From assembly GCF_900187265.1 (NCBI RefSeq), contig NZ_LT906450.1, positions 1,913,444 to 1,977,443 of the forward strand: a stretch of DNA of 64,000 nucleotides. The letters run 5' to 3'. The stretch's first letter is position 1; each line of letters begins with the position of its first letter. The notes under the pieces were generated by a model. That model had not been told where the DNA came from. It was given only the letters and a program-made list of their open reading frames with translations, and did not search any database. The stretch is from Rhodococcus rhodochrous. GTDB taxonomy: Bacteria > Actinomycetota > Actinomycetes > Mycobacteriales > Mycobacteriaceae. A program made the position numbers and the translations under genes. This document shows positions 1 to 64,000 of the stretch, in pieces.

Positions 1-652
1 CCGGCACGGTGTACCCCTCGGGCGGGTTGCGGAAGAGTGCCGCACCGGCCAGCGACATCACGAGGTAGGCGATACCCAAGGGCAGGAAGGCGCTCGTGGG
101 GTCGTCCGGATTCCGGTCGATGAGCCACTGCGCGACCGGCGAGGTGAGCACGGCGCCGAACCCGAAACCGCCCACGGCGAGTCCGGTGATGAGACCGGTC
201 TTGTCGGGGAACCACTTCTGCAGCATGGCGATCGGGACGATGTACGCGAAGCCCAGCCCGAAGCCACTGATGATGCCGTATCCGAGGATGAGCAGCCAGT
301 AGTCGTCGGCTCCGTCGGTGAACGAGGCGAGGAGGATGCCGAGCGCGTAGATGATGCCGCCGATCAACGCGACGACCCGGGGACCTTTCAGGTCCTGCAG
401 TCGGCCACCGAGATAGGTGCCGATGAAGATCATGCCGATGGTGACGGTGAACGGCAGTGAGGCCCGGACCGTGCTCAGTTGCCAGGAGTCGGCGCTCTCG
501 AGGGCTCCGCCGAAGACCGACCACGCATAGACCGCGCCGATCGAGAACTGCAGCAACAGACCCCCGGCGACGAGGAGCCAGCGGAAGCTGCCCGGAGGCT
601 GTGCCGTCGGGGCGTCGCCGTGTGGTTCGCGCGTGGGCTTGCCGGAGTCCAT
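1..652 (-). CDS. OFA-family MFS transporter (oxalate/formate type), N-terminal half
   Basis: Membrane transporter of the major facilitator superfamily, truncated by the window edge: 217 residues are visible, about half of a usual 420-450 aa protein. The start ATG at 650-652 follows an AAGGAG ribosome site. About six hydrophobic segments are visible, and the last visible residues read NPPEGYTVPG, a loop typical of the OFA (oxalate/formate antiporter) branch. It lies 33 bases after the NrfD subunit gene on the same strand, so it is probably the last gene of the formate dehydrogenase operon. Family membership is fairly clear; formate or oxalate as substrate is an inference from the family name and the operon. 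Confidence 0.75.
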   Translation of the reverse strand, partial: MDSGKPTREPHGDAPTAQPPGSFRWLLVAGGLLLQFSIGAVYAWSVFGGALESADSWQLSTVRASLPFTVTIGMIFIGTYLGGRLQDLKGPRVVALIGGIIYALGILLASFTDGADDYWLLILGYGIISGFGLGFAYIVPIAMLQKWFPDKTGLITGLAVGGFGFGAVLTSPVAQWLIDRNPDDPTSAFLPLGIAYLVMSLAGAALFRNPPEGYTVP

Positions 653-685
653 GCGTTCTCCTTCGTCCTGCCCGCGAGCCGGATC

Positions 686-1705
686 TCAGCTGCGGTAACG
701 AACGGGTTCCCCGCGATCGACTCGTTCACGCTGGGGAACGACGGTGTACTTGGGATCCTTCGCCGACGCGATGCCGGCCTCGTAGACTCCGACTCGCGTA
801 CACAGCGAACCGACCATGAGTGCGGCACCGGACACTGCCGACACCACCCGATTGCGGCGACCGACGAGTGCGCCGAGCGCGCCGGCCACCGTCAATGCCT
901 TACTGGCCTTCATCAGTCGCCCGGGGCGGCCCTGGTGGAGCGTCTCGGCCGACAGGCCCATCGACTTCTCCATCTGCTGCTCGGTCGCGAGTTCGACGAG
1001 CGCGCCGCCGACGGCGAAGGCGCGCGCCGGCCCGGCCTCGGCGACCGGTGCGCCCAACAGTCCGAGACCTCCCGATGCGGCGGCCGCGGACCCGCAGAAC
1101 ACGAAGGGAATCTCCTTGTAGGCGGAGTGCCATGCCGGAGTTGCGGTGTCGGACAACAGGACCCCGGTGTAGGCGGCGACCGGCGGTGCCGTCAGCGCAC
1201 CCACGATCCCGGCGGGCCGTCCGAGGGCGAGCAGCAGGCGCACCGGTCCGCGCTTCCATCGGGCGGGGAGCATCTCGGCAATCTCCGCGACCGCAGCGAG
1301 GCCCGCGAACGGACCGTGCAGCGACAGGATCCACGTACCGACCGACATCGGGGAGGTCGGTTTGGCGACCCGCAGCATGTTGAGGAATCGGCTCGGTTTG
1401 CCGAGATCGTGGACCAGCGCACCGACACTGACGAGCAGCGATGTGAGCGAGCCGAATCGGGCGACGCGACGGAGGGCGGGCCGCCCCGTGAGATCGGCAC
1501 CCGCAGCGAGCAGCGAACTGCCCGCGGCCACGCCACCGGTGAACAGATAGATCGCGATGTCGTGTTCCCACGGAGCCGGTTTCACGATCTGGCGCCCGTA
1601 ATAGGATTCGAAGTCGGCCTCCGGCACCATCACCCGGTCGCCGCCGCGACCACCTCCGGACCGGCGGGAGTTGCCCGGGCTGCCGCCGTGCTGCACCTGT
1701 GTCAT
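686..1705 (-). CDS. nrfD: NrfD/PsrC-type membrane anchor subunit of formate dehydrogenase
   Basis: Polytopic membrane protein of 339 aa that should anchor the formate dehydrogenase and pass electrons to the quinone pool. After a Gly/Arg-rich N-terminus it reads YYGRQIVKPAPWEHDIAIYL and then several hydrophobic helices, with LGKPSRFLNMLRV and SPMSVGTWIL segments characteristic of NrfD/PsrC proteins. Its ATG overlaps the stop of the upstream iron-sulfur subunit gene (TGATG), indicating translational coupling. The anchor is of the NrfD type rather than the cytochrome b (FdnI) type used by E. coli FDH-N; no haem-binding histidine pattern was recognised. Confidence 0.85.
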   Translation of the reverse strand: MTQVQHGGSPGNSRRSGGGRGGDRVMVPEADFESYYGRQIVKPAPWEHDIAIYLFTGGVAAGSSLLAAGADLTGRPALRRVARFGSLTSLLVSVGALVHDLGKPSRFLNMLRVAKPTSPMSVGTWILSLHGPFAGLAAVAEIAEMLPARWKRGPVRLLLALGRPAGIVGALTAPPVAAYTGVLLSDTATPAWHSAYKEIPFVFCGSAAAASGGLGLLGAPVAEAGPARAFAVGGALVELATEQQMEKSMGLSAETLHQGRPGRLMKASKALTVAGALGALVGRRNRVVSAVSGAALMVGSLCTRVGVYEAGIASAKDPKYTVVPQRERVDRGEPVRYRS

Positions 1706-2616
1706 CAGCGCCTCCTCAGGAACGACGCGGCGGCGCCCGCCAGCATCGCGACCGCTGCCACGGCGGCGCGGGTCCACATCTCCGGCAGATCCTTGGTCGT
1801 CACCACCGGATCCGGCGGCAAGCCGTAGACCTCCGGTTCGTCGAGGAGCAGGAAGAAGGCGCCGGTCCCGCCGACCCCGTCCTCGGGATCGTTGCCGTAG
1901 AGCCGTGCCTCGCTCACGCCGCGCTCGTGCAGGGCTGCCAGTCGTTCCTCGGCGCGGGCGCGCAGTTCCTCGACGTCGCCGTACTGGATCGACTCCGTGG
2001 GGCACGCCTGCGCGCAGGACGGGGTCTGGCCGTCGGTGAGCCGGTCGTAGCAGAGCGTGCACTTCTGGGCGATACCGACCTTCGGGTCGCCCTCCGGACC
2101 CTTGCGGCGGTCGATGACGCCGTACGGGCACGCGGCCACGCAGTATCCGCAGCCGTTGCAGATGTCGTCCTGCACGACCACCGTGCCGAACTCGCTGCGG
2201 AACAGCGACCCGGTCGGGCACACGTCGAGGCACGCCGCGTGGGTGCAGTGCTTGCACACGTCCGAGGACATCAACCAGCGGAAGTCCGGCTTCTCCTCCT
2301 CCGGAAGTTCCGTCGGGGTCGCGCCGACGGTCGGCATCCCCAGCGAGACCGGGGGTTTCGACTCCGCGGGGCGCTCGATGAAGGCGACGTGCCGCCACTG
2401 GTTGGCGTTGAGCGAATGACTGTTGTCGTACGAGGTGCCGAGCATCGCGAAGAGGTTCTCGGGGACGTCGTTCCACTCCTTGCAGGCCACCTCGCAGGCC
2501 TTGCATCCGATGCACACGCTGGTGTCGGTGAAGAAGCCCTTGCGAGCCGGCGGATCCTCGTACCCGGCATCGGGTGCCGGGTCGATCGGTCCGAAGAAGC
2601 TGTTGGGGCCGGTCAC
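1705..2616 (-). CDS. fdhB: formate dehydrogenase iron-sulfur (beta) subunit
   Basis: Electron-transfer subunit of 303 aa with four ferredoxin-type cysteine groups, in order CIGCKACEVACK, CKHCTHAACLDVCP, CNGCGYCVAACP and CTLC...CAQACP, enough for four [4Fe-4S] clusters. A hydrophobic helix near the C-terminus, TRAAVAAVAMLAGAAASFL, should tether it to the membrane as in FdnH-like subunits. The GTG start overlaps the stop of fdhA (GTGA) and its stop overlaps the start of the NrfD subunit gene, so the three subunits are translated as one coupled unit. It carries electrons from the molybdenum subunit to the membrane anchor. Confidence 0.92.
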   Translation of the reverse strand: MTGPNSFFGPIDPAPDAGYEDPPARKGFFTDTSVCIGCKACEVACKEWNDVPENLFAMLGTSYDNSHSLNANQWRHVAFIERPAESKPPVSLGMPTVGATPTELPEEEKPDFRWLMSSDVCKHCTHAACLDVCPTGSLFRSEFGTVVVQDDICNGCGYCVAACPYGVIDRRKGPEGDPKVGIAQKCTLCYDRLTDGQTPSCAQACPTESIQYGDVEELRARAEERLAALHERGVSEARLYGNDPEDGVGGTGAFFLLLDEPEVYGLPPDPVVTTKDLPEMWTRAAVAAVAMLAGAAASFLRRR

Positions 2617-5600
2617 TCGTCCTCCTCCGGGGGATGTCGGTCGTCCGAAGCCTCCGGGGCACGTGGGTCGTCCGAGGCCGTATCGCCGTCCGGGACCGTC
2701 ACGATGGGTGGGTACACGTGATCGGTTACCCCGGCCCGCCGCGCATATCCCTCGACGTACTCCCGCAGTGCCGCTCCGGACGGTCGGCGTCCGGCCCGGA
2801 CGTCGCACGTACCGACCTTGGTCTCCTGGATGAGCACGTTGGGGTCCAACGTGATTCCGAACAGATCGTTGGTCGAGTCGCCGGTCACCATGCCGCCGCT
2901 GCCCCAGTGATAGGGCATCCACACCTGGTGGACGGTCCGTCCCTCCACCTTCAGCGGGCGCAACCGCTCGGTCACCAGCACCCGGCCCTCGATCGCGGAG
3001 CGGGCGGTGACGACGTGGCACCAACCCATGTGCTCGAGTCCGCGTTCGGCCGCCAGGGCGGGGGAGACCTCCACGAACATCTCCGGTTGCAGTTCGGCGA
3101 GATGTTCGAGATAGCGGCTCATGCCGCCGGCGGTGTGGTGCTCGGTGAGACGGCTCGTCGTGAACACGAAGGGGAACACGTCGATGTGGTCCTCCGGCGG
3201 CGCCGGATTCATCGGGTTGTCGTCGCGGCGGTACTCCTTGCGCGTCGGGTTGGCCTGCTGCGCGTAGAGCGGGTTGCGGAAGGGCGACTCCACCGGTTCG
3301 TAGTGCGTCGGCATCGGACCGTCGACGAGCCCCTGCGGCACGTAGAGGGCACCCTTGCCGTCGCCCTGCATGATGAACGGGTCGATCCCCTCGAGCGCCT
3401 CGACACCGTCGGCGCCTTCGGGGGAGCGATAGCTCGGCGGCTTCGTCTTCTCGAAGTCCGGAACGTCCGCACCCGTCCACTGCTGCGCGTCGTCGTCCCA
3501 CCACACGTAGGCCTTGCGTTCGCTCCACGGCCGGCCCTCGGGGTCGGCGGAGGCCCGGTTGTAGAGAATGCGGCGGTTCATCGGCCACGCCCAGCCCCAC
3601 TCGGGAGCCACGAACGACTGCTCGTGCCGGGACTTGCGCCGGTTGGCCTGGTTGACGCCGTCGGCGTAGACCCCGGTGTAGATCCAGCAGCCACCGAGGG
3701 TGGAGCCGTCGTTCTTCATCTCGGTGAACGACGAGAGCGGCCGGCGGGTTGCGACGTCGTAGCCGTTGATCTCCATGAGCACCGCGTCGGCACTCGGCTC
3801 GTCGTACTCGCCGTGCACGGGGTAGTCCCACGCCAGGTCGAGCAGCGGACGGTCGCGCTCGTCGGTCGACTCGGCCAGACGCTCCCGCATCATGCGGCCG
3901 AGGTGGTAGAAGAACCACAGTTCCGAGCGACAGTCCTCCGGCGGCTCGACGGCCTTCTCCCGCCACTGCAGCATCCGCTGGGTCTGCGTGAAGGTGCCTT
4001 CCTTCTCGGCGTAGGAGGCCGCCGGGAAGAGGAACACCTCGGTGGCGCACTCCTCGGTCACGATCTCGCCGGTCTCGATCTCCGGTGAGTCCTTCCAGAA
4101 GTTGGCGCTCTCGATCTCGAACAGGTCGCGCACCACGAGCCAGTCGAGGTTCGCCATCCCGAGCCGCTGGGCGCGCCCGTGGGCGGAGCCGACGGCCGGG
4201 TTCTGCCCGAGGAGGAAGTAGCCCTTGACCTTTCCGTCGATCATGTCGAGCACCGAACGGTAGGTGCCGTGGTCGCCGGTGATCTTCGGCATGTAGTCGA
4301 AGCAGTAGTCGTTGTCGGCGGTCGCTGCGTCGCCCCAGTAGGCCTTGAGCAGGTTCACGGCGTAGGCGTCGGCCTTCGACCAGAAACCCTTGCTTCCGGG
4401 GTTGCGGACACTGTCGACCCAGTCCGTGAACGAGTGGTGCTTGTTCGCGTCGGGCATCGGCAGGTAGCCGGGCAACAGGTTGAACAGCGTCGGGATGTCG
4501 GTCGAGCCCTGGATACTGGCGTGACCGCGCAGCGCCATGATGCCTCCGCCGGGGCGGCCCATGTTGCCGAGCAGCAGCTGCAGGATCGCGCCGGTACGGA
4601 TGTACTGCACACCGACACTGTGCTGGGTCCAGCCCACGCTGTAGACGAGCGCCGTCGTCCGCTCCCGGCCGGAGTTCTCGGTCCACGCGCGGCAGACGTC
4701 GAGGAAGTCCTCCTGCGAGACGCCGCACACCTGCTCGACCATCTCGGGGGTGTAGCGGGCGAAGTGCCGCTTGAGCACCTGGTAGACGCACCGCGGGTGC
4801 TGCAGCGTCTCGTCGCGCCTCGGGTGGCTCGCCGTCTGCATGCCGTGCGCCTCGTTCTGCAGGCCCGCGGCCGTCTCCCGATGCTCGGCGTGCTCTTCGG
4901 AGCCGTTGGCCTGCGACTTGTGCAGGTCGCCGGATTCGTCCTCCACGTCGTACTGCCAGCTCGTCGGATCGTAGGTCCGCTTCTCGGGGTCGAAGCCCGA
5001 GAAGAGCCCGTCGAGATCGTCGGTGTCCTCGAACTTGTCGCTGACGAGCACCGCGGCGTTCGTGTAGTTGACGACGTACTCGCGGAAGTCCAGCTCGTTG
5101 CTCAGGATGTAGTTGACGATGCCGCCGAGGAAGGCGATGTCGCTGCCGACCCGGATCGGGACGTGCTTGTCCGCCACCGCGCTGGTACGGGTGAAGCGCG
5201 GGTCGATGTGGATGACGCGGGCACCACGCTTCTGGGCCTCCACGACCCACTGGAAGCCCACCGGGTGGGCCTCGGCCATGTTGGAACCCTGGATGATGAT
5301 GCAGTCAGCGTTCGCCAGGTCGGCTGTGTAGCCGGTGGCACCGCCGCGCCCGAAGCTGGTCCCCAGACCGGGGACGGTGGCGGAGTGTCATATGCGGGCC
5401 TGATTCTCGATCTGGACCGCCCCCATCGCTGTGAACAGCTTCTTGATGAGGTAGTTCTCCTCGTTGTCCAGCGTGGCACCGCCGAGACTGGCGATACCCA
5501 TCGTGCGCCGGACACGGTGGCCCTTGTCGTCGAATTCCTGCCAGGTCTCGCGGCGGGTCTTCAGCACGCGGTCGACGACCATCTCCATGGCCGTGTCGAG

Positions 5601-5957
5601 ATCGAGGTCTTCCCATTCGGTGCCGTAGGGCCGGCGGTAGCGGACCCGGGTCTCGCGTAGCTCGCTGGTGACGAGGTTCTTGCTCGCCGAACCCTTGGGA
5701 CACAGGCGCCCGCGGTTCACCGGACTGTCGGGATCGCCCTCGATCTGGACGACCTTGTCGTCCTTGACGAAGATCTTCTGTCCGCATCCGACAGCGCAGT
5801 AGGGGCACACGCTGCGGGCGACACGATCGGCGGTGGAGGTGCGCGGTTCGATCTCCTCGGTACGACGGGACCGTGCGGCCTTGCCGCGTCCGAGCAGATC
5901 CTTCCCGAGGAACTGGCGCAGGACGGGCCAGGGGAGGGACGTGTCCTTCTCCGCCAT
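2613..5957 (-). CDS. fdhA: selenocysteine-containing formate dehydrogenase, catalytic (alpha) subunit
   Basis: Molybdopterin-dependent formate dehydrogenase that oxidises formate to CO2; 1114 aa if the TGA at 5388-5390 is read as selenocysteine (residue 190). The context is QARI-Sec-HSATVPGLGTSFGRG, matching the active-site Sec-His of E. coli FdnG/FdhF. Homology runs without a break on both sides of the TGA and frame is kept. The N-terminal [4Fe-4S] site is Cys51, 54, 58 and 86 (CPYCAVGC...CPKG). The start ATG has an AAAGGAG site six bases upstream. No twin-arginine signal peptide is seen at the N-terminus, unlike E. coli FdnG, so the catalytic side may face the cytoplasm. Ordinary gene callers would split this gene in two (about 2613-5279 and 5388-5957). 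Confidence 0.95.
5359..5390 (-). promoter_or_regulatory. bacterial SECIS element directing selenocysteine insertion in fdhA
   Basis: Reading the minus strand, the TGA at 5390-5388 is followed 18 bases later by an apical loop GGTCT closed by a perfect 6-bp stem GTCCCC/GGGGAC (5370-5375 with 5359-5364). The GGTC loop and its distance from the TGA correspond to the E. coli fdhF SECIS hairpin, which SelB binds. The hairpin lies within the coding sequence (Pro-Gly-Leu-Gly codons), as is usual in bacteria. Confidence 0.88.
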
Positions 5958-6060
5958 CTGTGCTCCTTTCCTGCGCTCTCGTTCCGAAGCTACCGTCTAC
6001 CCCCGCTTCGTGCCGGTTAATCCGGTGCAGGTGTGTCGGCATGTCCGACGATGAACGGGG

Positions 6061-7083
6061 TCAGCGCACCCGGATCGCGTGTTCGCCCGCGGGAACCACC
6101 TCGCCGACGACCGGATGACCGGGCAGCTCACCGACGACCAGCAGACCGCCGGACGTCTGGGCGTCGGCGAGCAGGAGCAGTTCGTCGTCGTCCACCTCGG
6201 AGTCGACCGCGTCGCGTACCCAGTCGAGATTGCGCCGGCTCCCGCCGGGGACGAATCCCTCCGCGAGCGACTCCCGCGCCCCGGCGACGTACGGCACGGC
6301 CGCGGAGTCGATCACGGCGGTCGTGCCGCTGGCCCGCATCATCTTCATCAGGTGCCCGAGCAGACCGAAACCGGTGACGTCGGTTGCGGCGCGGACACCG
6401 GCCTCGTGCGCGAGCTGCGCCGCCTCGCGGTTGAGTGTCGTCATCACCGCGACCGCTTCCTCGAAACGCTCGCCGGTGGCCTTGTGACGGTTGTTCAGGA
6501 TGCCGAGACCGAGCGGCTTGGTGAGGGTGAGCGGCAGGCCGGGCGTGGCAGCGTCGTTGCGCAGCAGGCGATCCGGATCGCCCAGACCGGTGACCGCCAG
6601 CCCGTACTTCGGCTCGCGGTCGTCGATGCTGTGCCCGCCGGCGAGATGGGCACCCGCCTCGGCGCACGCGTCGGCACCGCCGCGCATGACCTCGGCGGCG
6701 AGTTCGAACGGGATGAGCTCGCGCGGCCAGCCCAGGAGGTTGACCGCGATGATCGGCGTGCCACCCATCGCGTAGACGTCGGACATGGCGTTGGTGGCGG
6801 CGATCCGTCCCCAGTCGTAGGCGTCGTCGACGACCGGCGTGAAGAAGTCGGCCGTCACGATGACGGCCCGGCCGCTCCCGTCGGGCGCCGGTTCGATCCG
6901 GACCGCGGCACCGTCGTCGCCGTTCTCCACACCCACCAACAGTTCGCCGGCGGCCCGTCCACCCTGCAGACCGCCGAGCACCCGTTCGAGTTCACCCGGC
7001 GGAACCTTGCATGCGCAGCCGCCGCCGGCGGCGTACTGGGTGAGTCGGATGGCGCCCTCGGGAAGGTCGACGTGTGCGGTCAT
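6061..7083 (-). CDS. selD: selenide, water dikinase (selenophosphate synthetase)
   Basis: Makes selenophosphate from selenide and ATP, the selenium donor for SelA. It has 340 aa from the ATG at 7081-7083; an in-frame ATG four codons upstream is the alternative. The catalytic motif is GGGCACK, with Cys23 and Lys26 in the places of E. coli Cys17 and Lys20, so this SelD is the cysteine form and not itself a selenoprotein. Downstream are PurM/AIR-synthase-type segments such as DFFTPVVDD and GGHSIDD. It is on the same strand as fdhA, 103 bases upstream of it, and diverges from tRNA-Sec/selA/selB. A TATGTT box seven bases before the ATG suggests a leaderless transcript. Confidence 0.95.
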   Translation of the reverse strand: MTAHVDLPEGAIRLTQYAAGGGCACKVPPGELERVLGGLQGGRAAGELLVGVENGDDGAAVRIEPAPDGSGRAVIVTADFFTPVVDDAYDWGRIAATNAMSDVYAMGGTPIIAVNLLGWPRELIPFELAAEVMRGGADACAEAGAHLAGGHSIDDREPKYGLAVTGLGDPDRLLRNDAATPGLPLTLTKPLGLGILNNRHKATGERFEEAVAVMTTLNREAAQLAHEAGVRAATDVTGFGLLGHLMKMMRASGTTAVIDSAAVPYVAGARESLAEGFVPGGSRRNLDWVRDAVDSEVDDDELLLLADAQTSGGLLVVGELPGHPVVGEVVPAGEHAIRVR

Positions 7084-7090
7084 GAACCCA

Positions 7091-7096
7091 AACATA
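7091..7096 (-). promoter_or_regulatory. putative -10 box of a leaderless selD transcript
   Basis: TATGTT on the minus strand lies seven bases before the selD ATG at 7083, the spacing expected if transcription starts at the A of the start codon. No convincing -35 box was recognised. It supports 7083 over the longer start. Confidence 0.35.
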
Positions 7097-7129
7097 CGGG
7101 CGAGTCGTAACCGAGGGCCCGACTTCGGT

Positions 7130-7135
7130 TAGGGT
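7130..7135 (+). promoter_or_regulatory. putative -10 box for tRNA-Sec (selC-selA-selB unit)
   Basis: TAGGGT ends six bases before the first base of the tRNA-Sec acceptor stem (7142), matching the TANNNT -10 pattern common in actinobacteria. Only about 60 bases separate the divergent selD start and the tRNA. Confidence 0.35.
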
Positions 7136-7141
7136 GAGCGC

Positions 7142-7236
7142 GGAGGTGGTTCTCGTCTGGTGACGGTCGCGGTCTTCAAAACCGTTGTGGCCCAGTATCT
7201 GGGCTGGGCGGGTTCGATTCCCGTCCGCCTCCGCCA
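7142..7236 (+). tRNA. selC: tRNA-Sec (anticodon TCA)
   Basis: A 92-nt body plus encoded CCA (7234-7236). The acceptor arm has 8 bp (GGAGGTGG with CCGCCTCC, one G-U) and the T stem 5 bp, the extended geometry special to bacterial tRNA-Sec. The anticodon loop CTTCAAA carries TCA at 7176-7178. A long variable arm is formed by CCCAG/CTGGG, and the discriminator base is G. It reads the TGA of fdhA and lies just upstream of selA. Confidence 0.97.
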
Positions 7237-7268
7237 AATGTTTTCGTCGACCGTGGGATGAGGAGCGC

Positions 7269-8573
7269 GTGCCGGATCCGAGACGGGACGTTCCCCGCAC
7301 CGACCAGGTCCTGGCCGATCCGCGCCTGCGCGAGGCCGTCGACCGGCTCGGCGCCCGACTGGTCAAGCAGACCGTCGTCGCGGCCCAGCAACGGTGCCGC
7401 GACGGCGAGATCGGGCCCGACGCCGTCGCCGACGTCGCGGTCGCGTCGCTGCCGCAGCAGGCGACCACCCTGCGTCGCGTCGTCAACGCGACCGGCGTGG
7501 TGGTGCACACCAATCTCGGTCGCGCCCCGCTGTCCCGAGCGGCGGTCGAGGCGGTGTCCACCGCGGCGGGTGCCACCGACGTCGAACTCGACCTGGCCAC
7601 CGGCCGGCGCGGACGGCGAGGACGCGGCGCCCTCGAGGCGCTCGCCGAACAGGTACCCGACGCCGGCGGCGTCCACGTCGTCAACAACGGTGCCGCGGCT
7701 CTCGCCCTGGTCACCCGGGTGCTCACACGCGGTGGTCGCTCGATCGTGATCGCACGGGGCGAACTGGTCGAGATCGGCGACGGCTTCCGGATCCCGGAAC
7801 TGCTGGAATCCGTGGGCGCGACGCTGCGTGAGGTCGGCACCACCAACCGCGTGCGCCTGAGCGACTATGCCGCGGCCGTCGACGACGACACCGCCTTCGT
7901 CCTCAAGGTGCATCCCTCGAACTTCACCGTCAGCGGCTTCACGTCGTCGGTGTCGGTCCGGGAACTCACCGGACTCGGACCGCCCGTCGTGGTCGACATC
8001 GGATCGGGTCTGCTCGCCCCGCATCCGCGGCTGCCGAACGAACCCGACGCCACCACCGCGCTGCGTGCCGGCGCCGACCTGGTGACCGCCTCGGGCGACA
8101 AGCTCCTCGGCGGTCCGCAGGCCGGCCTGCTGCTCGGGCGGGCCGAACTCGTGGAACGCCTGCGGCGCGACCCGTTCGCGCGGGCGCTGCGCGTCGACAA
8201 GCTCACCCTGGCCGCTCTCGAAGCGACCCTGACGGGACCGATGCCACCCGTGGCGTCGGCGCTGGCCTCCCGCCCGGAGGATCTCCGCGCCCGCGCACAG
8301 GCGATCTGCGTGGCGTTGCCCTCGGAGTGCCACCCCGAGGTGGTCGACTCCGACGGCGTCGTCGGGGGCGGCGGCGCCCCGGACGTCGTCCTGCCGAGCG
8401 TCGCGATCGCCCTGCCCGAACATCTCGCACTCCCGTTGCGGCTCGGTGAGCACCCCGTGGTCGGCCGCGTCGAACGCGGCCGGTTGCTGCTCGACCTGCT
8501 CGCGGTCGACCCCGCCGAGGACGGCGAGCTGATCGACGCCGTGACGCGCGTGGCTACTCGCGAAGGATCCTGA
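7269..8573 (+). CDS. selA: L-seryl-tRNA(Sec) selenium transferase
   Basis: Converts seryl-tRNA(Sec) to selenocysteinyl-tRNA(Sec) using selenophosphate; a PLP enzyme. It has 434 aa from the GTG at 7269, chosen for the GAGGAG just upstream and the N-terminus PDPRRDVPRTDQVL, which matches SelA proteins. Core segments include VVNATGVVVHTNLGRAPLS and VVDIGSGLL, and the PLP lysine is Lys278 in SGDKLLGGPQAG. The gene starts 32 bases after tRNA-Sec, and its stop overlaps the selB start (TGATG). Confidence 0.96.
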   Translation: MPDPRRDVPRTDQVLADPRLREAVDRLGARLVKQTVVAAQQRCRDGEIGPDAVADVAVASLPQQATTLRRVVNATGVVVHTNLGRAPLSRAAVEAVSTAAGATDVELDLATGRRGRRGRGALEALAEQVPDAGGVHVVNNGAAALALVTRVLTRGGRSIVIARGELVEIGDGFRIPELLESVGATLREVGTTNRVRLSDYAAAVDDDTAFVLKVHPSNFTVSGFTSSVSVRELTGLGPPVVVDIGSGLLAPHPRLPNEPDATTALRAGADLVTASGDKLLGGPQAGLLLGRAELVERLRRDPFARALRVDKLTLAALEATLTGPMPPVASALASRPEDLRARAQAICVALPSECHPEVVDSDGVVGGGGAPDVVLPSVAIALPEHLALPLRLGEHPVVGRVERGRLLLDLLAVDPAEDGELIDAVTRVATREGS

Positions 8574-10315
8574 TGTACGTCGTCGCGACCGCCGGTCACG
8601 TCGATCACGGGAAGTCGACGCTGGTCGAGGCGCTCACCGGTGCGAATCCGGATCGGCTCGCCGAGGAACGGCGACGAGGACTGACCATCGAGCTCGGCTA
8701 CTGCTGGACGTCCTGGCCCGAGGTGGGGGAGGTCGCCTTCGTCGACGTCCCCGGACACGAGCGATTCCTGACGACGATGCTCTCCGGAGTGGGATCGGTC
8801 CCGGCCGCGCTGTTCGTGGTGGCCGCCGACGATCCGTGGATGCCGCAGGCGGCCGAACACCTCGCAGCGCTCGACGCGCTCGGCGTGCGTCACGCGGTCG
8901 TCGCCGTCACCCGCGCCGATCTCGCCGATCCGGGACCCGCGGCCGCGCGGGCCGCGGCGGAGGTCGCCCGTACGAGTCTGGCGGGGGCACCCGTCGTCGC
9001 CGTGAGCGGGCGCACCGGGATGGGCCTCGACGATCTCCGGGGCGCCCTGACGACGATGGTCGCCTCGCTCCCGGACCCCGATCCGCAGGCCGACGTCCGG
9101 CTCTGGGTGGACCGCCGGTTCACCGTGCGTGGATCCGGAACCGTCGTCACCGGAACGCTTCCCGCAGGCACGGTGCGCGTCGGGGACACCCTCGCGCTCG
9201 GGGACACACCGCTGCGCGTCCGCAGCGTGCAGGCACTCGGTCGCGACCGGACCGCGGTGAGCGGCGTGGCCAGGGTCGCCCTCAATCTCACCGGGCGGGT
9301 CGACGATCTGGGACGGGGCAGTGTGCTCGTCACGCCCGGCGCGTGGCACCACACCTCCGTCGTCGACGTGCGGATCAGCGGCGACGACCGGCCGCCCGTC
9401 GCTCCGGTGCTGCACATCGGAGCCGCGGACGTCGGTGTCCGGTGCCGTCCGCTGGCAGACGGTCTCGTCCGGCTCACCCTCGACCGCCCGCTGCCCCTGC
9501 GGATCGGCGACCGCGCGTTGCTGCGCGACCCGGGCCACCGGATGATCTGGCGGGCCGACGTTCTCGACCCCGATCCACCCCGATTCCGGCGTCGCGGCGC
9601 GGCGGCACGCCGTGCGCTGCAACTGGCGGGGGCCGACGGGACGCCGCGCCTGGCCGACGAGCTCGCCCGCCGCGGACTCCTGCACCGGCAACGGTTGCGA
9701 CAGTTGGGCATCCCACTCGAACGGGGAGAGCACCTGACGGTCGGGCCGTGGCTCGTCGCATCCGGTCTCGCGAAGGCCGTCGCCGACCGGCTGCCCACAC
9801 TCGTGCAGGCCCATGCCCGCGCCCATCCACTGGATCCGGCGGCGCCGTTGACGGTGCTGGCGTCGCAGCTGCGTCTTCCCACGCCCGACCTCGTCCGGGC
9901 GCTGGTGCGACCTCCGCTCGAAGTGGTCGGGGGACGGGTGATCGCTCCCGGCGCCGACGGTCTACCGCCGAAGATCCGCAAGGCCGTCGAGCAGGTGCGC
10001 CGCGATCTGTCGGCCGCCCCGTTCGCGGCCCCGACCGCCGATCGCCTACGTGAGCTCGGCCTCGACGACCGGGCCCTCGGCGCGGCCGAACGCAGCGGAC
10101 GGTTGTGGCGGGCGGGTCCGGGCATCGTCCTGCTCCCCGACGCCGCCGACACGGCCGTGGAGCTGCTGGGCGAATTGGACCAGCCCTTCACGACCAGTGC
10201 CGCGCGCGAGCGGCTGGGAACGACACGGCGGGTGGTCCTGCCGCTGCTCGACCGGCTCGACAAGGCGGGCCGCACACGCCGGCTCCCCGACGACCGCCGC
10301 GAGATCGTCCGCTAG
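8573..10315 (+). CDS. selB: selenocysteine-specific translation elongation factor
   Basis: GTPase of 580 aa that carries Sec-tRNA(Sec) to the ribosome at UGA codons marked by a SECIS hairpin. GTP-binding motifs are AGHVDHGKS (residues 7-15) and DVPGHERF (58-65), followed by AVTRAD-like guanine recognition. The middle has EF-Tu-like beta-barrel domains (DRRFTVRGSGTVVTGTL). The C-terminal 200 residues are Leu/Arg-rich and fit the winged-helix domains that bind SECIS RNA. It is translationally coupled to selA. Confidence 0.96.
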   Translation: MYVVATAGHVDHGKSTLVEALTGANPDRLAEERRRGLTIELGYCWTSWPEVGEVAFVDVPGHERFLTTMLSGVGSVPAALFVVAADDPWMPQAAEHLAALDALGVRHAVVAVTRADLADPGPAAARAAAEVARTSLAGAPVVAVSGRTGMGLDDLRGALTTMVASLPDPDPQADVRLWVDRRFTVRGSGTVVTGTLPAGTVRVGDTLALGDTPLRVRSVQALGRDRTAVSGVARVALNLTGRVDDLGRGSVLVTPGAWHHTSVVDVRISGDDRPPVAPVLHIGAADVGVRCRPLADGLVRLTLDRPLPLRIGDRALLRDPGHRMIWRADVLDPDPPRFRRRGAAARRALQLAGADGTPRLADELARRGLLHRQRLRQLGIPLERGEHLTVGPWLVASGLAKAVADRLPTLVQAHARAHPLDPAAPLTVLASQLRLPTPDLVRALVRPPLEVVGGRVIAPGADGLPPKIRKAVEQVRRDLSAAPFAAPTADRLRELGLDDRALGAAERSGRLWRAGPGIVLLPDAADTAVELLGELDQPFTTSAARERLGTTRRVVLPLLDRLDKAGRTRRLPDDRREIVR

Positions 10316-10360
10316 AACAACCGCCCGTCTCCCCGGTCGGACAACTCCTCACCCGAAACA

Positions 10361-10399
10361 CGAAGTGCGGGTACCGAACTCGTCGGTACCCGCACTTCG
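10361..10399. terminator. strong hairpin between convergent selB and gdhA
   Basis: A perfect 17-bp inverted repeat (10361-10377 with 10383-10399) with a five-base loop ACTCG. There is no T tract on either side, which is common for actinobacterial terminators. Its place between two converging genes suggests termination in both directions. Confidence 0.75.
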
Positions 10400-10415
10400 C
10401 ATGAAGAATCGGTCG

Positions 10416-11793
<1,378 letters not shown>

Positions 11794-11989
11794 CTACCTG
11801 ACTCTGTGAGGATTCTGTAACAAGGGTTTTACGACGAAAACTATAGGGCGTGGCCCTTAGCATGTGTTAGCCCGCCTCCAAGGTGGGATGAGAAACACAC
11901 GGTCCGAACGGCCTGTCCGTCGGGCGGATTGCCCGGTTCATCGGTACGATGTGCGACCCCGCGGCGGGCGCTGCGCCGACGGTCGGAGG
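11794..11989. other. gdhA upstream region
   Basis: With the tRNA-Arg gene this makes up the stretch between gdhA and the DedA gene. It holds a relatively AT-rich gdhA promoter area (11820-11870), including two copies of TTAGC five bases apart near 11858-11872. No coding sequence was recognised. Confidence 0.5.
11840..11845 (-). promoter_or_regulatory. putative -10 box of gdhA
   Basis: TATAGT on the minus strand, in an unusually AT-rich patch, about 47 bases upstream of the gdhA start. The -35 region is not clear. Confidence 0.4.
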
Positions 11990-12063
11990 TGCCCCCGGCA
12001 GGACTCGAACCTGCGACCTAGAGATTAGAAGGCTCTTGCTCTATCCAGCTGAGCTACGGAGGC
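11990..12063 (-). tRNA. tRNA-Arg (anticodon TCT)
   Basis: A 74-nt cloverleaf on the minus strand: acceptor GCCTCCG with CGGGGGC (one G-U), D stem GCTC/GAGC, anticodon loop CTTCTAA with anticodon TCT, T arm GCAGG-TTCGAGT-CCTGC and discriminator A. CCA is not encoded (CCT follows). The innermost anticodon-stem pair is C-T, a mismatch. Confidence 0.92.
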
Positions 12064-12125
12064 GCGGCCAGAATCTTAGCGGGTGCTTCCTGTGGTCGCC
12101 GCACACACCCTCGCGCCCGCCGGGA

Positions 12126-12782
12126 TCAGCGCTCGAGCGTGCTGCCGCGTTCGTCGTCGGGGCTCGATTCGCCCCGGGGAACGTCCACTCGACCGGCCTT
12201 GAACCGCTGGATGAGATGGTCGATTCCGACACCCAGGACCACCGCGACGCAGATGGCCACCGCGGCGCCGAACAGCGGCTGCGATTCGAACCAGCCGCCG
12301 ACGAGACGCCCCACGAACGCCGAGTACAGCGCCCAGGTCGTACCGCCGAGGATCGTGAGCGGCACGAACTTCTGCCGCGGGTAGCGGGTCGCTCCGGCCG
12401 TCATGTTCACGGCGATCCGACCGATCGGGATGTAGCGGGCCGTGAGGATCACTGCGGCGCCGCGCTTGTCGAGTCCGCGCCGCGCCCACGCGAAGGCGGC
12501 CTGCGCCTTCGGGCGGCGCATCCACCGGAACCGTTCGGTGCCGACCTTCCGTCCGATCGCGTAGGCGATGTTGTCGCCGATGATCGCGCCGAGCGCCGCG
12601 AGCACGATGACGATCCACAGATAGGGACGGCCGGTCGAACCCGAGAGGGACGACAGGGTGACCAGGACGGTCTCGCTGGGCACGGGCGGGAAGAAGCCGT
12701 CGAGCATGCACACGGCGAAGAGCAACGGGTAGACCCACAGGGCTGCGGCCTGGCCGATGATGAATTCGTTGATCACGTCCAT
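12126..12782 (-). CDS. DedA-family (SNARE-associated/VTT) membrane protein
   Basis: Integral membrane protein of 218 aa from the ATG at 12780-12782 (MDVINEFI). The frame stays open to 12884, so a start up to 34 codons earlier is possible; no ribosome site is obvious for either. Family features are FPPVPSETVL near the N-terminus, GAIIGDNIAYAIGRKVG, and the arginine motif TARYIPIGRIAVNMTAG followed by GGTTWALYSAFVG. DedA proteins are implicated in envelope maintenance and lipid scrambling; the exact role here cannot be read. It stands alone between tRNA-Arg and the divergent cox operon. Confidence 0.85.
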   Translation of the reverse strand: MDVINEFIIGQAAALWVYPLLFAVCMLDGFFPPVPSETVLVTLSSLSGSTGRPYLWIVIVLAALGAIIGDNIAYAIGRKVGTERFRWMRRPKAQAAFAWARRGLDKRGAAVILTARYIPIGRIAVNMTAGATRYPRQKFVPLTILGGTTWALYSAFVGRLVGGWFESQPLFGAAVAICVAVVLGVGIDHLIQRFKAGRVDVPRGESSPDDERGSTLER

Positions 12783-12951
12783 GGATTTGCGTGGTGCTCC
12801 CGTCGCGTCCGCCGGATCGGCCTGCTTCCACGCTATCCGCTCGCGCCGCCGAGGGCTCCTGACGAGGACGGTTCGACCCTCCACCCGCCGTCCCGGACAC
12901 GGGGGGTCGGTCCAGATCGTCCGTTTCGCCGCGCGGATCGGGGCTCGGGGC

Positions 12952-12957
12952 TAACCT
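12952..12957 (+). promoter_or_regulatory. putative -10 box of the cox operon
   Basis: TAACCT about 75 bases before the coxM start, between the divergent DedA and cox genes. The assignment rests only on the TANNNT pattern and position. Confidence 0.3.
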
Positions 12958-13031
12958 GGGCGCCGAAGGGGGAAGTGCGGACGGATCGGCGGGGGAAACC
13001 CGATGCGACCGCCCGAGGGTGGGAGTTGTTC

Positions 13032-13916
13032 ATGCAGGTTCCTGGCCCGTTCGAATACGCGCGCGCAACCGGAGTGGAGCACGCCGTCGAGTTGCTCGAC
13101 CGGCACGGAGAAGATGCCCGCGTCGTCGCCGGCGGACACAGTCTTCTCCCGATGATGAAGCTGCGGCTCGCGAATCCGGAATTCCTGATCGACATCAACG
13201 ACCTCGGGGACGAACTCGACCACATCACGGTCGAACCCGAGGTCGTTCGCATCGGTGCCCTCGTGCGCCACCGCCGGCTGCTCGAATCCGACGAACTCGC
13301 CGAGATCTTCCCGATCTTCCGGGACGCGGAGAAGGTCATCGCCGATCCGGTCGTCCGCAACCGCGGGACGCTCGGAGGGTCGATCTGCCAGGCCGACCCC
13401 GCCGAGGACCTGTCCACCGTGTGCGCGGTGCTCGGCGCGACGTGCGTCGTCCGCGGTCCGACAGGGGTGCGCGAGCTCCCCTTCGACGAGTTCCATCTCG
13501 GTGCCTACGAGACGGTGGTCGCCCCGAACGAGTTGCTCGTCGAGGTGCGACTGCCGCGGAAGGGCACCTCCTCCAGCGCGTACGAGAAGGTCGAGCGTCG
13601 CGCGGGGGACTGGGCGGTGGCCGCGGCGGGCGCCGCGCTGTGGATGTCGGAGGACGGACGCATCACCGACGCGCGTGTCGGGCTGACGGCCGTGCGCCCC
13701 GACGAGACGGCGTTGTCGAGGGTGCCCGAACTGTTGCGCGGCTCCCCACCTTCGGAGGACCTGTTCCGTGAGGCGGGCGCCGCGGCCGCGACGGCATGCG
13801 ATCCGGAGACCGATCAGCGCGGCACCGCCGCCTACAAACGTCACCTCGCATCGGAGCTGACGGTGCGGGCCCTGCGCCGATCCGCCGAACGTCTCGGCGT
13901 CACCGAAAGGGTGTGA
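13032..13916 (+). CDS. coxM: carbon monoxide dehydrogenase medium (FAD) subunit
   Basis: FAD-binding subunit, 294 aa, that takes electrons from the iron-sulfur subunit of the molybdenum hydroxylase. FAD motifs typical of CoxM are AGGHSLLPMMKLR (about residues 34-46) and RNRGTLGGSICQADPAEDL (about 110-128). The ATG at 13032 is preceded by GGGAG. The order coxM-coxS-coxL is that of form I CO dehydrogenase operons; the next gene starts four bases after the stop. Confidence 0.93.
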   Translation: MQVPGPFEYARATGVEHAVELLDRHGEDARVVAGGHSLLPMMKLRLANPEFLIDINDLGDELDHITVEPEVVRIGALVRHRRLLESDELAEIFPIFRDAEKVIADPVVRNRGTLGGSICQADPAEDLSTVCAVLGATCVVRGPTGVRELPFDEFHLGAYETVVAPNELLVEVRLPRKGTSSSAYEKVERRAGDWAVAAAGAALWMSEDGRITDARVGLTAVRPDETALSRVPELLRGSPPSEDLFREAGAAAATACDPETDQRGTAAYKRHLASELTVRALRRSAERLGVTERV

Positions 13917-13920
13917 ACCG

Positions 13921-14405
13921 ATGCAGATCTCGATGACGGTCAACGGCGAGAGCGTCACCGCCGACGTCGAGCCCCGGACACTGCTCGTGCACTTCCTGCG
14001 CGACCACCTCGGTCTGACCGGAACACACTGGGGATGCGACACGAGCAACTGCGGAACGTGTGTCGTCGCCGTGGACGGCGAACCGGTGAAGTCGTGCACC
14101 ACGCTGGCGGTCATGGCTGTCGGCCACGAGGTGCTCACCGTCGAGGGACTCGAACGCGACGGTGTCCTCGACCCCGTGCAGGAAGGCTTCATGCGCTGCC
14201 ACGGGCTGCAATGCGGCTTCTGCACGCCGGGAATGATGATCACCGCCCGGGCCCTGCTCGATCGCGATCCGGATCCCGACGACGCGACGATCCGCGAGGC
14301 GATCTCCGGGCAGATCTGTCGCTGCACCGGCTACACCACCATCGTCCGGTCGGTCCGGTGGGCCGCCGAACACTCCTCGAACGTGCAACCCACGGAGGTG
14401 TCGTG

Positions 14406-14406
<1 letters not shown>
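13921..14406 (+). CDS. coxS: carbon monoxide dehydrogenase small (2Fe-2S) subunit
   Basis: Electron-transfer subunit of 161 aa carrying two [2Fe-2S] clusters. The plant-ferredoxin-type cluster uses Cys39, 44, 47 and 59 (GCDTSNCGTC...SC). The second uses Cys98, 101, 133 and 135 (QCGFCTPGM...ICRCTGY). This is the standard small subunit of xanthine-oxidase-family molybdenum hydroxylases. Its TGA overlaps the coxL ATG. Confidence 0.95.
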
Positions 14407-16799
<2,393 letters not shown>

Positions 16800-16845
16800 G
16801 CGACACGACCGGAGGGTGCCAGTGGAGCGATCGGAGGACGGGAAC

Positions 16846-17757
16846 ATGGATCTCGCGGTGCGGGCGGAGCAGTTGCGCAGCGAACGACAGCCGTTCGTCG
16901 AAGCGACGGTCGTGCGGGCGCAGCCACCGACGTCCGCACACTCGGGCGACCGGGCGCTCGTCCTCGCCGACGGCACGATCGAGGGGTTCGTCGGCGGGCA
17001 GTGCACCGAGAGCTCCGTGCGCGAGGCATCCCGCACGGTGCTCGAACAAGGGGAGAGCATGCTTCTGCGGGTGCTGCCCGCCGGGTCCGGCGAGTTCCCC
17101 GACACCCCGGGAGCGACGATCGCGGTCAACCCGTGCATGTCCGGTGGGGCCACCGAGATCTTCCTCGAACCGCGGATGCCCCCGATCGTGGTGGCCGTCT
17201 TCGGGGACTCGCCCGTCGCCGAGGCCATGGGCGAGTTCGCGCGGCGCGTCGACTACTCGGTGGAACAGATCCTCGGGACGAGCGTGCCCGCCGAGGCGTC
17301 GGTGGTGATCGTCGCGAGCCACGGGGGTGACGAGGCGGGAGTGATCCGTGCGGCCCTGGACGCCGGGAGCCGATATGTGGGCCTGGTCGCGAGTCGCACC
17401 CGGGGCGCCGCGGTGCTCGACGATGTGGAACCGACCGACGAGGAGCGTGCCCGCCTCCGCACCCCGGTCGGCCTCGACATCGGCGCCCGCACCCCGGCGG
17501 AGATCGGATTGTCGATCGTCGCCGATATCGTGCGTGTCGCGCGCAGCGGCGGACTCGCACGGTCGTCCGGGGAGAGCGGGCGCCGTGTCGAGGTTCCGCG
17601 GGGGACGGGCCCGAAGCCGCGCACGGCGGTCGACCCGGTGTGCGGGATGACCGTCACGATCACCGAGTCGACACCGCATCTCGTCCTCGCCGGGCGGACG
17701 GTGTGGTTCTGCTGCCCGGGCTGCCGCCGTCGCTACGAGAAGGACGACGTGGCGTGA
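16846..17757 (+). CDS. CoxF/XdhC-like CO dehydrogenase maturation factor with C-terminal YHS domain
   Basis: 303 aa from the ATG at 16846, which has GGAGG eight bases upstream; GTGs at 16816 and 16822 are alternatives. The N-terminus (about 1-70) is XdhC/CoxI-like, with VLADGTIEGFVGGQCTESSV. The middle has an XdhC Rossmann-type segment (VVIVASHGGDEAGVIRAAL...YVGLVASRTRG). Residues from about 263 form a YHS/TRASH-type metal domain: DPVCGM (Cys266) and WFCCPGCRRRYE. XdhC-family proteins mature molybdenum hydroxylases, and CoxF of Oligotropha is needed for copper insertion. The fused cysteine domain suggests it handles copper. The stop overlaps the coxD start. Confidence 0.82.
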   Translation: MDLAVRAEQLRSERQPFVEATVVRAQPPTSAHSGDRALVLADGTIEGFVGGQCTESSVREASRTVLEQGESMLLRVLPAGSGEFPDTPGATIAVNPCMSGGATEIFLEPRMPPIVVAVFGDSPVAEAMGEFARRVDYSVEQILGTSVPAEASVVIVASHGGDEAGVIRAALDAGSRYVGLVASRTRGAAVLDDVEPTDEERARLRTPVGLDIGARTPAEIGLSIVADIVRVARSGGLARSSGESGRRVEVPRGTGPKPRTAVDPVCGMTVTITESTPHLVLAGRTVWFCCPGCRRRYEKDDVA

Positions 17758-18653
17758 CCGATCCGTCGTCCCCGGGCATCTTCGACGACGTCGACGACGT
17801 CGTCGCCAGGTTCGACGACCACGACCATCTGCTCGATCAGGGCACCGCCGCCGCGATCCACCTCGCGGTCGCGCTGGGCCGGCCGTTATTGCTCGAGGGC
17901 GAACCCGGGGTCGGTAAGACCACCGCCGCCAAGGTGCTCGCGCAGATCCTCGGCAGCCCGCTGATCCGATTGCAGTGCTACGAGGGACTGTCGGTCGCCG
18001 AGGCCCTCTACGACTGGAACTACCAGCGTCAACTACTCGCGATCCGGCTCGCCGAAGCGCGCGGCGAGGTTCCCGCCGAGGCCGACCTGTACTCCGAGGA
18101 CTATCTCCTCGAACGCCCCGTCCTGCGCTGCGTCCGCCATCGCGGCGACAGACCCGCCGTCTTGCTCGTCGACGAGATCGACCGCGCCGACGACGAATTC
18201 GAGGCCCTGTTGCTCGAATTCCTGGGAGAGTTCGCCGTCACCGTCCCCGAGCTCGGCACCCTCACCGCGGCCCGCCCGCCCGTCGTGGTGCTCACCTCCA
18301 ACCGGAGCCGCGACCTGCACGACGCACTGCGAAGGCGCTGCCTGTACCACTGGATCGACTTTCCCGATCGTGCCCGAGCGGTGGCGATCCTGCGGCGCAC
18401 GGTGCCCTCGGCGAACGTCGCGCTCGTCGAACGTGCCACGGATTTCGTCGCGGTGGCCCGCGGACTCGATCTCGACAAGGCACCGGGGATCGCGGAGACC
18501 ATCGACTGGGTGTCGGCGCTGGCGGCGCTCGGCGTCGCCGACCTCGTCCGGCCCGAAGCGGTGATGTCGCTCGCCGCACTGGCGAAGACCCCCGACGACG
18601 TCGATGCGCTGGGGGAGGCTCTGGCCACCTTCGTCTCCACCGAGGTGTCGTGA
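17754..18653 (+). CDS. coxD: CoxD, MoxR-type AAA+ ATPase for CO dehydrogenase maturation
   Basis: AAA+ ATPase of 299 aa. Walker A is GEPGVGKT (residues 49-56), Walker B is AVLLVDEIDRAD (about 135-147), and the arginine finger region is DALRRRCLYHW. MoxR-type ATPases act with VWA proteins; in Oligotropha, CoxD is required for building the Mo-S-Cu cluster of CO dehydrogenase, in particular the sulfur step. The GTG start overlaps the preceding stop (GTGA), and its own stop overlaps the coxE start. Confidence 0.92.
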   Translation: MTDPSSPGIFDDVDDVVARFDDHDHLLDQGTAAAIHLAVALGRPLLLEGEPGVGKTTAAKVLAQILGSPLIRLQCYEGLSVAEALYDWNYQRQLLAIRLAEARGEVPAEADLYSEDYLLERPVLRCVRHRGDRPAVLLVDEIDRADDEFEALLLEFLGEFAVTVPELGTLTAARPPVVVLTSNRSRDLHDALRRRCLYHWIDFPDRARAVAILRRTVPSANVALVERATDFVAVARGLDLDKAPGIAETIDWVSALAALGVADLVRPEAVMSLAALAKTPDDVDALGEALATFVSTEVS

Positions 18654-19897
18654 GCGCCCGGTTGCTCCCGGGGGTCGATCACGCGGCCTTCGCGGTCGGA
18701 CTGGTCGACCGGCTCAGATCCGCCGGGATCGTGGTCCCGGCGGACGGAGCCGCGACCTTCACGCGTGCTCTGCGCGTGTGCGCTCCGACCACACGGAGCC
18801 GGTTGTACTGGACGGCGCGGCTCACCCTCGTCGACCGGCACGAGAGCCTCGCCACCTTCGACGCGGTGTTCGACCGGGTCTTCGGCGACGCTCCGCTCCC
18901 GCTCGACCCGCATGCCCGCCGCACCGGACCCGAGGACGACGGCACACGCGCGACGCCCACCTCGGACACACCTGGTCGCGTGCAGGATGCTCCGGCCGGC
19001 CAGGACGTCCCATGGGTCACGAGGACCGTCGTCGAATCGGCGGAGGGGGAGCGGGCCGCCGACCGGCCCGGCCGCGAAGTGGCGAGTGCGCTGGCGGAGA
19101 TCGCCGACCAACGATTCGACGACCTCGACCCCGCACGACTCGCACTGCTCGAATCATGGATCGAGGAGGCCGGGGTCCGATGGGCGACCCGCCGCACCCG
19201 CCGCCGGGTCGAACGCCACACCGGTCGCGTCGACGTGCGGGCGAGCATCGCCGCCTCGCGTAGCACCGGGTTCGAGCCGCTCCGGTTGATCCGTACCCGT
19301 CCCGGTCGACGACGGCGGCAGATCGTCGTCTTCTGCGATGTCAGCCGGTCGATGCGGCCCTACGTCGGGGTGTATCTGCATCTCGTCCGTGCTCTGGCAC
19401 ACACCGGAACGGCCGAGGTCTTCGTGTTCTCCACCACAGCGACGCGTGTGACGCCGGTCCTGCGGCACCGGTCGGTCGAGCAGGCGATCGACGTCGCCAA
19501 CGACCGTGTGCGGACCCGGTTCGGGGGCACGCGCATCGCCGGATCCCTCGCCCAGGTGGTCACCTCCCATCACGGACACCTGCTGCGCGGAGCGATCGTC
19601 GTCGTCGCCTCGGATGGTTGGGACAGCGACGATCCCACCGCACTCGCCCACGTCCTGGCCAGGATCCGGCGTCGCGCGCACCGGGTGGTGTGGCTCAACC
19701 CGCGGGCGGGGCAGTCCGGATTCACGCCCTCCACCGGGTCGATGTCCGCGGCGCTCCCGCACTGCGACGCGATGGTGGCGGCCGACACGCTCCTCGCGCT
19801 GCAGCATGCCGTCGACGTCGTCACAGGCACCGATACCGGCCCCGGAGGGCTCCGACGGCGTGTCGTAGGTCATGGCGTGGACGTCCTACCCTGGTAG
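18650..19897 (+). CDS. coxE: CoxE, von Willebrand factor A domain maturation protein
   Basis: 415 aa; partner of CoxD in inserting copper into CO dehydrogenase. The N-terminal half is helical with a variable acidic linker (about 85-150). The C-terminal VWA domain starts with QIVVFCDVSRSM, giving the MIDAS residues Asp230, Ser232 and Ser234, followed by TRIAGSLAQV and VVVASDGWDSDDP, which supply the other metal-site residues. The GTG start overlaps the coxD stop. A copper-handling fusion protein begins two bases after its TAG. Confidence 0.92.
   Translation: MSARLLPGVDHAAFAVGLVDRLRSAGIVVPADGAATFTRALRVCAPTTRSRLYWTARLTLVDRHESLATFDAVFDRVFGDAPLPLDPHARRTGPEDDGTRATPTSDTPGRVQDAPAGQDVPWVTRTVVESAEGERAADRPGREVASALAEIADQRFDDLDPARLALLESWIEEAGVRWATRRTRRRVERHTGRVDVRASIAASRSTGFEPLRLIRTRPGRRRRQIVVFCDVSRSMRPYVGVYLHLVRALAHTGTAEVFVFSTTATRVTPVLRHRSVEQAIDVANDRVRTRFGGTRIAGSLAQVVTSHHGHLLRGAIVVVASDGWDSDDPTALAHVLARIRRRAHRVVWLNPRAGQSGFTPSTGSMSAALPHCDAMVAADTLLALQHAVDVVTGTDTGPGGLRRRVVGHGVDVLPW
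19887..19892 (+). promoter_or_regulatory. putative internal -10 box before the CopD-CtaG gene
   Basis: TACCCT, inside the last codons of coxE, lies seven bases before the ATG at 19900. This would allow a separate leaderless transcript of the CopD-CtaG gene besides read-through from cox. It also forms a small CCTACC/GGTAGG palindrome. Confidence 0.3.
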
Positions 19898-19899
19898 GC

Positions 19900-21933
19900 A
19901 TGGCAACATCCGAGCTCGCGTCTCCCGCGCAGCCTCCGGCGCCCGCCCCTACGAGGGGAAACCCGCCGGCACTGCTGATCCTTTTCGGCCTCCTCGCCGC
20001 CGTCGTCGCGGCGTTCGCGGTCGGGCTGTCCGCTGCGCAGGCGCTGGTGTTGCTCGGCATCCCCGATCCCGGTCCGCTCACCACCTACGGTCTGCCCGCG
20101 GTCCGCGCGATCTCCGAGATCGCGACCGTCATCACGATCGGATCGCTGTTCTTCGCCGCCTTCCTCGTGCCCCCGCAACAAGGGGGTGTGCTCGACGTCG
20201 GCGGCTATCGCGCCGTCCGGACCGCGGGCGTCGCGGCGACGGTGTGGGCGATCACCGCGGCGCTGATGGTGCCGCTGACCCTGTCAGACACCTCCGGCAG
20301 CCCGCTGGGCGAGGCCATCCGTCCGCAGAACCTCTTCTCGGCGCTCGGCCAGGTGGAAGTGTCGCTGGCCTGGGCCTGGACGACGGTGCTCGCCCTGATC
20401 ACCGCCCTGCTGATCCGGCTCACGGTGCGCTGGTCGTGGACGCCCTATCTGCTGCTGCTGTCGGTCGTCGCACTCATGCCGATCGCCCTGACCGGGCACT
20501 CCTCGTCGGGTGGTTCGCACGACATGGCGACCAACAGCCTCGTGCTGCACCTCGTCGCGGCGTCCGTCTGGGCGGGCGGGCTGTTCGCCCTGCTCGCGCA
20601 CTCCATGCGAGGCGGCGAGCACACCGACATCGCGGCCCGGCGGTTCTCCTTCGTTGCCGGACTCGCCTTCGTCGTCATGGCCGTCAGCGGCGTCATCAAC
20701 GCCGCGGTCCGCATGTCGTTCGACGACCTGACCACGACCACTTACGGCAGGCTGTTGCTCGCGAAGATCGTCGCGCTGGTCCTGCTCGGCATCTTCGGCT
20801 GGGCACAACGCCGCCGGGCACTGCCGGCACTCGAAGCCGACCCCACCAGCCGGTCCGCGCTCGTGCGGTTCACCCTCGTCGAGGCGTTCGTCCTCGCCGC
20901 GACGATCGGTCTGGCCGTGGGACTCGGTCGCACGCCCCCGCCGCCGCCGGCTACGGTGCCGACGATCCAGGAGGTCGAGCTCGGCTACCAGCTCGACGTA
21001 CCGCCGTCGTTCGTGAGCCTGTTCTTCGGCCAATGGCGCTTCGACTTGATCTTCGGCACGGCTGCTCTCGTGCTCGCCGCCGCCTACGCGGTCGGACTGT
21101 GGACGCTGCGCAAGCGCGGCGACTCGTGGCCGATCGGCCGGTCGATCGCCTGGTTCTCGGGCTGCTTCGTGCTGTTCGTCGCCACCAGTTCGGGCGTCGG
21201 GATGTACTCGCCGGCGATGTTCAGCGTGCACATGGGCGCGCACATGGCCCTGTCGATGCTCGCCCCGGTGCTCCTCGCACTCGGCGGGGCGATGACCCTC
21301 GCCCTGCGTGCGTTCAAGCCGGCCGGACGCAACGCCCCTCCCGGACCGCGCGAATGGATCCTCGAGTTCCTGCACAGCCCGCCGTCGCGGTTCTTCACGC
21401 ATCCGATCGTCGCGTCGGTCATGTTCGTGGGCGGCTTCTACGCCCTGTATCTCGGCGGGATCTTCACCGCGTTCATCGACAGCCACACCGCGCACGTCCT
21501 GATGAACCTGCACTTCCTGCTGAGCGGCTACCTCTTCTACTGGGTGGTGATCGGCGTCGACCCGTCGCCGCGCGACCTGCAGCCCGTGACGAAGCTGGCC
21601 ATGGTCTTCGGCTCGCTCCCGTTCCACGCCTTCTTCGGCGTGACTCTCATGAGCATGGGCACGGTGATGGCCGAGAGCTACTACCGCGGCCTGGCACTGC
21701 CGTGGAACTACGACCTGTTCTCCGATCAGAAGGTCGGCGGCAGCATCGCGTGGTCGGCCGGCGAGATCCCGCTCGTGCTCGTGATGCTCGCCCTGCTCGT
21801 CCAGTGGTCGCGCAGCGATCGGCGCACGGCGCGACGTGTCGACCGGGCCGCCGAACGTGACGACGACGCCGATCTCGCGGCACACAACGCGATGTTCGCC
21901 GAGCTGGCGCGCCGCGACCGCGAGGGTCGCTGA
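19900..21933 (+). CDS. ctaG: fused CopD-like copper resistance/import and CtaG cytochrome oxidase assembly protein
   Basis: Polytopic membrane protein of 677 aa with two modules. Residues about 20-330 form a CopD-like domain, with helices around RAISEIATVITIGSLFFAAF and TGHSSSGGSHDMATNSLVLH, which supply possible His/Met copper ligands. Residues about 360-640 form a CtaG/caa3 assembly domain: FSVHMGAHMALSMLAPVLLA, NLHFLLSGYLFYWVVIG and MSMGTVMAESYYRG. CtaG delivers copper to the CuB site of cytochrome oxidase. This fused architecture is known in mycobacteria and relatives. It follows coxE by two bases, so a link to copper supply for CO dehydrogenase is possible (inference). Confidence 0.88.
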   Translation: MATSELASPAQPPAPAPTRGNPPALLILFGLLAAVVAAFAVGLSAAQALVLLGIPDPGPLTTYGLPAVRAISEIATVITIGSLFFAAFLVPPQQGGVLDVGGYRAVRTAGVAATVWAITAALMVPLTLSDTSGSPLGEAIRPQNLFSALGQVEVSLAWAWTTVLALITALLIRLTVRWSWTPYLLLLSVVALMPIALTGHSSSGGSHDMATNSLVLHLVAASVWAGGLFALLAHSMRGGEHTDIAARRFSFVAGLAFVVMAVSGVINAAVRMSFDDLTTTTYGRLLLAKIVALVLLGIFGWAQRRRALPALEADPTSRSALVRFTLVEAFVLAATIGLAVGLGRTPPPPPATVPTIQEVELGYQLDVPPSFVSLFFGQWRFDLIFGTAALVLAAAYAVGLWTLRKRGDSWPIGRSIAWFSGCFVLFVATSSGVGMYSPAMFSVHMGAHMALSMLAPVLLALGGAMTLALRAFKPAGRNAPPGPREWILEFLHSPPSRFFTHPIVASVMFVGGFYALYLGGIFTAFIDSHTAHVLMNLHFLLSGYLFYWVVIGVDPSPRDLQPVTKLAMVFGSLPFHAFFGVTLMSMGTVMAESYYRGLALPWNYDLFSDQKVGGSIAWSAGEIPLVLVMLALLVQWSRSDRRTARRVDRAAERDDDADLAAHNAMFAELARRDREGR

Positions 21934-21945
21934 CCGCACCCGCCC

Positions 21946-21999
21946 GACGTGCACATCTCGTCGCGCCACGCCGAAGCGGACCGACGAGATGTGCACGTC
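21946..21999. terminator. long hairpin between convergent ctaG and TspO-like gene
   Basis: A perfect 18-bp inverted repeat (21946-21963 with 21982-21999) around an 18-base loop, between two genes that converge. It is likely a bidirectional terminator. Confidence 0.75.
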
Positions 22000-22007
22000 C
22001 GAGGGAA

Positions 22008-22862
22008 TCAGGCGGCTGCTGTCGTGCGGGTGGGGGAGCGCTCGGCGCCGATGCGGGCCACCACGGTGGCCACGACCGCGATGACCGCGGCCGTCATGGC
22101 GGCGACCGCTGCGGGAGTGGACACCAGACCGCCGTCACCCGTGCGGGCGACCGCGATCCATGCCAAACCCCACACGAGCGCACCCGTCACGGCCAGCCGG
22201 CCCCGACCTGCCGTCGCGAGGACCACGGAGACGGCGGCGACGACGGCCAGCACGATGATCGCCCACACGTCGGCTCCCCAGCCGAACGGATCGATGTCCT
22301 CGTAACGCAGCGCCGCGGCGGTGTTGGCGACGGTCGCCACCGACACCCAACCCAGGTAGACGAACATCGTGCCGTCGACGACCACCGCTTCGAGCCTGTT
22401 CGACGGCAGCACGCGCGTGAAGATCAGGAACACCCGGACGAGCACCGCGAGCAACGCGACGATCACCACGACACTCAGCCAGACCTGATCGAACTGGATC
22501 GCCGTGATCCACGCGGCGTTGAGCAGCATCGACGCGACGATCCACCAGCCCGCGGCGCGCTGACGCGCATCGGCGTGGTTCGCCGGCAGTGCCTGCCACA
22601 CCGCGAGCGCGAGCAGACCGGCGTAGATGAGGGTCCAGATCGAGAACGCCGGGCCGCCGGGCGCGACCGCCGTGGCATCCGCCGACAACGCACCACCCGC
22701 GGCCTCCGCGACCGGCGTCCCACCGGCCGCGCCCGAACCGAAGAACGACACCACGACGGCAAGCGGAGCGCTCACCGCCACGGCCACGACGCGGGCGATG
22801 TCGCGACCGGTGCGGGTCGCGGGGGACGTGGCGGGCGCGGATCCGGGTGAGTGGGATGTCAT
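22008..22862 (-). CDS. TspO/MBR-like tryptophan-rich membrane protein
   Basis: Membrane protein of 284 aa with a hydrophilic N-terminus and five or more hydrophobic helices. The segment PGGPAFSIWTLIYAGLLALAV resembles the first helices of TspO/MBR-related proteins (pattern PPG.xFxxxWxxLY), followed by WWIVASMLLNAAWI and GTMFVYLGWVSVAT. Classical TspO is about 160 aa, so this is the longer actinobacterial type with two extra C-terminal helices. Ligand and role are unknown. No clear ribosome site is seen. It ends convergently with the CopD-CtaG gene. Confidence 0.6.
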   Translation of the reverse strand: MTSHSPGSAPATSPATRTGRDIARVVAVAVSAPLAVVVSFFGSGAAGGTPVAEAAGGALSADATAVAPGGPAFSIWTLIYAGLLALAVWQALPANHADARQRAAGWWIVASMLLNAAWITAIQFDQVWLSVVVIVALLAVLVRVFLIFTRVLPSNRLEAVVVDGTMFVYLGWVSVATVANTAAALRYEDIDPFGWGADVWAIIVLAVVAAVSVVLATAGRGRLAVTGALVWGLAWIAVARTGDGGLVSTPAAVAAMTAAVIAVVATVVARIGAERSPTRTTAAA

Positions 22863-22970
22863 GCCGGGAGGGTGCCCGTCCTACGGATCACTCAATCCCG
22901 ATCCGACGAATCGGACGAATGCGGACGTAGCGGCCTTTGTTCCTCCCCCCGGGGCCTGCGCGACACGACG
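22863..22970. other. intergenic region upstream of the TspO-like gene
   Basis: Non-coding spacer with a small inverted repeat (CCGAT...ATCGG near 22905-22921). Together with the hydrolase remnant and the ettA promoter it makes up the 356-base stretch to ettA. Confidence 0.4.
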
Positions 22971-23123
22971 GTGCCCGCGCCGCTCGCGTTCGAGCTGATC
23001 GCGGATCTGTGGGCCGGTGGCGCGAACGCCCAGTTCAGGACGTACCCCACGGGGCATTCGGAGACGATGTTCGCGTCGCTGCCCGACACGACAGGCTTCG
23101 TCGCGGAGCTGCTGCGACCCTGA
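22971..23123 (+). pseudogene. 3' remnant of an alpha/beta-hydrolase (lipase-like) gene
   Basis: About 50 codons up to a stop read VPAPLAFELIADLWAGGANA, then YPTGHSETMFASLPDT and a Leu-rich end. This resembles the C-terminus of secretory lipases, where a Val-Pro contact, a helix and the catalytic His (in GHSETMF) occur in this order. There is no plausible start, nucleophile elbow or upstream body, so only the 3' end appears to remain. A complete gene of the same general family is at 62.8-64.0 kb. Confidence 0.5.
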
Positions 23124-23205
23124 CAGCGGCTCCGGCACCTGCGGGACTCCGGCGCCGGCCCCACCTGTCGGGTTCGCACGATGTGGGTTATCGACCGTCG
23201 ACCGA

Positions 23206-23211
23206 TACGCT
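23206..23211 (+). promoter_or_regulatory. putative -10 box of a leaderless ettA transcript
   Basis: TACGCT lies seven bases before the ettA ATG at 23219, and no Shine-Dalgarno sequence is present, so translation probably starts at the 5' end of the mRNA. Confidence 0.4.
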
Positions 23212-23218
23212 GGTGGTC

Positions 23219-24884
<1,666 letters not shown>

Positions 24885-24892
<8 letters not shown>

Positions 24893-25307
24893 GCGCAACG
24901 GCCACCGGCCCTACCGGTGCCCGGTCGAGGTGCGCTGGGGCGACTCCGATCGGCTCGGGCACGTCAACAACGCCAAGGTCGTGGAATACCTGCAGGAAGG
25001 GCGCATCAAGTTCTTCCGGAGCGAGCTGCCGGCACGCGATGCCGTCGTGCTCCGGAAGATGGACGTCGAGTTCCTGCGTCCGATCAAGGATTCCTCGGCG
25101 CCGATCGAGGTCGAGACGACGGTGCTGCGTCTCGGCACGAGCTCGTTCACGGTGCGTCAGACGATCCTCGACCGGGAAGGCGTGGTGTGCGCGGTCGCCG
25201 ACACCGTGCTCGTCGGCTTCGATCCCGAGACCGACACGTCGCGGCCGCTGACAGACGAGGTACGGGCGGTGCTCGACCGGCACCGCGCCGTCACGCCCAC
25301 CGGCTGA
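24885..25307 (+). CDS. 4HBT-family acyl-CoA thioesterase
   Basis: Hotdog-fold protein of 140 aa. The N-terminus has VRWGDSDRLGHVNNAKVVEY, the 4-hydroxybenzoyl-CoA-thioesterase signature with the catalytic Asp. The GTG start lies within the last codons of ettA, an eight-base overlap showing translational coupling. A second member of the same family follows the glutamate dehydrogenase gene at 30260. The acyl-CoA substrate is unknown. Confidence 0.85.
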
Positions 25308-25447
25308 GCGGGTACATCCTGTCGACCGGCCCGGCTGTTACCCGACCCGCCGGTTCCGACCCCCCGACTGCGCGCCGCGGATAGGCTCGATCACGAGTCC
25401 GTCCGCGGCGCGCGGTGTATCCGCCCGATAGAGCAGGAGGGGTGTCG

Positions 25448-28400
25448 ATGGCCGATCCGGCTGTGGCGCAGACAAATTCAACAGGCAGCGATGCCTCTCC
25501 CGAGGCGGTCCTCGAGCGGATCTATCAGAGCTCCGGAGAGTTCACCACCGACCACGGCGCGGCCGCGCTCGAGCACGTCCGTCTCGGTCGTCGGCGCGCA
25601 CCGGACACCGCTGTCGTCGGTGTGCGCCGCACCGACGGCATGGGTGTCGCCGTACAGATCGTCACCGACGACATGCCGCTGCTCGTCGAATCGGTGCTGG
25701 CACTGCTGTCCCGGCTGGGTGTCTCGGTGGCGACGGTCATCCACCCCGTCCTGTCTGCGCGCCGCACCGCCGAGGGCGACCTCGAGCGCCTGACCGACGA
25801 AGGCGGACGGACCTCGGGTGGAGTCGCCGAATCATGGATGCACATCGAGTTGCGCGGGCCCGTCGACGACGAATCGGTCGAGGAGATCGATCACGGCCTG
25901 CGGCGCGTACTGTCCGATGTGCGGCAGGTGGCGTCGGACTCCGGGGAGATGCACGCCCTGCAGCGCGACCTGGCGGACGCGCTCGACGGCCTGGCCGCCG
26001 ATCCGCCGGCGCACTACACGGCCGACGAGCTCACCGAGACCGCCGAACTGCTGCGCTGGTTGAGCGGCGGGAACTTCACCCTCCTCGGCTACCGGCGCTA
26101 CGACTTCGTGCCCGACGGCGGCGACGACAACGTGCGCGCGACGCCCGTGCCCGGCAGCGGCAGGGGAGTGCTGCGCACCGATGCCTCGGTCGCGGACCCG
26201 CTCGACCTGCCCGGTGAGGTCGGCACGGGTCGCCGTCCGCTCCTCGTGCTCACTCAGGGCGCGCTTCCCGCCACCGTGCACCGTTCCGTCTATCCGTACT
26301 TCGTCGGCGTCGCCCGGCTTGACGCCGACGGCGCGGTCGTCGGGGAGGATCGTTTCCTCGGTGTCCTCACGGTGACCGCTCTGCACGAGAACATCCTCGA
26401 CATCCCCGTGGTCTCGCGCCGGGTGCGGGAGGTCGTCGCGCGGGCGCGGGTCGAGCTGTCGTCCTACAGCGGCCAGGCGATGCTCGAGATCATGCAGACG
26501 GTGCCCCGCGCGGAACTGTTCTCCATGGACACCGACACCCTCTACGAGACCGTCACGGCGGTGGTCGACATCCGCCGGCAGGTGCGGTTGTTCGTCCGCG
26601 TCGACACCTACGGGCGGTACATCTCGTGCCTGGTCTACCTGCCGCGCGACCGCTATACGACGAAGGTGCGCGTGGCGATCCAGGACATCCTGTTGCGCGA
26701 GTTCGGTGGCGGCGTACTCGACTACACCGCGCGGGTCTCCGAACGCGACCTCGCGTTGCTGCACGTGACGATCCGGTTCTCCGGGCGCGCACGTCGCGAG
26801 GTGGACACCTCCGAGGAGAACCGCCTGCGGATCCAGGCGATGCTCGCGGAAGTGACCCGCAACTGGGCCGATCGGCTCGGTGAGGCGGCGGCCGCGACCG
26901 GCGATCTCGATCCGTTGCTGGTGCAGCGGTACGCCGAGGTCGTGCCCGAGGCGTACAAGGAGGACTTCGGTTCCGAACGTGCCCTGGACGACCTGCGGCG
27001 TCTGGAAGCGCTCGACTCCGGCGATCTCGACACGCACCTGTACCGTCCGGGTTCCGACGATCCGTTGTCGTTGCGTTTCACCCTGTACATCGCCGACGAG
27101 ACGGTCACCCTCGGCCGGATCCTCCCGGTGTTGCAGAGCCTCGGCGTCGAGGTCGTCGACGAGCGACCCTACCGGCTGCCGCGATCGGACGGAATCGATT
27201 GCTGGATATACGATTTCGGACTCTGCCTGCCCGAGGACATCGAGCACGGCATCGTCGAGACCGATCCGACCCTGGCGGATCGTCTCACCGACACCTTCAC
27301 CGTGGCCTGGCGGGGCGCGGTCGAGACCGACCGGTTCAACCAGCTCGTGCTGCGCGCCGGGCTCACCTGGAAGCAGGTCGTGCTTCTCCGCGCCTACGCG
27401 AAGTACCTGCGCCAGACCGAATTCCCCTACAGCCAGTACAACATCGAAGGTGTGCTGCTCGGCGCCCCCCACACCGCGGCGCTGCTCGTCGGGCTGTTCG
27501 AGTCCCGGTTCGATCCGGAGGACGCCTCCGCCGAACGCGAACAGCAGATCGCCGAGGAACTCACGACGACGATCGCGGAGGTGACCGCCCTGGCCACCGA
27601 CCGCATCCTCCGGGGGCTGTTCTCGTTGATCCGTGCGACCCTGCGCACCAACTTCTACGTGGCCGGCGGGATCGGGCACGAGCGCCCGGACGGTCGGGCG
27701 TTGTCGCTCAAGTTCGATCCGCGACGGATCGCCGAACTACCCCAGCCGCGACCGGCTTTCGAGGTGTTCGTCTACGCCCCGGACGTCGAGGGCGTCCACA
27801 TGCGGTTCGGTCCCGTCGCCCGCGGTGGGCTGCGCTGGTCCGACCGTCGGGAGGACTTCCGCACGGAGGTGCTCGGCCTGGTCAAGGCGCAGGCCGTGAA
27901 GAACGCGGTGATCGTGCCCGTGGGTGCGAAGGGCGGCTTCGTCGTCAAGCGCGCCCCGCGTCCGACCGGTGACGCCGAGGCGGACCGGCGCGCCGTCCGC
28001 GAGCGCGGCGAACGGTGCTACCGGTGCTTCATCGCCGGTCTGCTCGACATCACGGACAACCTCGACGCCGCCCGCAACGACACGGTCCCGCCGCAGCGGG
28101 TCGTGCGTCACGACAACGACGACCCGTATCTCGTGGTGGCCGCGGACAAGGGCACCGCGTCGTTCTCCGACCTCGCGAATTCCGTTGCGGCGGAATACGG
28201 CTACTGGCTCGGTGACGCGTTCGCGTCAGGTGGCTCCGCCGGTTACGACCACAAGGAGATGGGCATCACCGCGCGCGGTGCATGGGAGAGCGTCCGGCGT
28301 CACTTCCGCGAACTCGGATCCGACCCGCAGACGGACGATTTCACCGTCGTCGGAATCGGTGACATGAGCGGCGACGTCTTCGGCAACGGCATGCTGCTCA

Positions 28401-30256
28401 GCCGGCACATCCGGCTCGTCGCCGCGTTCGATCATCGGCACATCTTCCTCGATCCCGACCCCGATCCGGAGCGGTCGTTCGAGGAGCGGCGCCGGTTGTT
28501 CGAACTGCCGCGGTCGTCGTGGAAGGACTACTCGACAGAACTCGTCTCGGCCGGGGGCGGGGTGTGGGACCGGACGGCCAAATCGGTGCCCGTCGGTCCC
28601 GAGGTGCGTGCGGTGCTCGACCTGCCCGACGACGTCACCGCACTCCCACCGCCCGAACTGATCCGCGCGATCCTGCGCGCACCCGTCGACCTGTTGTGGA
28701 ACGGCGGTGTCGGCACCTACGTGAAGGCGTCGACGGAAACCCATGCGGACGTGGGGGACAAGAGCAACGACGGCGTGCGCGTCGACGGGCGGGAACTGCG
28801 TGCCCGGGTCGTGGGCGAGGGCGGCAATCTCGGCGTCACGCAACGCGGCCGCATCGAGTTCGCGCGCGCCGGTGGGAAGATCAACACCGACGCGATCGAC
28901 AACTCGGCCGGCGTCGACAGCTCCGACCACGAGGTCAACATCAAAATCCTCCTCGACGCCATGGTGACTGCCGGCGAGCTCGCGGCGGAGGACCGCAATC
29001 CGCTGCTCGCGTCGATGACCGGTGACGTCGCCGAACTCGTTCTCGCCGACAACATCTCGCAGAACGCCGTGCTCGGACTAGAGCGGGCCGTAGCGCCGTC
29101 CCTGTTGGGGGTGCACCGTCGGATGCTCGCAGCCCTGGAACTCGATCGCGGACTCGACCGCGGCCTCGAGGCCCTGCCCGACGAGGCCGAGTTCGATCGT
29201 CGTGAAGCGGCGGGGGAGGGATTGACGTCGCCGGAGCTGGCGCAGCTCCTCGCCCACGTCAAGCTCGCCCTCGTCGACGACCTGCTGGCCACGGACCTGC
29301 CCGACAACGAGACCTTCGCGTCGATCCTGCCCGCCTACTTCCCGCCCGCTCTGCGCGAGCGGTTCCGGGCCGGGATCCGGGCGCATCCGCTGCGTCGGCA
29401 GATCGTTGCGACCATGCTGGCCAACACCACGGTCGACAACGGCGGCCCCACCTACGTCTACCGGCTCGCCGAGGAGGCCGGGGCGACGGCGACCGACGCC
29501 ATCCGCGCCTACACCGCCGTCACTACCATCTTCGGGCTACCGGCCCTGTGGGACGAGATCCGGGCCGCCGGGCTGCCTGTCGATATCGAGGACGACCTGC
29601 TGCTCGAATCCCGCCGCGTGCTCGACCGGGCGTCGCGCCGGCTCCTCGCCACGCGACCGCAGCCCCTCGCAGTCGGTGCCGAGATCAGCCGTTACCGCGA
29701 CGCCTTCGCGCGTCTCGCACCGCGGGTCGCGGACTGGATGCGCGGGCACCACGCCGAGGACTTCCTGCGTCGTACCCGCCCGCTCCTCGAACGAGGAGCA
29801 CCGGAGGAGCTCACGGGCGTCGTCTTCCGGCTCCTCGACCAGTTCCCGCTGCTCGACGTCGTCGACATCGCCGACATAGAGCAGCGCGACGAGGCGGAGG
29901 TCGCCGACCTCTACTACGCCCTCGACGCGCGTCTCGGCGTCGACCGCCTGCTCACGGCGGTCTCCGGTCTCGAGCGGGGCGACCGCTGGCATTCGCTGGC
30001 ACGCCTCGCGCTGCGCGACGACCTGTACGGCTCGTTGCGGTCGCTCGTCCTCGACGTGCTCGCCGGCGCCGAACCCGGGGAGTCGACCGAGGAGATGATC
30101 GAGGACTGGGAGTCGTCCAACGGCTCCAAGCTCGTCCGCGCGAGGGCGGCGCTCGACGAGATCTTCGCGTCTGGAAGTCTGGACCTCGCCACCCTTTCGG
30201 TGGCGGCACGACAGATCAGGGGCATGGTGCGCACGGGCGCATCCGATCGGAGGTAA
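25448..30256 (+). CDS. gdh: NAD-specific glutamate dehydrogenase, large (180K) type
   Basis: Very large enzyme of 1602 aa deaminating glutamate to 2-oxoglutarate with NAD, like Streptomyces 180K GDH and M. tuberculosis Rv2476c. The ATG at 25448 has GGAGG upstream. The N-terminal half carries regulatory ACT-like segments. The catalytic core starts around residue 780 with MRFGPVARGGLRWSDRREDF and VKNAVIVPVGAKGGFVVKR (catalytic lysine), then VVGIGDMSGDVFGNGML and VVGEGGNLGVTQRGR (NAD-binding region). It shares no gene context with NADP-GdhA. The thioesterase gene after it starts three bases downstream. Confidence 0.96.
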   Translation: MADPAVAQTNSTGSDASPEAVLERIYQSSGEFTTDHGAAALEHVRLGRRRAPDTAVVGVRRTDGMGVAVQIVTDDMPLLVESVLALLSRLGVSVATVIHPVLSARRTAEGDLERLTDEGGRTSGGVAESWMHIELRGPVDDESVEEIDHGLRRVLSDVRQVASDSGEMHALQRDLADALDGLAADPPAHYTADELTETAELLRWLSGGNFTLLGYRRYDFVPDGGDDNVRATPVPGSGRGVLRTDASVADPLDLPGEVGTGRRPLLVLTQGALPATVHRSVYPYFVGVARLDADGAVVGEDRFLGVLTVTALHENILDIPVVSRRVREVVARARVELSSYSGQAMLEIMQTVPRAELFSMDTDTLYETVTAVVDIRRQVRLFVRVDTYGRYISCLVYLPRDRYTTKVRVAIQDILLREFGGGVLDYTARVSERDLALLHVTIRFSGRARREVDTSEENRLRIQAMLAEVTRNWADRLGEAAAATGDLDPLLVQRYAEVVPEAYKEDFGSERALDDLRRLEALDSGDLDTHLYRPGSDDPLSLRFTLYIADETVTLGRILPVLQSLGVEVVDERPYRLPRSDGIDCWIYDFGLCLPEDIEHGIVETDPTLADRLTDTFTVAWRGAVETDRFNQLVLRAGLTWKQVVLLRAYAKYLRQTEFPYSQYNIEGVLLGAPHTAALLVGLFESRFDPEDASAEREQQIAEELTTTIAEVTALATDRILRGLFSLIRATLRTNFYVAGGIGHERPDGRALSLKFDPRRIAELPQPRPAFEVFVYAPDVEGVHMRFGPVARGGLRWSDRREDFRTEVLGLVKAQAVKNAVIVPVGAKGGFVVKRAPRPTGDAEADRRAVRERGERCYRCFIAGLLDITDNLDAARNDTVPPQRVVRHDNDDPYLVVAADKGTASFSDLANSVAAEYGYWLGDAFASGGSAGYDHKEMGITARGAWESVRRHFRELGSDPQTDDFTVVGIGDMSGDVFGNGMLLSRHIRLVAAFDHRHIFLDPDPDPERSFEERRRLFELPRSSWKDYSTELVSAGGGVWDRTAKSVPVGPEVRAVLDLPDDVTALPPPELIRAILRAPVDLLWNGGVGTYVKASTETHADVGDKSNDGVRVDGRELRARVVGEGGNLGVTQRGRIEFARAGGKINTDAIDNSAGVDSSDHEVNIKILLDAMVTAGELAAEDRNPLLASMTGDVAELVLADNISQNAVLGLERAVAPSLLGVHRRMLAALELDRGLDRGLEALPDEAEFDRREAAGEGLTSPELAQLLAHVKLALVDDLLATDLPDNETFASILPAYFPPALRERFRAGIRAHPLRRQIVATMLANTTVDNGGPTYVYRLAEEAGATATDAIRAYTAVTTIFGLPALWDEIRAAGLPVDIEDDLLLESRRVLDRASRRLLATRPQPLAVGAEISRYRDAFARLAPRVADWMRGHHAEDFLRRTRPLLERGAPEELTGVVFRLLDQFPLLDVVDIADIEQRDEAEVADLYYALDARLGVDRLLTAVSGLERGDRWHSLARLALRDDLYGSLRSLVLDVLAGAEPGESTEEMIEDWESSNGSKLVRARAALDEIFASGSLDLATLSVAARQIRGMVRTGASDRR

Positions 30257-30259
30257 CGA

Positions 30260-30694
30260 GTGAGCGGTGCGGGCGAACAGTTCGGTTTCCACACCGAGGT
30301 GATGGTGCGGTGGTCCGACATGGACGTCTTCCAGCACATCAACCACGCGCGGATGGTCACGCTCCTCGAGGAAGCACGGATCCCGTGGTTGTTCGCCGAC
30401 GGTCGCCCCACCCGCAACCTGCGCGAAGGTGCCGTCATCGCCGATCTCCACGTCCGTTATCGCGGGCAGTTGCGCCACGACGACGGTCCGCTCGACGTGC
30501 TGATGTGGACCGAGAAGGTGCGGGCCGTCGACTTCACGATCGGTTACGAGGTGCGGCCGGGCGGTGCCCCGGTCGACTCGGCGCCGGCGGTGGTCGCGTC
30601 CACCCAGATCGCGGCGTTCGACATCGAGACCCAGCGTCTGCGCCGGCTCACCGACGAAGAACGTGTCTTCCTGCGGCAGTGGCAACGCGACTGA
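30260..30694 (+). CDS. 4HBT-family acyl-CoA thioesterase (Rv2475c-like)
   Basis: Hotdog thioesterase of 144 aa with VRWSDMDVFQHINHARMVTL, the family signature with the catalytic Asp in SDMD. The GTG at 30260 is three bases after the gdh stop, with GGAGG at 30250, so it is in the gdh operon as in mycobacteria. The C-terminus RQWQRD runs straight into a hexanucleotide repeat tract that starts two bases after the stop. Confidence 0.88.
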   Translation: MSGAGEQFGFHTEVMVRWSDMDVFQHINHARMVTLLEEARIPWLFADGRPTRNLREGAVIADLHVRYRGQLRHDDGPLDVLMWTEKVRAVDFTIGYEVRPGGAPVDSAPAVVASTQIAAFDIETQRLRRLTDEERVFLRQWQRD

Positions 30695-30696
30695 CG

Positions 30697-30738
30697 GTGG
30701 CAGTGGCAGTGGCAGTGGCAGTGGCAGTGGCAGTGGCA
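30697..30738 (+). repeat. GTGGCA hexanucleotide microsatellite, seven perfect copies
   Basis: Seven identical GTGGCA units in a row, between the thioesterase stop and the next start. The sequence CAGTGGCAACGCGAC occurs both at 30677-30691, in the gene's last codons, and at 30732-30746 after the tract. This suggests growth by slippage from a duplication of the gene's end. Confidence 0.97.
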
Positions 30739-30778
30739 ACGCGACAGCGACAGCAACAACGCAACCGATGAGGGCGAT

Positions 30779-31474
30779 GTGAGCGACGATCGGATCCGAC
30801 ACGCAGAGCGCCTCCTGACGCTCGCAGGCCCCGACGACAGCGTCGATCTCGCCGCCTTCCTGGCCCGGGCCGCGCGTCTCGACGAGGCCGCCGTGGTGCG
30901 GTTGCGCCGGCGCGGTGACGGACTGCTCGGCATCTGGACGCGTACCGGTTTCGAGGTGCTCGCAGGACGTGTCGTCCGTGGAACCGTGGCACCGGCCGAC
31001 ACCTGCGTCGCCGCAGAATCGCTGCGGGCCGCGCTCCTCGCCGGGTCCGGGCCGCGCACCGAGGTCGACCCGGGCTGGGCGATGGATTCCGCCTGGCGCG
31101 GGGCACTCCCGCCCGACGACGGCTACGTCCACGTCGACGACGTGCCGGCACGGATCCTCGTCGAACTCGCGCAACGCGGCGTCGCGCTCACCCGCGAGCA
31201 CGGCGCGCAAGGGCCGCCGGCGTCGCTGCTCGCCCAGGAGGTTCTCGAGGTGAGCGGCGCCGGGACCACCGTGGGCGTGCCGATGCGCATGGTGTTCGCG
31301 CTCGGTGCGATGGGCTTCGTGCCCGGTGCCGGTCGCGACACCGTCGACTCGGCGGGCATCGATCCCACCGAGGTGGTCCGGGTCCGGGCGTCCGCTACCT
31401 GGATGCGCCTCGACGCCCGCTTCGGGTCGGTCTACCTGCGCCGCGGCGGCGGGCTCGGTCTGAGCGTCCTCTGA
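30779..31474 (+). CDS. conserved actinobacterial hypothetical protein (Rv2474c-like position)
   Basis: 231 aa, GTG start. No domain was recognised with confidence. It is soluble, Arg/Ala-rich, with segments such as VRLRRRGDGLLGIWTRTGFEVLAGR and a C-terminal VRVRASATWMRLDARFGSVY. It takes the place of Rv2474c between the Rv2475c-like thioesterase and aglA, and this gene order supports it as a real gene. The end lies seven bases from the convergent aglA stop. The hexanucleotide tract sits about 40 bases upstream and could affect its expression. Confidence 0.75.
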   Translation: MSDDRIRHAERLLTLAGPDDSVDLAAFLARAARLDEAAVVRLRRRGDGLLGIWTRTGFEVLAGRVVRGTVAPADTCVAAESLRAALLAGSGPRTEVDPGWAMDSAWRGALPPDDGYVHVDDVPARILVELAQRGVALTREHGAQGPPASLLAQEVLEVSGAGTTVGVPMRMVFALGAMGFVPGAGRDTVDSAGIDPTEVVRVRASATWMRLDARFGSVYLRRGGGLGLSVL

Positions 31475-31481
31475 GGGTGCC

Positions 31482-33119
31482 TCACGCCAACCAGGCGGCG
31501 GTGTCCGGTGGCAGTACGTGTCCGGTGAGCGGCGCACTCGCGAGCAGCACCTCGCCCGGAGGCAGATCGACCGCGACGTCGCCGGCGTTGAGCACGCAGG
31601 TCAGGCCGTCGGAACGGCGGAACGCCAGGCACCCGGCCGGGCTTCCGTACCAGCCGATCTCACCGCCCTCGGATCGCCTTCGCTCCGTGTCGATGGGGCG
31701 CCTTCGCTCCGTGCGGATCTCGATCGCCCTGCGGTACAGCGAGAGCGTCGAGTCCGCGTCCTCGAGTTGCTTCTCGACGGTGAGCGCCGACCACTCCGGC
31801 GGCTGGGGCAGCCACGCGGACCCGGCTGAGGTGAACCCGAAGGGCGGTGCTCCGCCCTCCCACGGCAGCGGCACGCGGCAACCGTCGCGTCCGCGTTCGG
31901 TGTGGCCGGATCGTTCCCAGACCGGATCCTGCAGTACCTCGTCGGGCAGATCGACGTTCGGCAACCCGAGTTCGGCGCCGTTGTAGACGAACACCGTTCC
32001 CGGGAGCGCGAGGGCGACGAGGATCATCGCGCGTGCCCGTGCGAGCCCGACCTCGTCGCCTCCGTATCGCGTGACCTCGCGGTCGACGTCGTGGTTCGAC
32101 AGTGTCCACGTCGGTGAGGCCTGCACCGACGTCACCGCGGCCAGGCCCTTCTCGATCGCGTCCCGGACGGCATCGGCGTCCCAGTCCGACAGCGTCAGGT
32201 GGAAGTCGAAGGCGAGATGCAGTTCGTCCGGGCGCAGGTACTCGGCGAACCGCTCGTGATCGTCGACCCAGATCTCACCGATCGCCACCGAGTCCGGATA
32301 CTCGTCGAAGACCCGCCGGATGCGGCGGTGGATGTCGTGCACCTCGGGATTGTTGAACCGAGGGTCGGCGCGGGAGTGCCCGAGCAGTTCGTTGGTCTCC
32401 CACCCCTCGTGGTCGGGAAGATCTGCGGGCTTGGCCATGCCGTGGGCCACGTCGATCCGGAAACCGTCCACGCCCCGGTCCAGCCAGAACCGCAGGGTCT
32501 TGTCGAGGTCCTCGACGACCTCCTCGTCGCCCCAGTTCAGATCGGGCTGCCCGGGAGCGAAGACGTGCAGATACCACTGGCCCGGCGTGCCGTCGGGTTC
32601 GGTGACGCGGGTCCAGGCCGGTCCGCCGAAGACGCTCGGCCAGTTGTTCGGTGGTGCGCTGCCGTCCGGTCCGCGTCCGTCCCGGAAGTGGAAGCGTCGG
32701 CGTTCGCGGCTGCCCGGTCCGGCTTCGAGCGCGGCCCGGAACCAGCGGTGCTCGACGCTGACATGGTTCGGTACGAGGTCCATCACAACCCGGATTCCGC
32801 GGGCGTGGGCGTCGGCGATCAGCGCTTCGAGATCGGCGATGTCCCCGAACAGCGGGTCGATGTCGCGGGGATCGGAGACGTCGTAGCCGTGATCCGCCAT
32901 CGGCGACCGCATCACCGGGTTGAGCCAGATCGCGTCGACACCGAGCAGTTCGAGATAGCCGAGGCGGCTGCGCACACCCGCGAGGTCGCCGATGCCGTCG
33001 CCGTTCGCGTCGACGAACGAGCGGGGATAGACCTGGTAGAAGACCGCGTCTCGCCACCACGGCGATGCCGGGTCGCCTCGTCCGGAGGTCGGTGCTGCGG
33101 GGTGGGCCACGGGAGTCAT
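31482..33119 (-). CDS. aglA: alpha-glucosidase / glycoside hydrolase family 13
   Basis: 545 aa, cytoplasmic (no signal peptide). GH13 features in order: WWRDAVFYQVYPRSF, DLVPNHVSVEHRWF, DGFRIDVAHG (nucleophile Asp), IGEIWVDD (acid/base Glu) and LSNHDVDREVTR (third Asp). It probably hydrolyses alpha-glucosidic bonds of oligosaccharides or trehalose-related sugars; equivalent to Rv2471. The ATG at 33117-33119 is chosen because homology begins there; the frame stays open upstream through a repetitive stretch. A 15-base repeat (31675-31689 and 31699-31713, offset 24) gives two TERRR motifs near the C-terminus, a local in-frame duplication. Confidence 0.9.
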   Translation of the reverse strand: MTPVAHPAAPTSGRGDPASPWWRDAVFYQVYPRSFVDANGDGIGDLAGVRSRLGYLELLGVDAIWLNPVMRSPMADHGYDVSDPRDIDPLFGDIADLEALIADAHARGIRVVMDLVPNHVSVEHRWFRAALEAGPGSRERRRFHFRDGRGPDGSAPPNNWPSVFGGPAWTRVTEPDGTPGQWYLHVFAPGQPDLNWGDEEVVEDLDKTLRFWLDRGVDGFRIDVAHGMAKPADLPDHEGWETNELLGHSRADPRFNNPEVHDIHRRIRRVFDEYPDSVAIGEIWVDDHERFAEYLRPDELHLAFDFHLTLSDWDADAVRDAIEKGLAAVTSVQASPTWTLSNHDVDREVTRYGGDEVGLARARAMILVALALPGTVFVYNGAELGLPNVDLPDEVLQDPVWERSGHTERGRDGCRVPLPWEGGAPPFGFTSAGSAWLPQPPEWSALTVEKQLEDADSTLSLYRRAIEIRTERRRPIDTERRRSEGGEIGWYGSPAGCLAFRRSDGLTCVLNAGDVAVDLPPGEVLLASAPLTGHVLPPDTAAWLA

Positions 33120-33129
33120 CGTGTCAGAC

Positions 33130-33153
33130 GGCAGGGCGAAAGGCAGGGCGAAC
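33130..33153. repeat. 12-bp tandem duplication upstream of aglA
   Basis: GGCAGGGCGAAA followed directly by GGCAGGGCGAAC, in the 85-base spacer between the divergent aglA and cupin genes. Confidence 0.8.
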
Positions 33154-33204
33154 GGTGCCCGCGGCCGTTCCGTCAGGGCTTGCCCGCATGATAGGACGAA
33201 CGGC

Positions 33205-33624
33205 ATGAATACGACATCGATCGTCGCGGTCCGGTTGGACGACGTGGAGTTGCGCGACGACCCGATCGACCCTGCGTGGATCCGCGAGGGTGCGCCCGTG
33301 GCGCGCAGCGGTCAGTGGGCGACCAGCGCCGACCGCACCACCACCACACACGTGTGGGACTGCACGGCCGGTCGCTTCGACTGGCATTTCGGCGTCGACG
33401 AGATCGTCCACATCGTGGAGGGCTCGGTCATCGTCTCGTCCGCCGACTCCGAACCCCGGACGTTGCGTGCCGGTGACGCGGCGCTCTTCCGCGCCGGGAC
33501 CACCGCGCTGTGGGAGGTCCCCGAATACGTGCGCAAGCATGCCGTCCTGCGTCGTCACCTGTCGCCGGTCGCTCGGTTCACCCAGAAGGTGGAGGACCGC
33601 CTGCGCCTGATCCTGGGGCGCTGA
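33205..33624 (+). CDS. cupin-domain protein
   Basis: Small protein of 139 aa with a single cupin barrel of the EutQ/DUF861-like type: WDCTAGRFDWHFGVDEIVHIVEGSV, then GDAALFRAGTTALWEVPE. The usual HxH metal pair of cupin motif 1 appears as WHFGVDEIVHIVEG, with one His lost, so metal binding is uncertain. The ATG at 33205 is used; the frame continues upstream without likely coding. It diverges from aglA and ends 20 bases from the convergent glbO stop. Function is not known. Confidence 0.78.
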   Translation: MNTTSIVAVRLDDVELRDDPIDPAWIREGAPVARSGQWATSADRTTTTHVWDCTAGRFDWHFGVDEIVHIVEGSVIVSSADSEPRTLRAGDAALFRAGTTALWEVPEYVRKHAVLRRHLSPVARFTQKVEDRLRLILGR

Positions 33625-33644
33625 CCCTCAGGAGACGCCGACCC

Positions 33645-34037
33645 CTAGATCGGGGAATTCATCATCGAGTCGGCCGCCATGTTCATGTAGTCGACGAGTT
33701 GCCGGCGGTGCTCGTCGTCGAGCGTCTTCTCGTCGATCGACGCGATCGCGGTGTGCATGCATCGCAACCAGGCGTCGCGCTCGAGCGGCCCGATCCGGAA
33801 GGGATGATGACGCATGCGCAGCCGCGGGTGGCCCCGCTCCTCGGAGTAGGTGCGCGGGCCGCCCCAGTACTGCTCGAGGAACATCCGCATGCGTCGTTCG
33901 GCCGGACCGAGATCCTCCTCGGGATACAGGGGCCGGACGATCTCGTCCCGTGCGATCTCCTCGTAGAACCGTGCAGTGAGCCGGCGGAACGTCTCGGCGC
34001 CACCGACCGCCTCGTAGAAGGTCTGCTCGTCACTCAT
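33645..34037 (-). CDS. glbO: truncated hemoglobin, group II (HbO)
   Basis: 130 aa, the length of M. tuberculosis GlbO (Rv2470). Family features are [22 protein letters not shown] with TyrB10, [27 protein letters not shown], the proximal His in [10 protein letters not shown], and the TrpG8 of RDAWLRCM. It binds haem and O2, and is thought to aid oxygen or peroxide chemistry at the membrane. It is transcribed away from the HNH gene, with a 186-base spacer between them. Confidence 0.95.
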
Positions 34038-34223
34038 CTGTATTCGTTCACCGTCCCTCTCGACCGTCCATTGTGCCTGCTCCCGACCGCACACCGCCCG
34101 ACGAGCCGTGCCGGGCGGGACCGACACCGGATGTTCACCGGCCCGACCTGGACCGGTCCGCTGATTTCGGGTGCGATTCGGGAGCATCCGTGGTCCACTG
34201 TTCCCAGTCTTTTCGGAGGTCGT

Positions 34224-34853
34224 ATGAAGCACAGCAACAGCTCGCATCGACAACTCCCGCCCGCGGACGCCCCTGCAGGGGTGCCGGGGGCTACCACACT
34301 GCGCGTGGTGCACGACAGCACCGCGACGGTACCCGACTGGTTGAAACGTCGAGTGTTGCTGCTCAACGCCACCTACGAGCCGCTCACCGCCCTGCCCGCC
34401 CGCAGGGCCGTGGTCCTGATGGCCGGGGGCAAGGCCGATACCGTGCACGACGATCCGCTCGCCCCGCTCGTGCGGTCGGCAGAATGGTCCGTGCAGCTGC
34501 CGTCGGTGATCCGTCTGCGCAACTATGTGCGCGTTCCGTATCACGCGCGGGTGCCGCTCACCCGGGCCGCGCTCATGCACCGCGACCGGAACCGGTGCGC
34601 CTACTGCGGGGGCAAGGCCGAGACGATCGACCACGTCGTGCCGCGCAGCCGCGGCGGCGAGCACACCTGGGAGAACTGCGTCGCATGCTGCGCGCCGTGC
34701 AACCATCGCAAGGCCGACAAGCTGCTCACCGAACTCGGGTGGACCCTGCGTGTGGTGCCGAATCCGCCCAAGGGCCGGCACTGGCGCCTGCTCGCCACCC
34801 TGCCCGAGTTGCACCCCACCTGGCTGCCCTATCTGGGGGAGGGCGCGGCCTGA
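34224..34853 (+). CDS. HNH endonuclease family protein
   Basis: 209 aa, ATG at 34224 with GGAGG five bases upstream. The N-terminal half has [20 protein letters not shown], typical of the Rv2469c-like group. The C-terminal half has the HNH fold with a zinc ribbon: [20 protein letters not shown] and [16 protein letters not shown], with the catalytic His-His/Asn arrangement intact. Nuclease activity is expected from the motif; its biological role (repair or other) is unknown. The gene is widespread in actinobacteria next to glbO. Confidence 0.9.
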
Positions 34854-34900
34854 TCGGGCCGTTCTGCGGGGCATATGAGGCCTTTCGGGCCCGGCTGGGC

Positions 34901-34906
34901 TAACGT
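34901..34906 (+). promoter_or_regulatory. putative -10 box, leaderless transcript of the CtaJ-like gene
   Basis: TAACGT lies six bases before the GTG at 34913, and no ribosome site is present. Confidence 0.35.
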
Positions 34907-34912
34907 TTGGCT

Positions 34913-35185
34913 GTGAGCATTCTCGAGACAACCCTGATCTTCGTCGGCATCCCGCTGCTGATCGTCTTGGTCTTCGGTGGGCTGTCCTTCGTCATGAGCA
35001 AGTACCCGGGCTCCACGCCGTCGGACGACCCGTACACGCTCGACCGGAAATGGGAGCACGGACCGCTCCTGTGGACCGCGACCGACGAATCGACCCATCC
35101 CTGGAAATACCCGCATCATGGTCACGGTCATGCCGCTCTGACCTCGGCGGAGCTGATCGGAGGTACCGCAAGTGGCAAGTGGTGA
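34913..35185 (+). CDS. small membrane protein, CtaJ-like cytochrome oxidase subunit
   Basis: 90 aa from the GTG at 34913. One N-terminal membrane helix ([20 protein letters not shown]) is followed by a hydrophilic tail rich in Trp, Pro and His ([26 protein letters not shown]). Its size, single helix and place between the HNH gene and the DUF5130 gene match the small accessory subunit CtaJ of the mycobacterial aa3 oxidase supercomplex; this is recalled family knowledge, not checked by search. The last 14 bases overlap the next gene. Confidence 0.65.
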
Positions 35186-35645
35186 CGTGATCCAGCGTCC
35201 GGCCGTAGCGCCGGAGAACCTGCCGCACGGTGCGGCACTCACCGCGAGCGGACGCATCTCCGCCGTGCGCGGTCTCGGTCAGGCCTTCACGGGTGCGCCC
35301 TTCAAGGACCGCGACCTCATCACCCTCGACGACACGCTCACGCACGCGACGCGGATCACCAACGTGCGGTTCACCGTCTACATCGGTGACGACGTGAATC
35401 CGGCTGCGGCGACCGACGCCCTGCTGCCGACGACGCCGGACGCCGACAACTCGGTCCTCGTCGCCGTCTTCCCGAACCAGCGGAGCATCGAGATCCGCTC
35501 GGGTCGCACCGCCGCCGACCGCGCCACCGACCGGGTGCTGCAGCTCGGCGTGACCGCGGCCGTGTCGTCCTTCGGTCAGGGGAATCTGCTCGACGGCATC
35601 ACCAGTGCCGTCCGCGTCATCGCGAACGCCATGGTCGCTCCCTAG
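35172..35645 (+). CDS. DUF5130 family protein (Rv2468c-like)
   Basis: 157 aa, GTG start overlapping the upstream CtaJ-like gene by 14 bases, so the two are coupled. It is soluble, with VRFTVYIGDDVNPAAATDAL and VLVAVFPNQRSIEIRSGRTA, resembling TPM-like domains found in proteins associated with respiratory complexes. The C-terminus is helical. It equals Rv2468c by position. No catalytic residues can be named. Confidence 0.8.
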   Translation: MASGDVIQRPAVAPENLPHGAALTASGRISAVRGLGQAFTGAPFKDRDLITLDDTLTHATRITNVRFTVYIGDDVNPAAATDALLPTTPDADNSVLVAVFPNQRSIEIRSGRTAADRATDRVLQLGVTAAVSSFGQGNLLDGITSAVRVIANAMVAP

Positions 35646-35663
35646 TCCGGAGCCCACGACCAT

Positions 35664-35708
35664 CTGTGGCCCGCTGCCACTCCGTGAAGGAGAGGCAGCG
35701 GGCCACAG
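35664..35708. terminator. long hairpin between convergent DUF5130 gene and pepN
   Basis: A perfect 15-bp stem (35664-35678 with 35694-35708), extended inside by CTCC/GGAG in the loop, between two converging genes. A bidirectional terminator is likely. Confidence 0.8.
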
Positions 35709-35729
35709 TCGTTCGGTGAGGTCGGCGCG

Positions 35730-38312
<2,583 letters not shown>

Positions 38313-38375
38313 GGGAGAACTCCTTCTCACGACGGAATGTCGGTCGGCGTCCATCCCATCATGATCGGCGAACCC

Positions 38376-39617
38376 TCACGGAGCGACGTCGGACAACGGC
38401 ACCGTGGTGTCCGTCAACCGGCCGACGTCGACGGGCCGCCCCGAGGCGATGAGAGCGCGGATGTCGTCCCCGGCATCCCAGATGTTGACGTTCATCCCCG
38501 CCCGGACCCGCTGCTCGTCGTCGAGCCAGAACGCGAGGAACTGCCGTCCCGGCACGTCGCCGCGGGTGACCACCCGCGCGTCGCGGGGAGCGAGCCCGAC
38601 GTACTCCATGCCGAGGTCGTACTGGTCGGTGAAGAAATAGGGGAGCCGGTCGTAGGTCGCCTCGCGCCCGAGCATCGTCGCGGCCGCGACGGCCGGCTGG
38701 TTCAGTGCGTTCGCCCAGTGTTCGACGCGCACCCGGGTGCCGAGCAGCGGATGCTCCGCCGACGCGATGTCGCCGACGGCCACGATGTCCGGGTCGCTCG
38801 TCCGCAGCGATGCGTCGACGAGCACGCCGTCGTCGACCGCGAGTCCGGCATCGCGGGCCAGGTCGACGTTCGGGCGCGCCCCGACCGCGACGAGCACGGC
38901 GTCGGCGGGCACCACACTGTCGTCGCCGAACCGGATGCCGCTCGCGCGACCGTCGTAGGCGACGATCTCGCGCACCGAGGTGTTCGTCCGCAGATCGACC
39001 CCGTTCGCGCGGTGCAGGTCGGCGAACACCGCACCCATCTCCTCGCCGAGGGCGCCGAGCAGGGGTTGCTTCGCGGTCTCCGCGACCACCACCCCCGCGC
39101 CCCGGCCGCGGGCGTTCGCGGCGATCTCCATGCCGATCCATCCCGCGCCGATGACGGCCAGCCATCCCGCGTGGTCGGTCTCGCCCTGGATCGCGGTGAG
39201 CAGCGCATCGGAGTCCTCGACGGTGCGCATGACGTACACGCGTTCGGCGTCGGCGCCGGGAATCGGGACCGTGCGGGGCGTCGAGCCCGTGGCGAGCGCG
39301 AGCTTGTCGTAGTGCAGCGTCGACCCGTCGGGCAGCGTCACGGTGTGGGCGGCCGGATCGATCGCGGTGACCGTCGTGCCGAGCAGTAGTTCGACGCGGT
39401 GGTCGCGGTACCAGTCGCCGTCGTGCACCGTGAAGTCGGCGAGCTGCTTGCGTCCGGCGAAGTAGTCCTTCGACAACGGCGGTCGCTCGTAGGGCAGGTG
39501 CTCCTCCGCGCCGATGAGCAGGATGCGCCCGGGAAAGTCGCGGGCACGCAGTTCCTCTGCCAGCTTGGCGCCGGCCAGACCCGCGCCGACGATCAGAAAC
39601 GTTTCCTCACCCGACAT
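38376..39617 (-). CDS. NAD(P)/FAD-dependent oxidoreductase, ferredoxin-reductase type
   Basis: 413 aa with ATG at 39615-39617 and GGAGG seven bases upstream. Two Rossmann folds are visible: FLIVGAGLAGAKLAEELR at the N-terminus (FAD) and LAVIGAGWIGMEIAANARGR near residue 150 (NAD). VAVGDIASAEHP is the second FAD contact. A C-terminal reductase dimerisation domain (FTDQYDLGMEYVG) places it with rubredoxin/ferredoxin/rhodocoxin reductases. No redox disulfide CxxxxC is seen, so it is not a thioredoxin reductase. It diverges from the mycoredoxin-2-like gene; the electron acceptor is unknown. Confidence 0.88.
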   Translation of the reverse strand: MSGEETFLIVGAGLAGAKLAEELRARDFPGRILLIGAEEHLPYERPPLSKDYFAGRKQLADFTVHDGDWYRDHRVELLLGTTVTAIDPAAHTVTLPDGSTLHYDKLALATGSTPRTVPIPGADAERVYVMRTVEDSDALLTAIQGETDHAGWLAVIGAGWIGMEIAANARGRGAGVVVAETAKQPLLGALGEEMGAVFADLHRANGVDLRTNTSVREIVAYDGRASGIRFGDDSVVPADAVLVAVGARPNVDLARDAGLAVDDGVLVDASLRTSDPDIVAVGDIASAEHPLLGTRVRVEHWANALNQPAVAAATMLGREATYDRLPYFFTDQYDLGMEYVGLAPRDARVVTRGDVPGRQFLAFWLDDEQRVRAGMNVNIWDAGDDIRALIASGRPVDVGRLTDTTVPLSDVAP

Positions 39618-39700
39618 CGTGGTGCCTCCACTGTGATGCGTGCCGGACCTGCTTCCCGGCTCCGACGTTACGGCTACCGCCCGCACTGCGGCCCGGTTCA

Positions 39701-39727
39701 GGAAGAATCGTCGACGGGGCCGTGTTG
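39701..39727 (+). promoter_or_regulatory. SigH-like promoter of the mycoredoxin-2-like gene
   Basis: GGAAGA (39701-39706), a 17-base spacer and GTTG (39724-39727) resemble the SigH consensus (GGAAYA, about 17-20 bases, GTTR) of mycobacteria and related genera. It lies about 50 bases before the TTG start. The mycobacterial counterpart Rv2466c is a known SigH target. Confidence 0.5.
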
Positions 39728-39776
39728 AACATGCTCGTAGTTGTCCGGCCCGTACGAACTCTTGTGAGGAGATCTC

Positions 39777-40409
39777 TTGAGCGACCTGACCGCCGCGTCC
39801 ACGACCGGCAAGGACACCGCCGACTTCTGGTTCGATCCGTTGTGCCCGTGGTGCTGGATCACCTCGCGCTGGATCCTCGAGGTCACGAAGGTGCGCGACA
39901 TCGAGGCGCGTTTCCACGTCATGAGCCTGGCCGTGCTGAACGAGGGGCGCGACCTGCCGGAAGAGTACGCCGAGCTGATGACGAAGGCGTGGGGCCCGGT
40001 GCGCGTCGCGATCGCCGGGGCGCAGAAGTACGGCGACGACATCCTCTCCCCGCTGTACACGGCGATGGGCACCCGCATCCACAACGAGGGCAACAAGGAC
40101 TTCGCGGACGTGATCGCCGCGTCGCTCGCCGAACTCGACCTCGACGCCTCACTGGCCGAGGCCGCCGACAGTGACGCCTACGACGAGGCTCTGCGCAAGA
40201 GCCACCACGCCGGCATGGACAAGGTGGGCCAGGACGTCGGCACCCCCACCATCCACGTCAACGGCATCGCCTTCTTCGGTCCCGTCCTGTCGAAGATCCC
40301 GCGCGGCGAAGAGGCCGGGAAGGTGTGGGACGGCGTGGTCGCCCTCGCGTCCTACCCGCACTTCTTCGAACTCAAGCGCAGCCGCGACGAGGAGCCCGAC
40401 TTCTCCTGA
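39777..40409 (+). CDS. DsbA-like mycothiol-dependent oxidoreductase (mycoredoxin-2, Rv2466c-like)
   Basis: 210 aa with a TTG start preceded by GAGGAG. The thioredoxin-fold active site is CPWC (Cys23-Cys26) in [17 protein letters not shown], and the cis-Pro region is [17 protein letters not shown]. These match Rv2466c, a mycothiol-dependent reductase that also activates nitro-prodrugs. The redox role fits the SigH-like promoter just upstream. Confidence 0.9.
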
Positions 40410-40446
40410 CCGGGTGTGGCCGTGGCGCTCGGTAGAGTGCCACGGC

Positions 40447-41034
40447 GTGTCGAACGAACATGTGGTCCGGCCGGCGACGGTGCACGATGTCGAGAAGGCG
40501 ACGGCAACGCTCGGACGAGCGTTCCGCGACTATCCGTTCACCCGCTACACCGTCGACGGCCGGGACCACGAGACCCGCGTCCGCGACCTGCAGGGGCTCT
40601 TCCTCGCCGAGATCGGCATGCGGTGCGGCGAGGTGTGGGTCTCCGACGACGTCGACGCGGTGGCCGTGTGGACGACGCCCGGTTCCACCGGGCTCGGGGA
40701 GGCGTTCGCATCCGTCGCCGCTCGGGTGACGGAACTGCGCGGTGACCGTGCCCGCGCTGCCGAACTGGCCGAGCAGGCCACCGCGGAGTTGCAGCCGAGC
40801 GAGCCCGTGTGGTTCCTGGCCACGGTGGGCGTCGATCCCGCCTCGCAGGGTCGCGGCCTGGGACGGGCCGTCCTCGAACCGGGACTCCGCGCGGCCGAAC
40901 AGCAGGGGGTCGCGGCGTGCCTGGAGACCTCCTCGGAGGCGAACGTCGCCCTCTACGAACGTCTCGGATTCGTGGTCACCGGTGTAGTGGAGTTGCCGGA
41001 CGGCGGCCCGAAGGTCTGGGCGATGCGCCGCTGA
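40447..41034 (+). CDS. GNAT-family N-acetyltransferase
   Basis: 195 aa with a GTG start. A TAGAGT box eight bases upstream hints at a leaderless message. The acetyl-CoA motif is ATVGVDPASQGRGLGRAVL (Q-G-R-G-L-G), followed by ETSSEANVALYERLGFVVTG, a classical GNAT C-terminus. The acceptor substrate cannot be inferred. It lies between the mycoredoxin and SfnB-like genes and is absent from the mycobacterial order. Confidence 0.9.
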   Translation: MSNEHVVRPATVHDVEKATATLGRAFRDYPFTRYTVDGRDHETRVRDLQGLFLAEIGMRCGEVWVSDDVDAVAVWTTPGSTGLGEAFASVAARVTELRGDRARAAELAEQATAELQPSEPVWFLATVGVDPASQGRGLGRAVLEPGLRAAEQQGVAACLETSSEANVALYERLGFVVTGVVELPDGGPKVWAMRR

Positions 41035-41044
41035 CCTGCCGGGG

Positions 41045-41079
41045 CGAAGGTCGCAACATCGGGGCTCGAAGGTCGCAAC
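41045..41079. repeat. pair of 13-bp direct repeats upstream of sfnB
   Basis: CGAAGGTCGCAAC occurs at 41045-41057 and 41067-41079, 22 bases apart (about two helix turns). Such spacing could suit a DNA-binding protein, but it may be a plain duplication. An inverted CCGAAT/ATTCGG pair lies further downstream at 41108-41130. Confidence 0.5.
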
Positions 41080-41143
41080 GCTCGGCCCGTACAGACTTGT
41101 GCTCACCCCGAATTCAATTCTCGGATTCGGGTCGGGCGCGGAC

Positions 41144-41149
41144 TACCGT
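41144..41149 (+). promoter_or_regulatory. putative -10 box for sfnB and its short upstream frame
   Basis: TACCGT ends eight bases before the ATG at 41158, which would put the transcript start at or near that ATG. Confidence 0.3.
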
Positions 41150-41157
41150 GATGCATC

Positions 41158-41229
41158 ATGGCTGTTCCCTGTCCCCGTACCCTGCTCGCCACGACCAGCG
41201 CATCGCTCGCGCCGGAGGTGACGCGATGA
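41158..41229 (+). CDS. possible 23-aa leader peptide upstream of sfnB
   Basis: A short frame beginning MAVPCPRTLL and ending EVTR, whose TGA overlaps the sfnB ATG (ATGA). A -10-like TACCGT at 41144-41149 would make the ATG leaderless. It contains one Cys codon. It could couple translation to sfnB, but an alternative is simply an N-terminal extension of sfnB from the in-frame ATG at 41151. Confidence 0.3.
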   Translation: MAVPCPRTLLATTSASLAPEVTR

Positions 41230-42440
41230 CCACCTCACGCACCGCGACCCGCCTCGCCGACACCGACGAGGCGCTGCGCGTCGCCTCCGCGCTCGCCGAC
41301 GAATTCGCAGCCGGCGCGTCACGTCGTGATGCCGAACGGGAACTGCCGCGCGACGAGATCCGCGCGCTCGCGGCCTCCGGACTGCTCGCGGTGACCGTGC
41401 CCACCGAATACGGCGGCATCGCCGCTCCGTACGAAGTGGTCGCCGAGATCTTCCGGATCCTCGCCTCCGCGGATCCGAGCATCTCCCAGATCCCGCATTC
41501 GCACTTCACCTTCCTCGAAGCGATCCGGTCCCAGGGAAGCGACGAGCAGAAGCGTTTCTTCTACGGCGAGGTGCTCCGCGGGGCGCTGTTCGCCAACGCT
41601 CAGAGCGAACGCGGATCGCGTGCGGTGAACATCGACAGCACGGTGCTGCGCCGACAGGGCGACGGCTACGTCCTCACCGGACGGAAGTTCTACAGCACCG
41701 GTGCGCTGTTCGCCGACTGGATCGCGGTGCGCGCCAGTCTCGCCGACGACCCGGACGCGACCGACGCGTCGACCCCGAAGGCCGTCGCCTTCGTCCGGCG
41801 CGACACCGCCGGACTCACCGTCGTCGACGACTGGGACGGCATGGGCCAGCGCACCACCGCCAGCGGCACCGTCACCCTCGACGACATCGAGGTCCCCGAC
41901 ACGGCGGTCGTGCCGTACACGCCGATCTTCGAAGCGCCCACCACCTACGGCGCCCAGGCACAGCTGCTGCACTCGGCGATCGACGTGGGTATCGCGACCG
42001 GCGCGCTCGCCGAAGCCGTCGTCCAGGCAGGTCGTGCGCGTCCGCACTTCGAGGCGGATTCGGAACGCGCAGTGGACGATCCGCTGCTCGTCCAGATCGC
42101 AGGGGAGGCGACCGTCACCGTCCGCGCCGCCCAGGCATTGCTCGCGGAGGCAGGACGGGCCGTCGACCGCGCACGCGCGAACCCGACCGCGGAGACCACC
42201 GCCGCGGCCTCCATCGAGGTCGCGACCGCGAAGGTCGCCGCGACCCGCGCCGCCGTCGAGACGGCGAACATCCTGTTCGAACTCGGCGGCACCCGCAGCG
42301 CATCGGGAGCCGCGAATCTGTCGCGCTACTGGCGCGACGCCCGCACCCACACCCTGCACGACGCGACCCGGTGGAAGCTCCAGCACATCGGCCGGTGGAC
42401 GCTCAGCGGCACCCACCCGCCGCGCTACGGCGTGCTCTGA
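41226..42440 (+). CDS. SfnB-family acyl-CoA-dehydrogenase-like flavoprotein
   Basis: 404 aa, ATG at 41226 with GGAGG upstream. It has the acyl-CoA dehydrogenase fold: an N-terminal helical domain (ELPRDEIRALAASGLLAVTV), a central flavin segment (LFANAQSERGS and GRKFYSTGALFADWIAV) and a C-terminal NILFELGGTRSA. These place it with SfnB/DszC-type flavin monooxygenases linked to use of organic sulfur compounds (sulfones, thiophenes), rather than true beta-oxidation dehydrogenases. No sulfur gene is adjacent, so the substrate is open. A 26-bp tandem duplication spans its stop. Confidence 0.82.
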   Translation: MTTSRTATRLADTDEALRVASALADEFAAGASRRDAERELPRDEIRALAASGLLAVTVPTEYGGIAAPYEVVAEIFRILASADPSISQIPHSHFTFLEAIRSQGSDEQKRFFYGEVLRGALFANAQSERGSRAVNIDSTVLRRQGDGYVLTGRKFYSTGALFADWIAVRASLADDPDATDASTPKAVAFVRRDTAGLTVVDDWDGMGQRTTASGTVTLDDIEVPDTAVVPYTPIFEAPTTYGAQAQLLHSAIDVGIATGALAEAVVQAGRARPHFEADSERAVDDPLLVQIAGEATVTVRAAQALLAEAGRAVDRARANPTAETTAAASIEVATAKVAATRAAVETANILFELGGTRSASGAANLSRYWRDARTHTLHDATRWKLQHIGRWTLSGTHPPRYGVL

Positions 42441-42484
42441 CCCGCCTCCGGCGGGGTGTGCTCTGACCCGCCTCCGGCGGGGTG
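42433..42484 (+). repeat. 26-bp tandem duplication with hairpins at the sfnB 3' end
   Basis: Two identical 26-base units (42433-42458 and 42459-42484), the first including the sfnB stop, plus the start of a third. Each unit carries a CCCGCC-TCC-GGCGGG hairpin, so it is probably a duplicated terminator. Confidence 0.9.
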
Positions 42485-42544
42485 TGCTCCGACTCGCCCC
42501 CTCGCACGGCGAACGGCGCGTGCGGGGAAGCGAACGGGCCTCGT

Positions 42545-42550
42545 TAGACT
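42545..42550 (+). promoter_or_regulatory. putative -10 box, leaderless rpiB transcript
   Basis: TAGACT lies six bases before the rpiB ATG; no ribosome site is present. Confidence 0.4.
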
Positions 42551-42556
42551 CGGCCC

Positions 42557-43036
42557 ATGCGCGTTTACCTGGGAGCCGACCACGCGGGCTTCGAACGGAA
42601 GAATGAGATCATCGAGCACCTGAAGAAGAACGGCCACGAGCCGATCGACTGCGGTGCGTTCGAGTACGACGCCCTCGACGACTACCCGGCCTTCTGCATC
42701 GAGGCCGCGCGGCGCACCGTCGCCGACAAGGGCAGCCTCGGCATCGTGCTCGGTGGCAGCGGCAACGGCGAGCAGATCGCCGCCAACAAGGTGCCGGGTG
42801 CGCGCTGCGCCCTCGCCTGGAGCGTCGACACCGCCAAGCTCGCGCGCGAGCACAACAACGCGCAGCTCATCGGCATCGGTGGCCGCATGCACAGCCTCGA
42901 GGAGACCCTCGCGATCGTCGACGCCTTCCTGTCGACCGAGTGGTCGAACGAGGAGCGTCACCAGCGCCGCATCGACATCCTCGCCGAGTACGAGAAGACC
43001 GGCGAGGCCCCGGCAGTTCCCGGCGCGCCTGCCTGA
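42557..43036 (+). CDS. rpiB: ribose-5-phosphate isomerase B
   Basis: 159 aa; interconverts ribose-5-phosphate and ribulose-5-phosphate in the pentose phosphate pathway. The N-terminus MRVYLGADHAGFERKNEI and the active-site loop GIVLGGSGNGEQIAANK are diagnostic. The loop has Glu72 instead of the catalytic Cys of E. coli RpiB, as in M. tuberculosis RpiB (Rv2465c). The nei-like gene follows after three bases. Confidence 0.96.
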   Translation: MRVYLGADHAGFERKNEIIEHLKKNGHEPIDCGAFEYDALDDYPAFCIEAARRTVADKGSLGIVLGGSGNGEQIAANKVPGARCALAWSVDTAKLAREHNNAQLIGIGGRMHSLEETLAIVDAFLSTEWSNEERHQRRIDILAEYEKTGEAPAVPGAPA

Positions 43037-43039
43037 TCC

Positions 43040-43837
43040 GTGCCCGAAGGACACATCCTGCACCGGCTCGCCCGGCTGCACCACGAGTGGTACTCGGGTG
43101 CGCCGGTGCGGGTGTCCAGTCCGCAGGGGCGGTTCGCCGACGGTGCCGCCGCCGTGAACGGGCGCGTCCTGACCCACGCGGACGCGTGGGGCAAGCATCT
43201 CTTCCACCACTACGAGGGCGGTCTCGCCGTCCACGTGCATCTCGGTATCTACGGTGAGTTCACCGACCGCGCGTTGCCGCTCGGCGAACCGGTCGGACAG
43301 GTACGGATGCGGATGATCGGCGCGCGCCACGGCAGCGACCTGCGAGGTCCGGCGGCGTGCGAGGTGCTCACCCCCGGCGAGGTCGAGGCGATCGAGGCCC
43401 GACTGGGTCCCGACCCACTACGTCCCGACGCCGATCCCGAGCGGGCGTGGCGTCGCATCGGCAGATCACGCACCGCGATCGGGGCGCTGCTCATGAACCA
43501 GGCGGTGATCGCCGGGGTCGGCAACGTGTACCGGGCCGAAGTGCTCTTCCGTCACGGCATCCACCCCGAACGTCCGGGAAACAAGCTGTCCCGCAGCGAA
43601 TTCGACGCGATCTGGGTCGACCTCGTCGAACTGATGAACGTCGGTGTGGAGCACGGGCGCATGCACGTCGTGCGACCCGAACACGACCACGGCTCACCGG
43701 CCTACGCCAAGAACAGGCCCCGGACGTACGTCTATCGCCGTGCCGGCGAACCCTGCCGGATCTGCGGGACTCCCGTTCTGCACTCGGTCATGCAGGCGCG
43801 AAACCTGTTCTGGTGCCCGGTCTGTCAGCCCAGCTGA
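43040..43837 (+). CDS. nei: Fpg/Nei-family DNA glycosylase (Rv2464c-like)
   Basis: 265 aa, GTG start three bases after rpiB. After processing, the N-terminal Pro is the catalytic residue (PEGHILHRL). Other features are the lysine loop DAWGKHLFHHYEGG, the helix-two-turn-helix QAVIAGVGNVYRAEVLF, and a C-terminal zinc finger CRICGTPVL...FWCPVCQ. It removes oxidised pyrimidines in base-excision repair. The PEGH start marks the endonuclease VIII branch rather than Fpg (PELP). Confidence 0.93.
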   Translation: MPEGHILHRLARLHHEWYSGAPVRVSSPQGRFADGAAAVNGRVLTHADAWGKHLFHHYEGGLAVHVHLGIYGEFTDRALPLGEPVGQVRMRMIGARHGSDLRGPAACEVLTPGEVEAIEARLGPDPLRPDADPERAWRRIGRSRTAIGALLMNQAVIAGVGNVYRAEVLFRHGIHPERPGNKLSRSEFDAIWVDLVELMNVGVEHGRMHVVRPEHDHGSPAYAKNRPRTYVYRRAGEPCRICGTPVLHSVMQARNLFWCPVCQPS

Positions 43838-43871
43838 CCCGACTCACAAGACCCGACTCGGAAGACCCGGA

Positions 43872-44666
43872 TCAGAAATCGAAGCCCCCGAAATCGAATC
43901 CGCCGCCGTCTCCGCCACCGAAGTCGCCGCCACCGAAGTCGTCACCGCCTCCGTACTCGTCGCCCCCGCCGTACTCGTCGCCCCCGCCGAAGTCGTCGCC
44001 CGTACCTGTCTCCGCCGACGGATCACCGACACCGGATTCGAATGCCTGCGCGTCGTAGGGGACACCGGCCATCCCGGCGAACATCGTCGAGAAGAGCAGC
44101 ATCGAGCCGACGCCCCACGCGCCCGCCACCAGCGCGGGCTTCCACCACGGCTCCGAATACCAGCCCGCAGGGACGGGCCGGCCCGCGACGCGGCCACCGG
44201 GGTAGTAGTTCGGCGTCGCGGAGGACGGTGACGGCGACGCGGCGATGGTGCGGCCCTCGAAATCGACGGTGCGCTTCTCGGTGACCTCGCCGGCGGACTT
44301 CTGCCCGTCGAGCGTCGGGATCTCCGGCCCCGGGTCCATGCCCATCGCCAGGCGCGCGGCGCGGATGTAGTACAGACCTTCGAGCGCGGTCTGTTTCGCG
44401 AGACGCGCCTGCATCGGCGAGTTCGCCTGCTCGATCTGGGAGCCGGCGGCGGTGAAGCGCTCGGAGGCGTCCGCCAGCGCCTGACGCGAGGCGTCGTCGG
44501 TGCCGGTCAGGTTGTAGATCTGGCCGCCGAGACGCTCGATCGCCTGCCGTGCGTCGGCCTTGGCGTCGTCGAGGTTGACGGTGCGGTGACGGGTGGTGCT
44601 CTTCTGGGAGCGGGAGACGAAGTACACCACGGCACCGACGGCGGCGAGGATGAGCAGAAGTTCCAC
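43872..44666 (-). CDS. membrane protein with Asp/Gly/Phe repeat tail
   Basis: 264 aa, GTG at 44664-44666 with a GGAAGGA site. An N-terminal helix (ELLLILAAVGAVVYFVS) is followed by a helical soluble part (ARQAIERLGGQIYNLTGTDD...). A second helix lies near residue 195 (ALVAGAWGVGSMLLFSTMFAG). The last 45 residues are repeats of GGGDEYGGGDDFGGGD type, low in complexity and acidic. YgcG-like and DUF1542-like membrane proteins have similar tails. Function unknown. It ends 34 bases from the convergent nei gene. Confidence 0.72.
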   Translation of the reverse strand: MELLLILAAVGAVVYFVSRSQKSTTRHRTVNLDDAKADARQAIERLGGQIYNLTGTDDASRQALADASERFTAAGSQIEQANSPMQARLAKQTALEGLYYIRAARLAMGMDPGPEIPTLDGQKSAGEVTEKRTVDFEGRTIAASPSPSSATPNYYPGGRVAGRPVPAGWYSEPWWKPALVAGAWGVGSMLLFSTMFAGMAGVPYDAQAFESGVGDPSAETGTGDDFGGGDEYGGGDEYGGGDDFGGGDFGGGDGGGFDFGGFDF

Positions 44667-44722
44667 GGCCCGATCCTTCCGGTGGGGGAGGGTCCTGTCC
44701 TCCAGCGTACCGACGCGGGGAG

Positions 44723-45829
44723 TCACTCCCCGAGGACGGCGCGCATCCCTTCGTGCAGGCACGAATCGAACGAATCGCGGTTGGGGACGACCGTGGGGTC
44801 CACCGCCAGGCCCATGCAGCAGGTGTCGCGGTAGGACATTGCCGACGCGGTCATCATCGCGCAGTCGGCCGCGCCGAAGCCGTAGTACCGCTCGATCTTC
44901 GCGCCGCCGACGTAGAGCGGCGCGTGGGAACCGGGGAGCGTGGACACCACCACGTCCCGCGGACCGACGGCGATGTCGGCCTGTGCCCCGGCGGAGGATG
45001 GGAACGAGATGTCGATGCGCCGCATCAGATCGACCGGGTCCATCGCCTGGAGGTCGGCCGCATCCTCGGGTGCCATGGGCACCGCCCCGCCGTCCGGTCC
45101 GGGGACGACGACGCGCAGGCCGTCGATCGAGCGACCGTGTCGCCGTCGGTACTCGCTGCACGCGAGGAGCATCGCAGCGGAGAACCCGCTTGTCACGCGA
45201 CAGCCCGCGCGTTCACAGGCGTGACGCAGGGCGCCGAGATCCGCGTCGAGCACGTGCAGTCGCGGGGCGCGGGGTGCGGGTTCCTCGCGGTCGCCGGTAC
45301 GTCCGAGCAGGGCGTTGATCAGTCCGGTGCCCAGCGAGGTGAACACGTGCGCGGCGGTGCGGAACGACTCGGCGCTCTGCTCGGATACCGATTTCGCCCA
45401 CGACAACATGGAATCGGACTGCCCGGGAGCCGGCACGGAGTCGAGATAGCGCAGGCGGATCACCAGTGCCGACTGGCCGCCGTCGAGGCCGTCGAGCAGG
45501 GTCAGTTCCCAGCGTGGGTGCCGGAGACCGGCGGGGTCGGGTGCGGTCCGGGCGTAGGTGAGTACCTCCTCGAAGCTCGCCGGGGCGGGTAGCTCGACCC
45601 GCTCGAGATGCCAGGGCGGATCCGAGTCCGGATGCCCGGTGCGGCGCGGCGGGTCGAGACCGAACGGCAGTTCCACCACGCGGTGCCGGAAGCTGGGCGA
45701 TTCGTGGTTGCCCGGCGCGAGCACCGCCGCGACCCGATCCCAGTCGGGGGTGGCGTCGAGAAGGACGGCGGCGACGACCGAGGAGCCGGGGGAGCAGTCC
45801 CGGGCGAGGTCGTCGGAGGTGTCCTTCAC
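44723..45829 (-). CDS. WS/DGAT-like acyltransferase with degenerate active site
   Basis: 368 aa from the GTG at 45827-45829. The C-terminal half fits wax ester synthase/diacylglycerol acyltransferases: VVVSTLPGSHAPLYVGGAKIE, SAMSYRDTCCMGLAVDPTVV and DSFDSCLHEGM. At the place of the catalytic HHxxxDG motif it reads ALVIRLRYLDSVPAP, so both histidines and the DG are lost. It is also shorter than typical WS/DGATs (about 450-480 aa). It may be inactive or have a changed function. Minus-strand run with the genes up to 48975. Confidence 0.68.
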   Translation of the reverse strand: MKDTSDDLARDCSPGSSVVAAVLLDATPDWDRVAAVLAPGNHESPSFRHRVVELPFGLDPPRRTGHPDSDPPWHLERVELPAPASFEEVLTYARTAPDPAGLRHPRWELTLLDGLDGGQSALVIRLRYLDSVPAPGQSDSMLSWAKSVSEQSAESFRTAAHVFTSLGTGLINALLGRTGDREEPAPRAPRLHVLDADLGALRHACERAGCRVTSGFSAAMLLACSEYRRRHGRSIDGLRVVVPGPDGGAVPMAPEDAADLQAMDPVDLMRRIDISFPSSAGAQADIAVGPRDVVVSTLPGSHAPLYVGGAKIERYYGFGAADCAMMTASAMSYRDTCCMGLAVDPTVVPNRDSFDSCLHEGMRAVLGE

Positions 45830-45948
45830 AACAGGGACGGTCTCATATCGTGAACGACCCACACCCGCGCTTGACTCTCGTTTTGCACTATCGAGTCGAA
45901 AAGGTGACACGTCGTTGCTGGATTCGGGATGTCCCCACGTGCCGGTCC

Positions 45949-46524
45949 TCACCTCCGCGGTCGCCCTCTCCAACGTCCGACGGCCACCGCGCCCAGACCC
46001 GCCGCGGCGATCCACGGTGCACCGGAGACGAGCGGATCGAGCCACTGGTGATTGACGTCGGCACGCGAACTCCGACGTCGCGACGCCCCACCGTGCGCGG
46101 TGATCTCCGCCCGGAGGCCGCTCTCGGTCACCGGATTGTCGGGACGGCCCTGAAGCAGCGCCCGCACCCGGCTCTCGGCGACGTCGATACGGTCGGCGCC
46201 GATCAGGAGCAACCAGTGCGCGGCGCGACCCTCGCTGTACCGACGGTAGGCGTGCCTGCGCACGACACCGGACAGTCCCTTCAGCGGCGCCGTGGTGCCG
46301 AAGACCGGCGTGACGAAGGCGTGCTCGATCGAACGTTCGCGGGTCTCGTGTCCCGGCTGGCGTTCGGGGAAGTCCCAGTGCGCACCGGTCGCCTCGGGCG
46401 CGAAGCGTTCCTTCGGCACCGACGGACGGTCGCGCGGATCCAGATCGACTCCCCACCCGGGGATGCGGGCCCGCAGCTGGTCGGGGGTCTCGGGCGGTTC
46501 GGGCTTGTCTGCCGTGTAGGCCAT
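45949..46524 (-). CDS. hypothetical protein beside the alcohol dehydrogenase
   Basis: 191 aa, ATG at 46522-46524 with GGAGG six bases upstream. The N-terminal 70 residues are polar with many Pro and Arg (ADKPEPPETPDQLRARIPGW, DPRDRPSVPKERFAPEATGA). A middle part has LSGVVRRHAYRRYSEGRAAH, and the C-terminus has one hydrophobic helix (WIAAAGLGAVAVGRW). No family was recognised. It begins 11 bases after the alcohol dehydrogenase stop, so both are probably co-transcribed. Confidence 0.65.
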   Translation of the reverse strand: MAYTADKPEPPETPDQLRARIPGWGVDLDPRDRPSVPKERFAPEATGAHWDFPERQPGHETRERSIEHAFVTPVFGTTAPLKGLSGVVRRHAYRRYSEGRAAHWLLLIGADRIDVAESRVRALLQGRPDNPVTESGLRAEITAHGGASRRRSSRADVNHQWLDPLVSGAPWIAAAGLGAVAVGRWRGRPRR

Positions 46525-46535
46525 GGTGGTCCTCC

Positions 46536-47684
46536 TCAGCTCCCATCGGCGACGATGATCGGCTTGATGCACCCGTCGAGCTTCGACGAGAACATGTGGT
46601 AGGCCTCCGCGATGTGTTCGAGCGGGACGCGGTGCGTGACGATGTCGTTCGGTTTCAGGTAGCCGTTGCGGACGTGTTCGAACAGTCGCGGCCACTGGCG
46701 TTTGACGGGGCACTGGTTCATCCGCAGCGTCAGGCCCTTGTTGAGTGCGTCGCCGAACTTCACGGCACTGAAGATCGGGCCGTAGGCGCCCATCACCGAG
46801 ATGGTGCCGCCCTTGCGGACACCGTCGATGGCCCAGTTCAGCGCGACCGGCGAGCCCCCCTGCATCTTCAGCTTCGCGGCCGTGACGTGTTGCAGGAAGT
46901 TCCCGTCGGCCTCCGCGCCGACGGCGTCGATGGCGACGTCCGCCCCGAGATGACCGGTGATCTTCTTCAGGTGGACGATGATGTCGTCGTACTCCGCGAA
47001 GTTGTAGGTCTCGGCGTGCGCGAAGGTGCGGGCCTTCTCCAGCCGGTACTCGAGATGGTCGATCACGATCACCCGGCCGGCGCCCATGAACCAGGCGGAC
47101 TTCGCCGCGTACAGGCCCACCGGTCCGGCGCCGAAGACCACGACCGTGTCGCCCTCGACGATGTCACCCAGCTGTGCACCGAAGTAGCCGGTCGCGAGGG
47201 CGTCGGTGAGCATCAGGGCGTCCTCGCCGTCCATCCAGTCGGGCACGATCGTGGGGCCGACGTCGGCGAACGGCACCCGCACGAACTCGGCCTGGCCGCC
47301 GTCGTAGCCGCCGCAGGTGTGCGAGTAGCCGTAGATGCCGCCTACCGCAGTGGCGTTGGGGTTGACGTTGTGGCAGTTGGAGTAGAGGCCGCGCGCGCAG
47401 AAGAAGCACGACCCGCAGAAGACGTTGAACGGGACCATGACCCGGTCGCCGGGTTTCAGGCTCTGCACCGACGGACCGACCTCGTGGACCACCCCGACGA
47501 ACTCGTGGCCGAAGGTCGTACCGACGCGGGTGTCGGGCATCATCCCGTGGTAGAGGTGCAGGTCGGAACCGCAGATCGCCGCCAACTCGACGCGCACGAT
47601 GGCGTCGTTGGGATGCTCGATCCGGGGAATGTCCTTCTCTTCGACGCGGACCCGATACGGGCCGCGATAGACCATCGCGCGCAT
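46536..47684 (-). CDS. zinc-dependent alcohol dehydrogenase (medium-chain)
   Basis: 382 aa, ATG at 47682-47684 with GGGAG upstream. Catalytic zinc ligands are Cys38 (AICGSDLHLYHG) and His in TTFGHEFVGVV. The structural zinc site is FCGSCFFCARGLYSNC. The NAD-binding fold shows VVVFGAGPVGLYAAKSA. The length, and the extended region IYGYSHTCGGYDGGQAEFVR, resemble glutathione-dependent formaldehyde dehydrogenase-like ADHs common in actinobacteria. Substrate unknown; it probably oxidises an alcohol or aldehyde. Confidence 0.9.
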   Translation of the reverse strand: MRAMVYRGPYRVRVEEKDIPRIEHPNDAIVRVELAAICGSDLHLYHGMMPDTRVGTTFGHEFVGVVHEVGPSVQSLKPGDRVMVPFNVFCGSCFFCARGLYSNCHNVNPNATAVGGIYGYSHTCGGYDGGQAEFVRVPFADVGPTIVPDWMDGEDALMLTDALATGYFGAQLGDIVEGDTVVVFGAGPVGLYAAKSAWFMGAGRVIVIDHLEYRLEKARTFAHAETYNFAEYDDIIVHLKKITGHLGADVAIDAVGAEADGNFLQHVTAAKLKMQGGSPVALNWAIDGVRKGGTISVMGAYGPIFSAVKFGDALNKGLTLRMNQCPVKRQWPRLFEHVRNGYLKPNDIVTHRVPLEHIAEAYHMFSSKLDGCIKPIIVADGS

Positions 47685-47757
47685 ACGTGCTCCCTCGTCG
47701 TGGCTCGTGTGGTCGCGAATACCCGAGGAAAGGACCTCCAAACGGCAGGTCGCGGGA

Positions 47758-48975
47758 TCAGAGCGCAGGGACGTCCGGGGCGGGGTGGGCGCCGCCGGAC
47801 AGGGGAGGAGTCTGCGGTCCGTCGACGAACGCCCGGCGCAGGGCACCGACGACGTCGGCGACGGCGTGACGGCGGGCGAACGCGCGTCGCTGCAGCATCG
47901 CCCCGGTGCCGCGGGCGAGGATCGCCTCCCACATCGCCACCGCGCACCGGCGGTCGCCGGTCTCCTCGAGTTGTGGGCCGAGGTACCGGAGGAACGCGCG
48001 GAAGGACTGCTGCGCGGTGGTGGGCCGCCCGGTGAACACGTCGACGGCACGTCCGGTCGACCCCTCGCGCGCGGCACACAGATAGGCGGCGTGGACGATC
48101 TCGTCGGCGACCGGGGGAGCAGCGATGCCCTCCCGGACCTCCCGTTCGGCGGTAGCGACGAGCGCGCGGACGAGCATCGCCAGGAGAACCGTTTCGTCGA
48201 CCGTCGCCGGGACGTCGCTCACCCGCACCTCGACGGTGGGCAGACGCGCCGAGGGACGCACGTCCCAATAGACCATGCCCGGATCGAGGATATTGCCGCT
48301 GTCGATCATCATGGCGACGATCGCGTCGTAGTGCTCCGCCGACGTGAACCGTGGGGGAGGGCCCGCGCACGGCCACCGGGAGGCCATGATCGCCCGCCAA
48401 CTGGCGTACCCGGTGTCGCGGCCCCGATGGAGGGGCGAGTTGGCCGTCGCGGCCAGCAGGGTGGGCAACCACACCCTGACGTGGTTGCACACCAGAACGG
48501 CGGTCTCGTGGTCCGCGACACCGACATGGACGTGGCAGCCGCAGACCTCCTGCTCCTCGACGAGACGTCCGTACCGCCCGGCCATCGTCCGGTAGCGCGG
48601 CACATCCGTCACGGACGCGAGCTGTTGGTGCGTGGGCGAGACACCCGAGGCGAGCAGACCCACGTGCGCCTCCCGCGCGGCCGCGGCTGCGATGGTCCGG
48701 CCTTCGACGACACGCGCGCGCAGTTCGGTCGAGTTGTGGCAGACCGGCGTGTTCACCTCGACCTGGGTGCGTTTGAGTTCGTAGTCCATGTCGAGTCCGA
48801 GTCGGGCAGCGGCGGCCACGACGAGGTCGTTGCTCGCGGTGAGCCGTTCGGAGGTGGGGTCGACGAGGAAGAACTCCTCCTCGACGCCGACGGTCGGAGC
48901 GGATGTCGGGAGGCCGTGTCCGGCGCCCGCGGCGGCCGCAGGCGATTCGGGATTCGGTCTGTGCCACCGAGGCAT
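47758..48975 (-). CDS. YbdK-type carboxylate-amine ligase (glutamate-cysteine ligase family 2)
   Basis: 405 aa, ATG at 48973-48975 with GGAGG six bases upstream. GCS2 features are TVGVEEEFFLVDP, QVEVNTPVCHNS, CGCHVHVGV and VEVRVSDVP, all ATP/metal-site segments of the family. YbdK proteins have weak glutamate-cysteine ligase activity, and their physiological substrate is often unknown; in mycothiol-using actinobacteria a role in ergothioneine or other peptide synthesis is possible but not shown here. Confidence 0.85.
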   Translation of the reverse strand: MPRWHRPNPESPAAAAGAGHGLPTSAPTVGVEEEFFLVDPTSERLTASNDLVVAAAARLGLDMDYELKRTQVEVNTPVCHNSTELRARVVEGRTIAAAAAREAHVGLLASGVSPTHQQLASVTDVPRYRTMAGRYGRLVEEQEVCGCHVHVGVADHETAVLVCNHVRVWLPTLLAATANSPLHRGRDTGYASWRAIMASRWPCAGPPPRFTSAEHYDAIVAMMIDSGNILDPGMVYWDVRPSARLPTVEVRVSDVPATVDETVLLAMLVRALVATAEREVREGIAAPPVADEIVHAAYLCAAREGSTGRAVDVFTGRPTTAQQSFRAFLRYLGPQLEETGDRRCAVAMWEAILARGTGAMLQRRAFARRHAVADVVGALRRAFVDGPQTPPLSGGAHPAPDVPAL

Positions 48976-49510
48976 CGTTGCCTCCCTGCATAGCGAGGCG
49001 CCGTCGGTACAGCCGGCGCCGTCCGAGACGCCGGCGCTTTCTCGACCGACCGCTGACCTACGGGGGTGAGACGACGATACTCGGATTTCACACCGGAGAA
49101 CGGCGTTCGGTGGGGGACAGGGGACCGGCCGGAGTCGTTCCCGACTCCGGCCGGAGGTGGGGCGAGGCCGGTCCCTCGACACCCCCTGCGGTGTCATCCG
49201 ACGACGCCCCACCGGTTCGCGGTCGCGTCCGCTCGAGGGACACGACGGGGATGGGCGACGCGGTGGTACGTGCGGTCGTCGGAATGCGGGTGGGCGGGTC
49301 GGGCCGAGACGGGGCCGGACGAGAAGGGCCGAGGGCCGAGGCCGATGCGAGTCGAACCGGAGTGGACTGCAGCCGAGGTCGCATTCGGACGACCTGTGGC
49401 GGGGCTGCTTCTCAACCTCGACGGCATGATGACACCCCTCGGGACGATGTGTCCAGAAATGTGCATGTCACCTGCCGGAAACCGGACGTCGGGCGACGCT
49501 CCGGAACGAC
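48976..49510. other. gene-free stretch of about 535 bases
   Basis: Upstream of the ligase gene. Open frames exist on both strands because of GC richness but none has a ribosome site, family resemblance or a conserved neighbour. No repeat or RNA gene was recognised before the terminator at 49511. Confidence 0.5.
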
Positions 49511-49546
49511 GAAGCCCGCCGGTGCTGTGCGCACCCGGCGGGCTTC
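49511..49546. terminator. hairpin near tRNA-Gly
   Basis: A 12-bp perfect stem GAAGCCCGCCGG/CCGGCGGGCTTC (49511-49522 with 49535-49546), a few bases downstream of tRNA-Gly on the minus strand, so probably its terminator. Confidence 0.7.
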
Positions 49547-49551
49547 CTCCG

Positions 49552-49625
49552 TGGAGGGGATGACGGGAATCGAACCCGCGTAGCCAGTTTGGAAGACTGG
49601 GGCTCTACCATTGAGCTACATCCCC
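49552..49625 (-). tRNA. tRNA-Gly (anticodon TCC)
   Basis: Minus-strand cloverleaf: acceptor GGGGATG with CATCCCC, D stem GCTC/GAGC, anticodon stem CCAGT/ACTGG with loop CTTCCAA (anticodon TCC), T loop TTCGATT and discriminator T. CCA is encoded (49552-49554). Confidence 0.95.
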
Positions 49626-49764
49626 GTTGCGGCTGCGGCGCCGGTGTCGACCGGTGCTGCGGCTTGCGAGATGAGACTGTACCGGACCTCGCTTTGGATT
49701 TCATAATCGGGGGGCCGTAGGATTCTGCGATGGGTCCCGCGGTCGGATGCGGTGCCTTCACGAC

Positions 49765-49841
49765 CGGGATGTGGCGCAGCTTGGTAGCGCATCCGCTTTG
49801 GGAGCGGAGGGTCGCAGGTTCGAATCCTGTCATCCCGACCA
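49765..49841 (+). tRNA. tRNA-Pro (anticodon TGG)
   Basis: Plus-strand cloverleaf: acceptor CGGGATG with CATCCCG, D stem GCGC/GCGC, anticodon stem TCCGC/GCGGA with loop TTTGGGA (anticodon TGG), T arm GCAGG-TTCGAAT-CCTGT, discriminator A and encoded CCA. It lies 67 bases upstream of tig. Confidence 0.96.
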
Positions 49842-49908
49842 GATCGAACAGCGTCAGCGCGCTCAGTAGTGACACGAACGACCGACAAGAGAGCACGACA
49901 GAAGGAGC

Positions 49909-51300
49909 ATGTCCGTGAAGAGCACCGTCGAGCAGCTGAGCCCGACGCGAGTCCGTATCAATGTTGAGGTGCCCTTCGAGGAGCTCCAGCCTGATTTCGA
50001 CCGCGCTTTCAAGGCCCTCGCCGGCCAGGTCCGCATCCCGGGCTTCCGCCCCGGTAAGGCTCCTCGCAAGATCCTCGAGGCTCGCGTCGGCCGCGGCGCC
50101 GTTCTGGACCAGGTCATCAACGAGGCCATCCAGAGCCGCTACAGCGAGGCCGTGACCGCGAACGACGTCAAGGTCATCAGCCAGCCCGAGATCGACGTCA
50201 CCAAGCTCGAGGACAACGTCGAGCTGGCGTTCACCGCCGAGGTCGACGTCCGTCCCGAGATCACCCTCCCCGATTTCTCCGAGATCGCCGTCACCGTCGA
50301 TCCCGTCGAGATCACCGACGAGGACATCGCCGAGCAGCTGCTGTCGCTGCGTCAGCGCTTCGGCACCCTGACGGGCGTCGAGCGTCCGGTGCAGGACGGC
50401 GACTTCGTCTCCATCGACCTGTCCGCGACGGTCGACGGCAACGAGGTTCCCGAGGCCGCCACCGAGGGCCTGTCGCACGAGGTCGGCTCCGGCCAGCTCA
50501 TCGACGGACTCGACGAGGCGATCATCGGCCTGTCCGCCGGCGAGTCGAAGGAGTTCACCTCCACGCTGGTCGCCGGCGAGTACGCCGGTAAGGAAGCCGT
50601 CGTCACCGTCAAGGTCAACACCGTCAAGCAGCGTGAGCTGCCCGAGGCCGACGACGAGTTCGCGCAGCTCGCGAGCGAGTTCGACACCATCGGCGAGCTC
50701 GAGGCCGACCTCCGCGAGCGCGTCCAGCGCGTCAAGCAGGTCGAGCAGGCCGGCCAGATCCGCGACAAGGTCCTCGAGGTTCTCCTCGAGACCGTCGAGA
50801 TCCCGGTCCCCGAGGCCGCCGTCCAGGCCGAGGTCGACAGCGCGCTGCACGACGCGATCCACGAGCTCGATCACGACGAGACCAAGCTGAACGAGCTGCT
50901 CGAGGCCCAGGGTACGAGCCGCGAGGAGTTCGACAAGGAAGCACGCGAGTCCGCCGAGCGTTCGGTGAAGACCCAGCTGCTCCTCGATGCGATCGCCGAG
51001 GCGGAGAACACCACGGTCGAGCAGCAGGAGCTGACCGAGCGCATCTTCTTCCAGGCGCAGCGCTACGGCATCCCGCCGGAGCAGTTCATCCAGCAGATCA
51101 GCCAGGCCAACCAGCTCGGTGCCGTCTTCGCCGACGTCCGCCGCGGCAAGGCACTCGGCACCGTCGTCGATCGCGCCAACGTGACCGACACCACGGGTGC
51201 GACCGTCGACACCGCCGAGCTGTTCGGCACCAAGAAGGACGACGACGCCGAGGGCGAGAACGCCGAGGCGGAGACCACCGAGGACTCGGCCTCCGAGTAG
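49909..51300 (+). CDS. tig: trigger factor (ribosome-associated chaperone)
   Basis: 463 aa. Docks at the ribosome exit tunnel and folds nascent chains. The ribosome-binding signature is GFRPGKAP (about residues 44-51). The PPIase domain follows ([18 protein letters not shown]... [18 protein letters not shown]), and the C-terminal chaperone helices end in an acidic tail ([19 protein letters not shown]). AGAAGGAG lies before the ATG. It begins the conserved tig-clpP1-clpP2-clpX order. Confidence 0.97.
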
Positions 51301-51341
51301 TCGGACGACCCACGGAGATTCGAAACCCCAGGGGCACGAAT

Positions 51342-51357
51342 TTCCGCTTTCAGCGAA
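51342..51357 (+). promoter_or_regulatory. putative ClgR operator upstream of clpP1
   Basis: TTC-CGC-TTTCA-GCG-AA is a CGC-N5-GCG palindrome with flanking TTC/GAA, the shape of ClgR boxes in actinobacteria. It lies about 90-100 bases before the clpP1 GTG, a suitable place for an activator of a promoter near 51396 (TAGTGT). ClgR is known to activate clpP1P2 in mycobacteria. Confidence 0.5.
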
Positions 51358-51359
51358 GA

Positions 51360-51389
51360 GGGGCGGCACCGGGCATCCGGTGCCGCCCC
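51360..51389 (+). terminator. terminator of tig
   Basis: A perfect 13-bp stem GGGGCGGCACCGG/CCGGTGCCGCCCC with a GCAT loop (51360-51372 with 51377-51389), followed by GTTTCGTT, about 60 bases after the tig stop. Confidence 0.85.
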
Positions 51390-51442
51390 GTTTCGTTAGT
51401 GTCAGTGTCAGCAACCCACGATCGACGAGAAGGCAGGTACCC

Positions 51443-52069
51443 GTGACTCCTCAGAATCCGGCGACATCCATCGGTCCCGCGATGACCTCGGCCACCGCTG
51501 GGCTGAACCTCAGCGACTCGGTGTACGAACGCCTGCTCCGCGAGCGCATCATCTTCCTGGGCACCCAGGTCGACGACGACATCGCGAACAAGCTGTGCGC
51601 GCAGATCCTTCTGCTGTCGGCCGAGGACCCCACCCGCGACATCTCCCTGTACATCAACTCGCCGGGCGGTTCGGTCACCGCCGGTATGGCGATCTACGAC
51701 ACGATGAAGTTCGTCGAGTGCGATGTCGCGACCTTCGCGATGGGCCTCGCCGCCTCGATGGGTCAGTTCCTGCTCTCCGCCGGCACCAAGGGCAAGCGTT
51801 ACGCGCTCCCGCACGCGCGGATCATGATGCACCAGCCGTCCGCAGGCATCGGTGGTACGGCGAGCGACATCGCGATCATGGCGGAGCAGTTCGCACACAC
51901 CAAGCGCGAGATGGCCGAGCTCATCGCGGAGCACACGGGCCAGTCGGTGGAGCAGATCACCAAGGACTCCGACCGCGACCGCTGGTTCACGGCGCAGCAG
52001 GCGCTCGAATACGGCTTCGTCGACCACGTCGTCTCCCGGGCGCAGCAGGCCGGCGGCACCGCCAACTAG
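51443..52069 (+). CDS. clpP1: ATP-dependent Clp protease proteolytic subunit 1
   Basis: 208 aa from the GTG at 51443; an ATG at 51482 is possible and would still precede the conserved core. Serine protease: nucleophile Ser in [11 protein letters not shown], His in ARIMMHQPS, and a conserved [20 protein letters not shown]. It forms the mixed ClpP1P2 tetradecamer with the next gene product and is fed by ClpX and ClpC. It is followed by clpP2 after 46 bases. Confidence 0.96.
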
Positions 52070-52115
52070 GTCCCGGCCCGATCTGCCCTTACCCCACCGA
52101 ATTCTTGGAGAAGCG

Positions 52116-52778
52116 ATGACCAACATGTTCGATCCGCGCCAGCTCGGCGGCGCCGCTCCTGCCTCGCCCGCGAACCGCTACATCCTCCCGTCGTTCATCG
52201 AGCACTCGAGCTACGGCGTCAAGGAATCCAACCCGTACAACAAGCTGTTCGAAGAGCGCATCATCTTCCTCGGCGTCCAGGTCGACGACGCGTCCGCCAA
52301 CGACGTGATGGCTCAGCTGCTGGTGCTCGAGTCGCTCGATCCCGACCGCGACATCACCATGTACATCAACTCGCCCGGTGGTTCGTTCACCTCGCTCATG
52401 GCGATCTACGACACCATGCAGTACGTCCGCGCCGACATCACCACGGTGTGCCTCGGTCAGGCAGCGTCCGCCGCGGCCGTCCTGCTCGCCGCCGGCACCC
52501 CCGGCAAGCGTCTGGCGCTGCCCAACGCCCGCGTGCTCATCCACCAGCCCGCGACGGGTGGCATCCAGGGTCAGGTCTCCGACCTCGAGATCCAGGCCGC
52601 CGAGATCGAGCGCATGCGTACCCTCATGGAGAACACGCTCTCGAAGCACACCGGCAAGGATCCCGAGCAGATCCGCAAGGACACCGATCGGGACAAGATC
52701 CTCACGGCGGAGCAGGCCGTCGAATACGGTCTGATCGACCGGGTTCTCGAGTACCGGAAGCTCTCGGCCCAGAAGTAG
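52116..52778 (+). CDS. clpP2: ATP-dependent Clp protease proteolytic subunit 2
   Basis: 220 aa with ATG at 52116 and TTGGAGAAGCG before it. Active-site residues are Ser in [14 protein letters not shown] and His in [31 protein letters not shown] is the substrate groove. The long N-terminus (about 35 residues) is typical of actinobacterial ClpP2. It pairs with ClpP1 in one heteromeric protease. Confidence 0.96.
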
Positions 52779-52787
52779 AACGTCGCA

Positions 52788-52824
52788 GGCGGTTCCGGGA
52801 GACACGGTGTCTTCCGGAGCCGCC
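52788..52824 (+). terminator. hairpin after clpP2
   Basis: An 18-bp-class stem with two G-U pairs, GGCGGTTCCGGGAGACAC against GTGTCTTCCGGAGCCGCC, almost without a loop, ten bases after the clpP2 stop. A promoter region for clpX must lie between here and 53008, but no box is clear enough to name. Confidence 0.7.
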
Positions 52825-53008
52825 GACGCCGGGACTGTGATCGTCGACACATGTTGTGCTGTACAAATATGACCGGAAACGCGCAGAACCGGTCGACCTG
52901 CGCGCCGACATCCGGGTACGGTCGATCAAAGGGCCCGCTCCCCGGGACCGCCCCGTGTGGTGGTTGCGGGACCGGTTGCACGCACACGAGGAAGTAGGGA
53001 CCTGACTG

Positions 53009-54286
<1,278 letters not shown>

Positions 54287-54308
54287 TCCGGAGAACCTCC
54301 AGGCATGC

Positions 54309-54344
54309 ACGAGCGCCTCGGCACGAAAGTGCCGAGGCGCTCGT
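54309..54344. terminator. strong hairpin between convergent clpX and SDR gene
   Basis: A perfect 16-bp stem (54309-54324 with 54329-54344) with a GAAA tetraloop, between clpX (+) and a dehydrogenase gene (-). Confidence 0.88.
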
Positions 54345-54376
54345 CGTCGTTCCGGTCGAATCCGGCCCTTGCTGAA

Positions 54377-55120
54377 TCAGCGTAGTTTGATGGTCCCGCC
54401 GTCGACCATGAGTGTCTGGCCCGTCATGTAGGACGCATCCTCACTGGCCAGGAAGACCGCAACACGGCCGATATCGGCCTGTGGGTCGCCGAACCGGTGC
54501 ATCGGGGTCTTCGCCAGTAGCGCCTCCTCGACGCCGGGGTTGGCCGCGATGTACGCCTCGACGCCCTCGGTCAGTGCCAGAGGCGAGATGACGTTGACAT
54601 TGATGTCCTCCGCGGCCCATTCGTTCGCCGCGACCCGGCTGATCGCCCTGATCGCTTCCTTGGCAGCGGCATACGAACTCTGCGTGGCGCTCCCGTCGAT
54701 CCCTGCCCCGGACGCGAAGTTGATCACGGACCCCTTGTTCGCGGCGAGTTGGGGGTGTGCTGCCTTCATCAACCGGAACGTCGGGTAGAAGCCCGTGCCG
54801 AACGACAGGTCGAGCATCTCCTGAGTGGTCTCGAGCAGTGGCGCCTGCCGGGACGCGTGCGCGTTGTTGACGAGCACGTCGAGCTTTCCGAAATGCTCGA
54901 CGGCGGACGCGACGATCGTCTCGGCGCTCGACTCGTCGGAGATGTCCGCGTACAGGAATTTCCCGGCTTCGCCGACCTCGGCTTCGAGGGCTTCACCCGC
55001 GGGCCGGTCGATGTCGACGAACAGGACGCGGGCACCCTCGTCCACGAATGCTCTGACGATGCCGCGCCCGATTCCTCCGGCGCCACCGGTGACGATCGCG
55101 ACCTTGTCTGCAAGCCTCAT
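54377..55120 (-). CDS. short-chain dehydrogenase/reductase
   Basis: 247 aa, ATG at 55118-55120 with GGGAG upstream. The NAD(P) site is [11 protein letters not shown] (TGxxxGxG), [10 protein letters not shown] is the NNAG-like motif with His in place of Gly, and the catalytic Ser and Tyr-Lys are in [11 protein letters not shown] and [10 protein letters not shown]. The C-terminus has [13 protein letters not shown]. It is the second gene of a minus-strand pair with the SDR at 55155. The substrate is probably a hydroxyacyl-CoA or hydroxysteroid, judged from context only. Confidence 0.88.
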
Positions 55121-55154
55121 GGCGTGCTCCCTTCGTGGGTGTGGTGTCAAGCGA

Positions 55155-56075
55155 TCAGTCGACGGCCAGCGCGACCTTCTCGAGTTCCGCGATGCTGTAG
55201 GCGGCGTAGGTCTCGTACGGGCCGCGGCCGGTGAAGTACGACGAGAGCTGCTCGTCGAGTTCCTCGACCGTGAATGCCGAACCGGCTGCGTCGAAGCGGT
55301 TCTCGACGGTCGGCGCTGCCATGAGCGCGACCATCTTGCCGTACACCACGAACACCTGTCCGGTGATCTCCGAGGACGCCGGTGAGGCGAGGTAACGCAC
55401 GAGGGTGGCCACGCGCTCCGGCGCCAGGGGATCGAGTCCGGTCGTGGCGCCGGCCTCGCCGAAGGCCTCCGCGGTCATCGCGGTGCGTGCACGGGGGCAG
55501 ATCGCATTCGCGGTGACGCCGTAGCGCGCCAGGCCCTGCGCCGTGGACAGTGTCAGTGCCGTGATGCCTGCCTTCGCGGCGGAATAGTTCGGCTGTCCGG
55601 CGGAACCGAAGAGGAAGGCCTCCGACGAGGTGTTGACGACGCGGCCGTAGACCGGTCCACCCGCAGCCTTGCTCGCCTGACGCCAGTGCACCGCCGCCGC
55701 GTGGGAGGTGGCGGCGTGGCCCTTGAGATGGACCCGGATCACGTCGTCCCAGTCGGACTCGGTGAGGTTGAAGATCATCTTGTCGCGGATGATGCCCGCG
55801 TTGTTGACGAGGATGTCGAAGGACCCGAACGACTTGACGGATTCCTCGACGAGGCGTCCGCCGAGAGCCCAGTCGGACACGTCGCCGGTAACGGCGATGG
55901 CCTGGCCTCCCGACGCGACGATTTCCTCTGCCACCTCGTGCGCCGCGTCGCCCATGTCGTTGACGACGACGGCGGCACCTGCCTCGGCGAGGGCGAGGGC
56001 TTCGGCGCGGCCCAGGCCGGCCCCGGCGCCGGTCACGACCGCCGCGCGCCCGGCCAGACTTACGGATTCACCCAT
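55155..56075 (-). CDS. short-chain dehydrogenase with C-terminal extension (hydroxysteroid/hydroxyacyl-CoA type)
   Basis: 306 aa, ATG at 56073-56075 with AGGAG. Features are VVTGAGAGLGRAEALALAEA, VVVNDMGDAAHEV, DILVNNAGIIRDKMIFNLTE (the DKM motif of HSD17B4-like enzymes) and NYSAAKAGITALTL. The 50-residue C-terminal extension, DEQLSSYFTGRGPYETYAAY, occurs in the mycobacterial Rv3548c/Hsd4-like group involved in steroid side-chain breakdown. It is read divergently from the TetR gene, and an operator-like site covers its likely promoter. Confidence 0.88.
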   Translation of the reverse strand: MGESVSLAGRAAVVTGAGAGLGRAEALALAEAGAAVVVNDMGDAAHEVAEEIVASGGQAIAVTGDVSDWALGGRLVEESVKSFGSFDILVNNAGIIRDKMIFNLTESDWDDVIRVHLKGHAATSHAAAVHWRQASKAAGGPVYGRVVNTSSEAFLFGSAGQPNYSAAKAGITALTLSTAQGLARYGVTANAICPRARTAMTAEAFGEAGATTGLDPLAPERVATLVRYLASPASSEITGQVFVVYGKMVALMAAPTVENRFDAAGSAFTVEELDEQLSSYFTGRGPYETYAAYSIAELEKVALAVD

Positions 56076-56124
56076 GGAACGTCTCCTGTTCGATTGCGGC
56101 GGTTCGTCAGTGCACCGCGCCGGA

Positions 56125-56142
56125 ATTAGTATTCATTCTAGT
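56125..56142 (-). promoter_or_regulatory. operator-like site over the promoter of the SDR pair
   Basis: On the minus strand it reads ACTAGAATGAATACTAAT, with six of nine palindromic pairs matching. It contains TAGAAT, a good -10 box about 60 bases upstream of the SDR start. It matches the site at 56974-56991 in 14 of 18 positions, so it is a probable target of the adjacent TetR regulator. Confidence 0.55.
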
Positions 56143-56278
56143 CTCGGGTGGTGGTCGGTCCACCCACGGGACAGGTCCCACTGGCCGGGATCAGGCGGGA
56201 TACGAGACGTGCCCACCTGGAACGTTCGTCGCCGGCAGTGGTCGATGCGCCACCGGTCGTGAAGGGGAGGAACCGAGC

Positions 56279-56896
56279 ATGCCCAGACTTGCGGAGGCCC
56301 GGGACGCCGCAGAACCGAGTTCGGCGGAACAGCATGCGCGATACGGCAGGATCATCGATGCTGCTGCGCACCTGGGCGCGATGAAGGATCTCGAGCGCGT
56401 CCGGATGCAGGAGGTCGCCGAACTCGCCGGTGTCGCCATCGGGACCCTCTACCGCTACTTTCCGTCCAAGACCCATCTGTTCGTCGCGGTCATGGTGGAT
56501 CAGATCGATCGGATGGGAATCCACCTCTCCAGGCGATCGCAGTCGTCCTCGTCGCCTGCCGACGTCGTATACGACGCGTTGCTGCAGGCCACCCGGGCGC
56601 TCGTGCGCACTCCGTTGCTGGCGAACGCGATGATCCAATCCGCCGCGTCGTCGAACGCCGCCACCATTCCCGACGTGGCGAAGATCGACCAGCACTTCGA
56701 CAGACTGCTCCTGGCCGCCGCGGGTATCGCGGAACCCACGGTGCGGGACGCGACCGTCGTGCGGTTGGTCGTGGCGCTGTGGTTCGGTCTCGTCCAGTCC
56801 GCGCTCAACGGGCGGATATCGATCCCCGAGGTCGAGTCCGATCTGCGCGTCGCGTGCGACCTTCTGCTGGTCGATCTGCCCGCCGGTACGCGCTGA
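56279..56896 (+). CDS. TetR-family transcriptional regulator
   Basis: 205 aa, ATG at 56279 with GGGAGG upstream. The N-terminal helix-turn-helix is about residues 40-72 (VRMQEVAELAGVAIGTLYRYFPSKTHLF), resembling KstR-type repressors of steroid catabolism. The C-terminal ligand-binding domain is helical (ATIPDVAKIDQHFDRLLLAA). It is flanked by the SDR pair (divergent) and the thiolase operon (downstream); similar sites at both suggest it represses both until an acyl-CoA ligand binds. Confidence 0.88.
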   Translation: MPRLAEARDAAEPSSAEQHARYGRIIDAAAHLGAMKDLERVRMQEVAELAGVAIGTLYRYFPSKTHLFVAVMVDQIDRMGIHLSRRSQSSSSPADVVYDALLQATRALVRTPLLANAMIQSAASSNAATIPDVAKIDQHFDRLLLAAAGIAEPTVRDATVVRLVVALWFGLVQSALNGRISIPEVESDLRVACDLLLVDLPAGTR

Positions 56897-56973
56897 CGGG
56901 CAATTCCCGAAGACCGCATTCCGCAAGGCCCGTCCCGCTCGGTGGGACCGTGCAGGAAACTGCGGTCACCGTC

Positions 56974-58178
<1,205 letters not shown>

Positions 58179-58209
58179 CGCCGGACACCTTCTACCCAAA
58201 GGACCCATC

Positions 58210-60399
58210 ATGACTCTGGGATTGAGCGACGAGGACCGCGAACTCCGCGACTCCGTGCGCGGCTGGGCGGCACGACACGCCACACCCGACGTGATCCGCA
58301 CGGCCGTCGAAGCGAAGACGGAAGCCCGCCCGACGTACTGGAGCTCGTTCGCCGAACTCGGCATGCTGGGATTGCACCTGCCCGAAGAGGTCGGAGGCGC
58401 CGGTTTCGGTCTGCTCGAAACAGCAATCGTCGCAGAGGAACTCGGACGGGCCATGGTGCCCGGCCCGTTCCTTCCGACCGTGATCGTGTCCGCGGTCCTC
58501 GACGAGGCCGGCCGTCGCAGCGAACTCGACGGGCTCGCGGACGGTTTGCTGTTCGGTGCGGTTGCCCTGCAGCCGGGGGACCTGCGCGTGGAGCGCGACG
58601 GCGATTCCGTCACGCTCTCGGGAACCTCCGGTGTCGCCCTCGGCGGCCAGGTCGCGGATGTGTTCCTGCTCGCGGCCGACGACGGTGGTGAGCGGGTCTT
58701 CGTCGTCGTGACCCGTGACCGGGTCGAGGTCACGAACCTGCCCAGCTACGACGTGATCCGCCGCAACGCCGAGATCACCGCGAGCGCCCTGACCTTGTCC
58801 GACGGGGACGTGCTGAGGTCGGACCCGCATCGGATCGTCGATATCGCCGCGACCTTGTTCGCCGCCGAAGCCGCCGGTCTCGCGGACTGGGCGACCACCA
58901 CCGCCGCGGACTATGCGCGGGTCCGCAAGCAGTTCGGCCGCGTCATCGGACAGTTCCAGGGTGTCAAGCACACCGTCGCCCGGATGCTCTGCCTCACCGA
59001 ACAGGCGCGGGTCGTGGCCTGGGACGCCGCGCGAGCGCGGCGCGAGGACGTGCCGGACGACGAGGCGTCGCTGGCCGTGGCGGTCGCCGCGTCCATCGCC
59101 CCCGAGGCCGCCTTCCAGGTCACCAAGAACTGCATCCAGGTGCTCGGCGGTATCGGCTACACCTGGGAGCACGACGCCCACCTGTACATGCGCCGCGCCC
59201 AGTCGCTCCGAATCCTGCTCGGCTCCACGGCGTCCTGGCGGCGCCGGGTCGCCCACCTCACGCTCGGCGGTGCCCGCCGCGTGCTGAGCGTCGATCTGCC
59301 GCCCGAGGCGGAACGGATCCGCGCCGACGTCCGTGCCGAACTCGAGCCGGCGAAGTCGCTGGAGAACGCAGCGCGGAAGGCGTATCTGGCGGAGAAGGGT
59401 TACACCGCTCCCCATCTGCCCGAACCGTGGGGCAAGGCCGCCGACGCCGTCACGCAACTCGTCGTCGCCGAGGAACTGCGCGCCGCCGAACTCGAACCGC
59501 ACGACATGATCATCGGCAACTGGGTGGTGCCGACCCTCATCGCGCACGGCAGTACCGAGCAGATCGAGCGATTCGTCCCGCAGTCGCTGCGCGGGGATCT
59601 CGTGTGGTGTCAGCTCTTCTCCGAACCCGGCGCCGGATCCGACCTCGCGGGCCTGTCCACCAAGGCCGTCAAGGTGGACGGCGGATGGAGGCTCGACGGG
59701 CAGAAGGTGTGGACGTCGATGGCACGGGTCGCGGATTGGGGCATCTGCCTCGCCCGCACCGACGCGGAAGCGCCCAAACACAAAGGCCTGTCCTACTTCC
59801 TGATCGACATCAGGAACACCGAGGGTCTCGACATCCGGCCGCTGCGAGAGATCACCGGCGAAGCCCTGTTCAACGAGGTGTTCCTCGACGGCGTGTTCGT
59901 GCCCGACGAGTGCCTCGTCGGCGAGCCCGGGGACGGATGGAAGCTCGCCCGTACCACCCTCGCGAACGAACGCGTCTCCCTCTCGCACGATTCGACTTTC
60001 GGTGCCGGCTGCGAGACTCTCATAGCGCTCGCGAACGGTATGCCCGGTGGGCCGGACGACGAACAACTCACCGTCCTCGGCAAGGTTCTCGGCGATGCCG
60101 CGTCCGGTGGCCTCATGGGTCTGCGTACCGCTCTACGGTCCCTGGCCGGCGCACAGCCGGGTGCCGAGTCCTCCGTCGCCAAGCTCCTCGGCGTCGAGCA
60201 CCTCCAGCAGGTCTGGGAGACCGCGATGGACTGGGCCGGTACTGCGTCGTTGCTCGACGACCAGGACCGAACTTCGGCGACCCACATGTTCCTCAACGTG
60301 CAGTGCATGTCCATCGCCGGTGGGACGACCAACGTCCAGCTGAACATCATCGGTGAGCGGCTTCTCGGCCTGCCCCGCGATCCCGAACCCGGAAAGTGA
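58210..60399 (+). CDS. tandem-domain acyl-CoA dehydrogenase (FadE34-like)
   Basis: 729 aa, ATG at 58210 with AAAGGA. Two acyl-CoA dehydrogenase units are fused in one chain: the first (about 1-365) has RKQFGRVIGQFQGVKH and QVLGGIGYTWEHDAHLYMRR; the second (about 370-729) has CQLFSEPGAGSDLAGLSTKA, KVWTSMARVADWGICLART and AGGTTNVQLNIIGERLLGLP. The length is close to M. tuberculosis FadE34 (Rv3573c), which dehydrogenates steroid side-chain CoA esters. Most bacterial acyl-CoA dehydrogenases have one unit. The thiolase ends 31 bases upstream; the MaoC gene starts at or just after its stop. Confidence 0.9.
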   Translation: MTLGLSDEDRELRDSVRGWAARHATPDVIRTAVEAKTEARPTYWSSFAELGMLGLHLPEEVGGAGFGLLETAIVAEELGRAMVPGPFLPTVIVSAVLDEAGRRSELDGLADGLLFGAVALQPGDLRVERDGDSVTLSGTSGVALGGQVADVFLLAADDGGERVFVVVTRDRVEVTNLPSYDVIRRNAEITASALTLSDGDVLRSDPHRIVDIAATLFAAEAAGLADWATTTAADYARVRKQFGRVIGQFQGVKHTVARMLCLTEQARVVAWDAARARREDVPDDEASLAVAVAASIAPEAAFQVTKNCIQVLGGIGYTWEHDAHLYMRRAQSLRILLGSTASWRRRVAHLTLGGARRVLSVDLPPEAERIRADVRAELEPAKSLENAARKAYLAEKGYTAPHLPEPWGKAADAVTQLVVAEELRAAELEPHDMIIGNWVVPTLIAHGSTEQIERFVPQSLRGDLVWCQLFSEPGAGSDLAGLSTKAVKVDGGWRLDGQKVWTSMARVADWGICLARTDAEAPKHKGLSYFLIDIRNTEGLDIRPLREITGEALFNEVFLDGVFVPDECLVGEPGDGWKLARTTLANERVSLSHDSTFGAGCETLIALANGMPGGPDDEQLTVLGKVLGDAASGGLMGLRTALRSLAGAQPGAESSVAKLLGVEHLQQVWETAMDWAGTASLLDDQDRTSATHMFLNVQCMSIAGGTTNVQLNIIGERLLGLPRDPEPGK

Positions 60400-60404
60400 C
60401 GCCC

Positions 60405-61274
60405 ATGCCCATCGATACCGATGTCGCGCTCTCCGCTGCGCCCACCGTCCGCGACGCCTCGTGGACCGAACGCGATGTGATCCTCTACCACCTCGGTCTG
60501 GGCGCGGGCGTCGACTCGCTCGATCCCGCCGAACTGCGGTGGGTGTACGAGAAGGACCTGCGGGTCCTGCCGACCTTCGCGATGGTCGCCGGTCAGGGCG
60601 TCTCTGCCGGTGCGGTGACACCGGCCGGACTGAGCTTGCCGGGAATCGACATCGACCTGCGCAGAATCCTGCACGGTGGTCAGTCCGTCACCGTGCACGC
60701 CCCGATCCCGGTCTCCGGCTCCGCGACCATCTCGTCGCGTATCGCCGACGTATGGGACAAGGGCAAGGCCGCGGTGATCGTGCTCGAGCAGTCCGCAGTG
60801 GACGCCGACGGAAACCCGTTGTGGACCAGTGCGATGCAGATCTGGGCGCGCGGTGAGGGCGGCTTCGGCGGAGACGCCGGGCCCGATGTGTCGAACGCAG
60901 TGCCGGAACGGGACGCCGACAAGACCCTGGTGTCACCTACGAGCACGCAACAGGCACTGGTGTACCGGCTCAGCGCAGACATGAACCCGCTGCACGCCGA
61001 CCCCGGGTTCGCGAAGGCGGCCGGCTTCGATCGGCCGATCCTGCACGGACTCGCCTCGTACGGTGTCGTGTGCAAGGCCGTCGTCGACGGTGTGCTCGAC
61101 GGAGACCCGACCCGGGTCCGGTCGTTCTCGGTCCGCTTCGCCGGCACGCTGTACCCCGGGGAGACGATCGAGACGGCAGTCTGGCGCGACGACGACACCC
61201 TCACCCTGCTCGCCACCTGTCCCGAGCGCGACGGGCAACCGGTGCTCACCCACGCCACGATGGAGATTCGATGA
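60405..61274 (+). CDS. MaoC-family enoyl-CoA hydratase (double hotdog)
   Basis: 289 aa from the ATG at 60405; a GTG at 60396, overlapping the previous stop (GTGA), is an equally possible start. An N-terminal hotdog without active-site residues is followed by a C-terminal hydratase with YRLSADMNPLHADPGFAKAA and LHGLASYG, the hydratase-2 motif with Asp about 191 and His about 196. It hydrates trans-2-enoyl-CoA, taking the product of the preceding dehydrogenase. The stop overlaps the next gene's start (ATGA). Confidence 0.9.
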   Translation: MPIDTDVALSAAPTVRDASWTERDVILYHLGLGAGVDSLDPAELRWVYEKDLRVLPTFAMVAGQGVSAGAVTPAGLSLPGIDIDLRRILHGGQSVTVHAPIPVSGSATISSRIADVWDKGKAAVIVLEQSAVDADGNPLWTSAMQIWARGEGGFGGDAGPDVSNAVPERDADKTLVSPTSTQQALVYRLSADMNPLHADPGFAKAAGFDRPILHGLASYGVVCKAVVDGVLDGDPTRVRSFSVRFAGTLYPGETIETAVWRDDDTLTLLATCPERDGQPVLTHATMEIR

Positions 61275-61927
61275 GAGTCGACCCGGACACCCACCCCGTC
61301 GTCGGACACGCGCCCGACGGCACGGTTCTGACCTCGGCACCGCAGGACACCGCCGTCGACCGCGCCACCGCCGCCGCGCGGCGCGTGGTGGACGCGTTGC
61401 TGCGCACCGACCGAGGCAACGCGAACCTCGAGCGGGTCGCCGAAGAACTCGACAATATCGCCGAGCACCTCGAGGAACACGCTCCCGAAGTGCAGGAGCG
61501 CTTGGTCGACATGTGGCACGGGGAGGGCGTCACCCGGCACGATCCGGTCACCGGGCCGGAGAACGCGCTCGCTCCGCCGCTGGTGCTCGCCGGTCGCGAG
61601 GACGGATCGGTGGAAGGCGTCGTCGAACTGACCTTCCCGTACCAGGGGCCGCCCGGGCACGTGCACGGCGGAGTGTCCGCCCTGCTGCTCGACCACACGC
61701 TGGGTGTGGCGAACGCCTGGGCCGGGCGCAGCGGCGCCACCGCACAGCTCAACGTGCGGTACCACCGGCCGACCCCGCTGTTCGAGCCGCTGACGATCAC
61801 CGGTCGTCTGATCGAGCAGGACGGTCGCAAGATCAACACGGTCGGCGAGATCAGGACCGCGGACGGCACGGTGTGCGTGTCCGTCGAGGCGCTGTTCATC
61901 GACAGGACGGTTCCCCGTCCGCGCTGA
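61271..61927 (+). CDS. PaaI-family hotdog thioesterase
   Basis: 218 aa. The N-terminal half is a helical stretch (VVDALLRTDRGNANLERVAEEL). The C-terminal half is a hotdog domain with PPGHVHGGVSALLLDHTLG, where HGG and Asp form the PaaI-type active site, and ATAQLNVRYHRPTPL. It probably hydrolyses an acyl-CoA to recycle CoA or release a product. The start overlaps the MaoC stop, so translation is coupled. Confidence 0.86.
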   Translation: MRVDPDTHPVVGHAPDGTVLTSAPQDTAVDRATAAARRVVDALLRTDRGNANLERVAEELDNIAEHLEEHAPEVQERLVDMWHGEGVTRHDPVTGPENALAPPLVLAGREDGSVEGVVELTFPYQGPPGHVHGGVSALLLDHTLGVANAWAGRSGATAQLNVRYHRPTPLFEPLTITGRLIEQDGRKINTVGEIRTADGTVCVSVEALFIDRTVPRPR

Positions 61928-61968
61928 CGGCCTGCACCGCACACGCCGTCGTATCGGAAAGGAACGGC

Positions 61969-62757
61969 ATGGGGAAATTGGACGGGCGGGTGGCAATCGT
62001 CACCGGCGCCGGGATGGGAATCGGCCGCGGCGTTGCCGGCGCGCTGGCCCGTGAGGGGGCGAGCGTCGTCGTCGCCGAGGTGGATGAGCAGGCAGGAGCC
62101 GATACCGCGCGGTGGATCACCGACAGTTGGGGCGTGGCCGCGCATTTCGTACCGACGGATGTCACCGACCGCGAACAGGTGCACGCCATGGTGGATGCCG
62201 CGGTGCGCGAATTCGGGCGTCTCGACATCCTGGTCAACAACGCTTGGCGTTCATTGGGTTTCGCGCGGCTGGAGAACATGCCCGAGGAGAGCATGCAGTC
62301 GGGTTTCGACATGGCCGTGATGGCCGCCTTCTGGGCGATGCAACGTGCGTACCCGGAACTGGCCCGACACGGCACCGGTCGGGTCATCAACATGTGCAGT
62401 CTCAACGGCGTCAATGCGCACATGTACTCGGTGTCGTACAACGCTGCGAAAGAGGCACTGCGCAGCATGACGCGCACTGCGGCTCGGGAATGGGCACCGA
62501 AGCAGTTGTGCTGCAACGTGATCTGTCCCGGCGCGCAGAGCGCGGCATATCAGCGGGTCGCGGAGGCGGACCCGCAGATGGCAGCGACGCAGGCCGCAGC
62601 GAACCCGATGGGCCGTATCGGTGACCCGCTCGAGGACATCGGCACGGTCGCAGCCTTTCTCGCGAGCGACGACTCCCGCTATCTCACAGGCAACACGCTG
62701 TTCGTCGACGGCGGTAGCCACATCAACGGCGTGCAGTGGGCGCCGAACGTGGACTGA
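61969..62757 (+). CDS. short-chain dehydrogenase/reductase
   Basis: 262 aa, ATG at 61969 with AAGGAA. Features are VTGAGMGIGRGVAGALAREG, LDILVNNAWRSLGF (an unusual NNAW instead of NNAG) and SVSYNAAKEALRSMTRTAARE with Tyr-x3-Lys; RYLTGNTLFVDGGS ends the fold. It may oxidise the hydroxyacyl-CoA formed by the MaoC hydratase, giving the substrate for the thiolase. This is the fifth gene of the operon. Confidence 0.88.
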   Translation: MGKLDGRVAIVTGAGMGIGRGVAGALAREGASVVVAEVDEQAGADTARWITDSWGVAAHFVPTDVTDREQVHAMVDAAVREFGRLDILVNNAWRSLGFARLENMPEESMQSGFDMAVMAAFWAMQRAYPELARHGTGRVINMCSLNGVNAHMYSVSYNAAKEALRSMTRTAAREWAPKQLCCNVICPGAQSAAYQRVAEADPQMAATQAAANPMGRIGDPLEDIGTVAAFLASDDSRYLTGNTLFVDGGSHINGVQWAPNVD

Positions 62758-62775
62758 AATCCCAACGGAGGATTC

Positions 62776-63957
62776 ATGCTCTCTCGTACTTCCCGGCGCC
62801 TGGTGGCAGCACTCACCGCAACGGCGATGCTCGGTATCACATCCTGCGCGGACTCCGGTGACGACACCGAGGAGACTTCCGGCGGGCCGGGCTCTCTCGT
62901 CACCGAACGTACCCTCACCGGTGCGGCGGCGATTCCCAGCGCATCGCGCACGCATCTGATCACCTATCTGTCCGAGGGGGCCGACCGGCGCCCCACGCTC
63001 GTGTCGGGCACCGTCGCGATCCCCGACGGTGAGGCCCCCGACGGGGGCTGGCCCGTGATCAGCTGGGCACACGGCACCACCGGGGTCGGTGACGCCTGCG
63101 CACCCTCCGCCGACACCCCCGGCGGTCCGGCCCATTCCTACGTCGGCAGGACCACCGCCATGCTCGACCGGTGGGTCGCCGACGGCTACGCCGTGGTCCA
63201 GACCGACTACGAGGGCCTCGGCACACCGGGCGGACATCCCTACATGAACGGAGACAGCGCAGCCGACAGTGTCGTCGACATCGTGCGTGCCGCGCGGCAA
63301 CTCGACCCGGGTGTCGGCACCCGGTGGATCGCGATGGGGCACAGTCAGGGCGGGCACGCCGCGCTGTATGCGGCGGCACGTGGCGAGGACCGCGCCCCCG
63401 AACTCGAACTGCAGGGTGCGGTCGCCTTCGCCCCCGGCAGCCGCACGAGTGAAACGGCCGAGTACTACGCGACCGCCGGCCCCGCGATCGGTCCGGCGCT
63501 CGGGTTCCTGCCGGTGCTGCTGCTCGGAGCGCAGGCGGCGGACCCGAGCATCGATGCCGACGCGATGCTCACCGACGCCTCGCGCCCCTTGCTCGACGCC
63601 GCGCGCACCGGGTGCATGGACGACATCCGCGAGGTGGCGAGCACGGTACCGGTGGATCAGGTGTTCGCCCCGGATGCGGACCTCGAGTCGCTCCGCGAGT
63701 ACTACGCCGGCCAGGAGGTCGAACCGCTCACCCTGGCGGTGCCGACGCTCGTCGTGCAGGGAAGCGACGACGCGCTGGTACTGCGTCCGGTCACCGACGA
63801 GGTGACCGCTGCACTGTGCGACAACGGAGCCGACCTGACCTATCGAGTGTACGAGGGGGCCGACCACCGCGCGGTACTCGAGGAGTCCTTCGGCGACGTG
63901 CGGGCGTTCGTCGACGGAGTACGCGCGGGCGAGGCGCAGGACGGCACGTGCGATTGA
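62776..63957 (+). CDS. secreted lipoprotein, alpha/beta-hydrolase (secretory lipase type)
   Basis: 393 aa. A lipoprotein signal peptide ends in the lipobox GITSC (Cys24), and an acidic linker (ADSGDDTEETSGGPGS) follows. The hydrolase body has ISWAHGTTGVGDACAP, the nucleophile elbow AMGHSQGGHAAL and VPTLVVQGSDDALVL, with the catalytic His in YEGADHRAVLE. It resembles secretory lipase/prolyl-aminopeptidase-like proteins, anchored to the outer face of the membrane. It may free fatty acids or esters for the adjacent beta-oxidation enzymes; it starts 18 bases after the last operon gene. Confidence 0.86.
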   Translation: MLSRTSRRLVAALTATAMLGITSCADSGDDTEETSGGPGSLVTERTLTGAAAIPSASRTHLITYLSEGADRRPTLVSGTVAIPDGEAPDGGWPVISWAHGTTGVGDACAPSADTPGGPAHSYVGRTTAMLDRWVADGYAVVQTDYEGLGTPGGHPYMNGDSAADSVVDIVRAARQLDPGVGTRWIAMGHSQGGHAALYAAARGEDRAPELELQGAVAFAPGSRTSETAEYYATAGPAIGPALGFLPVLLLGAQAADPSIDADAMLTDASRPLLDAARTGCMDDIREVASTVPVDQVFAPDADLESLREYYAGQEVEPLTLAVPTLVVQGSDDALVLRPVTDEVTAALCDNGADLTYRVYEGADHRAVLEESFGDVRAFVDGVRAGEAQDGTCD

Positions 63958-63966
63958 TGCCGTCGA

Positions 63967-64000
63967 TCAGTCGGTCTTGATGCGTTCGGGGACGGTGTAG
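63967..64000 (-). CDS. 3' end of a minus-strand gene, cut by the window
   Basis: Reading the minus strand from the window edge gives ...YTVPERIKTD and a TGA at 63969-63967, just after the lipase stop. It is likely the C-terminus of a converging gene, but only ten residues are visible and no family can be named. Confidence 0.35.
   Translation of the reverse strand, partial: YTVPERIKTD

Follow-up and report, generated by a model that had tools for sequence, protein, structure and literature searches.

The locus considered here raises the question whether the complete apparatus for reading UGA as selenocysteine (Sec) can pass between bacterial chromosomes as one unit, together with the single enzyme that appears to need it. 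The genes in question lie at the left end of the window, by which we mean the whole 64,000-nucleotide stretch of Rhodococcus rhodochrous DNA that was analyzed, taken from a genome of one contig and 5.27 Mb (positions 1,913,444-1,977,443). Our analysis makes it very probable that they form a self-contained Sec-formate dehydrogenase module, which Rhodococcus received in one piece from an actinobacterium resembling Nocardioides and which is now located at three places in the genus. Such a module would show with unusual clarity how the genetic code can be extended, as an option, in nature: a donor clade, an all-or-none pattern, three places of residence and, in a complete genome, an empty site all occur in a single genus amenable to laboratory culture. 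The system would permit one to test directly what a bacterium has to acquire in order to decode UGA as Sec, and it bears as well on what keeps the Sec trait for one enzyme.

From left to right, the block consists of a transporter gene, fdhC, fdhB, fdhA and selD on the reverse strand, followed by the tRNA-Sec gene, selA and selB on the forward strand, and it is bordered on the right by the housekeeping gene gdhA (10444..11793, reverse strand; NF006929, 773.1 bits). The fdhA gene (2613..5957) encodes a formate dehydrogenase alpha subunit of 1114 amino acids when translation is carried past one internal TGA (5388..5390, residue 190), and the product scored 1957.3 bits over residues 9-1073 against NCBIfam NF041513, the actinobacterial Sec formate dehydrogenase (cut-off 1400). 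The next gene, fdhB (1705..2616), overlaps the end of fdhA and encodes a subunit of 303 amino acids with multiple 4Fe-4S (Fer4) domains and, by hydropathy, one C-terminal hydrophobic helix; its best NCBIfam match was TIGR01582 FDH-beta at 180.4 bits, which is under the cut-off of 334.7. It is followed by fdhC (686..1705), encoding an NrfD-type membrane subunit of 339 amino acids (PF03916 NrfD, 72.6 bits, cut-off 25.8), and by the 5' part (1..652) of the transporter gene, which crosses the left edge of the window and measures 434 amino acids as a whole (L009:9348-10652).

On the other side of fdhA, selD (6061..7083) encodes selenophosphate synthetase in its Cys form (TIGR00476, 381.7 bits, cut-off 125), and although the reading frame is open from 7095, comparison of the spacers makes 7083 the most likely start. 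The tRNA-Sec gene (selC, 7142..7232, forward strand) carries a UCA anticodon and was called by ARAGORN as well as by Rfam RF01852 (74.6 bits, cut-off 47). Selenocysteine synthase is encoded by selA (7269..8573; TIGR00474, 406.8 bits, cut-off 267.9), for which the ORF list gives a frame of 7185-8573 whose start falls within the tRNA-Sec gene, while the sequence around the start indicates the GTG at 7269 as the probable initiation codon. The Sec-specific elongation factor is encoded by selB (8573..10315; TIGR00475, 259.4 bits, cut-off 242.25), which also contains the SelB-wing_3 domain (PF09107). All four Sec-decoding genes are thus present, intact and above their cut-offs, and the claim of an earlier note on this DNA, that selD, tRNA-Sec, selA and selB flank a TGA-containing fdhA as a Sec module, was borne out by the ARAGORN, Rfam and NCBIfam results. 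Between the stops of selB and gdhA lies a perfect hairpin (10363..10397), identified by reading the sequence, which is probably a two-way terminator. The closest named relative was Rhodococcus gordoniae, with 95% identity for FdhA and 99% for the gdhA product.

To evaluate the internal TGA we compared 89 fdhA rows, made up of 80 loci kept out of 286 found and nine genomes of the genus, three of which repeat named loci; the peptide patterns used in the search for relatives did not include the Sec site. The results showed a TGA at the Sec site in all 89 rows, the frame being open before and after it. None of the 89 had a Cys codon there, whereas the earlier note had named a Cys codon in close relatives, together with decay of selA/selB, as evidence against its proposal. 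Residue U190 aligns with the modified residue, denoted X, of the solved formate dehydrogenase 1h0h. As the same note had expected, plain ORF calling divides fdhA into two pieces (5388-5957 and 2613-5279), but its further expectation that the protein would be missed holds only in part, given that NCBI's curated NF041513 model spans the full protein. In fdhA of G003, G013 and G014 a second in-frame Sec codon was considered and rejected, as the other TGA is the end of the protein and each gene has one internal TGA.

Downstream of the TGA, the sequence GGTCT starting 18 nt past the codon was found in 88 of the 89 rows, and the glycine codon in this loop was GGT in 88 rows (AGT in one), in comparison to 881 of 8,985 glycine codons (9.8%) elsewhere in the same genes. 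The loop is closed by a 6-bp stem (5359..5375, reverse strand; GUCCCC-GGUCU-GGGGAC), and all six pairs are intact in all 35 distinct rows. One stem pair occurs as five standard types (CG 16, UA 12, UG 5, GC 1 and GU 1), and the covariation score of the stem was 0.266 in comparison to 0.160 for shuffled alignments, with none of 500 shuffles equally high; this signal comes from that one pair, four of the six pairs being invariant. RNAalifold, without guidance, selected the same GGUCU-loop hairpin. When the region of the window was folded as a single sequence, the canonical hairpin was not recovered and another hairpin was favored (z-score of -0.93, with 32 of 200 shuffles folding as well), but this rival fold has no comparative support, being paired in 74.9% of cells across the rows, without covariation and without conservation. 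By comparison, the element shows the conserved hairpin just 3' of the UGA, with G-U in its loop, that characterizes a bacterial SECIS, and both the GGUCU loop and its spacing from the UGA resemble those of the E. coli fdhF element. A reading of the TGA as an ordinary nonsense mutation in an fdhA pseudogene, as the two ORF pieces would suggest, is hardly credible against the presence of the codon in every row between open frames, the constraint on the SECIS element seen in glycine codon bias and stem covariation, and the intact sel genes adjoining fdhA.

Whether the block is portable was judged from 18 genomes of the genus, 17 of which are at least 90% complete. The UGA-containing fdhA and tRNA-Sec (thresholds E 1e-100 and 1e-9, respectively) occur side by side in the same nine genomes and neither was found in the other nine, while gdhA is present in all 18. 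In six carriers the block lies at the same site as in the window, between gdhA and luxR or lfC (site 1). The corresponding empty site was found in G007, a complete genome of one contig in which luxR adjoins gdhA with nothing between them, and the alignment of this genome to the source genome runs as far as 9,328 and is taken up again at 20,442 (joined coordinate), so that 11,113 bp are absent. In ten other genomes lfC adjoins gdhA without the block, and three of these ten (G004, G011 and G014) carry the block elsewhere; in G006, 1,952 bases are available beside gdhA before the contig ends. A second site is common to G004 and G014, and a third is occupied in G011, where similarity to G014 is confined to the 9.6 kb from fdhC to selB and the flanks are unrelated. 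At sites 2 and 3, the transporter gene was not found in the 20-kb regions that enclose the block.

As the block is found at other places in some relatives and is absent from others, it appears to travel as a unit, and the suggestion that it is a portable unit is supported by the all-or-none pattern in 18 genomes, the empty site in G007 and the three chromosomal places. The proposed extent of 2613..10315 is too short for the whole, which also holds fdhB, fdhC and the transporter gene and corresponds to the gap of 11,113 bp. Neither an integrase nor a transposase was found in the flank ORFs covered, which were nine from sites 2 and 3, eight of these having Pfam matches, and three from the left flank of site 1. 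Terminal att-like direct repeats framing the block were likewise not found. A candidate att site at the gdhA end was a local tandem duplication at one border, seen in three of the six site-1 genomes (G000, G005 and G008).

The origin of the module was addressed by two trees. The FdhA tree was built from 86 rows, leaving out L093, L097 and L098 as repeats of L010, L017 and L033, and the combined SelD, SelA and SelB (SelDAB) tree from the 53 of these 86 loci that have all five genes. Over 20 kb, L122 does not differ from L017, nor L120 from L033, while L093 was taken as a repeat of L010 from the equal length of the contigs. In the FdhA tree Rhodococcus is nested in a clade of seven Nocardioides, far from the mycobacteria, and in the SelDAB tree it likewise falls inside the clade of seven Nocardioides and far from the mycobacteria. 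One could propose instead vertical descent, in which the module was already present in the common ancestor of Rhodococcus and mycobacteria and later disappeared from half of the genus, considering that Mycobacterium and Mycolicibacterium loci also hold a Sec-fdhA with sel genes. This is very unlikely, since a clade of Rhodococcus and mycobacteria was rejected by AU tests in both data sets (p 9.6e-6 for SelDAB and p 3.4e-50 for FdhA, on rows thinned to 34 and 43, respectively), the gene order differs between the Rhodococcus type and the mycobacterial type, and Rhodococcus FdhA is 80-85% identical to the seven Nocardioides loci in comparison to 67-70% for the mycobacterial ones. An arrangement with the seven Nocardioides forced together and Rhodococcus outside was rejected with the FdhA data (p 9.4e-5), whereas SelDAB did not reject it (p 0.20). 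The two data sets thus differ in how far they support the direction, and a passage from Nocardioides to Rhodococcus would be well supported by FdhA and only favored by SelDAB. The nearest Nocardioides differ between the two trees.

The earlier note had described fdhA as the only gene in view that requires the Sec machinery. In the whole one-contig genome tRNA-Sec, selA, selB and selD were each found once above the cut-offs, and the further sel copies that the note had named as contrary evidence did not appear; a second SelB candidate, L124 (201 bits to TIGR00475), proved to be EF-Tu by sequence. The best score for tRNA-selenouridine synthase in the whole genome was 20.1 bits against a cut-off of 219.75. 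The pattern TGA-N18-GGTCT matched at 30 sites in the genome and the reversed-pattern control at 45, so that pattern matches alone carry no meaning, and a stem of at least 5 bp was present only at the fdhA site, where it has 6 bp and the frame is open for 202 codons upstream and for more than 500 downstream. The other 29 matches failed; among them L144 has a 4-bp stem with just 20 and 34 open codons.

With a covariance model of the SECIS element, fdhA was recovered at E 4e-13 and the next best match at E 0.23, in a search that scored 150 of 9,837 first-look candidates. Two other molybdo-oxidoreductase-like genes matched FdhA (E up to 1e-5), and neither has internal stops. Within the range of fdhA-type SECIS elements that the genome-wide search covered, fdhA is the only candidate selenoprotein found, in agreement with the claim. 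The alternative that the sel genes serve several selenoproteins and merely adjoin fdhA draws on the confinement of the search to fdhA-type elements, bacterial SECIS elements being variable, and on the fraction of candidates scored with the covariance model. We consider it improbable in view of the single pattern site that passes, the weakness of the next model match, the two related genes without internal stops, and the observation that genomes of the genus lacking the UGA-containing fdhA also lack sel genes, as judged by tRNA-Sec.

How a module serving this one enzyme came to occupy three places is a separate matter. The fullest reading, which we hold to be about evenly balanced, is that the genes from fdhC to selB, spanning 9.6 kb, form a minimal code-expansion cassette that can do without the transporter and that was transferred once from Nocardioides and then spread between Rhodococcus lineages to three unrelated sites without a recognizable mobile element, each time giving a host in which no other selenium use was found a working UGA-to-Sec code for one enzyme. 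Somewhat less probable is a single entry into the ancestor of the genus, after which the module was lost in some lineages and relocated twice, without repeated transfer from one Rhodococcus lineage to another. The Rhodococcus modules form one clade, and the module tree and the gdhA+lfC tree are broadly compatible, which is so because their deep splits are poorly resolved. Against a single entry, presence of the module needs four changes on the gdhA+lfC tree, of which starred branches force three, and the three sites fall to separate lineages.

Divergence at fourfold sites gave a related indication. The module-to-core ratio was 0.73-0.83 for pairs involving G011, which is low in comparison to 1.13 for G000-G015, both at site 1, whereas pairs involving G014 or G004 (0.73-1.33) overlap with the within-site pairs (0.78-2.33), which weighs against that indication, all of these ratios being based on two core genes and on fourfold sites near saturation. 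Taken as a whole, the ratios lean towards later spread between Rhodococcus lineages.

As for function, SelD, SelA, tRNA-Sec and SelB constitute the established pathway of Sec supply. In the host, SelD would make selenophosphate, SelA would turn seryl-tRNA-Sec into Sec-tRNA-Sec, and SelB would bring the latter to ribosomes that have stalled at codon 190 in the fdhA mRNA, where the GGUCU-loop hairpin would mark the UGA as Sec. The product is predicted to be a formate dehydrogenase with Mo- or W-bis-MGD, and the types of the subunits suggest that electrons from formate would pass through FdhA, the 4Fe-4S subunit FdhB and the NrfD-like FdhC to the quinone pool of the membrane. In the E. coli-type FDH-N the alpha subunit has a Tat signal and the gamma subunit is a cytochrome b; here, by contrast, the gamma subunit is of the NrfD type by Pfam, and none of the 89 rows, counted from the start of the match, showed a Tat RRxF/L motif or a strongly hydrophobic stretch close to the beginning of FdhA. 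As no Tat signal was seen, the active site of FdhA is probably cytoplasmic, and with a cytoplasmic active site an importer in the operon would make sense.

The neighboring transporter is of the MFS monocarboxylate type (PF07690), and its best family was NCBIfam NF049980 SfMCT, an L-lactate carrier (422.1 bits, cut-off 320). It scored 228.5 bits against the oxalate/formate family TIGR00890 and 148.1 bits against TIGR04259, under the cut-offs of 374.85 and 335, respectively, and an assignment as formate transporter by family was rejected because the oxalate/formate cut-offs were missed. Judged from its neighborhood and type, it may import formate or a related acid.

The earlier note had placed the novelty of the locus in its compact layout and in the co-operonic transporter, and neither proved to be new. 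Among the 80 related loci, 23 have selB-selA-tRNA-Sec divergent from selD-fdhA in the same order, 20 have a mycobacterial variant, seven hold the full set in a different order, and 30 are partial or clipped by contig ends or the flank; the transporter directly follows fdhC in 14 of the 80. There are also Amycolatopsis genomes in which a UGA-containing fdhA has no sel genes close to it. A comparable cluster has also been described for Corynebacterium aurimucosum ATCC 700975, where, according to the published account, fdnG-fdxH is clustered with selD, selA, selB and selC (PMC2830990). The likeness is that of a Mycobacteriales Sec-FDH grouped with selABD and selC and with a UGA in the FDH gene, and the difference is a second, non-Sec FDH gene in C. 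aurimucosum (PMC2830990).

In Actinomycetospora chiangmaiensis DSM 45062, the cluster of the membrane-bound FDH1 likewise encodes alpha (with Sec), beta and gamma subunits and a permease and includes selA and selB, and selenite abolished the accumulation of formate in this organism with its Sec-FDHs, so that formate removal depends on selenite; the account lists selD apart from the FDH1 cluster and gives three Sec-FDH systems in comparison to one here (PMC7176365). Clustered horizontal transfer of sel genes with fdhA has been published as well: selA-selB-selC moved with fdhA in Pseudomonadales (PMC1794560), and the recent transfers of the Sec trait include two in which Arthrobacter was the recipient and other Actinobacteria the source, selD and fdhA lying nearby (PMC5029168). 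In those cases (PMC1794560, PMC5029168), as here, the whole Sec-decoding trait moves with fdhA as the sole selenoprotein, clustered or in one operon, whereas here the recipient is Rhodococcus, selD also moves, and there are an empty site and three insertion places in one genus.

In the open-access literature we found no paper title on a Sec-fdh module of Rhodococcus or Nocardioides. The transfer of a sel-fdh module is of a kind already known, and what is added here is the donor clade, the empty site and the three places in one genus. On the likely donor side, the seven Nocardioides modules (L011-L016 and L084), whose FdhA shows the 80-85% identity to Rhodococcus given above, have the same order of selB-selA-tRNA-Sec and selD-fdhA-fdhB-fdhC, with the transporter next in six of the seven.

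At the gdhA site, where the module adjoins the housekeeping gene gdhA on its right, the left border has a separate history, because the genes lying between the left-flank gene lfC and the block in the window's genome, namely lfD, a flavin monooxygenase-like gene and luxR (positions 4135-9325 of locus L009, which comprises the block with its left flank), were all absent from the carrier genome G015, and luxR alone was matched in the carrier G005. At the opposite border, approximately 25 bases of the gdhA end were present as a tandem copy adjoining gdhA (window 10414-10466), and this repeat was found only in G000, G005 and G008, three of the six carriers at this site.

The spacer separating selD from tRNA-Sec is short (window 7083-7142) and contains one TANNNT box in each direction, which was kept, as judged by eye, in 9 of 9 Rhodococcus modules. 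Translation of selD may proceed on a leaderless transcript.

The formate dehydrogenase maturation factor, the sulfurtransferase fdhD, lies outside the block, since the only copy over the cut-off in the genome (177.6 bits; genome 1977419-1978177, beginning at the right end of the window and running past it) is approximately 57 kb from the module. Approximately 3 kb past gdhA, an aerobic CO dehydrogenase-type gene cluster was identified by its large subunit (window 13000-16799; TIGR02416, 1435.9 bits against a cut-off of 991.15), placing a second one-carbon oxidation system close to the formate dehydrogenase module.

Among the related loci, tRNA-Sec of Mumia quercus (L031, 8773-8867) is on the same strand as selD, which distinguishes it from the 23 loci with the Rhodococcus-type layout. 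In Amycolatopsis vancoresmycina NRRL B-24208 (L055), fdhA carries a UGA codon and a SECIS loop, although PMC5029168 counts strain DSM 44592 of this species among those that have an orphan SelD and lack a known selenium trait.
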